Of a stretch of DNA of 60,993 nt, positions 1-60,993 are shown piece by piece. The position numbers and the translations under genes were made by a program. The notes below the pieces were generated by a model that ran no database searches, was not told where the DNA came from, and saw only the letters and a list, made by a program, of their open reading frames with translations. Where the stretch lies: positions 1 through 60,993 of the forward strand of contig JAAEMR010000009.1 of the NCBI GenBank assembly GCA_024225395.1. The letters run 5' to 3'. Origin of the DNA: Gammaproteobacteria bacterium. Lineage in GTDB: Bacteria > Pseudomonadota > Gammaproteobacteria > GCA-001735895. Numbering within the stretch: position 1 is the first letter of the stretch; each line of letters opens with the position of its first letter.

Positions 1-180
1 CCTGTGTATCGTCATAAGTGGTCAGCACTGGGCACACCTCATCGTCGTTTCGGAGGTTGCAACAAGAATATTCGGGCGAAGCCTTTCAAGGCACAGAGCG
101 ATGAGTATAAATCTTTAGAGTATTTCCTGATGGTAATGGCTAAAGGTGTCGAAGCTAACGGGCCTAGCTCTCGTAAATAG
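1..180 (+). CDS. soxA: C-terminal fragment, probably SoxA (sulfur-oxidation cytochrome c)
   Basis: An open frame enters from the left edge and ends at TAG 178-180, giving 59 residues. The sequence carries a GCNKNIRAKPF segment followed by a DEYKSLEYFL helix and ends in GPSSRK. This matches my memory of the C-terminal heme domain of SoxA, where a CNxxxRA(E/K)P motif supplies the cysteine near the heme and the protein ends with a helix and a short G-P-x-x-R-K-like tail. SoxA pairs with SoxX in the periplasm and conjugates thiosulfate to the SoxYZ carrier. Only the tail is visible, so neither the CxxCH motif nor the signal peptide can be checked. A terminator follows directly, so this is the last gene of its unit. 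Confidence 0.62.
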   Translation, partial: PVYRHKWSALGTPHRRFGGCNKNIRAKPFKAQSDEYKSLEYFLMVMAKGVEANGPSSRK

Positions 181-210
181 ATACTTATAATAATAAATAG
201 TAAAAATTTA

Positions 211-234
211 GCCCGGCTATATGCCGGGTTTTTT
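211..234 (+). terminator. Rho-independent terminator after the soxA-like gene
   Basis: A stem of GCCCGGC and GCCGGG with a short AT loop is followed by six T residues. It lies 30 bases after the stop of the SoxA-like frame and is oriented to end that transcript. Confidence 0.85.
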
Positions 235-390
235 ATGCATGGAAGCATTTATACCTGATGACCAGGGATGGTCAGAGAAGGTGCTTATGCATGGAAGCAT
301 TTATACCTGATGACCAGGGATGGTCAGAGAAGGTGCTTACGCATGGAAACATTTATACCTGATGACCAGGGATGCTCAAAGAGGCCGTGT
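235..390. repeat. Three tandem copies of a 52-bp unit with an AGGGAT palindrome
   Basis: Copies begin at 235, 287 and 339. The first two are identical; the third has several changes, including a mismatch in one palindrome arm (GGTCA to GCTCA). Each unit holds a small hairpin (ATGC, six bases, GCAT) and a larger one with arms TGACC and GGTCA around AGGGAT. The array fills the gap between the soxA-like terminator and mtaB. A related 95-bp array lies at the right end of the window; both share GTGCTTATGC and CCAGGGATGG. The 52-base period is not a multiple of three, so the array is unlikely to be coding. Confidence 0.9.
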
Positions 391-457
391 ATTGATAACA
401 TTTCTCTTTGTTATAGATTTTGATACCATGTCGCGTTATTTTTGAAAGTGCGATAAA

Positions 458-1747
458 GTGAAGGTCAATTTTCAGGCATTAGGTTGCCGTTTAAACGAAG
501 CAGAACTTGAAAGTTGGTCTAATGAATTTATTCAAAAAGGCCATCAGTTAACCCTGGATAGTACAGAAGCTGACCTGGTCGTGTTTAATTCCTGTGCAGT
601 GACCGCTGAGGCTGATCGAAAATCACGCAAACTGATTAACCGTATTCATAAATCAAACCCTCAATCAAAGCTGGTGGTAACAGGCTGCTATGCCAGTTTG
701 CAATCTGAAAAAGTTAAAAATCAACTAGGTGTGGATCTGGTTATCTCTAATCAGCAAAAGGATGAACTGGTCGATCTACTTCTAACACAGTTGAATATTC
801 CTTCTCATTCAACTCCCTTAACAGACCAGTCCAGTATTTTTGCTCGGGGAAAGCATCGTGCATTCATAAAAATTCAGGATGGATGCCGTTACCGTTGTAC
901 TTTTTGTATTGTGACGGTCGCCCGAGGAGCAGAAAGAAGTCGAGCCCAGCAGGATATTATTAATGAAATTAACAAACATCATCAACTGGGTGTGCAGGAA
1001 ATCGTTATCACTGGAGTCCATGTCGGGGGTTACGGTAGCGATACAGGCAGTAATTTATATGAGTTACTGAGTGAAATTATGGATAAAACCAGTATTCCCA
1101 GGATTCGACTTGCTTCAGTTGAACCATGGGATTTACCGGATAATTTTTTTGAGCTGTTCAAAGATGACCGCTTGATGCCGCATATGCACTTGCCACTGCA
1201 AAGTGGATCAGACAGTGTGTTACGGCGTATGGCAAGGCGCTGTAAAACTGCTGAGTTTACTCAAATCGTTGAAAAGGCCAGGACTGCTATTCCATTGTTT
1301 AATGTTACGACCGATATTATTGTTGGTTTTCCCGGTGAAACAGAAAGTGAGTGGAAACAATCATTAAATTTTGTCGAGCAAACTGGATTTGGGCATATGC
1401 ATGTTTTTAGCTACTCAAAACGTGATGGAACTAAAGCAGCAAATTTACCGGGACAAGTTACGAGTGATGTAAAAAAAGGAAGGTCCAGGCAGATGATCGA
1501 GCTATCAAAAGTGTTAAAGTTAAACGAACTTTCTAAACATATTGGTAGAGAGGATAAAGTGCTTTGGGAGCGAACGCTGAGCTCAGATTCCACAAAAATG
1601 AGTGGATACACTTCTCACTATCATAAAATCATTTCTAAGTCTTCCAGTAATGCGGTGGATAAAGTTGAATCAATACGGGTTGGGTTGATTGATAATAATC
1701 AGCTTACACTGTTGCAACAACCCGATTTTAAAATCGATTTAATGTAA
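458..1747 (+). CDS. mtaB: MtaB, tRNA t6A37 methylthiotransferase
   Basis: This radical-SAM enzyme adds a methylthio group to N6-threonylcarbamoyladenosine at position 37 of ANN-decoding tRNAs, giving ms2t6A. The N-terminal UPF0004 domain shows its three cluster cysteines, C10 (ALGCRLNEAE), C46 (NSCAV) and C77 (TGCYAS). The radical-SAM cluster is C143, C147 and C150 (DGCRYRCTFC). ALGCRLNEAE and the length (429 aa) fit MtaB better than MiaB or RimO. The start is GTG at 458; no better upstream ATG is seen. The gene stands alone, after the 52-bp repeat and before the LPS cluster. The C-terminal TRAM-like part after about residue 370 is weakly conserved by eye. Confidence 0.93.
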   Translation: MKVNFQALGCRLNEAELESWSNEFIQKGHQLTLDSTEADLVVFNSCAVTAEADRKSRKLINRIHKSNPQSKLVVTGCYASLQSEKVKNQLGVDLVISNQQKDELVDLLLTQLNIPSHSTPLTDQSSIFARGKHRAFIKIQDGCRYRCTFCIVTVARGAERSRAQQDIINEINKHHQLGVQEIVITGVHVGGYGSDTGSNLYELLSEIMDKTSIPRIRLASVEPWDLPDNFFELFKDDRLMPHMHLPLQSGSDSVLRRMARRCKTAEFTQIVEKARTAIPLFNVTTDIIVGFPGETESEWKQSLNFVEQTGFGHMHVFSYSKRDGTKAANLPGQVTSDVKKGRSRQMIELSKVLKLNELSKHIGREDKVLWERTLSSDSTKMSGYTSHYHKIISKSSSNAVDKVESIRVGLIDNNQLTLLQQPDFKIDLM

Positions 1748-1924
1748 CTCATGCTACTAGTGTAGCCTCTTCAGTATTATAGAAAATAACTTTAATAACC
1801 GGATAAAGTATAAAAATCAATGATCCTTTAAAATTAATTAGTTACCGTGTGCCAGGTATCAGTGCATGGTCATTAAATTGTGGGCTAAAGGGTTATAAAA
1901 TTACCATTAAATTATTAAACAAAT

Positions 1925-3154
1925 ATGTGGAAAGATAGTACTCAAGGTTCAGAAACAATCTTTAAATTTTTGCTGGGTTTTGCCTTTGCCTCTTTATTTT
2001 TTAGACATGGGCTTATGCATTTTGTAGCATTTTTATTTATCCTTGCGCTGATTTTTTATCGGCCGAGATTACCCTGGATTGCTCCATTCTGGTGGATGTT
2101 AGGGTTTATAATTTGGGAGTGGACTAGCAACTGGATCGGTCCATATCCAGGAAAAGGAGTTGAAGGCGGTGGAATTGGTTATCACTTCCTCTTTATGTTT
2201 ATTCCTTTAAGTCTAACTGTTATCAGTCAGTTTGTGCTATTAGTTGGTGTCTCTATTGGTGCAGTAGCATCTGCTGCTCTTATCTGGACTCAGGCTTTTA
2301 TGGGGGTCGATGTAACGGCTGCTCCATGGCGTATAGATTGGGAGGGTGGTAGGCCCTTTAATATTAGACCACCAGGTTTTAATACTAGACCCTGGGAGAC
2401 TCAATTTATTCATAGTTTGGTTTTTATCAGTATTATGCCTTACCTGGTTTGGAAGAAAGTTCATACCTGGTTTTTAGTTCTGGCTTTATTCAGTGGTGTG
2501 ATTTTACCGCAAATACGGGCTGTTATTGCTGCATTTTTTAGTGCAACAAGCCTTCATGTGATCTTTTTAAATAAGTCAGTAAATAAGAAAAGTATCGTAA
2601 GGAACCTGGTTGTTTTGAGTATTATTACGTTAATGAGTATTTCTGTAATGGCTTTTCTAAATCCTGCCTTTACCAAGCAACTGAAGAGTGGAAATGGTCG
2701 AGATAAAATATTTGTCGCCAGCTTTGAAATTTTCAAGCAGTACCCTCACACAGGATTAGGTGGTGGCGAATACTTTAAACAGCACTACCGTCAATCCTGG
2801 AAAGACCTGGGTTGGCATGATGAAAATAAACCTGCAGTATTAGAAGTGGATATTGGACATGCTCATAATGATGCTCTCATGTTACTTGTCCATCATGGTT
2901 GGCCGGCATTATTTTTATGGACGGCTTTTATTCTTCATTGCCTGTTGTTTGTGTGGAAACATGGTTCTAACCGGGAGCGAACGATTTTTGTGTCGCTAGT
3001 GGTCATGCACCATATTGCCGGGCTTGCTGAATCTTATTTAGATTACAGTAATACCACGTATGCTGTATTCCTCTGCTATGGTCTGGCTCTGCATGGGCCG
3101 ATTAAACGGTGGCAACAGAGTAAACAAAGTCCAATGCCGAGTGAAAGTGTATGA
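1925..3154 (+). CDS. O-antigen ligase-like membrane protein (WaaL/Wzy_C family)
   Basis: A 409-residue polytopic inner-membrane protein with about ten hydrophobic segments and a large periplasmic loop around residues 240-330. The loop ends in GHAHNDALMLLVHHGW, the H-N-x-x-L type motif of the Wzy_C domain found in O-antigen ligases and polymerases. Such proteins transfer undecaprenyl-linked glycan to the lipid A core, or polymerise it. The neighbours are glycosyltransferases and hldE, which favours a role in core or short O-chain assembly. Ligase and polymerase cannot be told apart by sequence here. It is probably the first gene of a unit with the GT4 and GT2 genes downstream. Confidence 0.75.
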   Translation: MWKDSTQGSETIFKFLLGFAFASLFFRHGLMHFVAFLFILALIFYRPRLPWIAPFWWMLGFIIWEWTSNWIGPYPGKGVEGGGIGYHFLFMFIPLSLTVISQFVLLVGVSIGAVASAALIWTQAFMGVDVTAAPWRIDWEGGRPFNIRPPGFNTRPWETQFIHSLVFISIMPYLVWKKVHTWFLVLALFSGVILPQIRAVIAAFFSATSLHVIFLNKSVNKKSIVRNLVVLSIITLMSISVMAFLNPAFTKQLKSGNGRDKIFVASFEIFKQYPHTGLGGGEYFKQHYRQSWKDLGWHDENKPAVLEVDIGHAHNDALMLLVHHGWPALFLWTAFILHCLLFVWKHGSNRERTIFVSLVVMHHIAGLAESYLDYSNTTYAVFLCYGLALHGPIKRWQQSKQSPMPSESV

Positions 3155-3197
3155 TGCTTTTTTTTCCGTTATATATTGATGTAAGCCCGTTAGCGCA

Positions 3198-4325
3198 GTG
3201 AATCAAAATAATAACAATATCATTATCTTTCGAAAAAGGGTTTTACCTTATTCTGAGACATTTATAGCTGATCAAGGTAGGTATTTATCAAAATATCGTG
3301 CTATTTTTACCGGGTTCAACCTTGATCAAAGCGGGTTAACTTTATTGCAATCTTCGCCTCGCCGGGTACTTGAAGAATTAAGCTATTTTCACGGGCTGCA
3401 CAAGCTGTTATTTAGATCCGGTTTTTCAGTGAAAAGCCGCTGGCTAAATAGTTTAATTGATGATAATCCTAAACTTATTCATGCCCACTTCCTGAATGAT
3501 GGTTTGGATGCAATTACTTTGGCTCGGCGGCTGAATATTCCAGCAGTAACAACTCTACATGGCCATGATATTACTAAGCCCAGGCAATCAAGGCGGCTAA
3601 TTAACGATGGGAAAGTTTTTTTTACAGGCATCGATAAGGTCATCGCTGTTTCTGATTACATCGCTCAACATGCATTAGCAAAGGGTTGTCCTGAAAATAA
3701 GTTAGTTAAGCATTCAATTGGTATCGATCTGGAACGTTTCAGCCTGGAAAAATCAGAATCAAAACAACCAAGTTTATTATTCGTAGGAAGGCTGGTCGAA
3801 AAAAAGGGTTGTACTTATCTGTTACAGGCAATGCATCAACTGAAAAAAAAATATAATGAATTATCTCTGACCATAGTAGGGGATGGAAAACTAAAGGAAA
3901 GTCTACAGAGTCAGTCAACAGAGCTGGAATTGAATGTGAATTTTGTCGGAAAACAAAGTGCGCAGCAAATAAAAAAGTGGTTATCAAAAAGCTGGCTATT
4001 TGTAGCGCCAAGTGTGACCGCTGATAATGGCGATGCAGAAGGATTAGGAATGGTATTTCTTGAAGCCCAGGCTCTTTACACGCCCGTGGTAAGCTTTCGT
4101 AGTGGTGGTATTGTAGAGGCTATTGAAGATGAAAAAACAGGGCTATTGTGTGATGAAAAAGACGTTCTGTCACTGGCAGATAATATTGATGTATTACTGT
4201 CCAATGAAAGTTTACGAAAAAAAATGGGACAGCAGGGCAGAGAAAGAGTAGAAAGATATTTTGATGTTAGAAAACAATGTAAAATTCTAGAATCAATTTA
4301 TGATGATGTCTGTGCTCAGAGTTAA
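3198..4325 (+). CDS. Glycosyltransferase family 4 (GT-B fold)
   Basis: A 375-residue cytoplasmic GT-B enzyme. The N-terminal acceptor lobe holds HAHFLNDGLD and TTLHGHDIT. The C-terminal nucleotide-sugar lobe holds LLFVGRLVEKKG and the EGLGMVFLEAQA segment (E-x7-E) that binds the donor in GT4 enzymes. GTG at 3198 is the first reasonable start and places the N-terminus right before the first beta strand (IIIFRKR). It sits 43 bases after the ligase-like gene and 2 bases before the GT2 gene, so the three are likely co-transcribed. Colanic-acid-type WcaL relatives share the YSETFI segment. Donor and acceptor sugars are unknown. Confidence 0.85.
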   Translation: MNQNNNNIIIFRKRVLPYSETFIADQGRYLSKYRAIFTGFNLDQSGLTLLQSSPRRVLEELSYFHGLHKLLFRSGFSVKSRWLNSLIDDNPKLIHAHFLNDGLDAITLARRLNIPAVTTLHGHDITKPRQSRRLINDGKVFFTGIDKVIAVSDYIAQHALAKGCPENKLVKHSIGIDLERFSLEKSESKQPSLLFVGRLVEKKGCTYLLQAMHQLKKKYNELSLTIVGDGKLKESLQSQSTELELNVNFVGKQSAQQIKKWLSKSWLFVAPSVTADNGDAEGLGMVFLEAQALYTPVVSFRSGGIVEAIEDEKTGLLCDEKDVLSLADNIDVLLSNESLRKKMGQQGRERVERYFDVRKQCKILESIYDDVCAQS

Positions 4326-4327
4326 CT

Positions 4328-5134
4328 ATGTTTGCTTCCGTTATTTTTACTACTTATAACCATCCGAAGTGGCTGGAAAAAACCTTGTGGGGTTTTTCAG
4401 TTCAAAGTTACCGGGATTTCGAAATAATCATTGCTGATGATGGGTCCAATGATGAAACTAGAAAAATCATCGAGAAAGTTAAAGCAGGGATAAGTATTCC
4501 CGTAAAACATATCTGGCACCCCGATGAAGGATTCCAGAAATGCAAAATAATGAATAAGGCGATTTCTGCAAGTGAGGGAGAGTACCTTATTTTTACCGAT
4601 GGTGACTGCATACCTCATCCGGACTTTGTTAAAAATCATGTGGAGTTATCTGAACCAAATTGTTTTTTATCGGGTGGTTACTTCAAATTACCGCTTGATG
4701 TCTCTCGTCAAATCACTCAGCAGGATATTGAACAACATAAAGCAACTTCCCCTGGCTGGCTGTTAAAGCAGGGCGTACCTTTTACATTGAAAATATCAAA
4801 GTTATTTTCCCATCCTGTTTGGGGGCGTATATTAGATGCGCTAACTACAACACGAGCAACCTGGAATGGTCACAGTGCCTCTACCTGGAAAAAACATGCC
4901 GTTGAAACCAATGGTTTTGATGAAAGGATGCAATACGGGGGGCAGGATCGCGAGTTTGGTGAAAGATTAATGAACATGGGTCTGAAAAAGAAACAGGTTC
5001 GTTACCGCTGTAGCTGTGTTCACCTCGATCATGGTCGCGGTTATGCCAAACCCGAGTCGATAGCCAAAAATAAAAAAATACGTAAACTTACCCGGAAGAA
5101 TAAAGTGGTTAGAACTGAGTTTGGGATTGAGTAA
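4328..5134 (+). CDS. Glycosyltransferase family 2 (GT-A fold)
   Basis: A 268-residue soluble transferase. The N-terminal GT-A domain shows SVIFTTYNHPKWLE, the nucleotide-binding ADDGSND and the DxD-like TDGDCIPH near residue 93. A C-terminal galactosyltransferase-like segment (GGQDREFGERL) resembles the Glyco_transf_7C region of two-part chondroitin/KfoC-type enzymes. It begins 2 bases after the GT4 stop, so translation is probably coupled. It likely adds one sugar to the LPS core or O-unit; specificity cannot be read. Confidence 0.86.
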   Translation: MFASVIFTTYNHPKWLEKTLWGFSVQSYRDFEIIIADDGSNDETRKIIEKVKAGISIPVKHIWHPDEGFQKCKIMNKAISASEGEYLIFTDGDCIPHPDFVKNHVELSEPNCFLSGGYFKLPLDVSRQITQQDIEQHKATSPGWLLKQGVPFTLKISKLFSHPVWGRILDALTTTRATWNGHSASTWKKHAVETNGFDERMQYGGQDREFGERLMNMGLKKKQVRYRCSCVHLDHGRGYAKPESIAKNKKIRKLTRKNKVVRTEFGIE

Positions 5135-5164
5135 TCGAGTTGTTTTTGTAGCGTTTTAGATAGC

Positions 5165-5193
5165 TTTTACCTTTAATTAAAGTTGACTATAAT
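5165..5193 (+). promoter_or_regulatory. Candidate sigma-70 promoter for hldE
   Basis: TTTTAC at 5165 and a perfect TATAAT at 5188 are separated by 17 bases, 40 bases before the hldE start. The -35 is a poor match, the -10 is consensus. This would let hldE be expressed apart from the glycosyltransferases upstream. Confidence 0.5.
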
Positions 5194-5232
5194 GAATCCG
5201 CTAACACATTTATCTAAAGTATTTAAACCAAT

Positions 5233-6648
5233 ATGAATCTAAATTTTTCCGATACGACTGTACTAGTTGTGGGTGATGTTATGCTGGATAGTTACTGGCA
5301 GGGTAGTACGGAAAGAGTTTCTCCGGAAGCCCCGGTTCCAGTCGTTCGAGTCAACGATATGTCCTGGCGAGTGGGTGGCTCAGGGAATGTTGCAGTGAAT
5401 GTCACTTCTCTGGGAGCCAGAGCCCATTTACTGGCACTGATGGGAGATGACGCTAATGGTCTGCAGTTGGCTAAGTTATTAGAACAGTCCGATATCGATA
5501 ACCATTGCATTATCGATCACCGCATACCGACGACGAATAAACTGCGTGTTTTGTCGCAGCATCAGCAATTGATTCGACTTGATTTTGAGCAGCTTATCCA
5601 GAATTTAGATATTCAGGCCATGCTGGCAAGCTACGAAACATTGTTGGCCTCATCTAATGTAGTGGTTCTGTCCGATTATGGAAAAGGCTTGATGGAACAG
5701 CCTCTACCTTTTATCGAGCTGGCCAATAACACCAACACTCCCGTTTTAATCGATCCCAAAAAGAAACAGTTTTCAAATTATTCTGGAGCATATTTATTAA
5801 CACCAAACCAGAAGGAGATGGAGGCTGTTATCGGCCCCTGGCATGACCGTGCAGATTTAATTAATAAAACTGCAAAAGTGATTGATGAATGTAATCTAGC
5901 TGGCATGCTGGTAACACAGGGTGGAGAAGGCATGACTCTGGTAATGAAAGATAATAGTGCTGACCATTTTCCGGCACACGCACAGGAAGTTTATGATGTT
6001 ACGGGTGCAGGAGATACCGTGATAGCGTCTTTAGCGACGGGTCTGGGAAGTGGCATGTCGATTCAGGATGCAGTTTTTCTCTCCTGCAAAGCTGCTGGCA
6101 TTGTCGTTGGCCGAATGGGAACGTCTTCAGTGTCAGTCGAAGATTTACAGAACCTGGAACGTACCAGCTCAAACAAGTTATCACCGATTCTTCAAAAGAT
6201 AATCAATAAGAAAGACATTAGTTCGACTATCGAGTTTTATAAAAAGCAGGGTAAAAAAATTGTTTTTACTAATGGTTGTTTTGATTTGTTGCATGCAGGC
6301 CATGTTCGTTACCTGGAAAAAGCGTCTGCTTTGGGTGATGTACTGATCGTTGCTGTGAACAGTGATGATTCAGTCACGAAGTTGAAAGGTGAAAGTCGAC
6401 CTATCAATCTATTGCAGGACAGGATGGAATTACTGGCAGGACTGGCTTCGGTAGATCTGGTAGTCGATTTTTCGGAGGAGACACCGGCAAACCTGGTGTG
6501 TGCAATACAGCCCGATATTCTGGTCAAAGGTGGTGATTATCAGGTTGATCAGATAGCAGGTAGAGAATGCGCGGGAGAAGTAATTTTAATAGACTTTGTA
6601 AAAGGAAAGTCGAGCAGTAATGTGGTCAAAAAAATACGGCAGCTATAA
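5233..6648 (+). CDS. hldE: HldE, bifunctional heptose-7-P kinase / heptose-1-P adenylyltransferase
   Basis: Makes ADP-heptose for the LPS inner core: D-glycero-D-manno-heptose 7-phosphate is phosphorylated at C1 and, after GmhB, adenylylated. Residues 1 to about 320 are a PfkB/ribokinase domain with the GGSGNVAVN segment and the catalytic DVTGAGDT motif. Residues 340-471 are a nucleotidyltransferase domain with FTNGCFDLLHAGH (HxGH). At 471 aa it is full length. Start ATG 5233. Only 3 bases separate it from the next gene. With gmhA at 10253 the window supplies two of the three ADP-heptose enzymes; gmhB and hldD are not seen. Confidence 0.97.
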   Translation: MNLNFSDTTVLVVGDVMLDSYWQGSTERVSPEAPVPVVRVNDMSWRVGGSGNVAVNVTSLGARAHLLALMGDDANGLQLAKLLEQSDIDNHCIIDHRIPTTNKLRVLSQHQQLIRLDFEQLIQNLDIQAMLASYETLLASSNVVVLSDYGKGLMEQPLPFIELANNTNTPVLIDPKKKQFSNYSGAYLLTPNQKEMEAVIGPWHDRADLINKTAKVIDECNLAGMLVTQGGEGMTLVMKDNSADHFPAHAQEVYDVTGAGDTVIASLATGLGSGMSIQDAVFLSCKAAGIVVGRMGTSSVSVEDLQNLERTSSNKLSPILQKIINKKDISSTIEFYKKQGKKIVFTNGCFDLLHAGHVRYLEKASALGDVLIVAVNSDDSVTKLKGESRPINLLQDRMELLAGLASVDLVVDFSEETPANLVCAIQPDILVKGGDYQVDQIAGRECAGEVILIDFVKGKSSSNVVKKIRQL

Positions 6649-6651
6649 CTC

Positions 6652-7746
6652 ATGAAAGTCCTTTTTGATGCAAAGAATATTTATTATTTGCCCCAATACT
6701 CACCAGTTATTGATGCTTTGTTAAGCCGGGGACATCAATGCGAGTGCATCGCCTACGAAGATAAAAATGATAAGTCCAGTTTCAATTTGGAAAAAATTTC
6801 TGATCTTAAGGTGAAGTTAAAATGGGTAGCCGATGAAGATGCGGCATTGAATTATTATCTACAGCAGAAGCCAGACTGGATTTTTTTTGGCAATCAATTT
6901 TCCGAACTGGATAAAGTGCATCAATTCAGTAAAACGGCTCAACTCGGTCATGGTGTCGGGCCTAAAAATAGTTATTACAGTAAGTCCAATACTCCTATGA
7001 CTGTTCGTTTTATTGAAGGAGCTGAACGACTGCGAAAAATTCAGGCTCAATTTCCTGATGATCAGTTTGTACAGGTCGGATATAGTAAACTTGACCCGTT
7101 GTTTTCATCTGCTATGAAAGGCCTTGATATCAAAAAATTGGGGCTTGACCCAAATAAAAAAACAATTCTTTACGCGCCTACTTTTAATCCGAGTTCTATC
7201 GAGAGTTTCCCTGATAACTGGCCTGAATATTTTCCAGATTTGAATATTTTAATTAAGGCCCACGCTTTTAGCTGGCAGCGCAAACAGTATCGAGGCCAAC
7301 GTAGGAAACTTAATAAGTGGGCCAGATATGACAATACTTATGTAGCATTGAGTAGTGAGATTTCCTTACTGCCATTTATGATATCTGCTGATTTACTGGT
7401 GAGTGAAGCGTCATCGACCCTGTTTGAGTTTGTTGCGTTAGACAAACCAGTAATTGTTTGTGATTTTTATTTTCTCAAGTGGTTTTACCGGGGACCTTTC
7501 AGATACAGATTTGAGCGACGCTTTAAAATAGACAATGTGCATTACCGGGATATTGGGGTACACGTTGAAAATTATGGACAATTAAAGTCAGCTGTAATTC
7601 AGCAACTTGAAAATCCACAGCAGTTTCATCAACAGCGAATGACGATGACTGAAAAGCATATTGGTCCAACTGATGGTAAAGTGTCACAGCGTATCGTTGA
7701 TTATCTGGAGTCAAACCTGGCAGGTGTAATCCCAATCAATGACTGA
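6652..7746 (+). CDS. CDP-glycerol glycerophosphotransferase-like protein
   Basis: A 364-residue protein with a GT-B-like layout. Features typical of the Glyphos_transf family are HGVGPKNSYY, the ILYAPTFNPSS strand and SEASSTLFEFVALDKPVIVCDF near residues 246-268. Family members move glycerol-phosphate or other polyol-phosphates from CDP carriers onto teichoic acids, or onto LPS and capsule in Gram-negatives. It starts 3 bases after hldE and is probably in the same transcript. The LicC-like cytidylyltransferase at 7987 could make a CDP donor, but on the other strand. Substrate unknown; a plain sugar transferase remains possible. Confidence 0.7.
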   Translation: MKVLFDAKNIYYLPQYSPVIDALLSRGHQCECIAYEDKNDKSSFNLEKISDLKVKLKWVADEDAALNYYLQQKPDWIFFGNQFSELDKVHQFSKTAQLGHGVGPKNSYYSKSNTPMTVRFIEGAERLRKIQAQFPDDQFVQVGYSKLDPLFSSAMKGLDIKKLGLDPNKKTILYAPTFNPSSIESFPDNWPEYFPDLNILIKAHAFSWQRKQYRGQRRKLNKWARYDNTYVALSSEISLLPFMISADLLVSEASSTLFEFVALDKPVIVCDFYFLKWFYRGPFRYRFERRFKIDNVHYRDIGVHVENYGQLKSAVIQQLENPQQFHQQRMTMTEKHIGPTDGKVSQRIVDYLESNLAGVIPIND

Positions 7747-7986
7747 TTAGAGTAATGGCCTGGCTATTTATTTGCTCTACTATTCAATATTTACCACCTG
7801 TAGTTCGTCTGTATCCACCATTAGGTGATACTCTGATTACAGCCTAAAAAGATATCGCCGATTTTGTGAATAAGAAATTTTCCCCCTTTCAGCTGGATAA
7901 TTTTGCCACTGACAGGCTGACAATATATATTCAGGCTATGAATGGCATTGTTTCGTATGTACTTTGTTATACCGAGGAAATCAGCG

Positions 7987-8730
7987 CTAGAAAATATTTT
8001 TAGTGATAGCCTGTTTCATTTGCTCGATATCCGGATGGAAATCCATCTCCCCCCAGTCATGTTGGTCGATTATTAGCGGGTTTATAGTTTCATTTTGTAA
8101 TGCCAGGCTATTAAAAATTTCCAGCCAGAAAGCATCACGAGAAGTATCTTCTTTAATCAATCCGAGTAAATGTCGTTGAAACAGGCTTCTACTTTCTTCT
8201 CCAGAGAGCCTAACAAGTCCAACTGATTCAGCGTTGGTTTTTTCAACTTCAATTTTCTTTGATATCCTGTTGATTGTGTCACCCTGAATACAGACTTTCA
8301 TATCATCATCATCGTAATGATCTTTATAATCAATCGTGACATAGATGCCGTCATCCATTGGTGCAGTTATTTTTTCGAAGACCCCGGGTTTATAGATGTT
8401 GTCCCCATTGGTAATAATAAAATCCCTGTCCATGAAATGATGATGAGTACACCATAGAGACATCAGGTTATTACTCACGTCATAAAACGGGTTATAGACG
8501 CAATGAATATTGCCTGATTGATTATATTCCTCGGCTTTTTGTTCAATATGTTCATTTTTGTACCCGGTAATGATATAAATTTGGGAGATTTTATCATTCT
8601 CGAGTGCCAGCGTGAGCTGCTTGTCCAGTAAAGTACTGCCATCTCCGAGGTCCAGTAAGGATTTTGGTATATCTTTGGTTAAAGGATACATGCGTCGGCC
8701 GGTACCTGCCGCGAGGATGAACAAATTCAT
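7987..8730 (-). CDS. LicC-like nucleotidyltransferase (phosphocholine/sugar-phosphate type)
   Basis: A 247-residue NTP-transferase. The nucleotide loop LAAGTGRRMYPLT is followed by PKSLLDLGDGSTLLDKQL, and YNPFYDVSNNLMSLW with TNGDNIY further on supply base- and metal-binding residues. The YDVSNN-x-x-SLW pattern is characteristic of LicC-like phosphocholine cytidylyltransferases and related enzymes, not of RmlA or GlmU. It would produce a CDP- or UDP-activated headgroup for LPS decoration. No choline kinase or LicD transferase is seen here, so choline is not established. It is divergent from the YrbL-like gene, with a 130-base shared upstream region. Confidence 0.72.
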   Translation of the reverse strand: MNLFILAAGTGRRMYPLTKDIPKSLLDLGDGSTLLDKQLTLALENDKISQIYIITGYKNEHIEQKAEEYNQSGNIHCVYNPFYDVSNNLMSLWCTHHHFMDRDFIITNGDNIYKPGVFEKITAPMDDGIYVTIDYKDHYDDDDMKVCIQGDTINRISKKIEVEKTNAESVGLVRLSGEESRSLFQRHLLGLIKEDTSRDAFWLEIFNSLALQNETINPLIIDQHDWGEMDFHPDIEQMKQAITKNIF

Positions 8731-8863
8731 GAAAGCCCTGTTAGATCATTTGATTAGAATTCAGACATAATAGCGCATCATTAATAGAGATTCAGAAAAA
8801 AAGTGGTAATTGAAGACAACGGGCGAGAGCGGTTTAAACAGGCTAGTCTGACTTATAAAAGAT

Positions 8864-9433
8864 TTGATTGGAACAGGACCCCGGCGTTATTGTTATCAAT
8901 ATCCGGGGCGTTCTGAATACTGTTTAAAGATTCCAAAGCCCAGGAAAAATGGTTATCTACAGCAGAAACGGGAAGTGAAATATTATCGACAACTGGCCAG
9001 AAGGAATGCGCCTTCTGAACGTATTACTCGATTTCATGGTTGCGTAGAAACAAACCTTGGCACCGGCTATATCTACGACCTGATTCGAGATAATGATGGT
9101 TCGATAGCGAAACAATTTATTGAATATTTAAAACAGTACCCGGAAAGAAAATCTGAGTATTTTGTAATGTTAGACGTTTTTGAAAATTATTTGTTCGAAA
9201 ATAGAGTTATTTTTTATGATTTAAGTCTGTGGAATATTTTATGCCGTAAAAGCGAAAACGGGTCTCTGGAACCTTTTATAATTGATGGAGTGGGGGATGT
9301 CGTTGCTATACCGATTCTAAATTTATCCACAAGACTGGTAAAACAGAAACAACAACGACGATGGATACGAATGATCAGGAAAATAGAAAAACAATTTGAC
9401 TGGATGACCGAATATAAAAGACATTATTGCTGA
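8864..9433 (+). CDS. YrbL-like protein (PhoP-regulated network family)
   Basis: A 189-residue protein with the opening IGTGPRRYCYQYP and later YDLSLWNILC and FIIDGVGD. These match the YrbL family, which has a protein-kinase-like fold with N and D positions resembling the catalytic and metal sites. Function is unknown in any species; in enterobacteria it is PhoP-controlled. The start is uncertain. Only TTG at 8864 is available in frame because TGA lies at 8849-8851, and relatives have about eight to ten more residues before the GTG motif. Either a TTG start is used or the N-terminus is damaged. The 3' end overlaps the decayed heptosyltransferase on the other strand by 10 bases. Confidence 0.7.
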   Translation: MIGTGPRRYCYQYPGRSEYCLKIPKPRKNGYLQQKREVKYYRQLARRNAPSERITRFHGCVETNLGTGYIYDLIRDNDGSIAKQFIEYLKQYPERKSEYFVMLDVFENYLFENRVIFYDLSLWNILCRKSENGSLEPFIIDGVGDVVAIPILNLSTRLVKQKQQRRWIRMIRKIEKQFDWMTEYKRHYC

Positions 9434-10231
9434 AGCAGTATAATCTCATCAAGTTGAGGCTTTACCATTTCTACAGTGATACTTTGCATGACCTTAGAGT
9501 CTCTTACTCTTTCACCCCAGCGAGCTTCATCGATTTCTTTAGCGTTAAATCTTTACAAAGCGACAGGGTAACTGTTAACTGTTTGTTGAAAAGCTATTAA
9601 TATGGGTCTGAACGTTCCGGGTTGCTGCTGGCACTGCTGAAGAATATCCTGGGTAAACTTTAGTTCTTCTGCAGCCGGGACACCGGTAAGTATGATGTTA
9701 ACATCCTGTTGCATTAAGTAGTTGATGACTTTTGCATAATTCTGTTGTGGCCAGTTTCGCCAGTTATTTTTTCGTGCACTGCTGCAGGGGTTGATAATGA
9801 CGGTAGACTTATTCCGGATTTGCTCTTGTGCGTAGTGCTGGCTGTCTTCATCGGATTTTTAACAGCCAGTCCATGTTGCGCCTGTCGATGCCCGGCTTTT
9901 CAATAAACTGAAAAATGTATCTACAATATGGACCCGGTCTGGACCTTCGGTATGCTGATTACAAAATAACCCGTGAAAATCCCGTTAGAGTTTTATGTAG
10001 ATTTTTTTATATTCGGCTAATCCATTTTTTATTAAAAATAATAAATTCAATACCGGGTAAAGATTTAACCAGCTGGTATTTGATAGTGCCGATAATCCAG
10101 CTGATTTTGGTGTCGGGTCATTGTTGTTGCAAAGTGGCAATGACCGGTAACATATGAGTCACATCGCCGATGGCTGACAGCTTTAAAATACACAGTGATC
10201 GGGGTGACTGTTGAAAACTTGTTGCACTCAT
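9424..10231 (-). pseudogene. Decayed heptosyltransferase (GT9) pseudogene
   Basis: Reverse-strand translation from ATG 10229-10231 gives MSATSFQQSPRS and then LKLSAIGDVTHMLPV, the classic heptosyltransferase N-terminus, ending at TGA about 37 codons in. A shifted frame continues with KISWIIGTIKYQLVKSLPG and stops again. Another frame holds TVIINPCSSARKNNWRNW followed by VNIILTGVPAAEE, the usual mid-protein nucleotide-sugar strand. Near the end RWGERVRDSKVMQ and ITVEMV, the family C-terminus, run to TAA 9424-9426. The catalytic DTGPMH-type segment is absent and about 70-90 residues seem deleted at each of two places. The clear leftover blocks suggest fairly recent loss. No intact heptosyltransferase lies in this window. 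This fills the gap between the YrbL-like gene and gmhA. Confidence 0.92.
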
Positions 10232-10252
10232 TGGATTTTTTAATGGATATTT

Positions 10253-10846
10253 TTACAGCCGCGGGAATAAATTGTTTTCAACTATTTCGCAGAGAATATG
10301 ACCGATAAGAATATGGCATTCCTGAATACGAGGTGTGTTGTCGGATGGTACATTCAGACAAATATCGGCACTGTCCTGAATAGCTCCGCTATCACCTGCC
10401 AGCCCGACTGTATAAATACCGGCCTGACGACAGGCTTCGATGGCTTTTAGAATGTTCGTTGAATTTCCAGAAGTTGAAATACCGATAAAAATATCTCCAT
10501 CTTTACCGTTGGCTTCAATTTCACGGGAAAATACCTCGTTGAAGCTATAATCATTTCCAGCGGCAGTGATCACTGAATAATTTGTGGCCAGTGCCATGGC
10601 TGGCAGGCCAGGGCGTTCAAAATTAAAACGACACACAAACTCTGCGGCAATATGTTGAGCATCTGCCGCACTGCCGCCATTGCCGGCGATCAACAGGCGG
10701 TTACCTCGATGAAACATGTCAATACAGCGATTACTAACATCATTTATTTTTTTGATTAATTCAGCATTTTGTAGCAGGCTGGTTTTTAAATCGATGGATT
10801 GCTGAATCGTATGTCTAATGAAAGAACTATGATTGATTTTTTCCAC
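10253..10846 (-). CDS. gmhA: GmhA, sedoheptulose-7-phosphate isomerase
   Basis: Converts sedoheptulose 7-phosphate to D-glycero-D-manno-heptose 7-phosphate, the first step to ADP-heptose. The 197-residue SIS-domain protein shows GNGGSAADAQHIAAEF, the GISTSGNSTNILKA phosphate loop and the C-terminal TPRIQECHILIGHILCE helix with the active-site residues (E and H) of the family. Length is normal. It lies downstream of the heptosyltransferase remnant's start on the same strand, so the two may once have been separate units. It is divergent from kdkA with an 82-base gap. Confidence 0.95.
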   Translation of the reverse strand: MEKINHSSFIRHTIQQSIDLKTSLLQNAELIKKINDVSNRCIDMFHRGNRLLIAGNGGSAADAQHIAAEFVCRFNFERPGLPAMALATNYSVITAAGNDYSFNEVFSREIEANGKDGDIFIGISTSGNSTNILKAIEACRQAGIYTVGLAGDSGAIQDSADICLNVPSDNTPRIQECHILIGHILCEIVENNLFPRL

Positions 10847-10928
10847 TTAATTTTGGCCGATGTTAAAGTTACCGTTACTTTACCGAAGAGTCAGATACAA
10901 TACCATCTGAATAAAGCTATCTTAAATC

Positions 10929-11645
10929 ATGTCATTTAACCAGCATATTATTAAACAGTCTGAATCTATAGCCCACCAGTTTAGGGCGAATGATTTTGAC
11001 CTGTCTTACTGGCGACCAAAAAAAGACACGGTGGAACTTGCTGGTGGTCGTGGAGCCAGTCAAAAAATACTCATCGATGAGAAATTTTATGTGTTAAGAC
11101 ACTATTTACGCGGAGGTTTTGTAGCGCATTTTTTGCATGACCAGTACTTTTGGACCGGGCTAAATAAAACCCGGCCATTTCTGGAGCAAAAAGCTATAGA
11201 ACAGGCATTGTTACATAATCTACCTGTACCTGAGGTAGTGGCTTTTAATGTACAAAAGCAGGGACTTTTTTACCGGGCATCCATCATCAGTCGATATATA
11301 AACAACCAGGGTACGCTGGCAAGTTTTTTGTACAATAATGAAATGTCTGACAAGTTATGGACTGAATTAGGCAAACTGATTAAACGATTACATCAGGCAA
11401 ATATCTTTCATGCCGATTTAAATGCAAATAATATTTTGATCGATGAAACAGGGAAGTTTTATATTATTGATTTTGACAAAGCGGAGATTATTTCTTCAAT
11501 GGCTGTTTCAGCCGAAAAAAATGTTCACAGGCTCTTACGTTCACTAACAAAAATTCAGAATTCAAGGCAGGAAAGGAACCTGTCTTTCTATTTTGATTCA
11601 AGTCAGTGGCAGTTTTTGCTGGATGGTTACGATGTGGAAAATTGA
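10929..11645 (+). CDS. kdkA: KdkA, 3-deoxy-D-manno-octulosonate kinase
   Basis: Phosphorylates the inner-core Kdo of lipid A-Kdo at position 4 using ATP. The 238-residue protein has a WaaP/KdkA kinase-like fold with FHADLNANNILID (catalytic loop, D and N) and YIIDFDKAEI (metal-binding D). The N-terminal RGGFVAHFLHDQYFW segment is typical of KdkA. In many species kdkA sits next to waaA; here the two are separated by the peptide/protease pair at 11785-13644. KdkA is common in bacteria with a single phosphorylated Kdo, in place of heptose-based phosphorylation, which is of interest beside a dead heptosyltransferase. Confidence 0.9.
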   Translation: MSFNQHIIKQSESIAHQFRANDFDLSYWRPKKDTVELAGGRGASQKILIDEKFYVLRHYLRGGFVAHFLHDQYFWTGLNKTRPFLEQKAIEQALLHNLPVPEVVAFNVQKQGLFYRASIISRYINNQGTLASFLYNNEMSDKLWTELGKLIKRLHQANIFHADLNANNILIDETGKFYIIDFDKAEIISSMAVSAEKNVHRLLRSLTKIQNSRQERNLSFYFDSSQWQFLLDGYDVEN

Positions 11646-11784
11646 AATAATCCAGAAGAGATAATCCTTTTACAAAAGTAAAGTAGTAAATTTTTTAAGC
11701 AGCTTGTCATAATTTTAAAGCCAGTGTAGGATAAATTGACTATCATGAGGATAGTTCTTAAATTTAATAACAAGGAGCAATGGA

Positions 11785-12162
11785 ATGATGTTAAGTGTTA
11801 TATGCAAGAAAATACCTAATCGTAATATTCGAGTACTTACTGATCTAGAGGTATTAGAGGTTAGTGAGGGTAAAAGGATTGGTAGAGGTTCTAATCGGTT
11901 TAGATCTCAAGCCGGAAATGGAGGGCTTCCTGCCGGTTGTCCTACTGGCCAATCAATGCAATTGCAAGGTATTAGCGTTTCCACCACTAGTTATACAGGG
12001 AGTGTTTCTGCAACAGTTGCAGTAATACCAAGTGGTACTGTTACTGCAAATGCCCCTGCTACAACTACTGTCAAATCTTATGTATGTGTACCTTCTTCTG
12101 CACCAGCACCTAAAATTCCACAGCCAGAGGCATCTGATAAAGAGCAAGATGAAGATGGATAG
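11785..12162 (+). CDS. Small protein with a bacteriocin-like leader, family not recognised
   Basis: A 125-residue protein I do not recognise. A strong Shine-Dalgarno (AAGGAG at 11772) lies 7 bases before ATG 11785. Residues 18-34 (LTDLEVLEVSEGKR) resemble the L-T-x-x-E-L-x-x-V-S-G-G leaders of double-glycine bacteriocins, although the expected GG is replaced by EG. The body is rich in S, T, A, V and G, with two cysteines (AGCPTGQ and SYVCVPSS) about 45 residues apart and a proline/acid-rich tail ending in EQDEDG. There is no membrane segment or Sec signal. It is AT-richer than its neighbours and is followed by a hairpin and then a secreted aspartic protease. It could be a RiPP or bacteriocin precursor, or just a small surface protein. 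Confidence 0.6.
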   Translation: MMLSVICKKIPNRNIRVLTDLEVLEVSEGKRIGRGSNRFRSQAGNGGLPAGCPTGQSMQLQGISVSTTSYTGSVSATVAVIPSGTVTANAPATTTVKSYVCVPSSAPAPKIPQPEASDKEQDEDG

Positions 12163-12195
12163 TTGTTTCAGCATGGTTTAAATTTTATTTATATA

Positions 12196-12233
12196 TCAAG
12201 GTAGAAAGCTTTAATTAAGCTTTCTATCCTTGA
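12196..12233 (+). promoter_or_regulatory. Long hairpin between the peptide and protease genes
   Basis: TCAAGG-TAGAAAGCTT and its complement meet in an AT loop with one bulged base, giving about 17 paired bases. It follows the peptide stop by 34 bases and precedes the protease start by 23. No long T run follows, so it could be a partial terminator or an mRNA-stabilising stem that raises peptide output over protease output. That role is inference. Confidence 0.65.
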
Positions 12234-12255
12234 TTTAGAATGTCCTTGTTTTATT

Positions 12256-13644
12256 ATGCTGAAATATTTTTTTCTGATACTACCTATATTTTTATTTGTT
12301 GCCCTAGCTACCAATGCTAGTTCTCAAAGCAACGGATTTGAAAAAGAAAATTTGTATACCGAATTTTTATCTGGTCGGTTATATAATATTCCTCAAGATG
12401 TTCTCACTTTGCAGGATGATAGTGTGCAAACTCTACTTCTTAAGGCATCCTTACATTATAAAAAGAATCGCTTTCAAGTAGCCCGGGAAAATATTCTTTT
12501 TGCTATGAGTAAAGATAATGTCACTTTAGTTGATAGAATGTTGTCAATATCATTGTTAAAAAATATGTATCTTTTAGATAAAGATAAACAAGAATTTTTA
12601 ACAGCTATTAATGATTCTAGGAACCTTGAAGCAGTGAGAGAAATATCTCACAAGAGTGATTTTAATACACTAATTGCATTAAAAAATGAGTTAATGAATG
12701 GGCTTTTACCTACCATAGAGTTTGGGAAAGCTAAACCTATCTCCTTTGATGGTGCTCCAAGAGAAACCTTGCATGGAAAAATTGATTCTCTCAATACTCG
12801 GCATCCTATTCCGGGCTATTTTTTTCAAATTCGATTTAGAGATAAAACAAATAACCATTTATACTATTGTTCTGTTGATACAGGATCACAGGATAGTTAT
12901 TTTCCTAAAGAAATTATTAATCCCGGTGGTGGAAAACAAATAGAAAAAGGTAATCTACCAATTGTTGTGAGTATTGGTGTTGGGGAAAATAGACCTGATA
13001 TTCAAATTATCAGAAATAACCACTTGACCATAGGTAATATTCAGTTTTCACAATATCCTTTTGTTATTACAAAGTTAAAAGAAATTGCATTTGATAATCA
13101 AAATTGTTTGATAGGGTTACCAATATTACTGGCAGGTAAAACGGTACTTTTTCATAGTCAGAGTAACTATATGAAGTTGGGGGGGGCTGCCCAAGCAACA
13201 AGCTCTTTTAGCAAAATACCCATATCTATTTCTGCTGAAGGATTATTGTTGGTGGAAGCTAAATATAGGGCAGAATATTTACCGGTTATCATTGATACAG
13301 GTGCTAGCCTTAGTGGATTAAATCGTTTCTTTCATTCCAGAAAAGATGAAAAAAATGATGAAGTTTATTATTACGGTGACCCAATCTCTCATTATGTATT
13401 AAAAAATTTTGAATTATTCTTGGGTGATGCAGGCGTTAAAACACCTTATACGGTTGTCGATTTTACTAATTATTTAGGTAATGTTATTTATCCGGAAAGT
13501 TACTTCCAGCATTTTGGTTTAATCGGCAGAGATATCCTCGGGCAATTTCAATGGATAGGTTTTGATTTTACAAAAATGGAAATGTATCTGGGGCCTTTAC
13601 GTGAAGATAGTTATACTTATAAACAACAGGCCTCGATTGACTGA
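12256..13644 (+). CDS. Secreted bilobal aspartic protease (retropepsin-like, two DTG sites)
   Basis: A 462-residue protein with a hydrophobic Sec signal (residues 1-22, cleavage near NASS-Q). An alpha-helical, TPR-like stretch runs from about 30 to 150. Two similar lobes follow. Lobe 1 has DTGS at residue 208 and CLIGLPIL near 284. Lobe 2 has DTGAS at residue 347 and GLIGRDIL near the C-terminus. Each pair is the catalytic Asp motif plus the hydrophobic-hydrophobic-Gly motif of clan AA peptidases, so the two lobes together could form one pepsin-like site or two retropepsin sites. The protein likely acts in the periplasm or outside. It is AT-rich like the peptide gene just upstream, 93 bases away. 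A processing role on that peptide is conjecture. Confidence 0.8.
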   Translation: MLKYFFLILPIFLFVALATNASSQSNGFEKENLYTEFLSGRLYNIPQDVLTLQDDSVQTLLLKASLHYKKNRFQVARENILFAMSKDNVTLVDRMLSISLLKNMYLLDKDKQEFLTAINDSRNLEAVREISHKSDFNTLIALKNELMNGLLPTIEFGKAKPISFDGAPRETLHGKIDSLNTRHPIPGYFFQIRFRDKTNNHLYYCSVDTGSQDSYFPKEIINPGGGKQIEKGNLPIVVSIGVGENRPDIQIIRNNHLTIGNIQFSQYPFVITKLKEIAFDNQNCLIGLPILLAGKTVLFHSQSNYMKLGGAAQATSSFSKIPISISAEGLLLVEAKYRAEYLPVIIDTGASLSGLNRFFHSRKDEKNDEVYYYGDPISHYVLKNFELFLGDAGVKTPYTVVDFTNYLGNVIYPESYFQHFGLIGRDILGQFQWIGFDFTKMEMYLGPLREDSYTYKQQASID

Positions 13645-13670
13645 TACTTCGAATGTTTGGACTTATTAAT

Positions 13671-14906
13671 TTAATTCAGACGCTTTTCAATAATACCTAG
13701 ATACTTTTCAAGTATATGGCTCTGAGATTGCACCACTTTTCTGGCATTTTTTGAAAGCTTTATTAAGCCATCGGGGTTATCAAGTAAGAATGGAATTTTC
13801 TCGGCTAACTGATCTATTCCAGATACCTGAATGATAGCCTTGTGCTGGCTTAGTAATGCAATATCTTGCTTGATATTTGCATCGCCTGGACCAGTGATTA
13901 CTGCTTTGCCCAGTCTTGCGGGTTCCAGTACATTATGGCCTCCGGTTGAGTCGAAAGAGCCTCCCATGATGATCAGTTCGGCGTATGCCATAAAAGTCTT
14001 TAATTCTCCCAGTGTGTCTGCCAGATAAATTTCAGTGGTTGGTGTAATAGTTTCGCCCAGACTGCGTTGTTTAACATCCAGCCCTATAGCAAGTAACTCG
14101 ACAAGAATTTCCCTGGCTCGTTGAGGGTGACGTGGAGCGATCACGACCAGTTGTTTTAGCGCTAATGTCTTTACAATTTCTGCGAATAACTTTTCCTCCG
14201 GGTGATGAGTTGATGCAAAAAGAATATAAGGTCGTTGTATGAGTTTCTCATATTCATCCGTAGAAACAGCATGAGCATATTTAAGGTTACCCGCTACGGT
14301 TATCTTTGACTTGTCAGCACCCATAGTGATCAGGTTCTGAACATCCTGCTCGGTTCTGGTGAGGTACTGATCAAAATACGTCAATGTGTTTTTTAATAAA
14401 TTTTTAGTCCATTTTGATGTGTCCAGACTTTTGTCTGACAATCTGGCATTTATTTGGATCAAGGTGACGCCAGCTTGTTTCGCCTGATAAAGGGTTTCCG
14501 GCCACAGTTCGGTTTCAGCGATCAAAGCCAGCTTGAAGTCAAAGTGTTTAAAAAAGTGACTGCTTAGCGGGAAGAAGTCTATGGGTATGGCTGTTACCTG
14601 TATTGTGTCAGGTAGTCGATGTATTGCGTGTTGATAACCGGTCACGGTAAACGTTGTGACCACAATGCAATAGTCTTTGTGCAACCGTTCAACCAGCGGT
14701 TTGATCAATTCGACTTCACCGACTGAAGCGGCATGAACCCAGATGCATTGTTTTAATCTGGTATCCGGGTAAAAGCCTAAACGTTGCCATAAAAAATTAA
14801 GCTGGCTGTTTTTCACTGCCTGCCACAGCGCATGTAAAACCCACACAGTAAAAAAAGCAAAAGAGAACAGTCGGTAACTAAAAGCAGGTTTAGAGGTTGA
14901 CATCAA
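13671..14906 (-). CDS. waaA: WaaA (KdtA), Kdo transferase
   Basis: Transfers Kdo from CMP-Kdo to the lipid IVA disaccharide at the inner membrane. The 411-residue protein begins with a membrane anchor (about residues 10-28), then the family segment IWVHAASVGEVE, whose glutamate is the catalytic base. AETELWPETL and the C-terminal MGGSFDSTGGHNVLEPA, which binds CMP-Kdo, are clear. Length is normal. Its start overlaps lpxL by 4 bases, so the two are translationally coupled. Mono- or bifunctionality cannot be told; a nearby KdkA often accompanies a monofunctional WaaA. Confidence 0.96.
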   Translation of the reverse strand: MMSTSKPAFSYRLFSFAFFTVWVLHALWQAVKNSQLNFLWQRLGFYPDTRLKQCIWVHAASVGEVELIKPLVERLHKDYCIVVTTFTVTGYQHAIHRLPDTIQVTAIPIDFFPLSSHFFKHFDFKLALIAETELWPETLYQAKQAGVTLIQINARLSDKSLDTSKWTKNLLKNTLTYFDQYLTRTEQDVQNLITMGADKSKITVAGNLKYAHAVSTDEYEKLIQRPYILFASTHHPEEKLFAEIVKTLALKQLVVIAPRHPQRAREILVELLAIGLDVKQRSLGETITPTTEIYLADTLGELKTFMAYAELIIMGGSFDSTGGHNVLEPARLGKAVITGPGDANIKQDIALLSQHKAIIQVSGIDQLAEKIPFLLDNPDGLIKLSKNARKVVQSQSHILEKYLGIIEKRLN

Positions 14907-15829
14907 TAGATGGCGGGTTCACCCGCTGGCCGGGTTTTGAAACGTTGGTGCACCCACATGTACTGATCTGGGTTTTGACGAACAAACTGTTCAATGGAAG
15001 CATTGATCGCTGTGGCATCAGCCAGGTCATCGCCACTGGGAAAATTATCCAGCGGTGGTTTTATCCACAAAATATAACCACTTCCATCAGCTTTTCTTTC
15101 CGGGTAATACGGTAGCATGACGGCTTTACTGGACTCGGCCAGACGGCTACTGGCGGTAATGGTGGCCGTTGGAATTCCAAAAAACGGAGCAAAAACATTT
15201 CTTTCCCGTGCAAAATTCTGGTCAGGAGCGTACCAGGTCGGGATCAGGTTGCGAATGCCCTTGATCATGCGTCGGGTATTTTTACGTGAGATCACATCGA
15301 CGAAGTATCCCTTTCGTTTAGTGTATAAAAGGCTGTCGAAAAGCTGGTTTTTCTGGGTGCGATACATAACCTGGAGGGGAGAATATAAAGCCAGCAAGCG
15401 GGCGCCTAATTCAAGACTGGTAAAGTGACCACTGAGTAAAATGACGGCCTGTTTGTTTGCGAGGCATTTTTCGATATGTTCCAGTCCTCGCACTTCAATC
15501 AGTGGTTTCAAGCGTTCAGGTTTCCACCACCAGCACATGGAGAGTTCCAGTAAAGAAATTCCCAGGTTTTCATAAGCTTTATTTTTTATCTGATTACGTT
15601 CTTCATTTGTTTTTTCAGGAAAGCAAAGTTGCAGGTTGGTATCAACCACATTTTCACGTTTACCTGCAATTTTATGAATCAATCGACCTAAAGATCGACC
15701 TGTTCCTAGATGAACAGAGTAGGGAAATAAAGTAGCCAGTCTCAATAAACCAATTGTTAACCACATTAACCAGAATTTTGGATGCAGGTAGTCAGTGGCT
15801 TTAAATTGTATTGACTTGTGTACAGCCAT
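14903..15829 (-). CDS. lpxL: LpxL-family late acyltransferase of lipid A
   Basis: Adds a secondary acyl chain to Kdo-lipid A from acyl-ACP. The 308-residue protein has an N-terminal membrane segment (about 18-36) and the HX4E catalytic dyad at H135-FTSL-E140 within SGHFTSLELG. PDQNFARERNVFAPFFG is another family block. LpxL, LpxM and LpxP cannot be separated by eye. It is encoded just before waaA in the direction of transcription, with a 4-base overlap. Confidence 0.92.
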   Translation of the reverse strand: MAVHKSIQFKATDYLHPKFWLMWLTIGLLRLATLFPYSVHLGTGRSLGRLIHKIAGKRENVVDTNLQLCFPEKTNEERNQIKNKAYENLGISLLELSMCWWWKPERLKPLIEVRGLEHIEKCLANKQAVILLSGHFTSLELGARLLALYSPLQVMYRTQKNQLFDSLLYTKRKGYFVDVISRKNTRRMIKGIRNLIPTWYAPDQNFARERNVFAPFFGIPTATITASSRLAESSKAVMLPYYPERKADGSGYILWIKPPLDNFPSGDDLADATAINASIEQFVRQNPDQYMWVHQRFKTRPAGEPAIY

Positions 15830-15854
15830 AGCGCAGGTTATATCAAGTCAGTTT

Positions 15855-17168
15855 TTATTTAGATAGCCACTGGTTGATGGCAGGAATATCGTTTTCACTC
15901 AGCAGACCTGCAGCCTGCTTTAATCTCAGGGTATTGATCAGATAAAGGTAGCGAGCTGAAGCATAATCACGTTTGGATCGAAAGGTTTCACGAAGTGAAT
16001 TTAATACGTCGACTGAGGTTCGTGTCCCTACATCAAAACCTGCTTCGGTGGCTTCCAGTGCAGCTTTGGTAGAAATTACAGCCTGTTCAAGGGCTCTAAC
16101 CTGTTCAATGCCGGAAACAACAGCAAGGTAAGCATTTCTGGTTTGCTGGTTGGTCAGTCTTTTTTGTAAAAACAGATTGTTCTGGGCTGCAGCAAAATCG
16201 GCTTCGGCCTGACTGATCGCTGCACCGGTTCGACCTCCTGTATATAAAGGCATATTAAGTTGCACACTTAATGTTAATTCGTCGGTGTCAAAACTTCCTG
16301 AAACATCACTGTCAATCGCATTAGCCTGATAATTAGCCACCAGATTTACTGTTGGATTTCTTCCTGATTTTGCAATCCGCCGATTTTCGTTAGCAACCTG
16401 CAGGCCGGCCTGGGCTGAAGTAATATTGAGGTTATTTTTCTGAGCCTGTTCCACCCATGCGGAGCGACTGGCTGGCTCAGGAATCACCAGGTCTACTGTT
16501 TCTCCCAGTGGGGTGAGTTCTTCGTTTAAGGGTTGTCCAATGATGAGTTGTAGAGCTTCACGTGCATTAACCAGATCATTATCAGCAATAACCACCTGAA
16601 ATAATGCAAAGTCATAGGTTGCCTGGGCTTCCTTGACATCGGTGATAGCGATTAAGCCTACTTCAAAGCGTTTTTTAGCCTGTTCAAGCTGACGACCAAT
16701 GGCATTTTTCTCTGCCTGTACAAATTCTACGCTGTCCTGTGTAGAGAGGATATGAAAGTAGGCTTCAGTGGCTCGAATTATTAAATCCTGTTGAGCAGAT
16801 TTAAAGTCAGCTTCAGCTTTAAAAATATTGGCTTCAGCGGCATTTGACCGGGAAAAAGTCTCTGCGTTATAAAGGTTTTGTGACAGGCTTAATGACAGCC
16901 CTGCAATGCTTCGTTCATCATTGGTGGAGAGCGTATTGCCGCTGTCCTGGAATGTTGCATTTGCACCCAAATTTATTTGAGGTCTATTTGCTGACTGTGC
17001 CTGAGGCAGTATATAGCGAATGGAATCCAGCTGATTCCTGGCAATCATCAGTTGAATATCACGTTCCTGGGCAAGGTTCAAAGTTTGAACCAGATCCATT
17101 GCCTGTGAAGAGGTGTGAAAAAATGTGACTATAGCGGTAGCCAGGAAAAATCCGATACGGTGTTTCAT
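15855..17168 (-). CDS. tolC: TolC-family outer membrane channel
   Basis: A 437-residue outer-membrane efflux protein. A Sec signal (residues 1-23, cleavage near SQA-M) is followed by two homologous OEP repeats of long helices and beta strands. Typical blocks are NAETFSRSNAAEA, the AKKRFEVGLIAITDVKEAQATY motif region near 180 and its duplicate EAGFDVGTRTSVDVLNSL near 380. It forms the trimeric exit duct for RND or ABC exporters and type I secretion. The divergent-type order methyltransferase, rhodanese, tolC is a known gammaproteobacterial arrangement. The half-sized exporter at 18997 is a possible but unproven partner. Confidence 0.94.
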   Translation of the reverse strand: MKHRIGFFLATAIVTFFHTSSQAMDLVQTLNLAQERDIQLMIARNQLDSIRYILPQAQSANRPQINLGANATFQDSGNTLSTNDERSIAGLSLSLSQNLYNAETFSRSNAAEANIFKAEADFKSAQQDLIIRATEAYFHILSTQDSVEFVQAEKNAIGRQLEQAKKRFEVGLIAITDVKEAQATYDFALFQVVIADNDLVNAREALQLIIGQPLNEELTPLGETVDLVIPEPASRSAWVEQAQKNNLNITSAQAGLQVANENRRIAKSGRNPTVNLVANYQANAIDSDVSGSFDTDELTLSVQLNMPLYTGGRTGAAISQAEADFAAAQNNLFLQKRLTNQQTRNAYLAVVSGIEQVRALEQAVISTKAALEATEAGFDVGTRTSVDVLNSLRETFRSKRDYASARYLYLINTLRLKQAAGLLSENDIPAINQWLSK

Positions 17169-17215
17169 GTTTGGTCTCAGTGATAAATTAGTGTGTGGCT
17201 TATTTTTTAAGCTTT

Positions 17216-17530
17216 CTAGTATATATCCATTGTAACATCAACGTCTCTTGCCCAGGCATCTACACCACCATCCAGGTTGATTGTATTGTTAATGCCGTGA
17301 TGCGTCAGAAAATTGATAACCTGCAGGCTGCGAATGCCATGATGGCAGATAATGACATATTCGGGGGACTCATGAAACAATTTCAGTGATGTCGGCACCT
17401 GATTCATAGGCAGTAATTCACTGTTATCCAGCCGACAGATTTTAAATTCCCAGGGTTCGCGTACATCAATCAAACGCGGTTGATGTGTTTTCAGGTATTC
17501 AGCTAGCTGTATTGCATGGTAGCGCTGCAT
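17216..17530 (-). CDS. Single-domain rhodanese (thiosulfate sulfurtransferase-like)
   Basis: A 104-residue rhodanese domain. The active-site loop is CHHGIRS (C-x-x-G-x-R), with the catalytic cysteine at about residue 61, preceded by IDVREPWEF, the family's structural D-x-R-E motif. No signal peptide, so it acts in the cytoplasm. Such proteins carry sulfane sulfur; GlpE is a relative. It lies 47 bases upstream of tolC and 15 bases downstream of the methyltransferase gene on the same strand. In a sulfur oxidiser it could take part in sulfur trafficking, but the placement is conserved in non-sulfur oxidisers too. Confidence 0.88.
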   Translation of the reverse strand: MQRYHAIQLAEYLKTHQPRLIDVREPWEFKICRLDNSELLPMNQVPTSLKLFHESPEYVIICHHGIRSLQVINFLTHHGINNTINLDGGVDAWARDVDVTMDIY

Positions 17531-17545
17531 GCATTTTAAGGTCGC

Positions 17546-18175
17546 TTAGCTAATATCTGGAATATCGGTTTCAAACAGGTTTTCCACTTTCCATTCTGTC
17601 TGGCTGACGCGAGTAATGAGCTGTGCCTGTTTGGCGGGTGATGCTCCGGTAATGGCAAATAATCTTCCATCAATGACCAGTGCATTTTTCAGATTTTGAG
17701 GAATACCTGTTAATGAGCCGGCACCGATAGTAATGACGTCATATCTTTCCGTTAATGTGATATCTTCCAGTGACGAAATAGTCTGACATTCGACATTAGT
17801 GATATCCAGTTCCTGTAATTTTGCGCTGGCCATTTCAGTAGCCCGGGCATGCAGGTCTACACTGGTGACATTATCTGCGAGTGTTGCCAGGCATGCAGTG
17901 ATATAACCACAACCGCTGCCAACTTCCAGAACACTATCACCAGGTTTCAGACCCAGGGCCTGTAACATTCGGCCTTCCACAACAGGAGGTAACATCGATT
18001 CACCTTCAACTACAGGTAACTGGCAGTCTGCATATGCCAGTCCTTTATACTGATCTGGAACGAAATGGACACGTTCAATGCTGTTAAATACATCGAGTAC
18101 CCGGGCATCAATAACTTCCCAGGGACGTATTTGTTGTTCGATCATGTTAAATTTGGCTTGTGCAGCATTACTCAT
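17546..18175 (-). CDS. PIMT-family SAM-dependent methyltransferase
   Basis: A 209-residue class I methyltransferase of the protein-L-isoaspartate type. ARVLDVFNSIERVHFVP matches the PIMT N-terminus, and VLEVGSGCGYITACLA is SAM motif I at about residues 80-95. Later strands include DVITIGAG. PIMT repairs isoaspartyl residues in damaged proteins. The tolC-linked members, like this one, differ from canonical Pcm in the substrate region, so repair activity is not assured. Start ATG 18175. It is the first gene of the methyltransferase, rhodanese, tolC run. Confidence 0.85.
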   Translation of the reverse strand: MSNAAQAKFNMIEQQIRPWEVIDARVLDVFNSIERVHFVPDQYKGLAYADCQLPVVEGESMLPPVVEGRMLQALGLKPGDSVLEVGSGCGYITACLATLADNVTSVDLHARATEMASAKLQELDITNVECQTISSLEDITLTERYDVITIGAGSLTGIPQNLKNALVIDGRLFAITGASPAKQAQLITRVSQTEWKVENLFETDIPDIS

Positions 18176-18270
18176 GTTGTGTGCTCTCGATTCAGACTTA
18201 TGGACACTGGTCGACAGAGGTTACGAATTCCTGCAATGATGTCAATGTGTTGGGGCATTTTAAGTTATAT

Positions 18271-18408
18271 TAATCGCAGAGGACGCAAAGGTATGTAGAG
18301 GAAAATCAGGTATTTTTTAGGACAAATAAAAACTTCTTTTCCGAGGTTCTATAAATCGGTTAAAAATTTACAGATTCGCTCAAAAAAAATCTTTGCGTCC
18401 TGTGCCGT
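18271..18408. repeat. Facing inverted arms (locus A), GCAGAGGACGCAAAG type
   Basis: The left arm CGCAGAGGACGCAAAG at 18275-18290 is answered by CTTTGCGTCCTGTGCCG at 18391-18407 in inverted orientation, about 100 bases apart. It lies between divergent genes, upstream of the DUF3087 gene. The same arm type recurs at 20811-20944. Confidence 0.75.
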
Positions 18409-18437
18409 TCAATTTATTTTTTATATTAGTAAATTCC

Positions 18438-18944
18438 ATGAAATTAAAGAAAATAGACAAGTCTAGATACAGCAAACACCTCAAAATCGTGTTTGCCTGC
18501 ATTGTTGTAGCCCTGTTGGTACTTACACTCTCTATTTCGACGCTGATTATTCAACTGCTCAGTACACCTGATGTTTCACATCTGTGGCATAACCTGGCAG
18601 GAGTGGCGGTTTCTGCATCTATAGTCGTTTTTGTGTTAAATAAGTTACGTCTACATCCTTTTATGCTCGAAGTGGTGTATGTGTGGGATTTGAAACAAAT
18701 ATTAAATCGCATCTATCGTAAACAGCGCAAGATTGAAGCCGCAGCAGAAGGCGGTGATCATGATGCAATGATTATTATGAATTTTCAGTATCGAGGGTCT
18801 CAACAACTTTATCAGCTGGATGATAATACAATTACAATTGATAACCTTGTTGCAAATATGAAAAGCAATGACAGTCGCATGGAATCTGCTGGTCTGGACC
18901 TGTCTACTGACAGCTTTGAGGCAGGGTTGCTTGACAAGTTTTAA
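18438..18944 (+). CDS. DUF3087 family membrane protein
   Basis: A 168-residue protein with two transmembrane helices (about residues 16-38 and 50-68) and a cytoplasmic C-terminal half that contains EVVYVWDLKQILNRIYRK, then AEGGDHDAMIIMNFQY and YQLDDNTITID. That pattern fits DUF3087, a family of unknown function common in Gammaproteobacteria. I chose ATG 18438; an upstream TTG (18393) would place the start inside the inverted-repeat arm and add nothing recognisable. It precedes the ABC exporter gene by 52 bases and may be co-transcribed. Confidence 0.8.
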   Translation: MKLKKIDKSRYSKHLKIVFACIVVALLVLTLSISTLIIQLLSTPDVSHLWHNLAGVAVSASIVVFVLNKLRLHPFMLEVVYVWDLKQILNRIYRKQRKIEAAAEGGDHDAMIIMNFQYRGSQQLYQLDDNTITIDNLVANMKSNDSRMESAGLDLSTDSFEAGLLDKF

Positions 18945-18996
18945 ATGGCAACTTTTTGCTTGATTAAAATGGCTCACTCCATTTACACTCGGATAA

Positions 18997-20811
18997 ATGG
19001 ACTCAACATTTATCGTCGCTGAAAAAGCCCCCGTCCTGCCTGCAACGCCCTGGCGTTTTGCACTGTATTTTTATCAGCAAATTCGTTTTGCGCTGACTGC
19101 TATTTTTGTTTTTGAAGCCGCACAGGCCAGTTGTACGATCATGCTGCCGTATGCGGTTAAACAAATTATCGATGCGGTGACACTGGCGAATGAAACCGGG
19201 GCTGATATATTCGCTGCCAGCTATGATGCGATGGTGCTTTTTGCGCTGCTGAACCTGGGCATCGTAATATTCAGCCGTTCTAGTGGTGCCGTTCTCGTAA
19301 CTTACGGCCCAAGACTGAGAGTTAATATTCGAAAATCCCTGTTTCGATATTTACAGTTTCACTCTCACCGCTATTTTGTATCTCATTTTGCCGGATCGCT
19401 GGCTAACCGCATTGCCGAAGTGTCAGTGAGCTGCATGCACGCCCTGTGGACGATATCGTTTACTTTTTACCCGCTGATTATCCAGTCAACAGTCGCGTTG
19501 ATTATTCTGTTTTTGACCAATGCTCAACTTGCGCTGGTGCTGACGTTATGGCTGGTGGCATATACCTCGGTATCCATTATGCTGGCCAGGAAGTGCCAGG
19601 TTTACTCGAAGGATTTTGCGGCAGCCCGCTCCAAAGTCAGTGGAAAGGTTGTTGATTCGGTGACTAACATGATGAATACCAAGATGTTTGCTCGTGGCGA
19701 ATTTGAAGAAGAGTACCTGACCAGCTATCTGGATGAAGAAGTGGATTATGCGTTGCGTACCTTCTGGTTTATGGAAAAAATGAGCTGGTTCCAATATATC
19801 TCGGCATTGATATTGATGGTGTCGATGGTGGGCTATGCGCTCAAAATCTGGGCAGAAGGGGGATTGACCGTGGGTGAATTTTCCATGGTTGCGGGTATGG
19901 CCATAATGCTAATTGAAGCGGCACGTGGATTGAGTCGTGGCTTTTTAGAGTTCTTCGAGTATATCGGGAATATTTCTGATGGTGTTTCTATTTTTGTTCA
20001 ACCGCATGAAATTGTCGATAAGCCAGCTGCTACTGACATTAAGGTAGATCAAGGTGAAATTGAATTTAATGATGTTTGTTTTACCTACCCTGAAGGTCTG
20101 GAAATTTTTAACAACTTGAATGTGGTTATTAAAGCGTATCAAAAAGTCGGGCTGGTGGGCTTTTCCGGTTCGGGTAAATCAACCTTTGTAAACTTGATTC
20201 TGCGTCTCTTTGAACCGCAAAGTGGTGAGATTACTATTGATTCACAGGATATTTTAAAAGTAAGCCAGGATAGTTTGCGTGAAAATGTATCGCTGATCCC
20301 ACAGGACCCGATGTTATTCCACCGCACATTGATGGAAAATATTCGCTATGGTCGTTTAGATGCATCTGATGATGAGGTTATTGAAGCGGCTAAAAAAGCC
20401 AATGCTCATGATTTTATTCTGCAAACTGAAAATGGCTATGATTCGCTGGTGGGTGAGCGAGGCGTCAAACTTTCTGGTGGGCAACGTCAGCGCATTGCTA
20501 TCGCCAGAGCAATTTTAAAAGATGTGCATATCCTGATTCTGGATGAAGCGACCTCTGCTCTGGATTCAGTCACAGAGAAGAAAATTCAGCAGGGTCTTGA
20601 TCATTTAATGCAGCATAAAACTGTCGTTGTAGTTGCTCACCGGCTCTCTACCGTTTCTCATATGGATCGTATCCTGGTGTTTGATGAGGGCAAAATTATC
20701 GAAGATGGCAACCATCAGGATCTGTTGCAGAAGAAAGATGGGCATTACGCGCATCTGTGGCAAATGCAGGCGGGTGGTTTTTTGCCGGATAGAGAAACAA
20801 AAGATATTTAA
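18997..20811 (+). CDS. ABC exporter, fused permease and ATPase
   Basis: A 604-residue half-transporter that would work as a homodimer in the inner membrane. Residues 25-320 hold six transmembrane helices; from about 355 comes the nucleotide-binding domain. Visible are Walker A GFSGSGKST, Q-loop SLIPQDPMLF, signature LSGGQRQR, Walker B ILILDEATSALD and the switch histidine in VVAHRLS. The layout fits the MsbA/lipid or drug exporter group. The substrate is unknown. No adaptor protein gene is adjacent. Its stop codon touches the first base of inverted-repeat locus B. Confidence 0.93.
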   Translation: MDSTFIVAEKAPVLPATPWRFALYFYQQIRFALTAIFVFEAAQASCTIMLPYAVKQIIDAVTLANETGADIFAASYDAMVLFALLNLGIVIFSRSSGAVLVTYGPRLRVNIRKSLFRYLQFHSHRYFVSHFAGSLANRIAEVSVSCMHALWTISFTFYPLIIQSTVALIILFLTNAQLALVLTLWLVAYTSVSIMLARKCQVYSKDFAAARSKVSGKVVDSVTNMMNTKMFARGEFEEEYLTSYLDEEVDYALRTFWFMEKMSWFQYISALILMVSMVGYALKIWAEGGLTVGEFSMVAGMAIMLIEAARGLSRGFLEFFEYIGNISDGVSIFVQPHEIVDKPAATDIKVDQGEIEFNDVCFTYPEGLEIFNNLNVVIKAYQKVGLVGFSGSGKSTFVNLILRLFEPQSGEITIDSQDILKVSQDSLRENVSLIPQDPMLFHRTLMENIRYGRLDASDDEVIEAAKKANAHDFILQTENGYDSLVGERGVKLSGGQRQRIAIARAILKDVHILILDEATSALDSVTEKKIQQGLDHLMQHKTVVVVAHRLSTVSHMDRILVFDEGKIIEDGNHQDLLQKKDGHYAHLWQMQAGGFLPDRETKDI

Positions 20812-20944
20812 CCGCAGAGTACGCAGAGGAATTGATTGAATGAGTGGTTTTTATCTCTGAGTGTTTGCTGAATTAAATTGATGTACTCAACTAGAATTTA
20901 ACAGAGTACAAAAAACCTCTGCGTATCTCCGCGTCCTCAGTGGT
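20811..20944. repeat. Facing inverted arms (locus B), ACCGCAGAG type
   Basis: The left arm ACCGCAGAGTACGCAGAGGA (20811-20830) faces the right arm CCTCTGCGT and CCGCGTCCTCAGTGGT (20916-20944), with about 85 unrelated bases between. It fills the gap between two convergent genes, the ABC exporter and aroG. It may act as a bidirectional stem that ends both transcripts, but there is no T run. Confidence 0.75.
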
Positions 20945-20949
20945 AAAAA

Positions 20950-22020
20950 TTATTTTTTCCTTTGTTTGAGTTTATCCCCGAGTTTATCCGCCAGTTTGCG
21001 CAGTAATTCTTCGGTAGTTTCCCAATTGATGCAGGCATCGGTAATTGACACGCCGTATTGCATATCTTCAACCGGCATAGATGATGGCTGGTTACCTTCA
21101 TTCAGGTGGCTTTCCAGCATGATACCGATAATGGATTGATTACCTTCCTGTATCTGATTCACAACATCACAGGCGACTAAAGGCTGGCGAGTAAAATCCT
21201 TGTTCGAATTGCTGTGACTGCAATCCACCATTAATGCATTGTTAACACCTGCGTCAGTGAGTTTTTCTTCACCGATGGCGATGTGTACAGAATCATAATT
21301 ACAGCTTTTGCCACCGCGCATGATGATATGACCATCCGGGTTTCCTTCGGTTTTGATTACGGCGACCTGGCCCTGTTGATTTATACCCATAAAGCGATGG
21401 CTCGATGAGGCGGCTTTCAATGCGTCAATAGCAGTATTTAAATCGCCATTGGTGCTGTTTTTAAATCCGACGGGCATGGACAGGCCGCTTGCCATTTCAC
21501 GGTGGGTTTGCGATTCGGTGGTACGAGCCCCGATTGCTGACCAGCTAAAGAATTCTGCCAGATACTGCGGACTGATAGGATCGAGAGCTTCGGTTCCCAT
21601 GGGTAATTCCATTTCTGCAAAATCGATGAGTAGTTGTCTGGCTTTCCGTAACCCGGTTTCAATATTAAAACTGCCGTCCAGATATGGATCGTTGATTAAA
21701 CCTTTCCACCCGACGGTGGTGCGGGGCTTTTCAAAATAGACCCTCATGACAATGTATAAACTGTCACTGAGTTGTTCAGATAATTTTTTCAGCCGAGTTG
21801 CATATTCTTTAGCAGCATCAATATCATGAATAGAGCAGGGGCCACAAATCACTAATAGTCGATGATCTTTATGGTTAATGATGTCAGCAATCTGTTGGCG
21901 TGATTGTCTGATGACTTTTAATGCCTGGTCTGAAACAGGTAATTCCTCTCTTAATGTCTGAGGGGTGACCAGAATTTTCTCTGAACTGATATGGGTATTA
22001 TTTAAACTGTCTTTTAGCAC
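20950..22020 (-). CDS. aroG: AroG-type DAHP synthase (class I)
   Basis: Condenses phosphoenolpyruvate and erythrose 4-phosphate, the first step of the shikimate pathway. The 356-residue class I enzyme shows VICGPCSIHD near residue 58, RVYFEKPRTTVGWKGL near 94 and the metal-site VDCSHSNSNKD near 265. The start is GTG at 22020. Which amino acid inhibits it (Phe, Tyr or Trp) cannot be read here. It is transcribed toward the inverted-repeat locus B; rsgA lies upstream on the same strand, 37 bases away. Confidence 0.96.
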   Translation of the reverse strand: MLKDSLNNTHISSEKILVTPQTLREELPVSDQALKVIRQSRQQIADIINHKDHRLLVICGPCSIHDIDAAKEYATRLKKLSEQLSDSLYIVMRVYFEKPRTTVGWKGLINDPYLDGSFNIETGLRKARQLLIDFAEMELPMGTEALDPISPQYLAEFFSWSAIGARTTESQTHREMASGLSMPVGFKNSTNGDLNTAIDALKAASSSHRFMGINQQGQVAVIKTEGNPDGHIIMRGGKSCNYDSVHIAIGEEKLTDAGVNNALMVDCSHSNSNKDFTRQPLVACDVVNQIQEGNQSIIGIMLESHLNEGNQPSSMPVEDMQYGVSITDACINWETTEELLRKLADKLGDKLKQRKK

Positions 22021-22056
22021 GTGGCTCAGGCTCGGTAGATAAAAACACTATGCTAT

Positions 22057-23019
22057 TTATTTTTCGCTTTCCTGCAATAGTTTTAAGTAGTTTTCATACC
22101 TGTTTTTATTGATTTCTCCTGAATTAACGGCATTGACGACTGCACACCGGGGTTCGTGTGTGTGTTGACAGTTACTAAATCTACAATTTTGAGCCAGTGC
22201 ATTGATTTCTCTAAAGCCGGAAGCGATGGGTATGCTGTCATCAAAAATGGGGTTGAATCCTCGTACTCCGGGAGTGTCGATCAAATTTCCTCCCAGCGGT
22301 AAATGATAAAGTCGACTGGTGCGGGTGGTGTGTTTGCCTTCCCTGTTCATTTCGGAAATTTCCCCGATGGGGATCTCAGTCTCGGGTAAAATTGCTTTGG
22401 TGATAGATGATTTTCCTACCCCGGATACGCCACTGATTACATTGGTATGTTTCACACAGAGTTGCTGCAGAGTATCTATATTTAAATTATTTTTGATACT
22501 GGTATGAATCACCCGGTAATTCATAGGCGAGTATATTTTTTTCAGATCAAAGGGGTCGCTATTGTTGTTATCGACCAGGTCTATCTTGTTTAACACGATG
22601 AGTACTTCAATTTGCTGCTGTTCAGCCGAAAGCAGGTATTGATCAAGCAAAAACAGGTTAGGCTCGGGTTCTATAGACAGGCAGATAATTAGCTGAGAAA
22701 CGTTTGCAGCTACAGCTTTGAGCTGACCAAAACCATCCAGGCGTTGCAGAAGGTTCAGGCGGGGTTTAATGGCGATTATGCTCGGATCGTGGTTTTCCTG
22801 GCGATAATAAACCTGGTCACCGCAAACTATAGCGCCCAGATTTGTGCGTAATTTACAGTGAATGTTGGAATGCCCTTGTGAGGCAGGTTGAACCTCAACT
22901 TCACCACCATGATGTGAAATGATTAAACCCTGATGAGTGTTTTCATCATCAAGGTTTATCGACTGCTGAGCTTTGGTAATGCGCCTTTTTTGCTGGTGAC
23001 TTAATTTTCGTTTAGCCAT
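22057..23019 (-). CDS. rsgA: RsgA, small-subunit ribosome biogenesis GTPase
   Basis: A circularly permuted GTPase that checks 30S maturation. The 320-residue protein has an OB-fold in the first 110 residues. G motifs appear in permuted order: VLNKIDLV (G4) near 145, then GVSGVGKSS (G1) near 198, then DTPG (G3) near 249. A C-terminal zinc motif contains CRFSNCQHTHEPRCAV. The N-terminus is basic (AKRKLSHQQKRR), typical of RsgA. It shares a strand with the small cytochrome gene and the M48 gene, and in many Gammaproteobacteria rsgA and orn are close neighbours, as here. Confidence 0.96.
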   Translation of the reverse strand: MAKRKLSHQQKRRITKAQQSINLDDENTHQGLIISHHGGEVEVQPASQGHSNIHCKLRTNLGAIVCGDQVYYRQENHDPSIIAIKPRLNLLQRLDGFGQLKAVAANVSQLIICLSIEPEPNLFLLDQYLLSAEQQQIEVLIVLNKIDLVDNNNSDPFDLKKIYSPMNYRVIHTSIKNNLNIDTLQQLCVKHTNVISGVSGVGKSSITKAILPETEIPIGEISEMNREGKHTTRTSRLYHLPLGGNLIDTPGVRGFNPIFDDSIPIASGFREINALAQNCRFSNCQHTHEPRCAVVNAVNSGEINKNRYENYLKLLQESEK

Positions 23020-23049
23020 GCTAATTTGATTACGACCAGTGAGACCAGG

Positions 23050-23319
23050 TTAAAAATGATAGTAATTTTTATTTAGGTAACCAGTCACATCATCAACTTC
23101 ATCGTCAAACCAGGTTATGCCCAGGTTATCTTTACACATGCGTACCTGGGTACCCAGTTTAGGCAAGGTTTTAACTCTTTTGCTGGCACGGGTGTAGAGG
23201 GTCGAATCATGGCATCTTGTGCATTTGTCGGCGTGCAGCTTATCTCCATTTTTTATGTTTTCGGCGTTTGATGCGGTACTTAAACCGGCGATAAATAAAA
23301 ATAAAATGATGTTTCTCAT
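23050..23319 (-). CDS. Small monoheme cytochrome c-like protein
   Basis: An 89-residue periplasmic protein with a Sec signal (residues 1-19, cleavage near SNA-E) and one heme motif CTRCH at residues 33-37. A methionine at about residue 70 could be the sixth ligand. It lacks other features. It is encoded 13 bases upstream of the rsgA side and just after the M48 protease gene on the same strand. Electron partners are unknown. Confidence 0.82.
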   Translation of the reverse strand: MRNIILFLFIAGLSTASNAENIKNGDKLHADKCTRCHDSTLYTRASKRVKTLPKLGTQVRMCKDNLGITWFDDEVDDVTGYLNKNYYHF

Positions 23320-23332
23320 AGGTGTTTCCTGG

Positions 23333-24571
23333 TTAATTCATTTCAAGATGAGCAATACGTATCGACGCGGGTGGATGTGAATCATAGAACATCGAATGTA
23401 TAGGATCAGGGGTCAGGGTACTGGCATTTTCCCGGTACATATTGACCAGCGCTGAAACCAGCGCACGATAATCACTTTGCTGCTTGGCAAAGTCATCGGC
23501 TTCAAATTCATGCTTACGCGACATGGCTGAAAATAGCGGGCTGATAAAATAAGTGAAAACGGGCAACACGAACATAAATAGCAATAAAGCCGTGTGTGTT
23601 GAAGCCACTTCGACGCCCATGGATGCATAGAACCAGGGGGAGTTCATCAGCCAGGCCAGCAGGGCAAATCCACCCAGAGTCATGACGAATGACAGAGCCA
23701 TTGATTTTTTTATGTGGTTACGTTTGAAGTGCCCCAATTCGTGAGCCAGTACGGCTTCCACTTCATTTTCAGACAGGGATTCCAGCAAGGTATCGTAAAA
23801 AACAATGCGTTTATTGCTGCCAAAACCGGTGAAGTAAGCATTGCCATGGGCTGAGCGTTTGGAACCATCGACCACAAATACACCTTTGCTTTTGAAACCG
23901 CAACGCTGTAACAATGAGTCGATACGGGCTTTTAGATTTTCATCCTCCAGAGCTGAAAACTTATTAAATAGTGGAGCGATAAAAACTGGGAATGCCCACA
24001 TCATGAGCAGGCTAAAAGCTGACCATACAGACCAGGCATAAAGCCACCAGTATTGTCCCGCCTGATTCATTAACCAGAGAATAACGGCAATTAACGGAAC
24101 GCCGATAATCAGCATTAATAAAGAAGATTTAAGTAAATCAATGATCCATGTTTTTATGGTTGTTTTGTTAAAACCGAATCGTTCCTCTAATACAAAAGTA
24201 GAATACAGTGAGAAAGGTAAATCGAGCAGGCTCATGAGCAGTGTCATGCTCAGTATGACTCCAATGCCTGTCCATAAGGGTGATATTTCATATTGTAGCC
24301 ACCATCCATCTACTAAACTGAGTGCGCCACCGAGAGTCCACATTAATAATAAAAGTGTTTCCCAGGCCAGGCTAAATCGTCCAAGTTTTAATTTGGCGGT
24401 TGAATAGTCGGCTGCTTTTTGATGTTCCTCGAGAGTAACTTTTTCGGCAAAGGCTTCTGGCACCTTGCCTTTATGTGCCTGTATGTGGTTGATTTGACGT
24501 TGAGACAGCCAGATTCGAGTAAACACTGAAGCTAACAAAAAGGCTAAAAATATCAGGGTAAATGTGTGCAT
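23333..24571 (-). CDS. M48 family membrane zinc metalloprotease (Ste24-like)
   Basis: A 412-residue integral membrane protease with about seven hydrophobic segments. The zinc site HELGHFKRNH is near residue 279 and the third ligand glutamate lies in HEFEADDFAK near 354. The whole sequence resembles CAAX prenyl protease 1/Ste24 rather than the shorter HtpX. Bacterial substrates are not known; a membrane quality-control role is usual for the group. The gene diverges from orn with a 126-base gap. Confidence 0.92.
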   Translation of the reverse strand: MHTFTLIFLAFLLASVFTRIWLSQRQINHIQAHKGKVPEAFAEKVTLEEHQKAADYSTAKLKLGRFSLAWETLLLLMWTLGGALSLVDGWWLQYEISPLWTGIGVILSMTLLMSLLDLPFSLYSTFVLEERFGFNKTTIKTWIIDLLKSSLLMLIIGVPLIAVILWLMNQAGQYWWLYAWSVWSAFSLLMMWAFPVFIAPLFNKFSALEDENLKARIDSLLQRCGFKSKGVFVVDGSKRSAHGNAYFTGFGSNKRIVFYDTLLESLSENEVEAVLAHELGHFKRNHIKKSMALSFVMTLGGFALLAWLMNSPWFYASMGVEVASTHTALLLFMFVLPVFTYFISPLFSAMSRKHEFEADDFAKQQSDYRALVSALVNMYRENASTLTPDPIHSMFYDSHPPASIRIAHLEMN

Positions 24572-24697
24572 AAGTTTCTAAAAAGGTTTCAGGTTGTTAT
24601 AGTCTACTTTAAATTTAACAGAAAATAACTATCAGTGATCTGGGGGTAAATACCTGTCGGGTAAACCCCGGGGATCTGAATTACTTTGAGAAAAAAT

Positions 24698-25243
24698 ATG
24701 GCAGTCAATAAAACAAATTTAATCTGGATAGATCTGGAAATGACCGGTCTGGAGCCTCAGCAGGATCAAATAATCGAAATTGCTACAATAGTGACCGACA
24801 AGGATTTGAATATTCTCGAGGAAGGGCCGGTTATGGCTATTCATCAGCCTGATGAAGCTCTGGACGCTATGGATGAGTGGAATACCAAACATCATGGTGA
24901 ATCAGGATTGATTGAGCGGGTGAAAAACAGCAATTACTCGATGCAACAGGCCGAGCAGGAAACCATTGAATTTTTAAAAGATTATGTTCCAGCGGGAAAA
25001 TCTCCAATGTGTGGTAACTCTATCTGTCAGGATCGCCGCTTTATGGCCAGGCTGATGCCAAAGCTGGAAGAATTTTTTATGTACCGTAATCTGGACGTGA
25101 GTACGCTTAAAGAGTTGGCCCGGTTATGGAAGCCAGATTTACTCAACGGTTTCGAGAAAAAGGGTGCACACCTGGCTCTGGATGATATTCGTGAATCAAT
25201 CGATGAAATGAAGTATTACCGGGAAACTTTTATAAGTTTGTAA
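24698..25243 (+). CDS. orn: Oligoribonuclease
   Basis: A DEDDh 3'-5' exoribonuclease that degrades 2-5 nt RNAs, including the pGpG released from c-di-GMP. The 181-residue protein shows WIDLEMTGL (first D and E), [10 protein letters not shown] (D) and the C-terminal [11 protein letters not shown] (H and D). ATG 24698 gives the usual N-terminus [12 protein letters not shown] 24686 would only add four residues. The presence of Orn is relevant to the c-di-GMP receptors PilZ (28800) and the GGDEF protein (57238). It is transcribed away from the M48 gene. Confidence 0.96.
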
Positions 25244-25259
25244 TGATTTCTCCTTGTTT

Positions 25260-25652
25260 CTAAACGTGCTCGATATATTTTTCGTGCCCTGAAAGTTCAA
25301 AGGTCATGTGTTCGCCGATGAACTTAACGGATGAGTCGAAGTTTTCAAACTGAAGGGTTATTCCTACATTTCCATGAGATTTGACCGGGATAACCACTTC
25401 ATCACGATAAGTCATCTGGTTGTCTTTAATGTCAGCACTTTTTACCGTGGCCGGGAGTTCAGGAAAACTTTCAGAATCTATGACCAGTTCTGTGATTTTT
25501 AACAGCCCTTTTCCATACCAGCGGGTATCCTGCTCTGCATCATCCATATTCTTGATGATAATGGCGTAATCAATCTCAATGTTCGCAGAATCTCCATCAC
25601 TGTCGATTTTATTGATCTTCATTCCAGGGAATAACATGGTGCGGAAGCTCAT
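25260..25652 (-). CDS. Uncharacterised 130-aa protein
   Basis: I do not recognise this protein. It has no signal peptide or membrane segment, is acidic, and reads as mostly beta strands (for example KGLLKITELVIDSES and VGITLQFENF). The coding strand is opposite to orn, with 16 bases between the two stops. Codon use is like that of its neighbours, so it is a likely real gene; start ATG at 25652. Confidence 0.6.
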   Translation of the reverse strand: MSFRTMLFPGMKINKIDSDGDSANIEIDYAIIIKNMDDAEQDTRWYGKGLLKITELVIDSESFPELPATVKSADIKDNQMTYRDEVVIPVKSHGNVGITLQFENFDSSVKFIGEHMTFELSGHEKYIEHV

Positions 25653-25753
25653 ATTGGACTCTTTATTTCAGTTAAAAAGCAATATTACCATTTTCTAATA
25701 GACTTTGTAGCGTTATACTACAGTTTTACCTTAGCGTGTAATGGGTGGGATTA

Positions 25754-25957
25754 ATGAATGAATCTGGAGTTGATAGCGTAGTCAATTCAATTTGTGAGCA
25801 GGGCTGTCGATATGTGAGTTCTATTCTCAGTGATAAAGAAGCGCAGCAGAGCTGTAGAGAGCTATTGCAATTAAGCCGGGTAGATCAGAACATTGTTATT
25901 GATGAGTTAAAATCAGTAATGTCTGTGTATGATCAGACGGGAAATTGCGGGATATAG
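25754..25957 (+). CDS. Small uncharacterised protein (67 aa)
   Basis: A short helical protein, MNESGVDSVVNSI and onward, with a CEQGCRYV segment and a C-terminal DELKSVMSVYD. It seems to match a small gammaproteobacterial family without known function, which I recall only loosely. I chose ATG 25754; GTG 25745 would add three residues. It is divergent from the 130-aa gene. No domain can be named. Confidence 0.55.
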   Translation: MNESGVDSVVNSICEQGCRYVSSILSDKEAQQSCRELLQLSRVDQNIVIDELKSVMSVYDQTGNCGI

Positions 25958-25984
25958 TCTTTAGATATCCCACTTCTTCTTCCA

Positions 25985-26698
25985 CTAATTTACCGGTAGC
26001 TGACTACGAATTTCATCACGGTCATACCACCAGTTTTCTCCAACGATAGTGTCAAGTATTAGCGCCATTTTGGGCAGCAGCTTACTGACATCATCGAGTT
26101 CATACATTTTTATCCAGGTTTGCATAGTATTTTCATCACTGATGCCGCGATGACGTTTTGCGACCTGTGCAGTTATCTGATTGGTTAAAAAAGTCAGGTT
26201 TTTATGATCTTTATCATCGGAACGTGTTTCAGCCAGGTAATGTGCAAGCATCGCTGCGACGGCGGCACCGTCTGAGTCATCAGGAGTTTCATCTACAATA
26301 TGGTGCAGCATTTGCACGCTGACATTCGGGTCGACCGGAAAAGTTACGGCTAACCAGATACCGTTCCCCAATGCGATTAAAGAGTCGTCCTGATTACTGT
26401 TGTAAATGATGTCGCAGCAATCGACGGCAAGTTGCCATTCACTGTTTTCAATGAATGTGTCAAAAGTTTTTTGGGCCCAGTCGTGAGACTCCAGTTGCTG
26501 ATCAAGGCCTAAATGGCATTCAGCAATGTCCAGCATCAGTTTAGCTTTTTCCAGTTCATTACTGTTTTCAGTAAGAGCATTAAAATGCTGCATGTACTGG
26601 TCAAGATTTTGTTGCAGGGTATTCTCCTGCGCAGTTACTTCCAGTACCGGGTTATCTTCTACGTCAAGTCCATAGAAAGGAGAGTCTTGATTGGTCAT
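25985..26698 (-). CDS. Uncharacterised acidic helical protein (237 aa)
   Basis: I do not recognise it. The sequence is acidic and predicted helical, possibly TPR-like (KAKLMLDIAECHLG; WQLAVDCCDIIYNS). No signal peptide is present. Its ATG overlaps the stop of the 109-aa gene upstream by one base (TAATG), so the two are translationally coupled and may work together. Both look like cytoplasmic adaptors. Confidence 0.6.
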   Translation of the reverse strand: MTNQDSPFYGLDVEDNPVLEVTAQENTLQQNLDQYMQHFNALTENSNELEKAKLMLDIAECHLGLDQQLESHDWAQKTFDTFIENSEWQLAVDCCDIIYNSNQDDSLIALGNGIWLAVTFPVDPNVSVQMLHHIVDETPDDSDGAAVAAMLAHYLAETRSDDKDHKNLTFLTNQITAQVAKRHRGISDENTMQTWIKMYELDDVSKLLPKMALILDTIVGENWWYDRDEIRSQLPVN

Positions 26699-27027
26699 TA
26701 TTTCTCTTCCTCATCCTGGTAGCCATCGTTATGGGTATCGAGAAGTAGTTTTAATACTGACCAGAAAGGAATAGCTCGCTGGTCTGTATTTTTTAATACA
26801 TGCAGAAACTCAAGGTAGTCGCCTTCACCGGTTTTGTAATTACCCGATTTAACGGCATCCAGAAGTCGGGTTAATCCATTGTTTAATGGATCGACAATCA
26901 TCGCGGCATTGTCCATAAATTCTTCGTCGTATTCGATTGCTGCTCGCAAATCGAAGACTTCATCCAGAGCCTGATTGATCAGATAAATAAATTCTTCTTC
27001 AGTTCTAGCCCGATTTCTAACAGCCAT
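26698..27027 (-). CDS. Uncharacterised 109-aa protein, coupled to the 237-aa gene
   Basis: An acidic, helical protein not recognised by me. Blocks include EEEFIYLINQALDEVFDLR and the C-terminal YQDEEEK. It shares a TAATG junction with the next gene on the strand. The divergent region to motA is 270 bases and holds the sigma-28 promoter and a small hairpin. Confidence 0.6.
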   Translation of the reverse strand: MAVRNRARTEEEFIYLINQALDEVFDLRAAIEYDEEFMDNAAMIVDPLNNGLTRLLDAVKSGNYKTGEGDYLEFLHVLKNTDQRAIPFWSVLKLLLDTHNDGYQDEEEK

Positions 27028-27159
27028 ATGATTTTCCAGTGAGTATTCAATAAAGGCTTATTATCACATTGAACTATTCTCGAATAAAGGCTGATAGTGC
27101 AGGGAATAAAATTTGTCTGTTTTTAATTAAAGTAGAATGAATTTTTATGTTCTAACAGT

Positions 27160-27186
27160 TAAAGTAAGTGTATAAACAGCCGATAA
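27160..27186 (+). promoter_or_regulatory. Sigma-28 (FliA) promoter for motAB
   Basis: TAAAGTAA at 27160-27167, an 11-base spacer and GCCGATAA at 27179-27186. The second element is a perfect match to the enterobacterial FliA -10, the first matches TAAAGTTT at six of eight positions, and the spacing is exact. The motA start is about 105 bases after the expected start site. It suggests late flagellar-class control of motA, motB and PilZ. Confidence 0.88.
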
Positions 27187-27196
27187 AAAGGATTAG

Positions 27197-27216
27197 ATGA
27201 GTTTTGTGAAACTCAT
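27197..27216 (+). other. Perfect hairpin in the motA leader
   Basis: An 8-bp stem (ATGAGTTT with AAACTCAT) around a TGTG loop starts about 10 bases after the sigma-28 -10 element, so it is at the very 5' end of the transcript. It may protect the mRNA end. Chance is not excluded. Confidence 0.45.
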
Positions 27217-27297
27217 TGATATGGGATCAAGCATGATGTTGTTAGATCTGATTGCGCACTATTTTTTTACAATACATACATAACAGGCATTAGGAAT

Positions 27298-28074
27298 ATG
27301 GATCTAGCCTCTTTAATAGGCATAATTTCTGGAATTGGACTGATTGTATCGGCCATATTTCTGGGGGGTGATATCCATAATTTCATGAACGTTCAGGGCT
27401 TTATGATCGTATTAGGGGGGACCATGGCAGCTACCCTGCTCACATTCCAGTTTAGAGATGTCCTGAATGCTTTCAAAAGTGCCTATTTTGTATTTTCCTC
27501 TCCGAAGCAGGATTCCCAGGAGTTAATCAATACAATGATTAAATTAGGCACAATCAGTCGCCGTAAAGGATTACTTAGCCTGGTGGATGTGAAAACCAAC
27601 TCCCCATTTTTGAAAAGAGTTTGCACGCTGATTGCGGATGCCGCTGATGAAGATACATTGCGTGCAGCAATGCGAACTGAAATTGAATCTATGCAAATGC
27701 GGCATTTTATTGTGCAGGATGTTTTCAGGAAAATGGCTTTGTATGCGCCTTCCTTTGGAATGTTGGGAACTTTGATAGGCCTGATTCAGATGTTGTCATT
27801 ACTGGCTGATCCTGAAACTCTGGGGCCTGCGATGGCGGTTGCTCTACTGACTACATTTTACGGGTCGTTGCTTGCCACCGTTATTTTTTTACCTATTGCC
27901 GGGAAGTTACGTTCCAGAACAATGATTGAAGTGATGAATTTTGAGATAATTTTTCAGGGAGCGGTGAGTATTCTGCAGGATAATAATCCGTTGTCTGTTT
28001 ATGAAAAGCTATCTTCGTTTGTGCCGGCTAAACAGAGAAAACCGATGCAGTCTTTAAGGGAAAGGAACCGCTGA
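27298..28074 (+). CDS. motA: MotA/PomA flagellar stator subunit
   Basis: A 258-residue inner-membrane protein with four transmembrane segments (about 3-22, 33-50, 150-172, 180-202). The FVIVLGGTM-like motif (MIVLGGTMAAT) and the LGTLIGLIQML segment are typical of PomA-type stators, and the cytoplasmic loop carries charged residues that contact FliG. It starts the motA, motB and PilZ unit, with 1 base to motB. No other flagellar gene is in the window. Confidence 0.93.
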   Translation: MDLASLIGIISGIGLIVSAIFLGGDIHNFMNVQGFMIVLGGTMAATLLTFQFRDVLNAFKSAYFVFSSPKQDSQELINTMIKLGTISRRKGLLSLVDVKTNSPFLKRVCTLIADAADEDTLRAAMRTEIESMQMRHFIVQDVFRKMALYAPSFGMLGTLIGLIQMLSLLADPETLGPAMAVALLTTFYGSLLATVIFLPIAGKLRSRTMIEVMNFEIIFQGAVSILQDNNPLSVYEKLSSFVPAKQRKPMQSLRERNR

Positions 28075-28075
28075 T

Positions 28076-28825
28076 ATGGAGGGAATCAGTCTACTGGATC
28101 AATTTGAGCGGGAAGATAGTGGTAATAGCTGGATTGTGACTTTTGCCGATATGATGATGTTGATTCTGGTTTTTTTTATTCTGCTGTACACCCTGGCTGA
28201 TTATGACGATAAGGCATTTCGTGCCCGAATTTCTGATATAAGTGTGCTGGACGGGGATGGTGAGCAAATTAGTATGATTGATTATGCATCACGTGAAGGA
28301 AGAGATCCTGAACCGCTCAGGGCGGTAGAGGACATGCTCGGGTTGAATCCGTCGCCAGATGTTATTCAAATATTAAAACCTAAAGTGTATGCGGATATCG
28401 AAAGCATGGTCGAGCATACCGATCTTTCAGAAAGCATCACGCTGGAACAGGTCGGAGATGAAATTAATTTGACTATAGATGGACGGTTTTTATTTGCTTC
28501 GGGCAAAGCTGAACTTAAAGATGCGGCAAAAATTATTTTTAATAGCCTGACGCAGATATTCAGAGAACATCCGGATTATAGTATTGCGATAAAAGGGCAT
28601 ACGGATGATCTGTCTATCGAAACTATAGCGTTTCCCTCAAACTGGGAGCTTTCTGCTATCAGGGCTACAACCGTATTACGATATTTCATTCAACAAGGAC
28701 TAGATCCTGAAAGAATGAGTGCAACGGGTTATGCCGATTTTGTTCCTCTGGTGCCCAATGATACGCCAGAGAATAGAGCTACAAACAGGAGGGTTGAGTT
28801 TGTTCTGGAAAAAAAAGAAGATTGA
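28076..28825 (+). CDS. motB: MotB-like stator subunit with OmpA domain
   Basis: A 249-residue protein with a short cytoplasmic N-terminus, one transmembrane helix and the proton-accepting aspartate at D25 (TFADMMMLILVFFILL). The OmpA_C peptidoglycan-binding domain runs from about 140 to 245 (IKGHTDD, NWELSAIRA, NRRVEFVL). The linker is shorter than in E. coli MotB (308 aa). The protein pairs with MotA in the stator and anchors it to the wall. Its 3' end carries the ribosome-binding site of the PilZ gene. Confidence 0.93.
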   Translation: MEGISLLDQFEREDSGNSWIVTFADMMMLILVFFILLYTLADYDDKAFRARISDISVLDGDGEQISMIDYASREGRDPEPLRAVEDMLGLNPSPDVIQILKPKVYADIESMVEHTDLSESITLEQVGDEINLTIDGRFLFASGKAELKDAAKIIFNSLTQIFREHPDYSIAIKGHTDDLSIETIAFPSNWELSAIRATTVLRYFIQQGLDPERMSATGYADFVPLVPNDTPENRATNRRVEFVLEKKED

Positions 28826-29168
28826 TGTAGAGCTTCCGAATAACGAGGCTGATCACCGGGGAGCCTTCCGTATAAGGCCGGGTAGCGATCGTCCTATCCT
28901 GTTAAAAGCTGCAGGTACTTCTGTGTACCTGTTGAATATCAGTGGAACGGGTTGTGCTTTTCGTAGTAGTAGCTTTAAGCTGGATGCGACGGCGGCTGGT
29001 ACCTTGACGATAACCAGTAATGACGTGGTTTTTCCCCTTTCTTTTCGAGTGATTTCGAAACGAGGGGACCTGTGTCATTGTGAATTCACCAAAATATCCG
29101 CATTGGCCCGGGAAACTATTCATGCCTATGTTCTTGACATGCAGAAACAATTGATTCGGAATCATTAG
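28800..29168 (+). CDS. Small PilZ-domain c-di-GMP receptor
   Basis: A single PilZ domain of 122 residues. The c-di-GMP signature is complete: R20-GAF-R24 (RxxxR) and N46-I-S48-GT-G51 (N-x-S-x-x-G). No flanking YcgR_N domain exists. The start needs care. TTG 28800 follows an AGGAGGG sequence (28787-28793) at good spacing; TTG 28794 is too near. The long upstream frame reaching back to 28719 overlaps motB and has no sense. The gene thus starts inside motB's last 26 bases. Location beside motAB suggests a stator brake or other control of motility by c-di-GMP, which is inference. Confidence 0.85.
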   Translation: MFWKKKKIDVELPNNEADHRGAFRIRPGSDRPILLKAAGTSVYLLNISGTGCAFRSSSFKLDATAAGTLTITSNDVVFPLSFRVISKRGDLCHCEFTKISALARETIHAYVLDMQKQLIRNH

Positions 29169-29308
29169 AACCGGAATTGACGATAAACGGAGTAATGCCA
29201 GGGATTAGTGGATTGATTAATGGTGAGTTTTGGGCCATAATTAAAGGTTAAAATGGCCGGCTGAAAGTGGCCTGAATTAATTTTAATTTTTTAGCGGGAC
29301 AATTCCTT

Positions 29309-30220
29309 GTGATTAAGCAACGCACACTCAAAAATGTAATCCGTGCCATGGGCGTGGGCTTGCATACAGGAAAAAAGGTTTATTTAACTTTACGCCCTGC
29401 GCCGGTTAATACGGGCATTCGATTTCGCAGAGTGGATATGGATGAACCTGTCGAAATACTGGCTCGACCGGAAAATGTGGGTGATACCAAGCTATCAACA
29501 ACTTTAAGTCAGGACGGTGCTCGTATTTCAACCGTTGAGCATTTATTGTCGGCAATGGCCGGGCTGGGTATTGATAATGCGTATATTGACCTAAGTGCTG
29601 AAGAAGTGCCCATCATGGATGGAAGTGCCGGTCCTTTCGTGTTTTTGATTCAATCAGCTGGAATTGTCGAACAGGCTGCAGCCAAAAAATTTATACGAAT
29701 CAAAAAATCGGTCAAAGTTGAAGATAAAGACAAGTGGGTCAAGTTTGAGCCCTTTAATGGTTTTAAAGTCAGCTTCGAGATTGACTTTGATCACCCTCTT
29801 TTTACTACTGAGAAGCAGGTCTGCGAAATAAACTTTTCTACAACCTCTTTTGTTAAAGAAGTCAGTCGTGCCCGCACATTTGGATTTCAAAAAGACATCG
29901 AGCATCTCCGCTTAAATAATCTTGCTTTAGGTGGCAGCCAGGAAAATGCGATTGTGCTGGATGATTACCGGGTGCTGAATGAAGATGGTTTGCGTTATGA
30001 CAACGAGTTCGTTAAGCATAAAATTCTGGATTCAATCGGTGATTTATATTTGCTGGGGCACAGCCTGATTGGTGAATTTTCCGGTTATAAATCTGGACAT
30101 GAGTTAAATAACAAGCTGTTGTTAGCGCTCATGGCTGATAAGGAAGCCTGGGAAGAGGTTACTTTTGATGACAGTGCTACTGCCCCGATTTCCTATGCTC
30201 AACCTGTCGAAGCTTATTAA
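29309..30220 (+). CDS. lpxC: LpxC, UDP-3-O-acyl-GlcNAc deacetylase
   Basis: The zinc-dependent committed step of lipid A synthesis. The 303-residue protein has zinc ligands in TVEHLLSAM (first His), HKILDSIGD (His and Asp) and the catalytic H in [10 protein letters not shown]. Start GTG 29309. Length is normal. In most Gammaproteobacteria lpxC follows ftsA/ftsZ; here motA, motB and PilZ precede, with a 140-base gap. The order lpxC, M23 peptidase, secA continues as usual. Confidence 0.97.
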
Positions 30221-30235
30221 AGGGGTTTTACGAGA

Positions 30236-31153
30236 GTGAACATCATATTCCTGTCTGCAAATAAAGGAACTCTATGTAGTATTGGGTTGTGCAAGTCTTA
30301 TCATTATCTCGTCCTGTTTTTGCTACTGGGAGCTTTTTTCGGGGGGGCAGGTTATCTGGGATATCAAATGGCTCAGACAGTTCCTGACCATAGCCTGAGA
30401 GTTTCGCAGTGGAAAGATGATATTCATCAACAGCAGCTGGATCTGAATAACTTGAAACAGGAGTCTGATGCCAGCATTGAAGTGCTTTCGTCCAGGTTAG
30501 GTTTGCTTCAGGCTCATGTGAATCGATTAGATGCTTTAGGCCAGAAATTAATATATATGGCTAAAATAGATAATGGAGAGTTTGATTTTGGCCAGATACC
30601 TGCTGTGGGTGGTCCGGAAACACTCCCGATCAACACAGTCGATAGTTCTGATTTACATCAGGCTATAGATAGTCTTTCCGCTGATTTATCGAATAGAGAG
30701 AACCAGTTGCTGGTGCTGGAAGACCTGTTAATGAATCGTAATTTATTAAAAGAAGTACAGCCGCAGGGAAGACCTGTAACGGCTGGCTGGTTGTCGTCTT
30801 ACTATGGAATGCGAACTCATCCGATTTCAGGCAAAAGAGAGATGCATAAAGGTATAGACTTTGCCGGTAAAATGTCGGCCCCTGTTATTGCGGTTGCTAA
30901 GGGTGTCGTCACATTTTCCGGTACACGTTATGGATATGGCTCGGTTATAGATGTGAACCACGGCAATGGTTATACCACTCGTTACGGGCATAATTCGAAG
31001 TTGCTGGTATCTGTAGGGGATACGATTGAGAAAGGTTTCCAAATTGCTGAAATTGGCTCATCAGGAAGATCAACAGGACCTCATGTGCACTTTGAAGTGT
31101 TAAAAAATGGAAAGCAGGTCAACCCGATGAAGTTCATAAATTCCTCTTACTAA
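30236..31153 (+). CDS. M23 (LytM) peptidase, membrane-anchored
   Basis: A 305-residue protein with one N-terminal transmembrane helix (about 22-45), a coiled-coil region (about 55-160) and a C-terminal LytM domain. The zinc motif is intact: HKGIDF (H-x-x-x-D) near 202 and HVHF (HxH) near 284. GTG 30236 is the start. It likely acts as a periplasmic peptidoglycan endopeptidase or, if activity is low, an amidase activator. It lies between lpxC and secA, the position of secM in enterics and of a similar M23 gene in many other Gammaproteobacteria. Confidence 0.92.
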   Translation: MNIIFLSANKGTLCSIGLCKSYHYLVLFLLLGAFFGGAGYLGYQMAQTVPDHSLRVSQWKDDIHQQQLDLNNLKQESDASIEVLSSRLGLLQAHVNRLDALGQKLIYMAKIDNGEFDFGQIPAVGGPETLPINTVDSSDLHQAIDSLSADLSNRENQLLVLEDLLMNRNLLKEVQPQGRPVTAGWLSSYYGMRTHPISGKREMHKGIDFAGKMSAPVIAVAKGVVTFSGTRYGYGSVIDVNHGNGYTTRYGHNSKLLVSVGDTIEKGFQIAEIGSSGRSTGPHVHFEVLKNGKQVNPMKFINSSY

Positions 31154-31387
31154 TTAGACCTGTTTCCAGCTCGCTGCTAAGTCAATTATATGTCTGCCTG
31201 GTGTTTTTAAAAATTCGGGCATCAAAAACTCATATTTCCGAAAAAGAGCCTGTTTAGTCTATCGCTTTTAGATAATTTTATTAATTCAGGGTAAATAGCG
31301 ATATCCACGGCTTTTAGCTTGAATTATAATGTTTCGCTTATACCTAATGATCTTGATCCCTTTGTAACCTCTTTTACATCTAAACTC

Positions 31388-34117
31388 ATGCTGTCTAAAA
31401 TCTTCAGAAAAATTTTCGGTAGTCGTAATGACCGAATCATAAAAGCACTTAAAAAAACTGTTAATCAGATAAATGCTCTGGAAGCTGGTATTCAGTCACT
31501 TTCAGACGAACAAATTGCGCAAAAAACGACTGAGTTTAAACAGCGATTTCAGCAGGGCGAAACTCTTGAACAGCTGTTACCCGAAGCGTTTGCGGTTTGT
31601 CGGGAAGCGTCAACTCGAACTCTGGGTATGCGTCATTATGATGTTCAGTTTATTGGTGCAATGATTTTAAATAATAATCAAATTACTGAAATGAAAACGG
31701 GTGAAGGTAAAACCCTGGTTGCGACGCTTGCTGCCTATTTAAATGCGATCAGTGATAAAGGGGTGCATGTTGTAACCGTGAATGATTATCTGGCAGAACG
31801 TGATAGTCAGTGGATGGGCAAGCTTTACAACTTTCTGGGTATGAGTGTTGGTGTTGTGCTAAGCACGATGGATTATGACCAGAAACGAGAAGCCTATAAA
31901 GCTGATATTACTTATGGCACAAATAATCAGTTTGGTTTTGATTATATGCATGACAATTTGTCATTTTCACTGGAAGAACGCGTTCAGAGAGAATTGAATT
32001 TTGCCATTGTCGATGAAGTTGACTCCATCCTTATTGATGAAGCTAGAACTCCTCTTATCATTTCAGGGCAGGCCAGTGACAGTTCTGAACTGTATAAAAA
32101 AATAAACGTGTTAATTCCCCAGTTAACTCTGGTTGAAACTAAAGTTGCAGAGGGTACTGATGATGAAGAAGAAGGGCCGGGTGATTACACCATCGATGAG
32201 AAAGCCAAACAGGTTTTTCTTACTGAACAGGGCCATGAAACTGCAGAAAATTTACTGGTGTCTGCCGGTTTATTAACGGTTGGAGAAAGCCTTTACGATT
32301 CATCCAATATTTCTCTGGTTCATCACCTGAATGCCGCTATGCGTGCTCATATAATTTATCATAAAGATGTGGATTATATTGTTCAGGATCAGCAGATCGT
32401 TATTGTAGATGAATTTACCGGTCGTACTATGCCCGGACGACGCTGGTCGGAAGGTTTGCATCAGGCGATTGAGGCAAAAGAGTCGGTTGATATTCAAAAC
32501 GAAAACCAGACCATTGCATCTATTACTTTCCAGAATTATTTTCGCCTTTATAACAAATTGTCCGGCATGACCGGTACGGCAGATACTGAAGCATTCGAAT
32601 TTCAACAGATATATGGTCTGGAAGTTGTCGTTGTGCCCACCGATAAGGAGATGGTTCGCAAAGATATGGGGGACCTGATTTATTTAACGGCTAATGAAAA
32701 ATATAAAGCCGTTATTGATGATATTAAAGATTGTGTATCCCGTAAGCAGCCCGTTCTGGTTGGAACGACCTCGGTTGAGGTCTCTGAATTTTTATCCGGT
32801 TTACTGGATAAAGATAAAATCAAACATCAAATATTGAATGCTAAACAGCATGAACGGGAAGCAGGAATTATTGCTGATGCAGGACTGCCTTCTGCGGTTA
32901 CTATTGCGACCAACATGGCCGGACGGGGTACGGATATAGTTTTAGGTGGCAACTATGAATTTCATTTAAATGCTATTCCAGAAGATCAGAAAGAAAAGAG
33001 AGATTCTTTTAAAAGTGAATGGGAAGATCGTCATGCACGGGTACTGGAATCTGGCGGTTTACACATCATAGGTACTGAACGTCATGAGTCACGTCGAATA
33101 GATAATCAGTTACGTGGTCGATCAGGACGTCAGGGAGACCCTGGTTCTTCCAGATTTTATCTATCGATGGATGATACCTTAATGCGCATTTTTGCTTCCG
33201 GCAAAGTTGCCGGTTTGATGCAAAAACTGGGTATGGAAGAGGGCGAGGCGATTGAACATCCGTGGGTTACTAAAGCTATTGAAAATGCTCAGCGTAAAGT
33301 AGAAGCTCATAACTTCGATATTCGTAAACATTTGCTTGATTATGATGATGTCGCGAATGACCAGCGTAAGGTTATCTATCAGCAGCGTGATGATTTATTG
33401 AAAGCAGACACTATTGAGGAAGCGATTCAGGATATGCGCCTGGATGTGATGGCTAATAATTTCAGACAATATGTGCCTGTTGGCAGTATGGATGAACAAT
33501 GGGATATTGAGGGTCTGACTTCTTCTCTGAGTAATGAGTTTGGTGAAGATTTAGCAATACAGCAATGGATTGATGGTGATGATCACCTGGATGATGAAGA
33601 TATTCTGCAAAAGATTTGTGATCATTTTGAGCAGTCTTACAGCGCTAAAGTAGAACAGGTCGGCCCTGATGTAGCTCGCCGTTATGAAAAAGAAATAATG
33701 TTGATGGTGCTGGATAGACACTGGAAAGAACATCTGGCAGCAATGGATCATTTGCGACAGGGCATAGGTTTACGGGGTTATGCGCAAAAAAATCCTATTC
33801 AGGAATTTAAACGAGAATCTTTTCAAATGTTTGAAGCCCTGCTTGAAAATATAAAAACCGAAGCGATTACCATATTGACTCGAATTCAGGTGCAAAGTGA
33901 AGAGGAAGTGGCCGCTATGGAGCAAAGTCACCCTGAACATGATGATCTTCAATTGCAGCATGCAGCAGCTGAAAATGTACTCTCCGATAACTCTTCGGAA
34001 GAGGCGGAATCTGCACATCAACCTTATGTTCGTAAAGAGAAAAAAGTGGGCAGGAATGAGCCATGCTGGTGTGGTTCAGGAAAGAAGTTCAAGCAATGCC
34101 ATGGTAAGTTGACCTAG
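31388..34117 (+). CDS. secA: SecA, preprotein translocase ATPase
   Basis: The motor of Sec secretion. The protein has 909 residues and begins with the usual [15 protein letters not shown]. Walker A is MKTGEGKT, the helicase DEAD-like box is [15 protein letters not shown], and motif VI is [13 protein letters not shown]. The preprotein-binding and helical scaffold domains follow. The C-terminal zinc motif [14 protein letters not shown] is complete. I chose ATG 31388 over TTG 31319, which would add 23 residues unknown in the family. The leader (31154-31387) holds no secM-like gene. Confidence 0.97.
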
Positions 34118-34129
34118 GATTTTCATAGC

Positions 34130-35341
34130 ATGAGTGTTGGTTTATCAGCACCGGGAAAATTGCACCCGGTCAAAGGGGTGAAACTGGCAGCATGCCATAG
34201 CGGGATAAAGAATGATGCTGCAATAGATGACCTGGTGCTTATTGAACTGAGTGATAATTCAGCTGTTTCTGCTGTGTTCACGACCAATAAATTTTGTGCC
34301 GCTCCCGTTACTATCGCTAAACAATACCTTGATTCCACTGCTGCCACTCGATTTCTGTTAATTAATTCAGGCAATGCGAATGCCGGGACGGGTCGCGTTG
34401 GCACAGAAAATTGCATCAGTACCTGTCAGGCTGTTGCAGCAGAGACTTCTGTTATTGAACAGTCTGTTTTACCTTTTTCAACGGGTGTTATCGGTGCCCA
34501 GCTACCGTCAGATAAAATCGCTTTGGCTATTCCATCGCTATTGGCCAAACTGGATGAAGATAACTGGTTAGAGGCTGCAAAAGGAATCATGACAACAGAC
34601 ACGCTGCCCAAAGCAGTGAGTCGACAGCTCGTTATCAACGGTGAAACGGTTACCATTTCGGGCATCTGTAAAGGTTCAGGAATGATTAAGCCGGATATGG
34701 CAACGATGCTTGCCTATGTAGCTACCGATGCGTTAATTACACAGAGTGAACTGGATTTTTGCTTTAAACAGCTTGTTAATAGTTCTTTCAATTCGATAAC
34801 GGTAGACGGCGATACTTCTACCAATGATGCCTGCCTGTTGATAGCCACGGGTGAGAGTCAACAATCTGTCGATAGATCTCATACCGGGTTTATGTCGGTA
34901 CTCAGTGAGGTATTTGGTCTGTTGGCTCAATCGATAATTCGTGATGGAGAAGGTGCTACCAAGTTTATTGAGATTCAGGTTGAGCAGGCTTTATCCTCCC
35001 GGGATGCTCGTGAACTGGCTTATACAATTGCCCATTCTCCCCTGGTAAAAACAGCATTCTTTGCTTCTGATGCCAACTGGGGTCGAATTTTAGCTGCCAT
35101 CGGACGTGCCCCTGTTGCAGAGCTGGATATAGATAAGGTTGATTTTTTTCTGGGAGATGTTTGCCTTATTGAAAATGGATTGCCGCATGCCGAATACACA
35201 GAGCAAAAAGGTCATGCTGTTATGCAACAGCAGGATATTGTTATTCACGTAAATCTTAATTTGGGTAAACACTCTGCGACCATCTGGACAACAGATTTAA
35301 GCTACGATTACGTTAAGATAAATGCGGAATACAGAAGTTAA
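34130..35341 (+). CDS. argJ: ArgJ, ornithine acetyltransferase
   Basis: Recycles the acetyl group from N-acetylornithine to glutamate and, in bifunctional forms, makes acetylglutamate from acetyl-CoA. The 403-residue precursor cleaves itself at the T in MATMLAY (near residue 190). The GMIKPDMATML block and the C-terminal SDANWGRILAAIG are clear. Here argA also exists at 55706, so ArgJ might serve mainly the recycling step. It follows secA by 12 bases, and its 3' end overlaps the start of mutT by 20 bases. Confidence 0.95.
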   Translation: MSVGLSAPGKLHPVKGVKLAACHSGIKNDAAIDDLVLIELSDNSAVSAVFTTNKFCAAPVTIAKQYLDSTAATRFLLINSGNANAGTGRVGTENCISTCQAVAAETSVIEQSVLPFSTGVIGAQLPSDKIALAIPSLLAKLDEDNWLEAAKGIMTTDTLPKAVSRQLVINGETVTISGICKGSGMIKPDMATMLAYVATDALITQSELDFCFKQLVNSSFNSITVDGDTSTNDACLLIATGESQQSVDRSHTGFMSVLSEVFGLLAQSIIRDGEGATKFIEIQVEQALSSRDARELAYTIAHSPLVKTAFFASDANWGRILAAIGRAPVAELDIDKVDFFLGDVCLIENGLPHAEYTEQKGHAVMQQQDIVIHVNLNLGKHSATIWTTDLSYDYVKINAEYRS

Positions 35342-36305
35342 AGCTGCAACGCCCATTCATGTTGTTGCCGGCCTAATTCGGCACCCTAAAAACTCATCCA
35401 GGTTTTTTTTTACCCGGCGCCAGAAAGGTCAGCACCTGGAAAATTTGTGGGAATTTCCCGGCGGTAAAGTGGAAACCGGTGAAAGTCGTTTTCATGCTTT
35501 ACAAAGAGAGTTAAAGGAAGAAACGGGTATACAGGTGCATTCTGCACTGCCATTTTATTCACTTACCCATCTTTATGAAGATAAAGCTATCTATCTTGAT
35601 GTGTGGGAAGTTAAAAATTTTAGCGGCTATGCCCATGGTCGTGAAGGTCAGAGATCAACATGGCTAATGCAGCAAGATTTTTCTCAGTACCCATTTCCTG
35701 AAGCTGATCTGCCAGTCCTGAAAGCTTTATCACTGCCGTCTACATTACTAATAACCCCCGAATTTACTGAACTAGAAGCAGCTTCAATGCTGCTGCACTT
35801 TACCGGTTTAATGCGTAAACATCGTTATCGACGGGTGCTGTTTCGTTCTCATTTATTAGACGATAATTGCTATCTGGATTTAGCCATAAAGTTGAAACAA
35901 ATATGTGCACTCAATAATGCGGAGTTGATAATTAGTCGCCCCGAATGGAATGCTCTGAACTCAGTGTTATTTGTATCGTTTAAAAGATGGCATATTGATT
36001 CAGCGTTACTCAGTTCATTTCACAGCAATGCCATGGATGAATCGATTATTTTGTCGGCTACCTGCCATAATAAAACAGAACTTGAGATGGCACAGAAATT
36101 TAATTGCGATTTTGCTTTGTTATCTGTTTTTAAAGGGATATCAAAAAGCCGGGGTAGTGTTGATCAGGGATGGTTTCAGTTTAACAAAGTCACTCAACAG
36201 TTCAGGATACCCGTGTTTGCTTTTGAAGGTGTTCAGCGTAAAGATTTAACCGTTGCCAGGTATCAGGGAGCGATTGGTGTGGCTGGTACTTCAGATTTCT
36301 GGTGA
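35322..36305 (+). CDS. mutT: Nudix hydrolase MutT fused to a thiamine-phosphate-synthase-like domain
   Basis: A 327-residue two-domain protein. The Nudix box lies near residues 46-68 (GGKVETGESRFHALQRELKEE, then TGI) and cleaves 8-oxo-dGTP. After residue about 140 comes a TIM-barrel, TMP-synthase-like half (MAQKFNCDFALLSVF) seen in many gammaproteobacterial MutT fusions; it shows only weak conservation and its role is unknown. ATG 35322 lies inside argJ. The next typical gene, yacG, is absent. Confidence 0.9.
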   Translation: MRNTEVKAATPIHVVAGLIRHPKNSSRFFFTRRQKGQHLENLWEFPGGKVETGESRFHALQRELKEETGIQVHSALPFYSLTHLYEDKAIYLDVWEVKNFSGYAHGREGQRSTWLMQQDFSQYPFPEADLPVLKALSLPSTLLITPEFTELEAASMLLHFTGLMRKHRYRRVLFRSHLLDDNCYLDLAIKLKQICALNNAELIISRPEWNALNSVLFVSFKRWHIDSALLSSFHSNAMDESIILSATCHNKTELEMAQKFNCDFALLSVFKGISKSRGSVDQGWFQFNKVTQQFRIPVFAFEGVQRKDLTVARYQGAIGVAGTSDFW

Positions 36306-36319
36306 CGGATAGAGGTTTA

Positions 36320-37096
36320 CTACAAAGCGCATAGAAATAATTTGAAATTTATGTCCTGCTTTAATTGTACAGGGGGGAGATCAGTCTGTTCCTGGGGTTG
36401 CAAAAAGCGGATGCTGTAACGATGTTTTCCTGCACTGATTTCAGGGAAGAAGTTATTATTGCATTCAAGTTCAATACGCAACATCTGGTTGGCGAGCGAA
36501 GTATCCAGCGAGTTTTGAAAGAAACCATTTTTAGCGGTTACATTTTCTGCAAATGCACTGTCGCGGATAAGATTTAAAATCAGGTCAATCACTTCATAAA
36601 GCTGGTAGTAAGGTTGTGACCAGCGGTCGATGTCATCTACCCTGATTTTATAACTATGATTTAACCAGAAACGTAACTGGGGAATATCAAAGTCACAACT
36701 GCCACCGGGTATGCCGGCCCGTTGCTTAATGGTTAACAGGAAGTCAATTTTTTTCAGGTGCTCGCCAAATCTTCCATCCATCGCATGCATATTGGTCAGG
36801 GCATGTTTTATTTTACTTAAGGTTAATTCAAGGCGGGATTTATCAACACTTTGATGCGTAATCAGGGCATTTAAAACTTTATGCTGGCGTTCCAGTTCCT
36901 TGATGGTTTCCTGCTTGATATCACCACGTTCTACTAAAGCGGTTAGCTCTAAGACAGTCAATGCCGCATGATAGCTTGAATGATCATTATCCTGTTGTTT
37001 AAAAAAATTCAGGCGAACTATCAATGCTTCTATGCGTAGAAATACTCGAATTCTCTCATTGAGGGGCTGTTCAAAGATGAAGGTGTTATTTGTCAT
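36320..37096 (-). CDS. zapD: ZapD, FtsZ-associated cell division protein
   Basis: A 258-residue cytoplasmic protein that bundles FtsZ filaments. FEQPLNERIRVFLRIEAL at the start and IPGGSCDFDIPQLRFWL in the middle are family blocks. It is on the strand opposite to mutT, with 14 bases between the stops. coaE and the pil genes lie upstream on the same strand. Normal length. Confidence 0.95.
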   Translation of the reverse strand: MTNNTFIFEQPLNERIRVFLRIEALIVRLNFFKQQDNDHSSYHAALTVLELTALVERGDIKQETIKELERQHKVLNALITHQSVDKSRLELTLSKIKHALTNMHAMDGRFGEHLKKIDFLLTIKQRAGIPGGSCDFDIPQLRFWLNHSYKIRVDDIDRWSQPYYQLYEVIDLILNLIRDSAFAENVTAKNGFFQNSLDTSLANQMLRIELECNNNFFPEISAGKHRYSIRFLQPQEQTDLPPVQLKQDINFKLFLCAL

Positions 37097-37177
37097 TTGT
37101 GGGCAAATATATTCAATTCAGCGAATTATAACTGATCAATTATAAAAACACCCAGATATCTCAAAAAAAGATAAAAA

Positions 37178-37780
37178 CTATGGTTGCTCTTGCTGCAGGT
37201 TTAATATTTTTTTATGAAGCTTTAATACATCCATCTCGCGGTTGTTATTGTCCTGATTAACAATAATACTGTCGGCTAGCTCTAAACGTGACTGGTTATC
37301 AAGTTGAGAGCTGATCATTTCCCGGGCTAGCTTCGAGTCAATTTTATCTCTCTGGATTAATCGTTTTTGTTGGGTTTCTATAGGGCAATCGATAGCAATA
37401 ACATGGTTAACAAGTTTATTGAATCCAGTTTCGAACATTAATGGAACAACGACTAATACATAATCACCAGCGGAAAGACTAGCGATCCTGTTTTCAGTTG
37501 TTGTTAGTATTTGGGGGTGAATCATTTTTTCCAGCCAAAGTTTTTGTTGCGGTTGACTGAAGATGATCTGGCGTAATTTTGCGCGGTTTATATTGCCATC
37601 CCGGGACAGAATTTTTTGACCAAAGTGCAACACGGTTTGCTCATAAGCGGCCTGTCCAATCTGCATTAACTGGTGGCTGATTATGTCTGTATCGATAACA
37701 GGGATTCCCAGCTTATAAAAAAGCTGGCTGATTGTCGATTTACCTGAAGCTATACCTCCAGTAAGACCTACACGAAACAT
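37178..37780 (-). CDS. coaE: CoaE, dephospho-CoA kinase
   Basis: Phosphorylates the 3' hydroxyl of dephospho-CoA, the last step of coenzyme A synthesis. The 200-residue P-loop kinase shows GLTGGIASGKST at the N-terminus, then DTDIISHQL and IAIDCPIETQQKR. Its start directly follows the stop of pilD. The pilD, coaE, zapD order is widely conserved, so the linkage is positional rather than functional. Confidence 0.95.
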   Translation of the reverse strand: MFRVGLTGGIASGKSTISQLFYKLGIPVIDTDIISHQLMQIGQAAYEQTVLHFGQKILSRDGNINRAKLRQIIFSQPQQKLWLEKMIHPQILTTTENRIASLSAGDYVLVVVPLMFETGFNKLVNHVIAIDCPIETQQKRLIQRDKIDSKLAREMISSQLDNQSRLELADSIIVNQDNNNREMDVLKLHKKILNLQQEQP

Positions 37781-38650
37781 TTATAGAAATGAGTAGTAGA
37801 AACGATTAAGTTGCTCTCCGTAGAGCAGGCTGATCCAGCCAGCCGCTGCCAGGTAAGGGCCAAATGGAATTTGTGTGCCGCGAGAAGTCTTTTTCAGCAA
37901 GATCATGGAGATACCAACGGTTGCGCCAACCAGTGATGAAGTCAGGATGATCACAAAGAGTAATTTCCAGCCCATCCAGGCGCCAAGCATGGCGAGTAAT
38001 TTGAAATCACCATGACCCATGCCTTCCTTACCCGTGATGATTTTAAAAACAATATAAACAGACCAGAGACTCATGTACCCGGCCATTGCACCGATGACAC
38101 TGGATTCCAGGTCGATAAAAATATTGAAAAAACTCAGTAAAATGCCTAGCCAGAGTAAAGGCAGGGTCAAATTATCCGGTAATAATTTGTGGCTTATATC
38201 AATGCCGCTGGCAGCTATTAAAGTCCAGCTTAAGATCAATGCAAAAAGAGTTTGCAGCGTTACGCCAAAATGCAAGGCTACTGTAATTGAAACCAGGCCT
38301 GTAAACAATTCAACCAGAGGGTACTGAATTGAAATGTGGGTCTGGCAGGAAGAACATTTTCCTTTTAAAAACAGGTAGCTGAGTATGGGTATATTTTCTA
38401 ATGCTGTTATCTGGTGGCCGCAGTTTCCACAACGCGAACGAGGAAACATCAGGTTTAAATTTTGCTGTTCCTCATCGGCTGGTTGCTTTAAAAATTCAAG
38501 ACATTCGCTACGCCACTCACGTTGCATCATGATGGGTAGTCGATAAATCACTACATTCAGAAAGCTACCGACCAGTAAACCCACAACAGTGATATAGCTG
38601 TAGAACGCCCAGGGAGTCTGTTCGAAAAAAGATATTGTTTGAGAAAGCAC
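37781..38650 (-). CDS. pilD: PilD, prepilin peptidase / methyltransferase
   Basis: A 289-residue polytopic aspartic protease that removes the leader of PilA and other pilins and N-methylates the new Phe. The first loop holds two CxxC pairs (CGNCG and CSSC) for zinc. Catalytic aspartates lie in ASGIDISHKLLPD and GHGDFKLL (GxGD). Length and eight hydrophobic segments fit. It is next to pilC with 9 bases between. Confidence 0.96.
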   Translation of the reverse strand: MLSQTISFFEQTPWAFYSYITVVGLLVGSFLNVVIYRLPIMMQREWRSECLEFLKQPADEEQQNLNLMFPRSRCGNCGHQITALENIPILSYLFLKGKCSSCQTHISIQYPLVELFTGLVSITVALHFGVTLQTLFALILSWTLIAASGIDISHKLLPDNLTLPLLWLGILLSFFNIFIDLESSVIGAMAGYMSLWSVYIVFKIITGKEGMGHGDFKLLAMLGAWMGWKLLFVIILTSSLVGATVGISMILLKKTSRGTQIPFGPYLAAAGWISLLYGEQLNRFYYSFL

Positions 38651-38659
38651 GGTAAATAG

Positions 38660-39877
38660 TTAAACGACGGCACCAAGCTGGAAGATAGGTAAGTACATGG
38701 CAACAATCAGTCCACCAACCAGAACACCTAAAACGGCCATGATGATCGGCTCCATTAATGTGGTCAGGTTATCGACCATGTTATCAACTTCCGCTTCATA
38801 AAAATCGGCGACTTTGCTTAACATGGCATCCAGAGAACCCGCTTCTTCACCAATGGATACCATTTGAATAACCATGCTAGGGAAAAGTCCGGATGTTTTC
38901 ATTGCTGTTTGAAGCTGAGTACCTCCAGAAATTTCCTTTTGTATATCCATGCTGGCTTCCTGATAAATTATATTACCCGTTGCGCCTGCAACAGAGTCCA
39001 TAGCTTCCACTAACGGAACGCCAGCCACTGACATGGTTTCAAGTGTTCTTGCGAATCGGGCAATAGCCGATTTGGTTGCTATTTCTCCGACGATAGGAAC
39101 TTTCAGGGTGATTCTATCTACCTGTTTGCGAAAGTGAGCTGACTTGGCATGCATGTGTTTGTATGTAAAGGCTAAAGCACCAATGCCTATCACAAACATC
39201 CACCAGTAAGCCTGCATGGCTTCGGATAGTGCAATAACAAACAGGGTAGGGGCCGGTAATTCTGCGCCAAAGTTTGAAAAAACTTCCTGGAACTGGGGTA
39301 CCACAAAAATGAGCAAAACAGCCGTGACCACAAAGGCGATAACCAGAACTGAAATCGGGTAGGTCATGGCTTTTTTAACTTTAGCTTTTAGTGCTTCAGT
39401 TTTTTCTTTATAGGTGGCCAGTTTATCAAGCATTGTTTCTAATGCACCGGAGTGTTCGCCAGCAGCAATCAGGTTGACAAATAAATTGTCGAAATATAGG
39501 GGGAATTTTTTTAGAGCATCGGAAAACGTTGAACCACCTTCTACATCTGCCTTGATGGCAAGTATCATTTTTTGCATACCCTTATTTTCATGGCCGGTAC
39601 CGATTATGTCGAAAGACTGTACCAGGGGTACACCTGATTTCATCATGGTGGCCATTTGACGGCTAAAAATAGCGATGTCGACAGGTTTTATTTTAGTCTG
39701 GCCGCCAAAAAGAGGCTGAGGCTTCTTCTTGATTCTAAGAGGGTTTATGCCCTGTTTTCGTATGGCTCCCTTGGCAAGTGTATCGTTAAGAGCGTAAATT
39801 TCACCTTTAACTCTATTGCCTTTTCTATCTGTACCCTCGTAGGTAAATTCAATTTTTTCTGCTGGTTTTTTAGCCAT
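38660..39877 (-). CDS. pilC: PilC, type IV pilus platform protein
   Basis: A 405-residue inner-membrane platform with two T2SF (GspF) repeats, roughly residues 70-195 and 275-400. FSRQMATMMKSGVPLVQ in the first and FARTLETMSVAGVPLVE in the second are the matching blocks. It connects the motor PilB to the pilus. It has three or four membrane segments and normal length. Confidence 0.96.
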   Translation of the reverse strand: MAKKPAEKIEFTYEGTDRKGNRVKGEIYALNDTLAKGAIRKQGINPLRIKKKPQPLFGGQTKIKPVDIAIFSRQMATMMKSGVPLVQSFDIIGTGHENKGMQKMILAIKADVEGGSTFSDALKKFPLYFDNLFVNLIAAGEHSGALETMLDKLATYKEKTEALKAKVKKAMTYPISVLVIAFVVTAVLLIFVVPQFQEVFSNFGAELPAPTLFVIALSEAMQAYWWMFVIGIGALAFTYKHMHAKSAHFRKQVDRITLKVPIVGEIATKSAIARFARTLETMSVAGVPLVEAMDSVAGATGNIIYQEASMDIQKEISGGTQLQTAMKTSGLFPSMVIQMVSIGEEAGSLDAMLSKVADFYEAEVDNMVDNLTTLMEPIIMAVLGVLVGGLIVAMYLPIFQLGAVV

Positions 39878-39898
39878 GTGATTTTAATTCCAAAATCG

Positions 39899-41623
39899 TT
39901 AATCCTTGGTGATCCGGTTAGCTTCTTCTAATCCAATAATGCCCTGTTTGATTTTTTTCAGGGCTGAGCGGCGTAGGTCATCAATACCTTCTTTATTAGC
40001 CTGATCGGCAAGGTCTATTGAGTTCGCCCCGGTCATTATTAATCGTGTCATTTCTTCAGAAATCGTCATTACCTGGTAAATACCAACACGTCCTTTATAA
40101 CCATCTGAACACTGGCTACATCCAACCGGTTTGTATAAAGTAAAACCTTCATCCAGGTCTTCCTGGGTGAAACCTTCCTCGAGCATAACTTCTGCAGGAA
40201 TAGCATCAACTGCTTTACATTTTTTACATAATCTTCTGCCCAGACGCTGAGCGATGATTAGTGAAACTGCAGTGGCTATATTAAAAGGGGGAACACCCAT
40301 GTTCATCAAACGTGTTAATGTTTGCGGGGCATCATTGGTATGCAGGGTAGACAGAACCAGGTGTCCGGTCTGGGCTGCTTTAATTGCTATTTCTGCAGTT
40401 TCAAGGTCACGAATCTCACCCACCATAACGATATCAGGATCCTGACGTAAAAAAGCACGTAGGGCTTCTGCAAAGGTTAAACCGACCTTTGCGTTCACGT
40501 TAACCTGGTTAATACCCTCAAGATTAATTTCTACCGGATCTTCCGCGGTTGAAATATTGGTTTCCGGGACATTTAAAATATTTAAACCGGTATAAAGTGA
40601 AACTGTTTTACCACTACCCGTCGGCCCGGTTACCAGGATCATGCCATAGGGGTTAGCGAGCGCATCCATATATTTTTCTTTTTGTTCAGGCTCGTAACCT
40701 AATGCATCAATACCGAGTTTTGCACTGGAGGCGTCCAGAATACGTAGCACAATCTTTTCACCAAAAAGAGTAGGGCAGGAGTTTACCCGAAAATCGATCG
40801 AACGCTTTTTAGATAATTTTAACTTGATGCGTCCATCCTGAGGTACGCGTCGTTCAGCTATGTCCATTCTGGACATAACTTTTACCCGCGCGGTAAGTTT
40901 TGCGGCGATATTGATAGGTGGAGAAGCGACTTCTGCGAGAATTCCGTCTACACGATAGCGAATTCGATAGCGCTTTTCATAAGGTTCAAAATGAATATCG
41001 GAGGCTCCTTTATTGATGGCATCAACCAGAATTTTATTAACGTATTTTACTACTGGAGCATCGTTGGCTTCATTTTGGGTTGGAGCATTGCTGTCATCCT
41101 CTTCTTCGCCTCCTTCAATATCCAGGTTTTCAAGGTCATCATCCAGCAACATGTCATCCATATCATCGTCCATGGCAGTGATGGCCTTTTGAATGAGTTC
41201 ATCCAGTTGGTCTTCCTGTACCAGTACGGCTTCCGTCGACATGCCGGTATTAAACTTGAATTCATCAAGAGCCTGCATGTTTGTCGGGTTTGATATGGCA
41301 ACGAACAGGCGGTTTCCTCGCTTATAAAGAGGAACGGCGTGATGTTTTGATATGAGTTTTTCGTTGACCAGAGTAATTTCGGCGTGCTCGGGGTCCATGG
41401 AGCTGAGGTCAAATACTGGCAGACCAAACTCCTCTGAGGAAGCCATCGCTATGACGGCGGCAGAGACGATATGATTGCTGATTAAATAATGGTTGAAGGT
41501 GATTTTTTCCTCGATAGCTTTCATTAGCGCTTCATGCGCTGTTTTTTCCGTTATAGCCTTGTCTTGAACAAGTTTACGGGGTAGTCCGGTTAAGGCTGTA
41601 GTTTTGGCTGCTGACATAGTCAA
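39899..41623 (-). CDS. pilB: PilB, pilus extension ATPase
   Basis: A 574-residue hexameric motor that drives pilus extension. An N-terminal GspE_N domain is followed by the ATPase. Seen are GPTGSGKTVSLY (Walker A) near 332, the Asp box, LRQDPDIVMVGEIRD (Walker B) and a tetracysteine zinc site CKKC/CSQC near 475-510. The acidic segment near 140-185 (DDDMDDMLLDDD and so on) is longer than usual by eye. It is the first gene of pilB, pilC, pilD. Unlike many relatives it does not face pilA; the VTC operon intervenes. Confidence 0.96.
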   Translation of the reverse strand: MTMSAAKTTALTGLPRKLVQDKAITEKTAHEALMKAIEEKITFNHYLISNHIVSAAVIAMASSEEFGLPVFDLSSMDPEHAEITLVNEKLISKHHAVPLYKRGNRLFVAISNPTNMQALDEFKFNTGMSTEAVLVQEDQLDELIQKAITAMDDDMDDMLLDDDLENLDIEGGEEEDDSNAPTQNEANDAPVVKYVNKILVDAINKGASDIHFEPYEKRYRIRYRVDGILAEVASPPINIAAKLTARVKVMSRMDIAERRVPQDGRIKLKLSKKRSIDFRVNSCPTLFGEKIVLRILDASSAKLGIDALGYEPEQKEKYMDALANPYGMILVTGPTGSGKTVSLYTGLNILNVPETNISTAEDPVEINLEGINQVNVNAKVGLTFAEALRAFLRQDPDIVMVGEIRDLETAEIAIKAAQTGHLVLSTLHTNDAPQTLTRLMNMGVPPFNIATAVSLIIAQRLGRRLCKKCKAVDAIPAEVMLEEGFTQEDLDEGFTLYKPVGCSQCSDGYKGRVGIYQVMTISEEMTRLIMTGANSIDLADQANKEGIDDLRRSALKKIKQGIIGLEEANRITKD

Positions 41624-41756
41624 TAAAGTTGATTTTTATTATCAGGAATTCTCACTATAGTGTTGAGTATATTATAGTTTTTAGATTTTGTGGAAAAAGT
41701 TTCGGATAATGATTTGATATCAAAATGTCACCCTGTAGCAACTCAACAGCAGCATG

Positions 41757-41789
41757 ATCCAAAATAAAGATGTAAATATTATTTTGGAT
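41757..41789. promoter_or_regulatory. Perfect 11-bp inverted repeat before the VTC operon
   Basis: ATCCAAAATAA at 41757-41767 and TTATTTTGGAT at 41779-41789 are exact complements separated by 11 bases, a centre spacing of 22 bases, two helical turns. It ends 55 bases before the first ATG. It looks like a repressor or activator site for the operon or, less likely, a hairpin. No T run follows. Confidence 0.6.
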
Positions 41790-41843
41790 AATTAAACTGT
41801 AAGCTATAAAAAGAATACTACATTACCTGAACTTTATAAAATA

Positions 41844-42551
41844 ATGCATTTTAAGCGTCATGAATTAAAATATTATCTAAACGATACACAGACTGAGAGT
41901 TTACAGTATCAATTGACTCAGTTAATGCACCTGGATCAGCACTGTGAAGAACGCGTTGGTTACAGAGTTCGAAGTCTTTATTTTGATTCCATCGATGATG
42001 AATGTCTGTATCAGAAACAATCCGGTTTTTTGCACAGGAAAAAAATTAGACTACGTACTTACGGTGATACCGGACAGGATACCGTTAAGTTTGAAATCAA
42101 GCATAAAAACGGGCAATTAGTCAGAAAAGACTCTGTGACATTAAGTAGAAATGAGGCGGAAGATATCTGTGCTGGAGATTATGCATTATTGCTTCAACAT
42201 GAAAACCCGGTGTTAAATACTATTTACGCTACTTTCATGTCCAGAAATTACAAACCGAAAGTAATTGTTGAATATCAACGAGTAGCACTGGTTTTACCTT
42301 TCTCCAATATTAGGATTACATTTGATAAAAAACTCAGTTCAAATATTAACCACCTGGACCTTTTTTCCAGTGTTAAAGATACCATGCCAGTCATTCTGGA
42401 AGGAAAGCAGGTTTTAGAAGTGAAATATGATGACTTTCTACCCGGTTATATTAAAAGGGTATTATCAGGAGTAAATACCGAAAGAATGGCTATTAGTAAA
42501 TACACGCTCGCGAGACGATTTCATAAAGTCCAGAAATGGGAGGATAACTAA
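41844..42551 (+). CDS. VTC-domain polyphosphate-polymerase-like protein
   Basis: A 235-residue cytoplasmic protein of the VTC / triphosphate-tunnel fold. The tunnel strands carry alternating charged residues: HELKYYL at the start, VRSLYFDS near 43, KKIRLRTYG near 66, TVKFEIKH near 81 and EVKYDDFLP near 195. Yeast Vtc4 uses such a tunnel to make polyphosphate from ATP; bacterial homologues are assumed, not shown here, to do likewise. It starts the five-gene run, with 2 bases to the DUF4956 gene. No VTC accessory SPX domain is present. Confidence in the fold is high, in the activity moderate. Confidence 0.85.
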   Translation: MHFKRHELKYYLNDTQTESLQYQLTQLMHLDQHCEERVGYRVRSLYFDSIDDECLYQKQSGFLHRKKIRLRTYGDTGQDTVKFEIKHKNGQLVRKDSVTLSRNEAEDICAGDYALLLQHENPVLNTIYATFMSRNYKPKVIVEYQRVALVLPFSNIRITFDKKLSSNINHLDLFSSVKDTMPVILEGKQVLEVKYDDFLPGYIKRVLSGVNTERMAISKYTLARRFHKVQKWEDN

Positions 42552-42553
42552 CC

Positions 42554-43252
42554 ATGGATCAAGTTACATTTGCAGATGTGCTGCAAAAGAGTTTTATAGC
42601 AATGTCCATGGGTGGTACGGACCGGATAACAACGCTGAATATCATCATCAATGTATCAATGTCATTCTTGACCGGTATGTTTATTTTTTACATGTATAAA
42701 AAAACCTTTCAGGGAGTTTTGTATCAGCGCAGTTTTAATATCTCCCTGGTGTTAGCCAGTATTGTTACGGCCTTAGTGATTATGACGATCAGCGGGAATT
42801 TAATTCTTTCTCTGGGCATGGTGGGTGCATTATCCATAGTCCGTTTTCGTACTCCGGTTAAAGATAGTATGGATTTGATTTTCCTGTTCTGGGCTATTTC
42901 CTGCGGTATCGCAAATGGAGTGGGTTATTATAATATTTCTATCGTGGGTTCAGTCATGATTGCTATATTCCTGCTGATGTTAACTCGTTCGGGTAAAGGC
43001 TCTGCAGATACTTTTTTAATGGTTTTGCAGCTTACAAATACTGAAACTGAGAAAAAAATATTAGAAGAAATTCAGCAACAGGTCAGTAAGTTTTCAATAA
43101 AATCTAAATCTGTTTCAGATATGGGTACTGAGATTACTCTCGAGATAAAAATTAAAGATGACAACACTGAGTTCATGAATAAACTTCAGGATAGTGATGG
43201 CGTGAACCGTATTACCATGATTGCCTATGATCAGGATCTATCTTCAGTCTGA
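42554..43252 (+). CDS. DUF4956 membrane protein
   Basis: A 232-residue inner-membrane protein with four hydrophobic segments in the first 150 residues and a cytoplasmic C-terminal alpha/beta part. LSLGMVGALSIVRFRTPVK is the hallmark of DUF4956. It shares its transcript with the VTC gene (2-base gap) and with the 337-aa gene (3-base gap). DUF4956 genes are often next to VTC genes, as I recall; a role as membrane channel or partner for the VTC enzyme is a reasonable guess. Confidence 0.88.
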   Translation: MDQVTFADVLQKSFIAMSMGGTDRITTLNIIINVSMSFLTGMFIFYMYKKTFQGVLYQRSFNISLVLASIVTALVIMTISGNLILSLGMVGALSIVRFRTPVKDSMDLIFLFWAISCGIANGVGYYNISIVGSVMIAIFLLMLTRSGKGSADTFLMVLQLTNTETEKKILEEIQQQVSKFSIKSKSVSDMGTEITLEIKIKDDNTEFMNKLQDSDGVNRITMIAYDQDLSSV

Positions 43253-43255
43253 TAG

Positions 43256-44269
43256 ATGTTGAAATTGTTACTCATGTTGAAACAGCAACAGAAGTATTTT
43301 GGTGCTTTTCTGTTGCTGCTGTTTAGCGCTTATGTCTGGTCGCAAGAGGGTACGCAGCAATGCAGCAACGGCGTTTTTTTAGACAGTTACTTTTTAATTG
43401 AAGTAGAAGATATTGCCAGCGTATCAGCTTTTTTTCAGCAAATTCCAGCTCAGCTTTCTAGCGAGAATGACGAGCTATTTGCCGTTACAGTGGGTAGTAA
43501 AGACAGGGTAGAAACCTATTTTGATGACACACATTCTACGTTATTAAAGAATGATCAGGAGTTGATACTTAATTTACATACCAACTTACCCGTGTATAGA
43601 TTAGAGAGGGAACATGTAGACCTTAACAATCGTATTCCCGGTCGACTTAAAAATGATATTTTTGAAGTAAAAAATTATAATAAAAAAGTAACGGCCCTGG
43701 ATAAACATGAATTATTTGGCCGGGTTAAAAGGAATCAACGTCCTTTGTTGATTGAAAAACTAAAGGTTTTTATAAATGATCCTGTCGTCGATATAGAAAA
43801 GAAACTTCAGGTCGAGCATGAAGAAGTGGTTCAGCTTTATAGCCATTATGGTGAAGGCTATGGAGAAATTACCTGGGATAAATTTTATGTTTCTAATTTT
43901 GGATTATCAAAAACATATTCCCTGTTCAAATTTCAACTTTATTCGGATCTCAGCAGTCAGTTAAGCCCGTCAGAAAGTAAATACCTTAATCAATATTTTT
44001 GTAATACTTATGCTGAGTTTATCAACAGCTTCCCCCATATTCCTGTTTATTATCAGTTTGGATATAAAAGCTATCACTTCCTGGCGGAATCACTTTTCCC
44101 GCTCAAATCTTTTTTTGAAAAATACCCTGCTTTATTTTCATTAGGTCAGATAGTCATACTGATTCTGGTGGGCTTTCTTTTTATGACCCTGTTTATAGGT
44201 CGCTATACAAAAGGTCAGCATTACAGGCATGTAGTGGTGAATAAAGTCGAAAAGCGTGATGAAAAATAA
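43256..44269 (+). CDS. Membrane-anchored protein with a possible VTC/CYTH-like domain
   Basis: A 337-residue protein with an N-terminal signal or anchor (about 14-30) and a C-terminal transmembrane helix (about 293-315), so the bulk lies outside the cytoplasm. I do not recognise the family. Within it VETYFDDTHSTLLK, then LEREHVDLNN and FEVKNYNKK, echo the tunnel strands of the VTC enzyme two genes upstream (YFDS, then KIRLR, then FEIKH). This hints at a second, outside copy of the fold but is only a visual match. The start is ATG 43256. The end overlaps the next gene by 11 bases. Confidence 0.6.
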   Translation: MLKLLLMLKQQQKYFGAFLLLLFSAYVWSQEGTQQCSNGVFLDSYFLIEVEDIASVSAFFQQIPAQLSSENDELFAVTVGSKDRVETYFDDTHSTLLKNDQELILNLHTNLPVYRLEREHVDLNNRIPGRLKNDIFEVKNYNKKVTALDKHELFGRVKRNQRPLLIEKLKVFINDPVVDIEKKLQVEHEEVVQLYSHYGEGYGEITWDKFYVSNFGLSKTYSLFKFQLYSDLSSQLSPSESKYLNQYFCNTYAEFINSFPHIPVYYQFGYKSYHFLAESLFPLKSFFEKYPALFSLGQIVILILVGFLFMTLFIGRYTKGQHYRHVVVNKVEKRDEK

Positions 44270-46985
44270 CCAGATTATAAAATCTCCGTGGTGGTTGTAC
44301 CTGCTTAGTATGCTGATTTTTGCAGGGATGGGTAATATTCTTTTTGGTGGTTTGAAAGGAATGCTGGAATATAAAAAATCTTATGAAGTCGATTTGTCGA
44401 TAGATTTAAAGAACCTGCATTTTTTTACCAAAGATTATGTGAAACGGCTTGTGCAGCAGTTAACCGTCAGTGAATTGCCTGCTGAAACAGAACTGACGTC
44501 ATTTCATATTTTTACCAATGAAAAAAGTCTTGATTCTCTGGAGTCGAATCTCCCCTCCAGTGGTAAAACACAATTTAGAGAAGGTCATATAAGAGTTGAC
44601 CCTGAAGGAATGACCAGCCCTATAGAGTATAGATTTCGTGGTGGCTTGCCTCTTCACTGGTTATACAAAAAAAAATCACTCAGGGTGAAGTTGCCGGCTT
44701 TCACTACTTATCTGGGAGAGAGGCAGTTTAACCTGGTTAACCCGTCAACGATCTACACCATCCCCGACTGGATAAGTTACGAGATGGCGAAATCTGTGGG
44801 TTTGTTGACTCCTGACTTTTTTCCAGTACGTCTTTTTATTAATGATGAAACTAACGGTATTCATTTTTTTCTGAGCAGGATAGATGAATCATTTTTACGT
44901 AAAAACAGGCGCATGCCGGGCAGTATATATTCGGGAGATACTGTTTATACACCCAGTCCATTTGCTGCGGCTAATGCGACCGAGATGCGTGAGCGAGTAT
45001 TTCCGGGAAAAGAAGATAATGTTTCACTGATGTGGAAAGATCATCGTTTATGGAAAAAAAATACCTCTCGTAATGCAGAGATGAAACAGCATAGAGGGGA
45101 TATTAAAAAATTTGTAGAGATTATAAATAACCCGGACGCTGTGCAATTTATGCAGGATTATGAAGTTTATTTTGATAAGGAAAAATTTAACTTATTCTGG
45201 GGGGTTGATAGTTTACTGGGGGCTTATCACCATGACCTTTATCATAACCATAAAATTTATTTCGATCCCTATAAAGGTAAAGTAGAACCCGTAGAGTGGG
45301 ATGTCAGGTATTGGTCAATGAATGTTCCGGTGCCCGATTACCCGTTACTGAAGCAGGTTAAATTAAATCCTGTACTGGATTTTGAAAAAAACCAGGTACT
45401 TTATGAGCTTTGGAAAAAATTCTCAGTGGACGATATGATGCAAAATATTATTGAAAAAAGTGATGTTTTGATACCTGAGTTAAAGGCTGATCCATACCGG
45501 CAGCAACCCGATAAATATATTAAGTTATTCTCCAAAGATAAGGTCGTTCCTTTTAGTTTGAGTGAGTTTGATGATGCTATAGAGGTGTTAAAATTAACTT
45601 ATCAGGCCAGGCACAAAGCTGTTAAAGATATTCTGGAAAATAGTGTCGCTGCTTTTAAGCTTGAATCAACAGGCAGTAAACGGGTTGAATTGAATATAGC
45701 GGTGTCGGGTGATAGTCCAGTTGATGTCAACCCGTGGTCTCTAATTCCTCAACATTTACAATCCCGGGTAGAAATAAAGCGCGTTTACCAGGGGCTTGAG
45801 CTGTCATCAGTGACGTTGAATAACCTGCAGAGACTGTTTCCCGGAAAAACTATAAAACCGGGTAATGCTATAGGAAAAGCGGATGAATGGTCGACGCTTA
45901 CTTATGGTAAAGACCGTCTGGAGGTATCTGCGCTGCATTATCGTTTTCTGATCAAAGGAGTTGACCTGAATGATTTAAATAAGCAGCAAAACCTTCAGGC
46001 CATTAATTCAATAACGGGAAGAGTTCACCTGGTAAATCAACTGTCAACGTTGCCAGCTAATACCGAAACAAGATCGGTTCATCCCTGGGCATTTATTAAC
46101 GCACAACAAAAATTAGATGAACACATTGTGCTGTCAGGTGAAATCAATATTCTGCAGGATCGTGTTTACAGAGAAAACCAGCAAGTTAGCATTTTACCCG
46201 GTACGACTTTTAAACTGGCGAAAGGCCGTTCACTGGTGTTTTATGGCAAGGTGACGGCCAATGGAAATAGTGAACAGCCAATACGTTTTATACAGAAAGA
46301 CAAAGGAGAGTCCTGGGGGAGTATCATTATTCAGGGGGCATCAGCTTCGAGTAGTTCTTTAACGCATATTGAAGTTTCTGGTGGGTCAGTCTCAACACAG
46401 GGTTTTATAAATTATCCCGGGCAGTTAAATATCCATGATGTTAATGAATTTACAGTTGATCATTGCCGGATAAAAAATAATACCATCGGGGATGACGCTT
46501 TGCATGTTGCTTACAGTAATGGCTCAATTAATCATTGTGTGTTTGAAAATACAGCCTTCGATGCACTGGATATGGATATTGTCGATGTGACGGTAGCCAA
46601 CTCTCAATTTATTAATATTGGTAATGATGCTGTTGATTTAATGTCTTCGAATGTCGAATTATCAAACTTATCTGTATCAGGCGCTGGTGATAAGTGCTTT
46701 TCGATTGGAGAAAGTAGCGATGTCAAAATTAAAGACAGTAAACTCATTCAGTGCCAGACAGGAATAGCGGTAAAAGATGAGTCTAAGGCTTACCTGGATA
46801 ACTTACAGTTTAATGATATCGAAGGGTCAGCTATTGCGCTGTATCGTAAAAATGCCCGTTATGGTTCAGGTGGTGAAGTTAGAGGTCAGTTACTTCATGG
46901 TATTTCTGAGGCTGATATTAGTGTCGGTACTGATTCTGTAAGTCATATTTCCAGTCAGCAATTGATTTCAAAACAAGGTCAGTAG
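44259..46985 (+). CDS. CotH-kinase-like protein with C-terminal beta-helix
   Basis: A 908-residue envelope protein. One transmembrane helix near residues 12-30 anchors it. A CotH-like domain spans about 110-420, with FRGGLPLHWLYKKKSLRVK, NPSTIYTIPDWISYE and GVDSLLGAYHHDLYHNHK followed by VEPVEWDVRYW, the WD motif of the CotH active site. After about 620 a right-handed parallel beta-helix follows, with repeated short strands such as ALDMDIVDV, AVDLMSSNVEL and AIALYRK. CotH proteins phosphorylate surface proteins. ATG 44259 is chosen; GTG 44256 would add one residue. It is cotranslated with the preceding gene. Confidence 0.82.
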   Translation: MKNNQIIKSPWWLYLLSMLIFAGMGNILFGGLKGMLEYKKSYEVDLSIDLKNLHFFTKDYVKRLVQQLTVSELPAETELTSFHIFTNEKSLDSLESNLPSSGKTQFREGHIRVDPEGMTSPIEYRFRGGLPLHWLYKKKSLRVKLPAFTTYLGERQFNLVNPSTIYTIPDWISYEMAKSVGLLTPDFFPVRLFINDETNGIHFFLSRIDESFLRKNRRMPGSIYSGDTVYTPSPFAAANATEMRERVFPGKEDNVSLMWKDHRLWKKNTSRNAEMKQHRGDIKKFVEIINNPDAVQFMQDYEVYFDKEKFNLFWGVDSLLGAYHHDLYHNHKIYFDPYKGKVEPVEWDVRYWSMNVPVPDYPLLKQVKLNPVLDFEKNQVLYELWKKFSVDDMMQNIIEKSDVLIPELKADPYRQQPDKYIKLFSKDKVVPFSLSEFDDAIEVLKLTYQARHKAVKDILENSVAAFKLESTGSKRVELNIAVSGDSPVDVNPWSLIPQHLQSRVEIKRVYQGLELSSVTLNNLQRLFPGKTIKPGNAIGKADEWSTLTYGKDRLEVSALHYRFLIKGVDLNDLNKQQNLQAINSITGRVHLVNQLSTLPANTETRSVHPWAFINAQQKLDEHIVLSGEINILQDRVYRENQQVSILPGTTFKLAKGRSLVFYGKVTANGNSEQPIRFIQKDKGESWGSIIIQGASASSSSLTHIEVSGGSVSTQGFINYPGQLNIHDVNEFTVDHCRIKNNTIGDDALHVAYSNGSINHCVFENTAFDALDMDIVDVTVANSQFINIGNDAVDLMSSNVELSNLSVSGAGDKCFSIGESSDVKIKDSKLIQCQTGIAVKDESKAYLDNLQFNDIEGSAIALYRKNARYGSGGEVRGQLLHGISEADISVGTDSVSHISSQQLISKQGQ

Positions 46986-46987
46986 TA

Positions 46988-47443
46988 ATGAGTGACAACA
47001 AAAGCCTGTTAGCCGGTACCATTATTTTATCAAGTTCACTATTGTTGTGTGCAGGTTTCAGTTACTGGCTGGTCAATGAATCTGAAGCTGAGCGGGCACA
47101 AAGGTTTAACCGTGAGTATGACCTGTTGCTGTTGCAAAATAAACATCAGCAGGCCGGAGAGCTATTTATGGATGTATTGTCTGAAGGTGGTGATGCTCCG
47201 CTGGACGAAGTCTGGTTACCATTCGTGTTAATGCAGACCGATGGTTATGCAATATTGACTAACTATAGCCGGATATTAGCGGGTAATCCCGATAGAGAAG
47301 CGACCTATGAAGAAATTTCAAATCTTATAATAAATGCACCCCGGAGCTTTCATGATGAATTAAAGGGACATTACTTTGCTGCACTTATTGATATTCCACA
47401 GGTTCGTTTAGAGTGGTTGCAAAAGTATGGGTTAGTAGAATAG
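46988..47443 (+). CDS. Small membrane protein, last gene of the VTC operon
   Basis: A 151-residue protein with one transmembrane helix (about 8-28) and a soluble, helical remainder rich in Q, E and L. I do not recognise a family. It starts 2 bases after the CotH gene, so it belongs to the same unit. A bidirectional terminator follows. It might be a partner that tethers the CotH/beta-helix protein, but there is no direct sign. Confidence 0.65.
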   Translation: MSDNKSLLAGTIILSSSLLLCAGFSYWLVNESEAERAQRFNREYDLLLLQNKHQQAGELFMDVLSEGGDAPLDEVWLPFVLMQTDGYAILTNYSRILAGNPDREATYEEISNLIINAPRSFHDELKGHYFAALIDIPQVRLEWLQKYGLVE

Positions 47444-47508
47444 AAACAGTGAAGCCTTAAAGGTAGGTTGGAAGTGCTGTGAATGTCTTTAGTATTTAAA
47501 GCAGGCAT

Positions 47509-47537
47509 AAAAAAAGGCCGGTTTCCCGGCCTTTTTT
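47509..47537. terminator. Bidirectional terminator between the VTC operon and pilA
   Basis: A stem of AAGGCCGG and CCGGCCTT around a TTTC loop, flanked by an A run before and a T run after, works in both directions. It ends both the five-gene operon and pilA, which face one another. Confidence 0.9.
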
Positions 47538-47557
47538 CTAATTAAGCTATTGCTAGC

Positions 47558-48016
47558 TTAGTTACGACAGTTAGATGGTACATATTTGAAAACTGTAGCA
47601 CCTGTTGGAGTTGAGCATGCCCAGGTCACAGAACCCTGACCAACTGTAGGAGTTAACAGAACTGTTTCACCGTTGAAAGATGGGTTACCACCTAAAGTAG
47701 CGTTGTATGTAATAGTAATTACACCATTTGCGCCTACACCAACAGACGTTACAGCGTTACCCGTGATGGCAGTTGAAGCAGCAAGACCAGCACCAGCATT
47801 TGAACCAGGTAGTGAACCTGTAGAAGCATTAGTTTCTGCAACAGCTGTTTTAGCAGCACCGGCAAGTCCCAGACCTTCAGAAACTTTAGAACGGATAGTG
47901 TAATCCTGATAAGCAGGCAGTGCTACTGCAGCCAGAATACCGATGATTGCTACAACGATCATTAATTCGATCAGTGTGAAACCAGATTGTTGCTTGTTAA
48001 CTTTGATGTTCATCAT
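47558..48016 (-). CDS. pilA: PilA, major type IVa pilin
   Basis: A 152-residue prepilin. The leader ends at QQSG and mature PilA starts with [16 protein letters not shown], including the E5 residue. Alanine- and glycine-rich central loops follow, and two cysteines near the C-terminus (ACSTPTG and PSNCRN) would form the D-region disulfide. The start ATG 48016 has a GAGGAA Shine-Dalgarno. It has its own sigma-54 promoter and terminator. It is 5.9 kb away from pilB, which it would face were the VTC operon not in between. Confidence 0.96.
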
Positions 48017-48091
48017 AATAATTTCCTCTATTAAAAATTCAGAAAGCCGGAGCTTGATTGAAGCGGATCAGCCGATTCATGGGTTAATGTC

Positions 48092-48108
48092 TGCAGGTCT
48101 TGTGCCAA
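48092..48108 (-). promoter_or_regulatory. Sigma-54 promoter of pilA
   Basis: On the minus strand TTGGCACAAGACCTGCA has GG and GC separated by the required 10 bases. It matches the TGGCAC-N5-TTGC consensus at all but one key position (CTGC for TTGC). The leader to pilA would be about 65 bases. Confidence 0.85.
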
Positions 48109-48214
48109 CTATTGAAAAATCTTTAAATTATTATTTAAATCAACAGCTTAGATGTTTATAGGGAATTTGTTATTATTCGGGGTTTAACAAAAAAAGAGCT
48201 TTGTTTAACAATTT

Positions 48215-48250
48215 TGTCAAGTTTTGACATTATTGACATTATTGACATTT
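48215..48250 (-). promoter_or_regulatory. PilR-like upstream activator site
   Basis: Three direct copies of TTGACATT(A/T) with a 9-base period (48224, 48233, 48242) are preceded by TGTCAA, so TGTCAA-GTT-TTGACA also forms a dyad. The minus strand reads TGTCAA at each copy, close to the (C/G)TGTC boxes bound by PilR in Pseudomonas. The site is about 110-145 bases upstream of the -24 element, a normal place for an enhancer. Confidence 0.65.
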
Positions 48251-48261
48251 TTAGCAAAGGT

Positions 48262-48300
48262 GGCAGTTGGCAGTTGGCAGTTGGCAGTTGGCAGTTGGCA
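48262..48300. repeat. Heptanucleotide repeat GGCAGTT, 5.6 copies
   Basis: Perfect 7-base units run from 48262 through 48296, with a partial copy to 48300. The array sits between the pilR stop and the pilA activator site. Perfect short repeats can change length by slippage; here it would not change the spacing from enhancer to promoter. Confidence 0.9.
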
Positions 48301-48368
48301 AAAATTTTTACCGATCTGGTTTTTAAGTGTCAAGTAGTTTTTCGACGAATAACTAATAACTGATAAAG

Positions 48369-49688
48369 TTATTTAGTCAAACCCAGCTTCTGGCAGCGGT
48401 ATCTTAACTGCCTGAGGGTAATTCCCAGTTGCCTGGCGGCTGCAGACCGATTCCATTTGTTGCTGTTTAGTGCTTTTTCTAGCTCTTCGGTTTCCAGCTC
48501 TATCGTCTTATCCAGCAGGCTGACTGCATCAGTTGGTGAAGCTTCCTGTTCAGGTAAGTGTAAATCCTGTGCTTTAATAGTGTTATTGTCACTTAAGGCG
48601 CTGGCTCGTTCCAGAATGTTCTCCAGCTCTCTGACATTACCCGGGAAGGAATAAGTTGTTAGTGCTAATAAAGCCGATGGATCTAATGAGTAACTGGTAG
48701 CATTCTCCTCGGATAGCTTTTGCAAGATATGAATAGCCAGTAACTCGATATCTTCCACTCTCTCATTCAATGCAGGTACTGAAATCATAATGACATTGAT
48801 GCGATAGTATAAATCCTGTCGGAACAGTCCTTCCTTCACGAGGTCGGAGAGATTTTTATGAGAAGCACTGATGATGCGAACATCGATGCTTTCTTCAGCC
48901 TGAGAGCCTACAGGGCGGATATTTTTTTCCTGTAGCACACGCAATAATTTCACCTGCATGGCTAAAGGCAGGTCAGCAATTTCATCGAGGAACAAAGTGC
49001 CGCCCTGCGTGGCACGAAATAGACCGGGGTTATCCTGAATTGCCCCGGTAAAGCTTCCTTTGACGTGACCAAAAAACTCACTTTCCATTAATTCACCGGG
49101 AATGGCACCACAGTTGACAGCTATAAAGGGTGCTTTTGATCTTGCGCCCTGGGCATGTATTTGACGGGCTACCAGTTCTTTACCGGTTCCCGACTGACCA
49201 TTGATAAATACCGGTGCCTGACTGCGGGCAAACTTTTTAATGGTTTTAGTCAGCTCAATAATTTTCTTTGACTGACCGATGATCTGGTATCTGGAGTCTG
49301 ATTCCGGGACAGGTATGGAGCCGGAAGTTTGAATACCGTTTTCAATCAGGCTGCGTAATTTATCCAGTGAAACGGGTTTTGATACAAAATCATAAGCGCC
49401 GGCTTTCATGGCTTTGATCGCCAGTTCCATATTGCCATGTGCGGTAATGACGGCAACTGGCAAATTGGCAAAATTGTGCTGGATATATTCTACCAGAGAA
49501 ATGCCATCACCATCAGGCAGCTTCATGTCGGTTAAGCAAAAGTCGAATGTCTGGGTCTGTAGTAATTTTGTGGCTGATGTGTAATCTTCCGCACAAACAA
49601 CATCAAGACCCATTCGAATTAATGTGATTTCCAGTAATTCGCGAATATCGGGTTCATCATCTATTACTAAAACTGATTGTTTACTCAT
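48369..49688 (-). CDS. pilR: PilR, sigma-54-dependent response regulator
   Basis: A 439-residue NtrC-family activator. The receiver domain has D10/D11 and the phosphorylation D53-like residue in CLTDMKLPDGDG. The AAA+ domain has GQSGTGKE (Walker A), the sigma-54 contact GSFTGA and GTLFLDEIADLP (Walker B). A Fis-like helix-turn-helix ends the protein (AARQLGITLRQLRYR). GSFTGA is the usual PilR form. It activates pilA with sigma-54, matching the promoter found. The upstream gap to pilS is 382 bases, unusual for this pair. Confidence 0.95.
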   Translation of the reverse strand: MSKQSVLVIDDEPDIRELLEITLIRMGLDVVCAEDYTSATKLLQTQTFDFCLTDMKLPDGDGISLVEYIQHNFANLPVAVITAHGNMELAIKAMKAGAYDFVSKPVSLDKLRSLIENGIQTSGSIPVPESDSRYQIIGQSKKIIELTKTIKKFARSQAPVFINGQSGTGKELVARQIHAQGARSKAPFIAVNCGAIPGELMESEFFGHVKGSFTGAIQDNPGLFRATQGGTLFLDEIADLPLAMQVKLLRVLQEKNIRPVGSQAEESIDVRIISASHKNLSDLVKEGLFRQDLYYRINVIMISVPALNERVEDIELLAIHILQKLSEENATSYSLDPSALLALTTYSFPGNVRELENILERASALSDNNTIKAQDLHLPEQEASPTDAVSLLDKTIELETEELEKALNSNKWNRSAAARQLGITLRQLRYRCQKLGLTK

Positions 49689-49731
49689 AGTTCATTTTTT
49701 AGCTGTCTATTTGTTCAATTAAAGCAAAATC

Positions 49732-50036
49732 AAAAAATTCTCACCACCAAGACACGATGTACACGAAGGTAAAACATGACAATGAGTTACTTACCTGGTT
49801 ACCTTCAATTTGCCCATGTAGAAAAATCCTGTTAGCAGTAAGTACCTCAGAACCCTTCATTCCGATAGTTTTTAGCCGGAATCTGTTTTTTTTATAGTTA
49901 CTTTAAGGTTTGGGCGGTCTTCCAGGGTGTATTCCTGCTAAAAACATGCAGCAATGATGGTTTTCTTTTATTACCTGGTTTTTATACAGAGCCATTATCT
50001 TTAATATTATTTGTTTTCCTTGGTGGCGAATTTTTT
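49732..50036. repeat. Inverted-arm element (locus C) between pilS and pilR
   Basis: Arms AAAAAATTCTCACCACCAAG (49732-49751) and CTTGGTGGCGAATTTTTT (50019-50036) are inverted copies around roughly 270 bases with no gene. The middle of the element shows nothing I can name. The 382-base gap between pilS and pilR is made mostly of this element; the rest of the gap holds no clear promoter. Confidence 0.65.
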
Positions 50037-50070
50037 AGTGTTTGAATATTGAAACTCGTTATTGGTTGCA

Positions 50071-51666
50071 TTACTTGCACACGATAAAGCTGGTGCCACC
50101 ATATTCATTAGTTTCTACTGAAATCTTGCTATCGTTTAACTCACATAACTGACCCACAATATATAATCCAAGGCCGGTACCTTTATGGCCGGTAGTGTAA
50201 AAAGGTTCAAATATTTTGTCGAGTTCATCACTCGATATGCCCTGTCCCTGATCAGCAACTTCGATGCACATAGCATCTGGTTCTTTTTTATAAATTTTAA
50301 TAGTCACCGGTAGCTCTGCACTACCATGGATTTTAGCATTACTGCAGAGATTTGTGAGTATTCTGTTTAAGTGGCCGCTATCAAATTCCATTTGAGGGTC
50401 ATCAACTTGAATTTCCAGTTCAAAGCAATCTTTGCTTGTTTCTCCACTGAGGCAATAACCTTCGATAAAGTTATTGATCCAGTTTTTTAATTCAATGTTG
50501 TCTTTGCTGGCGACTCTTCCCCTGGATATCTGCATGATATCTTCAATGATTTCATTAATACGACTTGAATGCTGCTGAATGATTTCAGTAAGACGCTGAT
50601 CGGTTTCGGGTAGCTTTGTATTCTCTGCCAGTAATTGAGCTGCGTGAGAAATTGCGCCTAATGGATTTCTGATTTCATGTGCAATATTGGCGGTCAGTTT
50701 GCCCAGTGATGCCAGTTTTGACTGTTGCATTTTATGTTTAAGTTTAGAAACATCATCCATAAAAATCAGTGTTCCCTGATGAGATGCAGATTGCAGCTCA
50801 TGGAAACTGATTTGTATGTCATTATTGCCTTTTTCGTAAGTTAGCAAGCTGGTGGCCAGGGCCGGTGAATCCCGCCAGTCCAGTAAGGCATTAAAGATAT
50901 TGGGTAAGATAGTTTGAAGGTCAAATGGAACCTTAATACCTTTGTAGTAGCCTGAAAATCGTGCTGGAAGGATGTTTCTGGCAGTGTCATTGATATGCCT
51001 GACCTGATCATTACTATCCAGAGCTAGAACACCTGACTGCATGTTTTGCAGAATTTCAGAGTTTAACGCAGACAGATTGGCTACATCTATTTTTTGCTGT
51101 TGAATTAAGGCTTCACTGGAGCGAATGCTTCTGGTTAATGATTGAGTCACCAGGGCTGTTGCAAATAAAGCCACTCCCAACAATCCCACCTGGGTGGAAC
51201 TTGCTGTGCTGAAGATGAAATTGGTGATGTAAAGGTGTTCTCCAATTAACCCTATGGATGCTAAAGAGGCAAAAATGGTTGCGAGGGAATTTTCACCAAG
51301 AAGCCCGGTTACAGCGATGGCAATGATTAACAGTGTACCCAGACCGCTGCCAATCCCTCCGCAACTGTGCATCAATAAGATAATGGCGAGAATATCGATA
51401 TAAATTTGTACGGATATCTGGCGCTGAAAATTTCTGCGGTCAATCCAGGATGCCAGCATTAACACTAATGAGAGTAATAAATAGACAAAGCTGGTCCAGG
51501 CATACAGGCTGAGATCATGGATATTGAGAAGCGGGGAGTCAGGGAGAAAACTCTGGATAAAAAAGATAGCGGTCAGACCCACTCGGAAGATATTTATTAA
51601 ACGTAGAGAAGTCCAGTTACTGGAACGGGGCTTAAAACCGAACTTGGTATGAGCATCACTTGCCAT
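50071..51666 (-). CDS. pilS: PilS, sensor histidine kinase
   Basis: A 531-residue kinase with about six membrane helices (residues 25-185), a PAS-like domain (about 195-310) and the core. HEIRNPLG holds the phospho-histidine near 330. The ATP site has NLCSNAKIHG (N box), DQGQGIS (G1) and GTGLGLYIV (G2). PilS responds to the inner-membrane pilin pool and phosphorylates PilR. Normal length. Confidence 0.95.
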   Translation of the reverse strand: MASDAHTKFGFKPRSSNWTSLRLINIFRVGLTAIFFIQSFLPDSPLLNIHDLSLYAWTSFVYLLLSLVLMLASWIDRRNFQRQISVQIYIDILAIILLMHSCGGIGSGLGTLLIIAIAVTGLLGENSLATIFASLASIGLIGEHLYITNFIFSTASSTQVGLLGVALFATALVTQSLTRSIRSSEALIQQQKIDVANLSALNSEILQNMQSGVLALDSNDQVRHINDTARNILPARFSGYYKGIKVPFDLQTILPNIFNALLDWRDSPALATSLLTYEKGNNDIQISFHELQSASHQGTLIFMDDVSKLKHKMQQSKLASLGKLTANIAHEIRNPLGAISHAAQLLAENTKLPETDQRLTEIIQQHSSRINEIIEDIMQISRGRVASKDNIELKNWINNFIEGYCLSGETSKDCFELEIQVDDPQMEFDSGHLNRILTNLCSNAKIHGSAELPVTIKIYKKEPDAMCIEVADQGQGISSDELDKIFEPFYTTGHKGTGLGLYIVGQLCELNDSKISVETNEYGGTSFIVCK

Positions 51667-51690
51667 CTTTTTAAAATCGAACCCGGTTAC

Positions 51691-51936
51691 TCATTTCTGA
51701 TCATTGTTATTGGAATTATCAAGTTCGGCGTGTTGCTGTTTGCAATAAAATTTGTCATTCGACTGAACACCCAGAGATTTAGGTACGTGAGTCCCGCAAT
51801 AACTGCAGGCTACCATGTCTTCAACTTCTTCGGGTTTAGTTTCAGAGTCGGTTGTATCATTTTCAATAAACTGTTTTTTAATAATCCAGAATAGAAACCA
51901 GATAATCAAAAATAGTAGTAATAAGCGAAAAATCAT
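51691..51936 (-). CDS. PP0621-family small membrane zinc-ribbon protein
   Basis: An 81-residue protein with a single N-terminal transmembrane helix (about 3-20) and a C-terminal mini zinc ribbon (CSYCGTHVPKS, then FYCKQQH). The pattern fits the PP0621 family, frequently upstream of pilS, as here (24 bases). Function unknown. Confidence 0.85.
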   Translation of the reverse strand: MIFRLLLLFLIIWFLFWIIKKQFIENDTTDSETKPEEVEDMVACSYCGTHVPKSLGVQSNDKFYCKQQHAELDNSNNNDQK

Positions 51937-52070
51937 ATCGTCAGAATAATAAAGTATTTGTTGTTGAAGTTATGTTGACTAGTCTATGATTATTTTTCTG
52001 TTATAACAATAAATCCTTGGCAGGATGTCGCAACCCGAAAATCTGTTTGAACAATAAAGCTGGAACTATT

Positions 52071-53240
52071 ATGAATTTACATGAACATCAATCCAAACAA
52101 TTATTCCGTCAGTTTAAAATTCCTGTGCCTGACGGGGATGCTGCTTTTGACTCTGAGCAGGCCGTGGCCATTGCAAAACAATTAGGCGGGGATAGCTGGA
52201 TTATTAAAGCCCAGGTGCATGCCGGAGGCAGGGGGAAAGCCGGTGGCGTGAAAATCGTTCGTAGTGAAAGCGAGCTACAGCAGGTTGCTGCTGATTTTCT
52301 GGGGAAAAAACTGGTGACCCATCAAACCGATAGCGAAGGTCTACCGATAAGCCGGGTTCTGGTCGAATCCCTGTCTGACATAGATCGGGAAATTTACCTT
52401 GGTGCATTGATTGATCGTAGCAGCAGACGAATAGTCTTCATGGCATCGACAGAAGGCGGTATGGATATTGAAGAGGTTGCCGCCACTCAACCTGAGAAAA
52501 TTCTTAAGGTTCAGATTGACCCTATTGTCGGGTTACAGGGTTATCAGACTCGACAAATTGCTTTTGGTCTGGGCCTGGCCGGTGATCAGATAAAACAGTT
52601 AGCGATGATCATGAACAGTCTGTATCAGATTTTTACCCGACACGATGTCAGCCTGATCGAAATCAATCCTTTAATTGTCACCCAGCAGGGACAGTTGATG
52701 GCACTTGATGCAAAAGTGGGAATTGACGACAACGCGCTATACCGTCAAAAAGCACTGGTCGAACTACGTGATAAAACTCAGGAAGATGCACGGGAACTGG
52801 AAGCCGACGAACATGGTTTAAACTATGTGCCGCTGGATGGCAACATTGGTTGTATGGTGAATGGAGCCGGGTTAGCCATGGCCACCATGGATGAAATCAA
52901 GTTACAGGGTGGCGATCCTGCGAATTTTCTCGATGTGGGGGGCGGGACGACTGCAGAAAAAGTTGCAGAAGCCTTTAAGTTAATACTGTCAGATGACAAG
53001 GTGAAAGCTATTTTAGTCAATATATTCGGTGGAATTGTACGTTGTGATTTAATTGCTGACGGCATTATTCGTGCAGTGAAAGAGGTGGGCGTGACTATTC
53101 CTGTCATTGTCCGATTGGAAGGTACGAATGTCGATCAGGGTAAGGCACTGTTGGCACAAAGCGATGTGGATATTATTTCGGCTGAAGACCTGGAGGATGG
53201 CGCTAAAAAAGCCGTTGCAGCAATTGGAGGTCAATCATGA
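52071..53240 (+). CDS. sucC: SucC, succinyl-CoA synthetase beta subunit
   Basis: Couples succinyl-CoA cleavage to ADP or GDP phosphorylation in the TCA cycle. The 389-residue ATP-grasp protein starts with [11 protein letters not shown] and holds the glycine-rich [16 protein letters not shown] near 46 and the C-terminal [10 protein letters not shown] with the NTP/CoA contact residues. I chose ATG 52071, the family's normal start; ATG-like upstream codons from 52017 would add 18 residues not seen in relatives. It overlaps sucD by 4 bases. The gene pair stands apart from other TCA genes. Confidence 0.97.
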
Positions 53241-54106
53241 GTATATTAATTAATAAAGACACACGAGTGATCTGCCAGGGTTTTACCGGAAAGCAGGGTA
53301 GTTTTCATTCAGAACAGGCGATTGCCTATGGTACAAAAATGGTCGGGGGTGTAACACCGGGTAAAGGAGGTCAAACACATCTTGAATTACCCGTGTTTAA
53401 TACGGTTGCTGATGCCGCTAGAGAAACCGGTGCTGAAGCAACCATGATCTACGTGCCGGCTCCATTTTGTGCGGATGCCATCCTGGAAGCTGCAGATGCA
53501 GGCATCAAAGTCATTGTGTGTATCACTGAACATATTCCTGTTCTGGATATGTTAAAGGTGAAAGCGGCATTAGAGAATTCAGGCAGTTACCTGATAGGTC
53601 CTAACTGTCCCGGCATTATCACTTCTGGAGAATGTAAAATTGGTATCATGCCGGGAGCTATTCATCAAAAAGGTCGTGTCGGTATCATTTCCCGTTCAGG
53701 AACGCTGACTTATGAAGCAGTGCATCAGACGACGCAAAATGGCCTGGGACAGACTACCTGTATTGGCATTGGCGGAGATCCTATTCAGGGCATGAATTTT
53801 ATCGATTGCCTTGAACTTTTTGAGCAGGATCCGGAAACCGAGGGTGTTGTGATGGTGGGTGAAATTGGTGGTAATGCTGAAGAGCTGGCGGCTGAATACA
53901 TTAAAAACCACTTCTCTAAACCCGTTGTGTCCTACATTGCAGGTGTCACTGCACCGGCGGGTAAACGCATGGGGCATGCCGGAGCTATTATCGCTGGAGG
54001 CAAAGGAACTGCTGATGAAAAATTCGCTGCTTTGCAGAATGCCGGGGTGGCTACGGTAAATTCTCCTTCCAGATTGGGGCAGAAAATGAAGGAGCTTTTA
54101 GGCTAA
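53237..54106 (+). CDS. sucD: SucD, succinyl-CoA synthetase alpha subunit
   Basis: A 289-residue CoA-binding subunit that is phosphorylated on a histidine. The nucleotide-binding start CQGFTGKQG and the [14 protein letters not shown] segment with the active-site H near 246 are clear. It forms a heterotetramer with SucC. The 4-base overlap shows translational coupling. Confidence 0.97.
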
Positions 54107-54183
54107 AAGTTATTTAAATTAGCGTAATTGTTTACTTTTCGGCAGGTTGATTAAGTTTTTCATAATGAAATAGCATTATCAGC

Positions 54184-54212
54184 TTGTTGTCATGGTCAAA
54201 CCTGCCTATACT
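54184..54212 (+). promoter_or_regulatory. Candidate sigma-70 promoter for dksA
   Basis: TTGTTG at 54184 and TATACT at 54207, with 17 bases between. The start site would be about 38 bases before dksA. A strong Shine-Dalgarno (AGGAGG at 54244) is 7 bases before the ATG. Confidence 0.5.
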
Positions 54213-54256
54213 GCCAGCCCAAATTTTTCACCTAAGGGTTCTCAGGAGGACACTGG

Positions 54257-54673
54257 ATGACCATTGAATTAGCGGAAGGGTATACACCTTCTTCCGACGA
54301 AGAATATATGTCACCCATGCAATTAGAGTATTTTCGTTTGAAATTACTCAATTGGCGATCGGAATTATTACAGGAATCAGATAATACGATTTCTCATTTA
54401 CAGGAAGAAAACTGGCAGGAGCCTGATATTAATGACCGTGCAACACTGGAGACAGATGCTGCTCTGGAATTACGTACACGTGATCGTTATCGCAAATTGA
54501 TTAATAAAATTGATAAGGCGCTGGCTCGTATTGCTGATGGTACATATGGGTATTGTGATGATACCGGTGAAGAGATTGGAGTTTCCAGGCTCGAAGCCCG
54601 ACCCATTGCAACTTTAACTGTAGAAGCACAGGAAAAACACGAAAGACTGGAAAAACAGCACAGGGACGATTGA
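54257..54673 (+). CDS. dksA: DksA-family protein with a degenerate zinc finger
   Basis: A 138-residue DksA/TraR regulator that binds RNA polymerase's secondary channel and works with ppGpp. The coiled coil lies in residues 30-100, with the acidic tip near 65 (EPDINDRATLETD). In the C-terminal finger only the first cysteine is left (YGYCDDTGEEIGVSRLEARP); the partner positions are T, T and A instead of cysteine. Such low-cysteine DksA forms exist in Alphaproteobacteria and in Pseudomonas DksA2 and work without zinc. No second DksA is in this window. Start ATG 54257. Confidence 0.93.
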   Translation: MTIELAEGYTPSSDEEYMSPMQLEYFRLKLLNWRSELLQESDNTISHLQEENWQEPDINDRATLETDAALELRTRDRYRKLINKIDKALARIADGTYGYCDDTGEEIGVSRLEARPIATLTVEAQEKHERLEKQHRDD

Positions 54674-54701
54674 TTTTCTGTGTTGTCCTGTTGCTAAATC
54701 C

Positions 54702-54724
54702 TTGCTGAGTATTCAATTCAGCAA
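54702..54724 (+). terminator. Weak hairpin after dksA
   Basis: TTGCTGA and TCAGCAA pair around a 9-base loop, 29 bases after the dksA stop. The following TTTATC is not a good T run. It may help end the transcript. Confidence 0.3.
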
Positions 54725-54780
54725 TTTATCAGCAGTGACGTTATTCTGTAAAATATGATAATAAAAGAAACTGTTGGAGA

Positions 54781-55701
54781 TTATTCAGCAGTTTCTTTCT
54801 TTGGGTAAGGTACCCTGGCGGTGGGAACCACCTTTGAAGCTTCGTCACAATGACGATGCTGGTCATCAAAAAAGATGTGAGGTGAGAAAGCAGCCAGTAC
54901 CTGATCCTTGGCAACCCCACCCAGAAAAAAAGTTTCATCCACCCTGACATTCCATGCCCTCAATGTTCGAATAACTCTTTCATGCGCCGGGCTGTTCCTT
55001 GCCGTCACTAAAGCCGTTCTAATTAAGGTCGGGCCATCAATAAGTCCATCCAGTTGAAACTGCAGATAGGAAAGCGTTTTTAATAGTTTCGCGAATGGAC
55101 CCTCGGGCAAAGGTAACTCGGCATTTAACTGTTCATGTTGAATAAATGCATCCAGTCCCTGTTTCTGGTAAATCATTTCTGACTCTTCTGAAAATAATAC
55201 CGCATCACCATCAAATGCTATACGAATTTGCTGTAGCGCCTGGCCCTGGTTTTTAGAGGGCCCACCGTAGATTAATCCGGATGCAACATGTGATTCAACC
55301 GCAGCCTGAACGTCTTCTTCAGTGGCAGAAAGAAATAGATCGACATCAAAGGCATTTAAATATTTGGCCACCGGTTCACCACCGGTAAAAGCTGCACGGG
55401 TGATGTCCAGTTTGTATGAATCAATAGAGTTTGATATGCGTAAGCTGGTGTCGGCCGAATTACGTGAAACTATCACTACTTCTATGTGCCGGTTGTCGCT
55501 ATCAATCTGGTTGATTTTAAGCATGGCCTCGATGAGGGCAAAGCCGGTACCGGGCTGAAGAATATCATTCTCATGTTCCAGCTGATATCGGCAATAAGCC
55601 TCCAGTCCCTGCTTCTCATAAATTTCATTTTCCTTGCTTAAATCGAATAAAGCTCTGGAGGAAATCCCGATAACCAGGTAATTAGTTAAGTCGTAGGTCA
55701 T
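54781..55701 (-). CDS. Cytosolic 5'-nucleotidase (PF06189 type)
   Basis: A 306-residue protein with repeated motifs of the 5_nucleotid family: VIGISSRALFDL near 10, VVIVSRNSADTSLRI near 75, FDVDLFLSATEEDV, RIAFDGDAVLFSEESE near 160 (DGDAV, HAD-like) and FFLGGVAKDQVL with HIFFDDQ at the end. It likely removes the 5' phosphate from nucleoside monophosphates. It is transcribed 4 bases after argA on the same strand, so the two may be co-transcribed by chance rather than function. Confidence 0.88.
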   Translation of the reverse strand: MTYDLTNYLVIGISSRALFDLSKENEIYEKQGLEAYCRYQLEHENDILQPGTGFALIEAMLKINQIDSDNRHIEVVIVSRNSADTSLRISNSIDSYKLDITRAAFTGGEPVAKYLNAFDVDLFLSATEEDVQAAVESHVASGLIYGGPSKNQGQALQQIRIAFDGDAVLFSEESEMIYQKQGLDAFIQHEQLNAELPLPEGPFAKLLKTLSYLQFQLDGLIDGPTLIRTALVTARNSPAHERVIRTLRAWNVRVDETFFLGGVAKDQVLAAFSPHIFFDDQHRHCDEASKVVPTARVPYPKKETAE

Positions 55702-55705
55702 GGTT

Positions 55706-57001
55706 TTATAGTATTTTTTTTATCATAATTCTGGATTGTCTATCTATATTGTAGCTGGTCTGTTTATCGATGGGTAAAAAGTCTATATTACTTTCACTGA
55801 AGCCTTTTTCCAGAAACCAGTGAGAAGTACGAGTGGTTAATATAAATAAAGTGTTAAGCCCGTTTCTTTTCGCATCCTGTTCTATGGCTGCCAGCATCTG
55901 ATCACCAAAACCAGATTTTCTATAATCAGGGTGGACAGCCACACAGGCTACTTCGGCCATGCCTGACTGGGTATCGGGAATGCTGGCAATGCAACCTATT
56001 GTCAATCCATCTTTTTCAATAACGTGGAAAAAATTTATTTCAAGTTCCAGCTGCTCACGTGAACGTTTAATCAAAATACCAGAAGACTCGAGCGGCTGAA
56101 TCAGCTCAAGAATGCCGCCGATATCATCGATAGTGGCTTTGCGTAAACCTTCGTAAAATAGATTGGTGATCATCATGCCGGCACCATCTCGTGTGAATAG
56201 TTCCTGTAATAGACCCCCATCCAGTGATTTTTCAATAATATGTACGCGTTTCACCTGTTGTTTTGCAGCTGCAATGGCATGTTTGAGTAATGATGAAAAT
56301 TGACTGGAGACAGTTTCCTGTTGTAGAAAGGCTTCGCACTCGGTGGTAGAAAACTGATCGGTTAAAGGGTTTTTGATGAATTCATCGTTAAAAAAGATGA
56401 GCTTTTCTGCCTGCAACGAAGTGGCTACTTCTGTGGCCAGTTCCTCGGCGGGTAAGTTAAAGGTTTCACCGCTTTTGGAGTAACCGATGTTAGACAATAA
56501 TACGATGTGTTTATCGAGCAACTGATTGATTGCGTCGGCATTGATGGATCTGACCTTACCGCTGTATTGCATATCGACACCATCAATGATGCCCTGTGGC
56601 ATGCCAGTGACAAAATTCCCGCTAATCACCGAAATATCAGAGCCTGACATGGGCGTATTTGGCAGTCCCATAGATAGCCTGGCGTCAATGGTGTGTTTTA
56701 CCTGGTTAATGGCCTGAAGAATCAGTGACATGGATTCAGCCTCGCTGACCCGAATATCATGGTGAAATCGAGAACTGATATTATGCAATTTAAGCTGATC
56801 ATCTATCTGGCAACGACTACCATGAATTAAAACGAGTTTAATACCGAGATGATGACATAAGGCAATATCATGAATCAGGTTGGTGAATAATTCTGATTTA
56901 ACCATTTCACCTGACAGTAATAAAACGAATGTTCTCTTTCTGAATGCGTTTATATACGGGGCGGCGCTTCTAAACCACTGGATGTATTCTGGACTGGTCA
57001 T
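55706..57001 (-). CDS. argA: ArgA, N-acetylglutamate synthase
   Basis: The first enzyme of arginine synthesis, acetyl-CoA plus glutamate. The 431-residue protein has an amino-acid-kinase domain (residues 1-280, with YINAFRKRTFVLLLSGE near 15-32) and a GNAT domain (290-431, VAVHPDYRKSGFGDQML). I chose ATG 57001 because the family starts at such an N-terminus; ATG 57061 would add 20 unfamiliar residues. It occurs with ArgJ, argF and argD in this window. The gap to the GGDEF gene (57002-57237) is empty. Confidence 0.93.
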   Translation of the reverse strand: MTSPEYIQWFRSAAPYINAFRKRTFVLLLSGEMVKSELFTNLIHDIALCHHLGIKLVLIHGSRCQIDDQLKLHNISSRFHHDIRVSEAESMSLILQAINQVKHTIDARLSMGLPNTPMSGSDISVISGNFVTGMPQGIIDGVDMQYSGKVRSINADAINQLLDKHIVLLSNIGYSKSGETFNLPAEELATEVATSLQAEKLIFFNDEFIKNPLTDQFSTTECEAFLQQETVSSQFSSLLKHAIAAAKQQVKRVHIIEKSLDGGLLQELFTRDGAGMMITNLFYEGLRKATIDDIGGILELIQPLESSGILIKRSREQLELEINFFHVIEKDGLTIGCIASIPDTQSGMAEVACVAVHPDYRKSGFGDQMLAAIEQDAKRNGLNTLFILTTRTSHWFLEKGFSESNIDFLPIDKQTSYNIDRQSRIMIKKIL

Positions 57002-57237
57002 GCAAATTCTGGTTAAAGTATTAAATTTATTTATCATATATTGAACCTTGATAGAATGCATCCAGCATTTATCCGGGGTTTTCAGGGAACCGCTTCAACG
57101 AGTGCTGGAAAAAGAATAATAAGTCACCCTTGGTTTACGAATATGGGTAATAATATGAGTTTTAACCGCTGTAATTTGTTTTACTATAAGAAACTTGTCA
57201 AACAAGGAATAACCGGCATTCGCCTGCCAAAGGAATT

Positions 57238-58443
57238 ATGAAAAACAATTTTGAACAAAAGTATACGATCAGTACTTATCAGCTGAAACAACATGAACTG
57301 GTCAACTTCCTGTATGACCGTTTTACGGTTGGTATGATGTTTACCCTGATAGTAGCTCTGGTTGTTACATCACTGGTGACCATAGAATTATCTTTACAGG
57401 GGTTGGAATATCGAGGTTATATATGGTTTGCCGGGTTGTTGGTTATACAGTATTTTAGATACCGCCTGAAAAAAAATTATGATCAGGTAAAAACTGTTGA
57501 TTATCTTCGGCATGAGTACTGGAAAAACCGCTTTATTATCGGTGTGTACGTTATCGCTCTGTGGCAGGGGATTGGTGCTGTATTTGCAATGCCAATGATC
57601 AGTGACAATTTACAGTATATTATTCATGTGTCTCTTCTTGGACTAGGTGCTGGAGCTATCGCTTATCTTGCGACGTCGATGGTGATTTTTGGTGGCTACC
57701 TGGTGTTAATGATTCTACCGGTTACCGCCTATTTATTCTGGTTGTCCACTACCGATTCTATTGTACTTGGCTGCATGCATGTATTCATGGTGATAGCGTA
57801 TTACTTCGGCGTCAGGCGAATGAATATTATGATCAATGATTCATTACACCTTCGCTTTGACAACGAAATGCTGGTGAATGATTTACAACGTTTGTTAACA
57901 GTGGTAGCTAAATCGAATAAAGAGCTGGATGAATTATCAACCACTGATGAATTAACCGGAGCGTCAAATTTCAGAGCATTTCGGGTAGGGCTGGAAGCCC
58001 ACCGATTAAAGCATATTAGTAATAAATTACCATTAACCGTCATTATGGTTAATATCGATTACTATCATGAATACAACAGTTTTTACGGGCAGGATATGGG
58101 TAATAAAACGCTCACTGCTGTGGCGAATTTACTGGTAGCAGAAATCGTTCAGAATGACGAGCTAGTCGCTAGAATGAATGGTGCTGAATTTGTGATTGTA
58201 TTACCGGGAGTTTCCTGTGAAGGCGCAAGAATACTGATGGAAAAAAATTGTCAGTTATTGCGACATCTGGCTATTCCGCATGAGCGTTCGAAAATTAATG
58301 CCTTAATAACCCTGTCAGTAGGAATTTGTTGTATACCCGTCACCCAAAATATTTCTGCCAGAGATTTAATCACACGTGCCGATGAAGCTTTACGCCTGGC
58401 AAAAAAGAATGGGCGAAATCGGATCGAGATTGTAAATACCTGA
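57238..58443 (+). CDS. Membrane GGDEF protein, degenerate active site
   Basis: A 401-residue protein with about six transmembrane helices (residues 28-190) and a C-terminal GGDEF domain (about 235-400). The start of the domain is normal (LSTTDELTGASNFRAF), but the signature is MNGAEF in place of (Y)GG(D/E)EF: the first Gly is Asn and the metal-binding Asp/Glu is Ala. Diguanylate cyclase activity is therefore unlikely, although GTP or c-di-GMP binding could persist. The I-site RxxD is not seen before it. The gene stands alone, between argA and argF. Confidence 0.87.
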   Translation: MKNNFEQKYTISTYQLKQHELVNFLYDRFTVGMMFTLIVALVVTSLVTIELSLQGLEYRGYIWFAGLLVIQYFRYRLKKNYDQVKTVDYLRHEYWKNRFIIGVYVIALWQGIGAVFAMPMISDNLQYIIHVSLLGLGAGAIAYLATSMVIFGGYLVLMILPVTAYLFWLSTTDSIVLGCMHVFMVIAYYFGVRRMNIMINDSLHLRFDNEMLVNDLQRLLTVVAKSNKELDELSTTDELTGASNFRAFRVGLEAHRLKHISNKLPLTVIMVNIDYYHEYNSFYGQDMGNKTLTAVANLLVAEIVQNDELVARMNGAEFVIVLPGVSCEGARILMEKNCQLLRHLAIPHERSKINALITLSVGICCIPVTQNISARDLITRADEALRLAKKNGRNRIEIVNT

Positions 58444-58460
58444 TAACCCGGAAGAATGCA

Positions 58461-58593
58461 CCACGAAGGCACGAAAAACACGAAGAAAAAGTCAGGTCAT
58501 TAATTTTTTAGCTAAATCCAATCTGATAGTAAATACTAAAAGTAGTGATACTAAAGTTGAACCTTTAATAATTCTTCGTGTTCTTAATGGTGA
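58461..58593. repeat. Facing inverted arms (locus D), CCACGAAGGCACGAA type
   Basis: CCACGAAGGCACGAAAAACA with CGAAGAA (58461-58487) faces TTCTTCGTGTTC and TTAATGGTGA (58572-58593). The gap of about 85 bases is unrelated. It lies between convergent genes (the GGDEF gene and argF). The arms resemble locus C and differ from loci A and B. Confidence 0.75.
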
Positions 58594-58611
58594 GATTTTT
58601 TTTATATAAAG

Positions 58612-59523
58612 CTAGATTTTACCCGCGATCAGAAACTCTAACAGCGCTTTTTGCGCATGCAGCCTGTTTTCAGCTTCCTGCCACACCACGCTCTGCTTAC
58701 CATCGATGACATCGGCTGCAACTTCTTCACCACGATGTGCAGGCAGGCAATGCATGAAAAGGGCGTCGTTATCTGCCTGATTCATAACATCCGTATTGAC
58801 CTGGAAGGCTGAGAAAGCATTCTTGCGCTCTTTTTGTTCTTCTTCCTGCCCCATACTTGCCCATACGTCTGTGACGATCAGGTCCGAGTCTTTGGCTGCT
58901 TCGGCAGTATTTGAAAATACAGTAACGCACTCTTTTGCATTGGCAACAATGTCAATATCCGGTTGATAATTTTCCGGGCAGGCAATGTTCAGGTTAAATT
59001 CAAACTGCTTGGCCGCATTGATGTAGGAATGACACATGTTGTTTCCATCGCCCACCCATGTCACCGTTGCTCCTTTAATATCACCACGTACTTCGAACCA
59101 GGTTTGCATGTCGGCCAGTAACTGGCAGGGATGCAAGGTATCGGTTAAGCCATTGATGACGGGTACCGAAGATGCAGCAGATAATTTCTCCAGCCGATCA
59201 TGACCAAAGGTTCTTATCATAATGCCGTCAACCATGCTGGAAATGACTCTGGCGCTGTCTTCTAATGGCTCGCCTCTGCCTAGCTGAATATCTCTTGGAG
59301 ACAGGAACATGGCATGACCACCCAGTTGACTCATTCCGCTTTCAAAGGAAACACGGGTACGCGTTGATGATTTTTCAAATATCATCGCCAGTACTTTACC
59401 GGTCAATGGGGTGTGCGCTACTGCTGATTTTAAACGTGTTTTTACATCAATGGCGTGATGCATTAAGGCTCTTAATTCGTCGCTTGAAAAATCAAGCAAG
59501 CTGAGAAAATGTTTTGTAGACAT
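58612..59523 (-). CDS. argF: ArgF, ornithine carbamoyltransferase
   Basis: Makes citrulline from ornithine and carbamoyl phosphate. The 303-residue protein shows STRTRVSFE (carbamoyl phosphate), HPCQLLAD and [12 protein letters not shown] (ornithine side). It is anabolic-type in length. It follows argD by 2 bases, so argD and argF form one transcript. An ARG box was not found by eye. Confidence 0.97.
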
Positions 59524-59525
59524 AA

Positions 59526-60701
59526 TTATTTGTTGGTAAATTGTTTAATTGATTTAACCAGTTTATTGGCTATTTTGTCGGTTTGCTGTTGATTGATAAC
59601 CAGTGGTGGTAACAGTCGGATAACATTATCGGCAGTCACATTGATCAACAGTTTATGTTGCAGTGCAATAGTGACCACTTCATGACAGCACTGTTTCATG
59701 GTGATGCCAACAAGCAGGCCCAGGTTACGGATATCAACAACGTCATCGTTATCGGCCAGTTGTTGCTTTAATGCATCGACTAACTGCTGACCACGAGCCA
59801 GGGCGTTTTCAGCCAGCTTTTCATCAGACATAATGCTGGTGACGGTAAATGCCACATGACAGGCAAACGGGTTGCCACCAAAAGTAGAGCCGTGATTGCC
59901 GGGTTGAAACACATTTTTTGCTTTGCCGCTGGCCAGGCAGGCACCTACAGGAATTCCGTTGCCCAGCGCTTTGGCTAAAGTAAGAACATCCGGTTTGATG
60001 GCTTCATGTTGAAAGGCAAACATTTTTCCACTCCTGGCCATGCCGGTCTGAATTTCATCCAGCATCATTAACCAGTTATTTGTATCGCATAAATCACGGA
60101 TAGCGCTCAGGTAGCCTGGGTCAGGAATAACGATGCCACCTTCGCCCTGAACAGGTTCTACCAGGACGGCGACCACGTTTTTGTTGTTCTCAGCAATGGC
60201 TTTTAGCGCTTCTAAATCATTATAGGGTGCGCGCGTAAAACCGGACACGAGAGGCTCGAAACCGGCCTGAACCTTGCGGTTGCCGGTTGCAGACAGGGTT
60301 GCCATTGTGCGGCCGTGAAAACTGTCCTGCATGACCACGATTTCGGGTTTGTCGATATTGTTCTGGTGACCATATAAACGTGCCAGCTTGATAGCGGCTT
60401 CATTCGCTTCGGCCCCGGAATTGCTGAAAAAAACCTGCTCCATACCGGATAATTCACACAGTAAATCAGCCAGTTTGGCCTGGCTATCTATGTGATAAAG
60501 GTTGGATGTGTGCAGCAGTCGGCTGGCCTGTTCATTGATGGCCTGAGTGATAGCCGGATGGTTATGTCCCAGGCTGGTGACTGAAATTCCGCATAATGCG
60601 TCCAGATATTGATTGTCGTCTTTGTCCCAAACATATATCCCATCACCTTTGTTAAAGCTAACAGGCAATGGTTTATAGGTCGACATCAAATGGTTGCCCA
60701 T
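59526..60701 (-). CDS. argD: ArgD, acetylornithine aminotransferase
   Basis: A 391-residue PLP enzyme, class III aminotransferase, that makes N-acetylornithine. The lysine that binds PLP lies in [11 protein letters not shown] near 243, and [15 protein letters not shown] is the phosphate loop near 96. I kept ATG 60701, since a [13 protein letters not shown]-like N-terminus is common in relatives; ATG 60686 would be five residues shorter. It may also act on succinyldiaminopimelate in lysine synthesis. Upstream lies the 95-bp array. Confidence 0.96.
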
Positions 60702-60765
60702 GATTTTTCCCGCAAAAAAACGGGTTAAGATACTGGGTTTTATAAATTTTTCAAGAATTATTTTT

Positions 60766-60993
60766 GCACAGGGATGTGCTTATGCTGCGAGGCCAGGGAT
60801 GGCAACGAGCAGTATTTGCACCGCAGCCGCTATGGTTCAGGATATTCTTGTATTTATATGGGCCGATGTTGTGCTTATGCTGCGAGGCCAGGGATGGCAA
60901 CGAGCAGTATTTGCACCGCAGCCGCTATGGTTCAGGATATTCTTGTATTTATATGGGCCGATGTTGTGCTTATGCTGCGAGGCCAGGGATGGC
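60766..60993. repeat. Hairpin GCAC-AGGGAT-GTGC and a 95-bp tandem array (2.3 copies)
   Basis: GCAC-AGGGAT-GTGC at 60766-60779 leads into identical 95-base units that begin at 60776, 60871 and 60966. Each unit starts GTGCTTATGC and holds a GCC-AGGGAT-GGC palindrome; the last copy is cut by the window edge. The shared parts link it to the 52-bp array at 235-390. It lies upstream of argD. The 95-base period is not a multiple of three. Confidence 0.92.

Follow-up and report, generated by a model that had tools for sequence, protein, structure and literature searches.

What does a cell gain by encoding a polyphosphate-polymerase-type protein, a membrane protein and a predicted extracytoplasmic kinase side by side? 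Genes for VTC, DUF4956 and CotH proteins form a widespread triad that has been described in print and has no established mechanism. The question is raised anew by a stretch of gammaproteobacterial DNA of 60,993 nucleotides (the window), in which the triad is joined by two further genes, OUT and SM, and lies within a type IV pilus locus.

A five-gene operon between pilA and pilB

Five open reading frames, all on the + strand, span positions 41844–47443 in the order VTC, DUF4956, OUT, CotH-beta-helix and SM, with successive intergenic gaps of 2, 3, −11, and 2 bases when the CotH start is taken as the ATG at 44259 (a GTG at 44256 is an alternative start). A symmetric hairpin with a U-run at about 47510–47537, recognized from sequence and fold calculation (−19.5 kcal/mol, z −3.3), follows the last gene as a strong terminator, and its position between the operon and the convergent pilA enables it to serve both strands. 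This hairpin is not in the list of a consensus terminator scanner, probably due to the T-run being counted into the stem, and promoter-like matches are at chance level. The open reading frames, their spacing, and the hairpin agree with an earlier sequence-only reading of the same DNA, which had described five same-direction genes with gaps of 2–3 bases or overlaps and a common terminator.

The operon is flanked by coaE, pilD, pilC, and pilB on one side (pilB at 39899–41623 on the − strand; Pfam T2SSE 1e-151 plus MshEN) and by pilA, pilR, and pilS on the other (the pilin gene pilA at 47558–48016 on the − strand; Pfam Pilin 1.9e-22), with both pilB and pilA, the latter a candidate target, standing outside it. 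The same five genes occupy the same place between pilA and pilB in Ca. Thiodiazotropha (L061). In 17 of 20 relatives with PilB orthologs, a pilA-like open reading frame adjoins pilB and the operon is absent; the other three have 6 kb between pilA and pilB (L159), masked sequence at that point (L149), or a contig that ends too soon (L160). The placement of the operon between pilA and pilB appears to be new. Between the window and L061, identity is 66% for VTC and 76% for DUF4956, compared with 62% for PilB and 36% for OUT, which suggests that the core is under strong constraint or was horizontally transferred and that the external parts are fast-evolving.

Glycosylation-type genes (GT2, GtrA, methyltransferase, and STT3-like) that lie beside pilin genes often encode pilin modifiers, and for this reason the type IV pilus, or surface material associated with it, is the likeliest target of the operon, as judged from its position at two loci. 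The pilA–pilB interval of L159 (L159:1787-8151) carries GT2, GtrA, methyltransferase, and STT3-like oligosaccharyltransferase genes, a cassette that may mark a hot spot of pilin modification.

The encoded proteins

The VTC-domain protein (41844–42551, +; 235 amino acids, without a transmembrane segment) has a triphosphate tunnel of the polyphosphate-polymerase type (Pfam PF09359, 2.5e-40, 138.9 bits against a cut-off of 23), and yeast Vtc4 is hit at 8e-23 with a profile built from 17 bacterial members of the VTC family. Twelve catalytic and basic tunnel positions of Vtc4 (R196, K200, R264, R266, E279, K281, K294, R361, R373, E426, K428, and K458) are all identical in the window protein (R5, K9, R69, R71, E84, K86, K95, R146, R157, E192, K194, and K219, respectively) when it is aligned to the solved Vtc4, with the catalytic Lys458 corresponding to K219. 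Four basic residues that guide the chain in Vtc4 are glutamates in the tripolyphosphatase AtTTM3 (PMC4641920); the guiding residues R196, K294, and K428 of Vtc4, placed here by motif and not from that paper, are R5, K95, and K194 in the window. The sole phosphatase-like position is E7 (T198 in Vtc4), which is acidic as in tripolyphosphatases. The window genome also encodes PPK1, so the VTC protein is not needed for bulk polyphosphate.

The DUF4956 membrane protein (42554–43252, +; 232 amino acids) matches Pfam PF16316 (9.5e-11, 42.2 bits against a cut-off of 30.6) and has an MgtC-like architecture by Pfam and AlphaFold2, with the MgtC profile PF02308 itself reaching 18.0 bits, under its cut-off of 31.4. 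A conserved RFRxxxK motif is present, and A92, R97, F98, R99, F112, and G118 are invariant in 49 homologs. The AlphaFold2 model (pLDDT 85) consists of membrane helices and an ACT-like C-terminal domain, with a short conserved helix (83–96) that runs into the invariant RFR. Structure comparison with Foldseek and VIA-align covered the C-terminal domain only, which resembles ACT-like folds and, as one of the many proteins that have this common fold, the C-terminal domain of MgtC; the likeness to MgtC is a works-like resemblance only. A second DUF4956-like gene, below cut-off, occurs in the same genome (L019, G000:C236:33157-33456) near a two-component system, with VTC absent from the 20 kb around it.

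The CotH protein (44259–46985, +; 908 amino acids) is predicted to carry one N-terminal membrane anchor and combines a CotH kinase domain (PF08757, 9.3e-19, 68.5 bits against a cut-off of 23.8) with a C-terminal right-handed beta-helix (Pfam Beta_helix, 3.3e-11). Its profile matches the CotH structure 5jd9 at 1.1e-41, and the metal-site residues N330 and D348 are invariant in the homolog alignment. B. subtilis CotH is a demonstrated kinase that is inactive as D228Q and D251A (PMC7821199); by motif, D348 matches its metal-binding Asp251, and the likely equivalent of its catalytic Asp228 is D326, where the alignment is shifted by one or two residues. The window protein is divergent from classical CotH (9.3e-19, where the scanned Firmicutes loci reach 1e-58 or better). 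This divergence, together with the tripolyphosphatase-like E7 of the VTC protein, would fit a kinase-fold enzyme with some other transfer chemistry (e.g., AMP or glycan phosphate transfer) beside a VTC triphosphatase, a reading that is very improbable given that N330 and D348 are invariant in CotH and K95, K194, and K219 are kept in VTC.

A search with a model of the beta-helix tail found it in 10 of 78 CotH open reading frames: those of the window, Ca. Thiodiazotropha (L061), a Campylobacteraceae MAG (L062), an Elusimicrobiaceae MAG (L063), an Olavius-associated deltaproteobacterium (L093), and, within the class of the window, L014 (two copies), L015, L016, and L018. The remaining 68, mostly from Firmicutes, lack it. 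Because the model was built from seven of the ten carriers, what the search mainly shows is that the tail is missing elsewhere, with L015, L016, and L018 as independent matches; Pfam supports the tail in seven of the ten. CotH with a beta-helix tail presents itself as a diderm subtype, which appears to be new. At L014, a protein resembling OpgB/phosphoglycerol transferase I is encoded between the two CotH-beta-helix genes with glycosyltransferases nearby (L014:10091-19423).

Neither OUT (43256–44269, +; 337 amino acids) nor SM (46988–47443, +; 151 amino acids) matches a Pfam family significantly. By hydropathy, SM has an N-terminal membrane anchor and a small external domain, and its one ortholog is in L061 (46% identity). 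OUT is a predicted periplasmic protein whose N-terminus looks signal-peptide-like by eye, and hydropathy shows only a C-terminal anchor (296–314) after an external domain. Its ortholog in L061 is the only relative found among 41 family or order genomes, OUT has no match among PDB sequences, and the single sequence has none to VTC by hhalign. A two-sequence OUT profile, by comparison, can be aligned to that of VTC along 136 columns (E 0.01–0.06), with the YFD, E-V-K, and I-T-x-D-K motifs in collinear order. Shuffled versions did as well in none of 150 trials against A2 and in three of 150 against 89 VTC proteins, and the OUT match is the best of 11 profiles against A2, the 10 controls scoring lower and none aligning over more than 50 columns. 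These comparisons suggest that OUT may be a degenerate triphosphate-tunnel fold; its AlphaFold2 model, from a two-sequence input, has a pLDDT of 44 and was not used for a fold search. DUF6583 was considered for OUT and set aside, with L061 OUT giving a weak match below cut-off (1.3e-4) and window OUT giving none.

Linkage of the triad and its surface-polymer contexts

Of the 229 class genomes, eight have VTC and 11 have DUF4956, and in every one of the eight DUF4956 lies within 6 kb of VTC on the same contig (Fisher P = 1e-12). CotH is found in 19 class genomes, comprising six of the eight with VTC versus 13 of the 221 others (P = 4e-6). At the best 80 DUF4956 loci in named genomes, VTC is immediately adjacent in 78 and CotH lies within six genes in 70; these loci are the 80 best relatives of the window DUF4956, and the set thus leans to this subfamily and to Firmicutes. 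The linkage of VTC, DUF4956, and CotH is far beyond chance and, like the residue conservation, is firm; distantly related bacteria share the three-gene core. The sequence-only reading had pointed to this neighborhood link and had made a joint system depend on such linkage in other genomes and on a VTC tunnel that keeps its basic residues, and both are as it expected. It mentioned neither the location between pilA and pilB nor the published connection to Pel, both of which were found here.

The linkage itself is not new, as Gram-positive Pel loci are already known from the literature to carry the triad as accessory genes: CotH, a polyphosphate polymerase, DUF4956, and DUF4832 adjoin streptococcal and clostridial pel (PMC7112168). 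In S. intermedius, the triad genes SIR_1592-1594 have all been deleted, with increased Pel and decreased aggregation after loss of DUF4956, decreased Pel and decreased aggregation after loss of CotH, and no reported effect after loss of VTC (PMC12345266). The opposite Pel shifts and the lack of a reported effect of the VTC deletion argue against a simple one-pathway model, in which like effects would be expected. The same study reported that synteny of the triad outside the Pel locus was not found (PMC12345266). Confinement of the triad to Pel is rejected here: the window genome (98.9% complete) has no PelG, its operon is flanked by pil genes and is not in a pel locus, and most of the 80 loci have non-pel neighborhoods, with pel neighborhoods at six of the 80 and at five of the 46 whose flanks extend at least 6 kb each way (pel being judged at these other loci from the neighborhood and not the whole genome). 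The triad thus also exists without Pel, which appears to be new and contradicts, and so corrects, the published report.

A role in exopolysaccharide control has to be weighed on the same data. DUF4956 and CotH would tune how a surface polysaccharide is made, exported, or attached, as in streptococcal Pel, VTC would supply or sense a phosphate signal, and the pilin locus would be a landing site only. In addition to the Gram-positive accessory set and its deletion phenotypes, two Paenibacillus proteins point this way, in which PelG (N-terminal) and CotH (C-terminal) are fused in one open reading frame each (P. caseinilyticus, L106:6158-9265, and P. abyssi, L126:5992-9258), a direct link of CotH to a polysaccharide exporter. 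Other surface-polymer contexts are a polysaccharide flippase beside DUF4956 in L093, together with a gene weakly resembling a glycosyltransferase or epimerase, and the glycosyltransferases and phosphoglycerol-transferase-like protein that neighbor L014. The lack of PelG in the window genome, the low share of pel neighborhoods, and the absence of a polysaccharide synthase beside the operon among the window open reading frames scanned leave this role a serious candidate, albeit a doubtful one. At the Elusimicrobiaceae locus, an autotransporter with Chlamydia-PMP-type repeats adjoins the triad (L063:11041-14973).

Further neighborhoods bear on phosphate or stress homeostasis, where VTC and DUF4956 would together act as an MgtC-like store or sensor of polyphosphate at the membrane, with CotH as a signaling partner and not a decorating enzyme. 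Along with the MgtC-like architecture of DUF4956, the neighbors that fit this idea are a phosphate transporter of the Pit type next to VTC in L012, which is of the same genus as the window and groups VTC, the transporter, an HlyD-type adaptor, and DUF4956 (9358–15545), and two-component regulators (response regulator and/or histidine kinase) at 31 of the 80 loci and 25 of the 46 with at least 6 kb of flank. Homeostasis is nonetheless unlikely in view of the predicted location of CotH, OUT, and SM outside the cytoplasm, the PPK1 already present, and the surface-polymer contexts and PelG-CotH fusions. VTC, a TolC-type protein, an HlyD-type adaptor, and DUF4956 are likewise grouped at L013:9041-13814, with CotH nearby; no ABC or RND pump was recognized among the proteins scanned at L012 and L013.

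Proposed function and known systems

The common function of the triad is most likely to modify or control a surface polymer by means of phosphate. The form preferred for the window, tentatively and at somewhat less than an even chance, is a portable envelope-phosphorylation module that would act here on the pilus or the surface of the cell. The cytoplasmic VTC protein would use nucleotide to make polyphosphate or some related phosphoryl product, and DUF4956, with its cytosolic ACT-like (sensor-type) domain, would couple VTC to the membrane and external parts. CotH, anchored in the inner membrane, would act as an extracytoplasmic kinase that its beta-helix tail docks on a surface polymer, with OUT and SM as lineage-specific external adaptors; the presumed target is the type IV pilus or surface material associated with it. 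In favor of this module stand the triad linkage, the conserved VTC and CotH residues, the surface-polymer contexts, the place between pilA and pilB, and the S. intermedius phenotypes of the DUF4956 and CotH deletions. The 13 class genomes with CotH and without VTC count against it, as do the acidic E7 of VTC, the presence of PPK1, the shifted alignment at the catalytic Asp of CotH, and the S. intermedius results for VTC and for the direction of the Pel changes. The sequence-only reading had likewise seen a cell-envelope machine for making or moving a phosphate polymer and for modifying surface proteins; it is partly supported, by the triad linkage and the VTC tunnel residues, and the making or moving of polymer and the modification of surface proteins stay plausible conjecture.

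The source of ATP for CotH has been called unanswered (PMC7821199). In a more specific and distinctly unlikely version, polyphosphate made by VTC and DUF4956 would also be passed by them through the inner membrane to serve as the energy-rich phosphate donor of CotH. CotH would then phosphorylate type IV pilin or a surface polymer here, and OUT would be a catalytically dead tunnel domain that handles the chain in the periplasm; if true, such a donor would solve the lack of ATP outside the cytoplasm. The tie of VTC to an extracytoplasmic kinase in a PPK1 genome bears on the role of bacterial VTC proteins, and the triad bears also on what feeds CotH outside the cytoplasm. The Pel-free, pilus-linked variant with a beta-helix offers a clean place to test both questions.

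The literature found on the mechanism of bacterial VTC with CotH consists of the Pel papers and one on Clostridium perfringens. In the NELoc-2 cluster of the latter (PMC2879425), VTC and CotH are encoded together with membrane proteins, as in the window, and the 'tubulin' proteins beside VTC (222–226 amino acids) are DUF4956-sized, a likeness by size alone; in contrast to the window, the cluster is from a Firmicute and includes a putative chitin synthase, and neither a beta-helix nor a link to pili has been reported for it. Yeast Vtc4 (PDB 3g3q, 8i6v; PMC4641920) shares with the window VTC the tunnel domain and its mapped catalytic and basic residues, whereas the window protein has neither an SPX domain nor a fused membrane segment, carries the acidic E7, and has a separate DUF4956 protein as its operon partner. 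The Bacillus spore-coat kinase CotH (PDB 5jd9; PMC7821199) has the kinase domain and the metal-site Asn and Asp in common with the window CotH, which differs in being membrane-anchored, about 900 amino acids long, equipped with a beta-helix tail, from a non-spore-former, and of low similarity. The Gram-positive pelDEADAFG loci (PMC7112168; PMC12345266) contain the same three core families as neighboring genes, but the window triad is set apart from theirs by the lack of PelG, the beta-helix tail of CotH, two extra external proteins, and its place in a type IV pilus locus.
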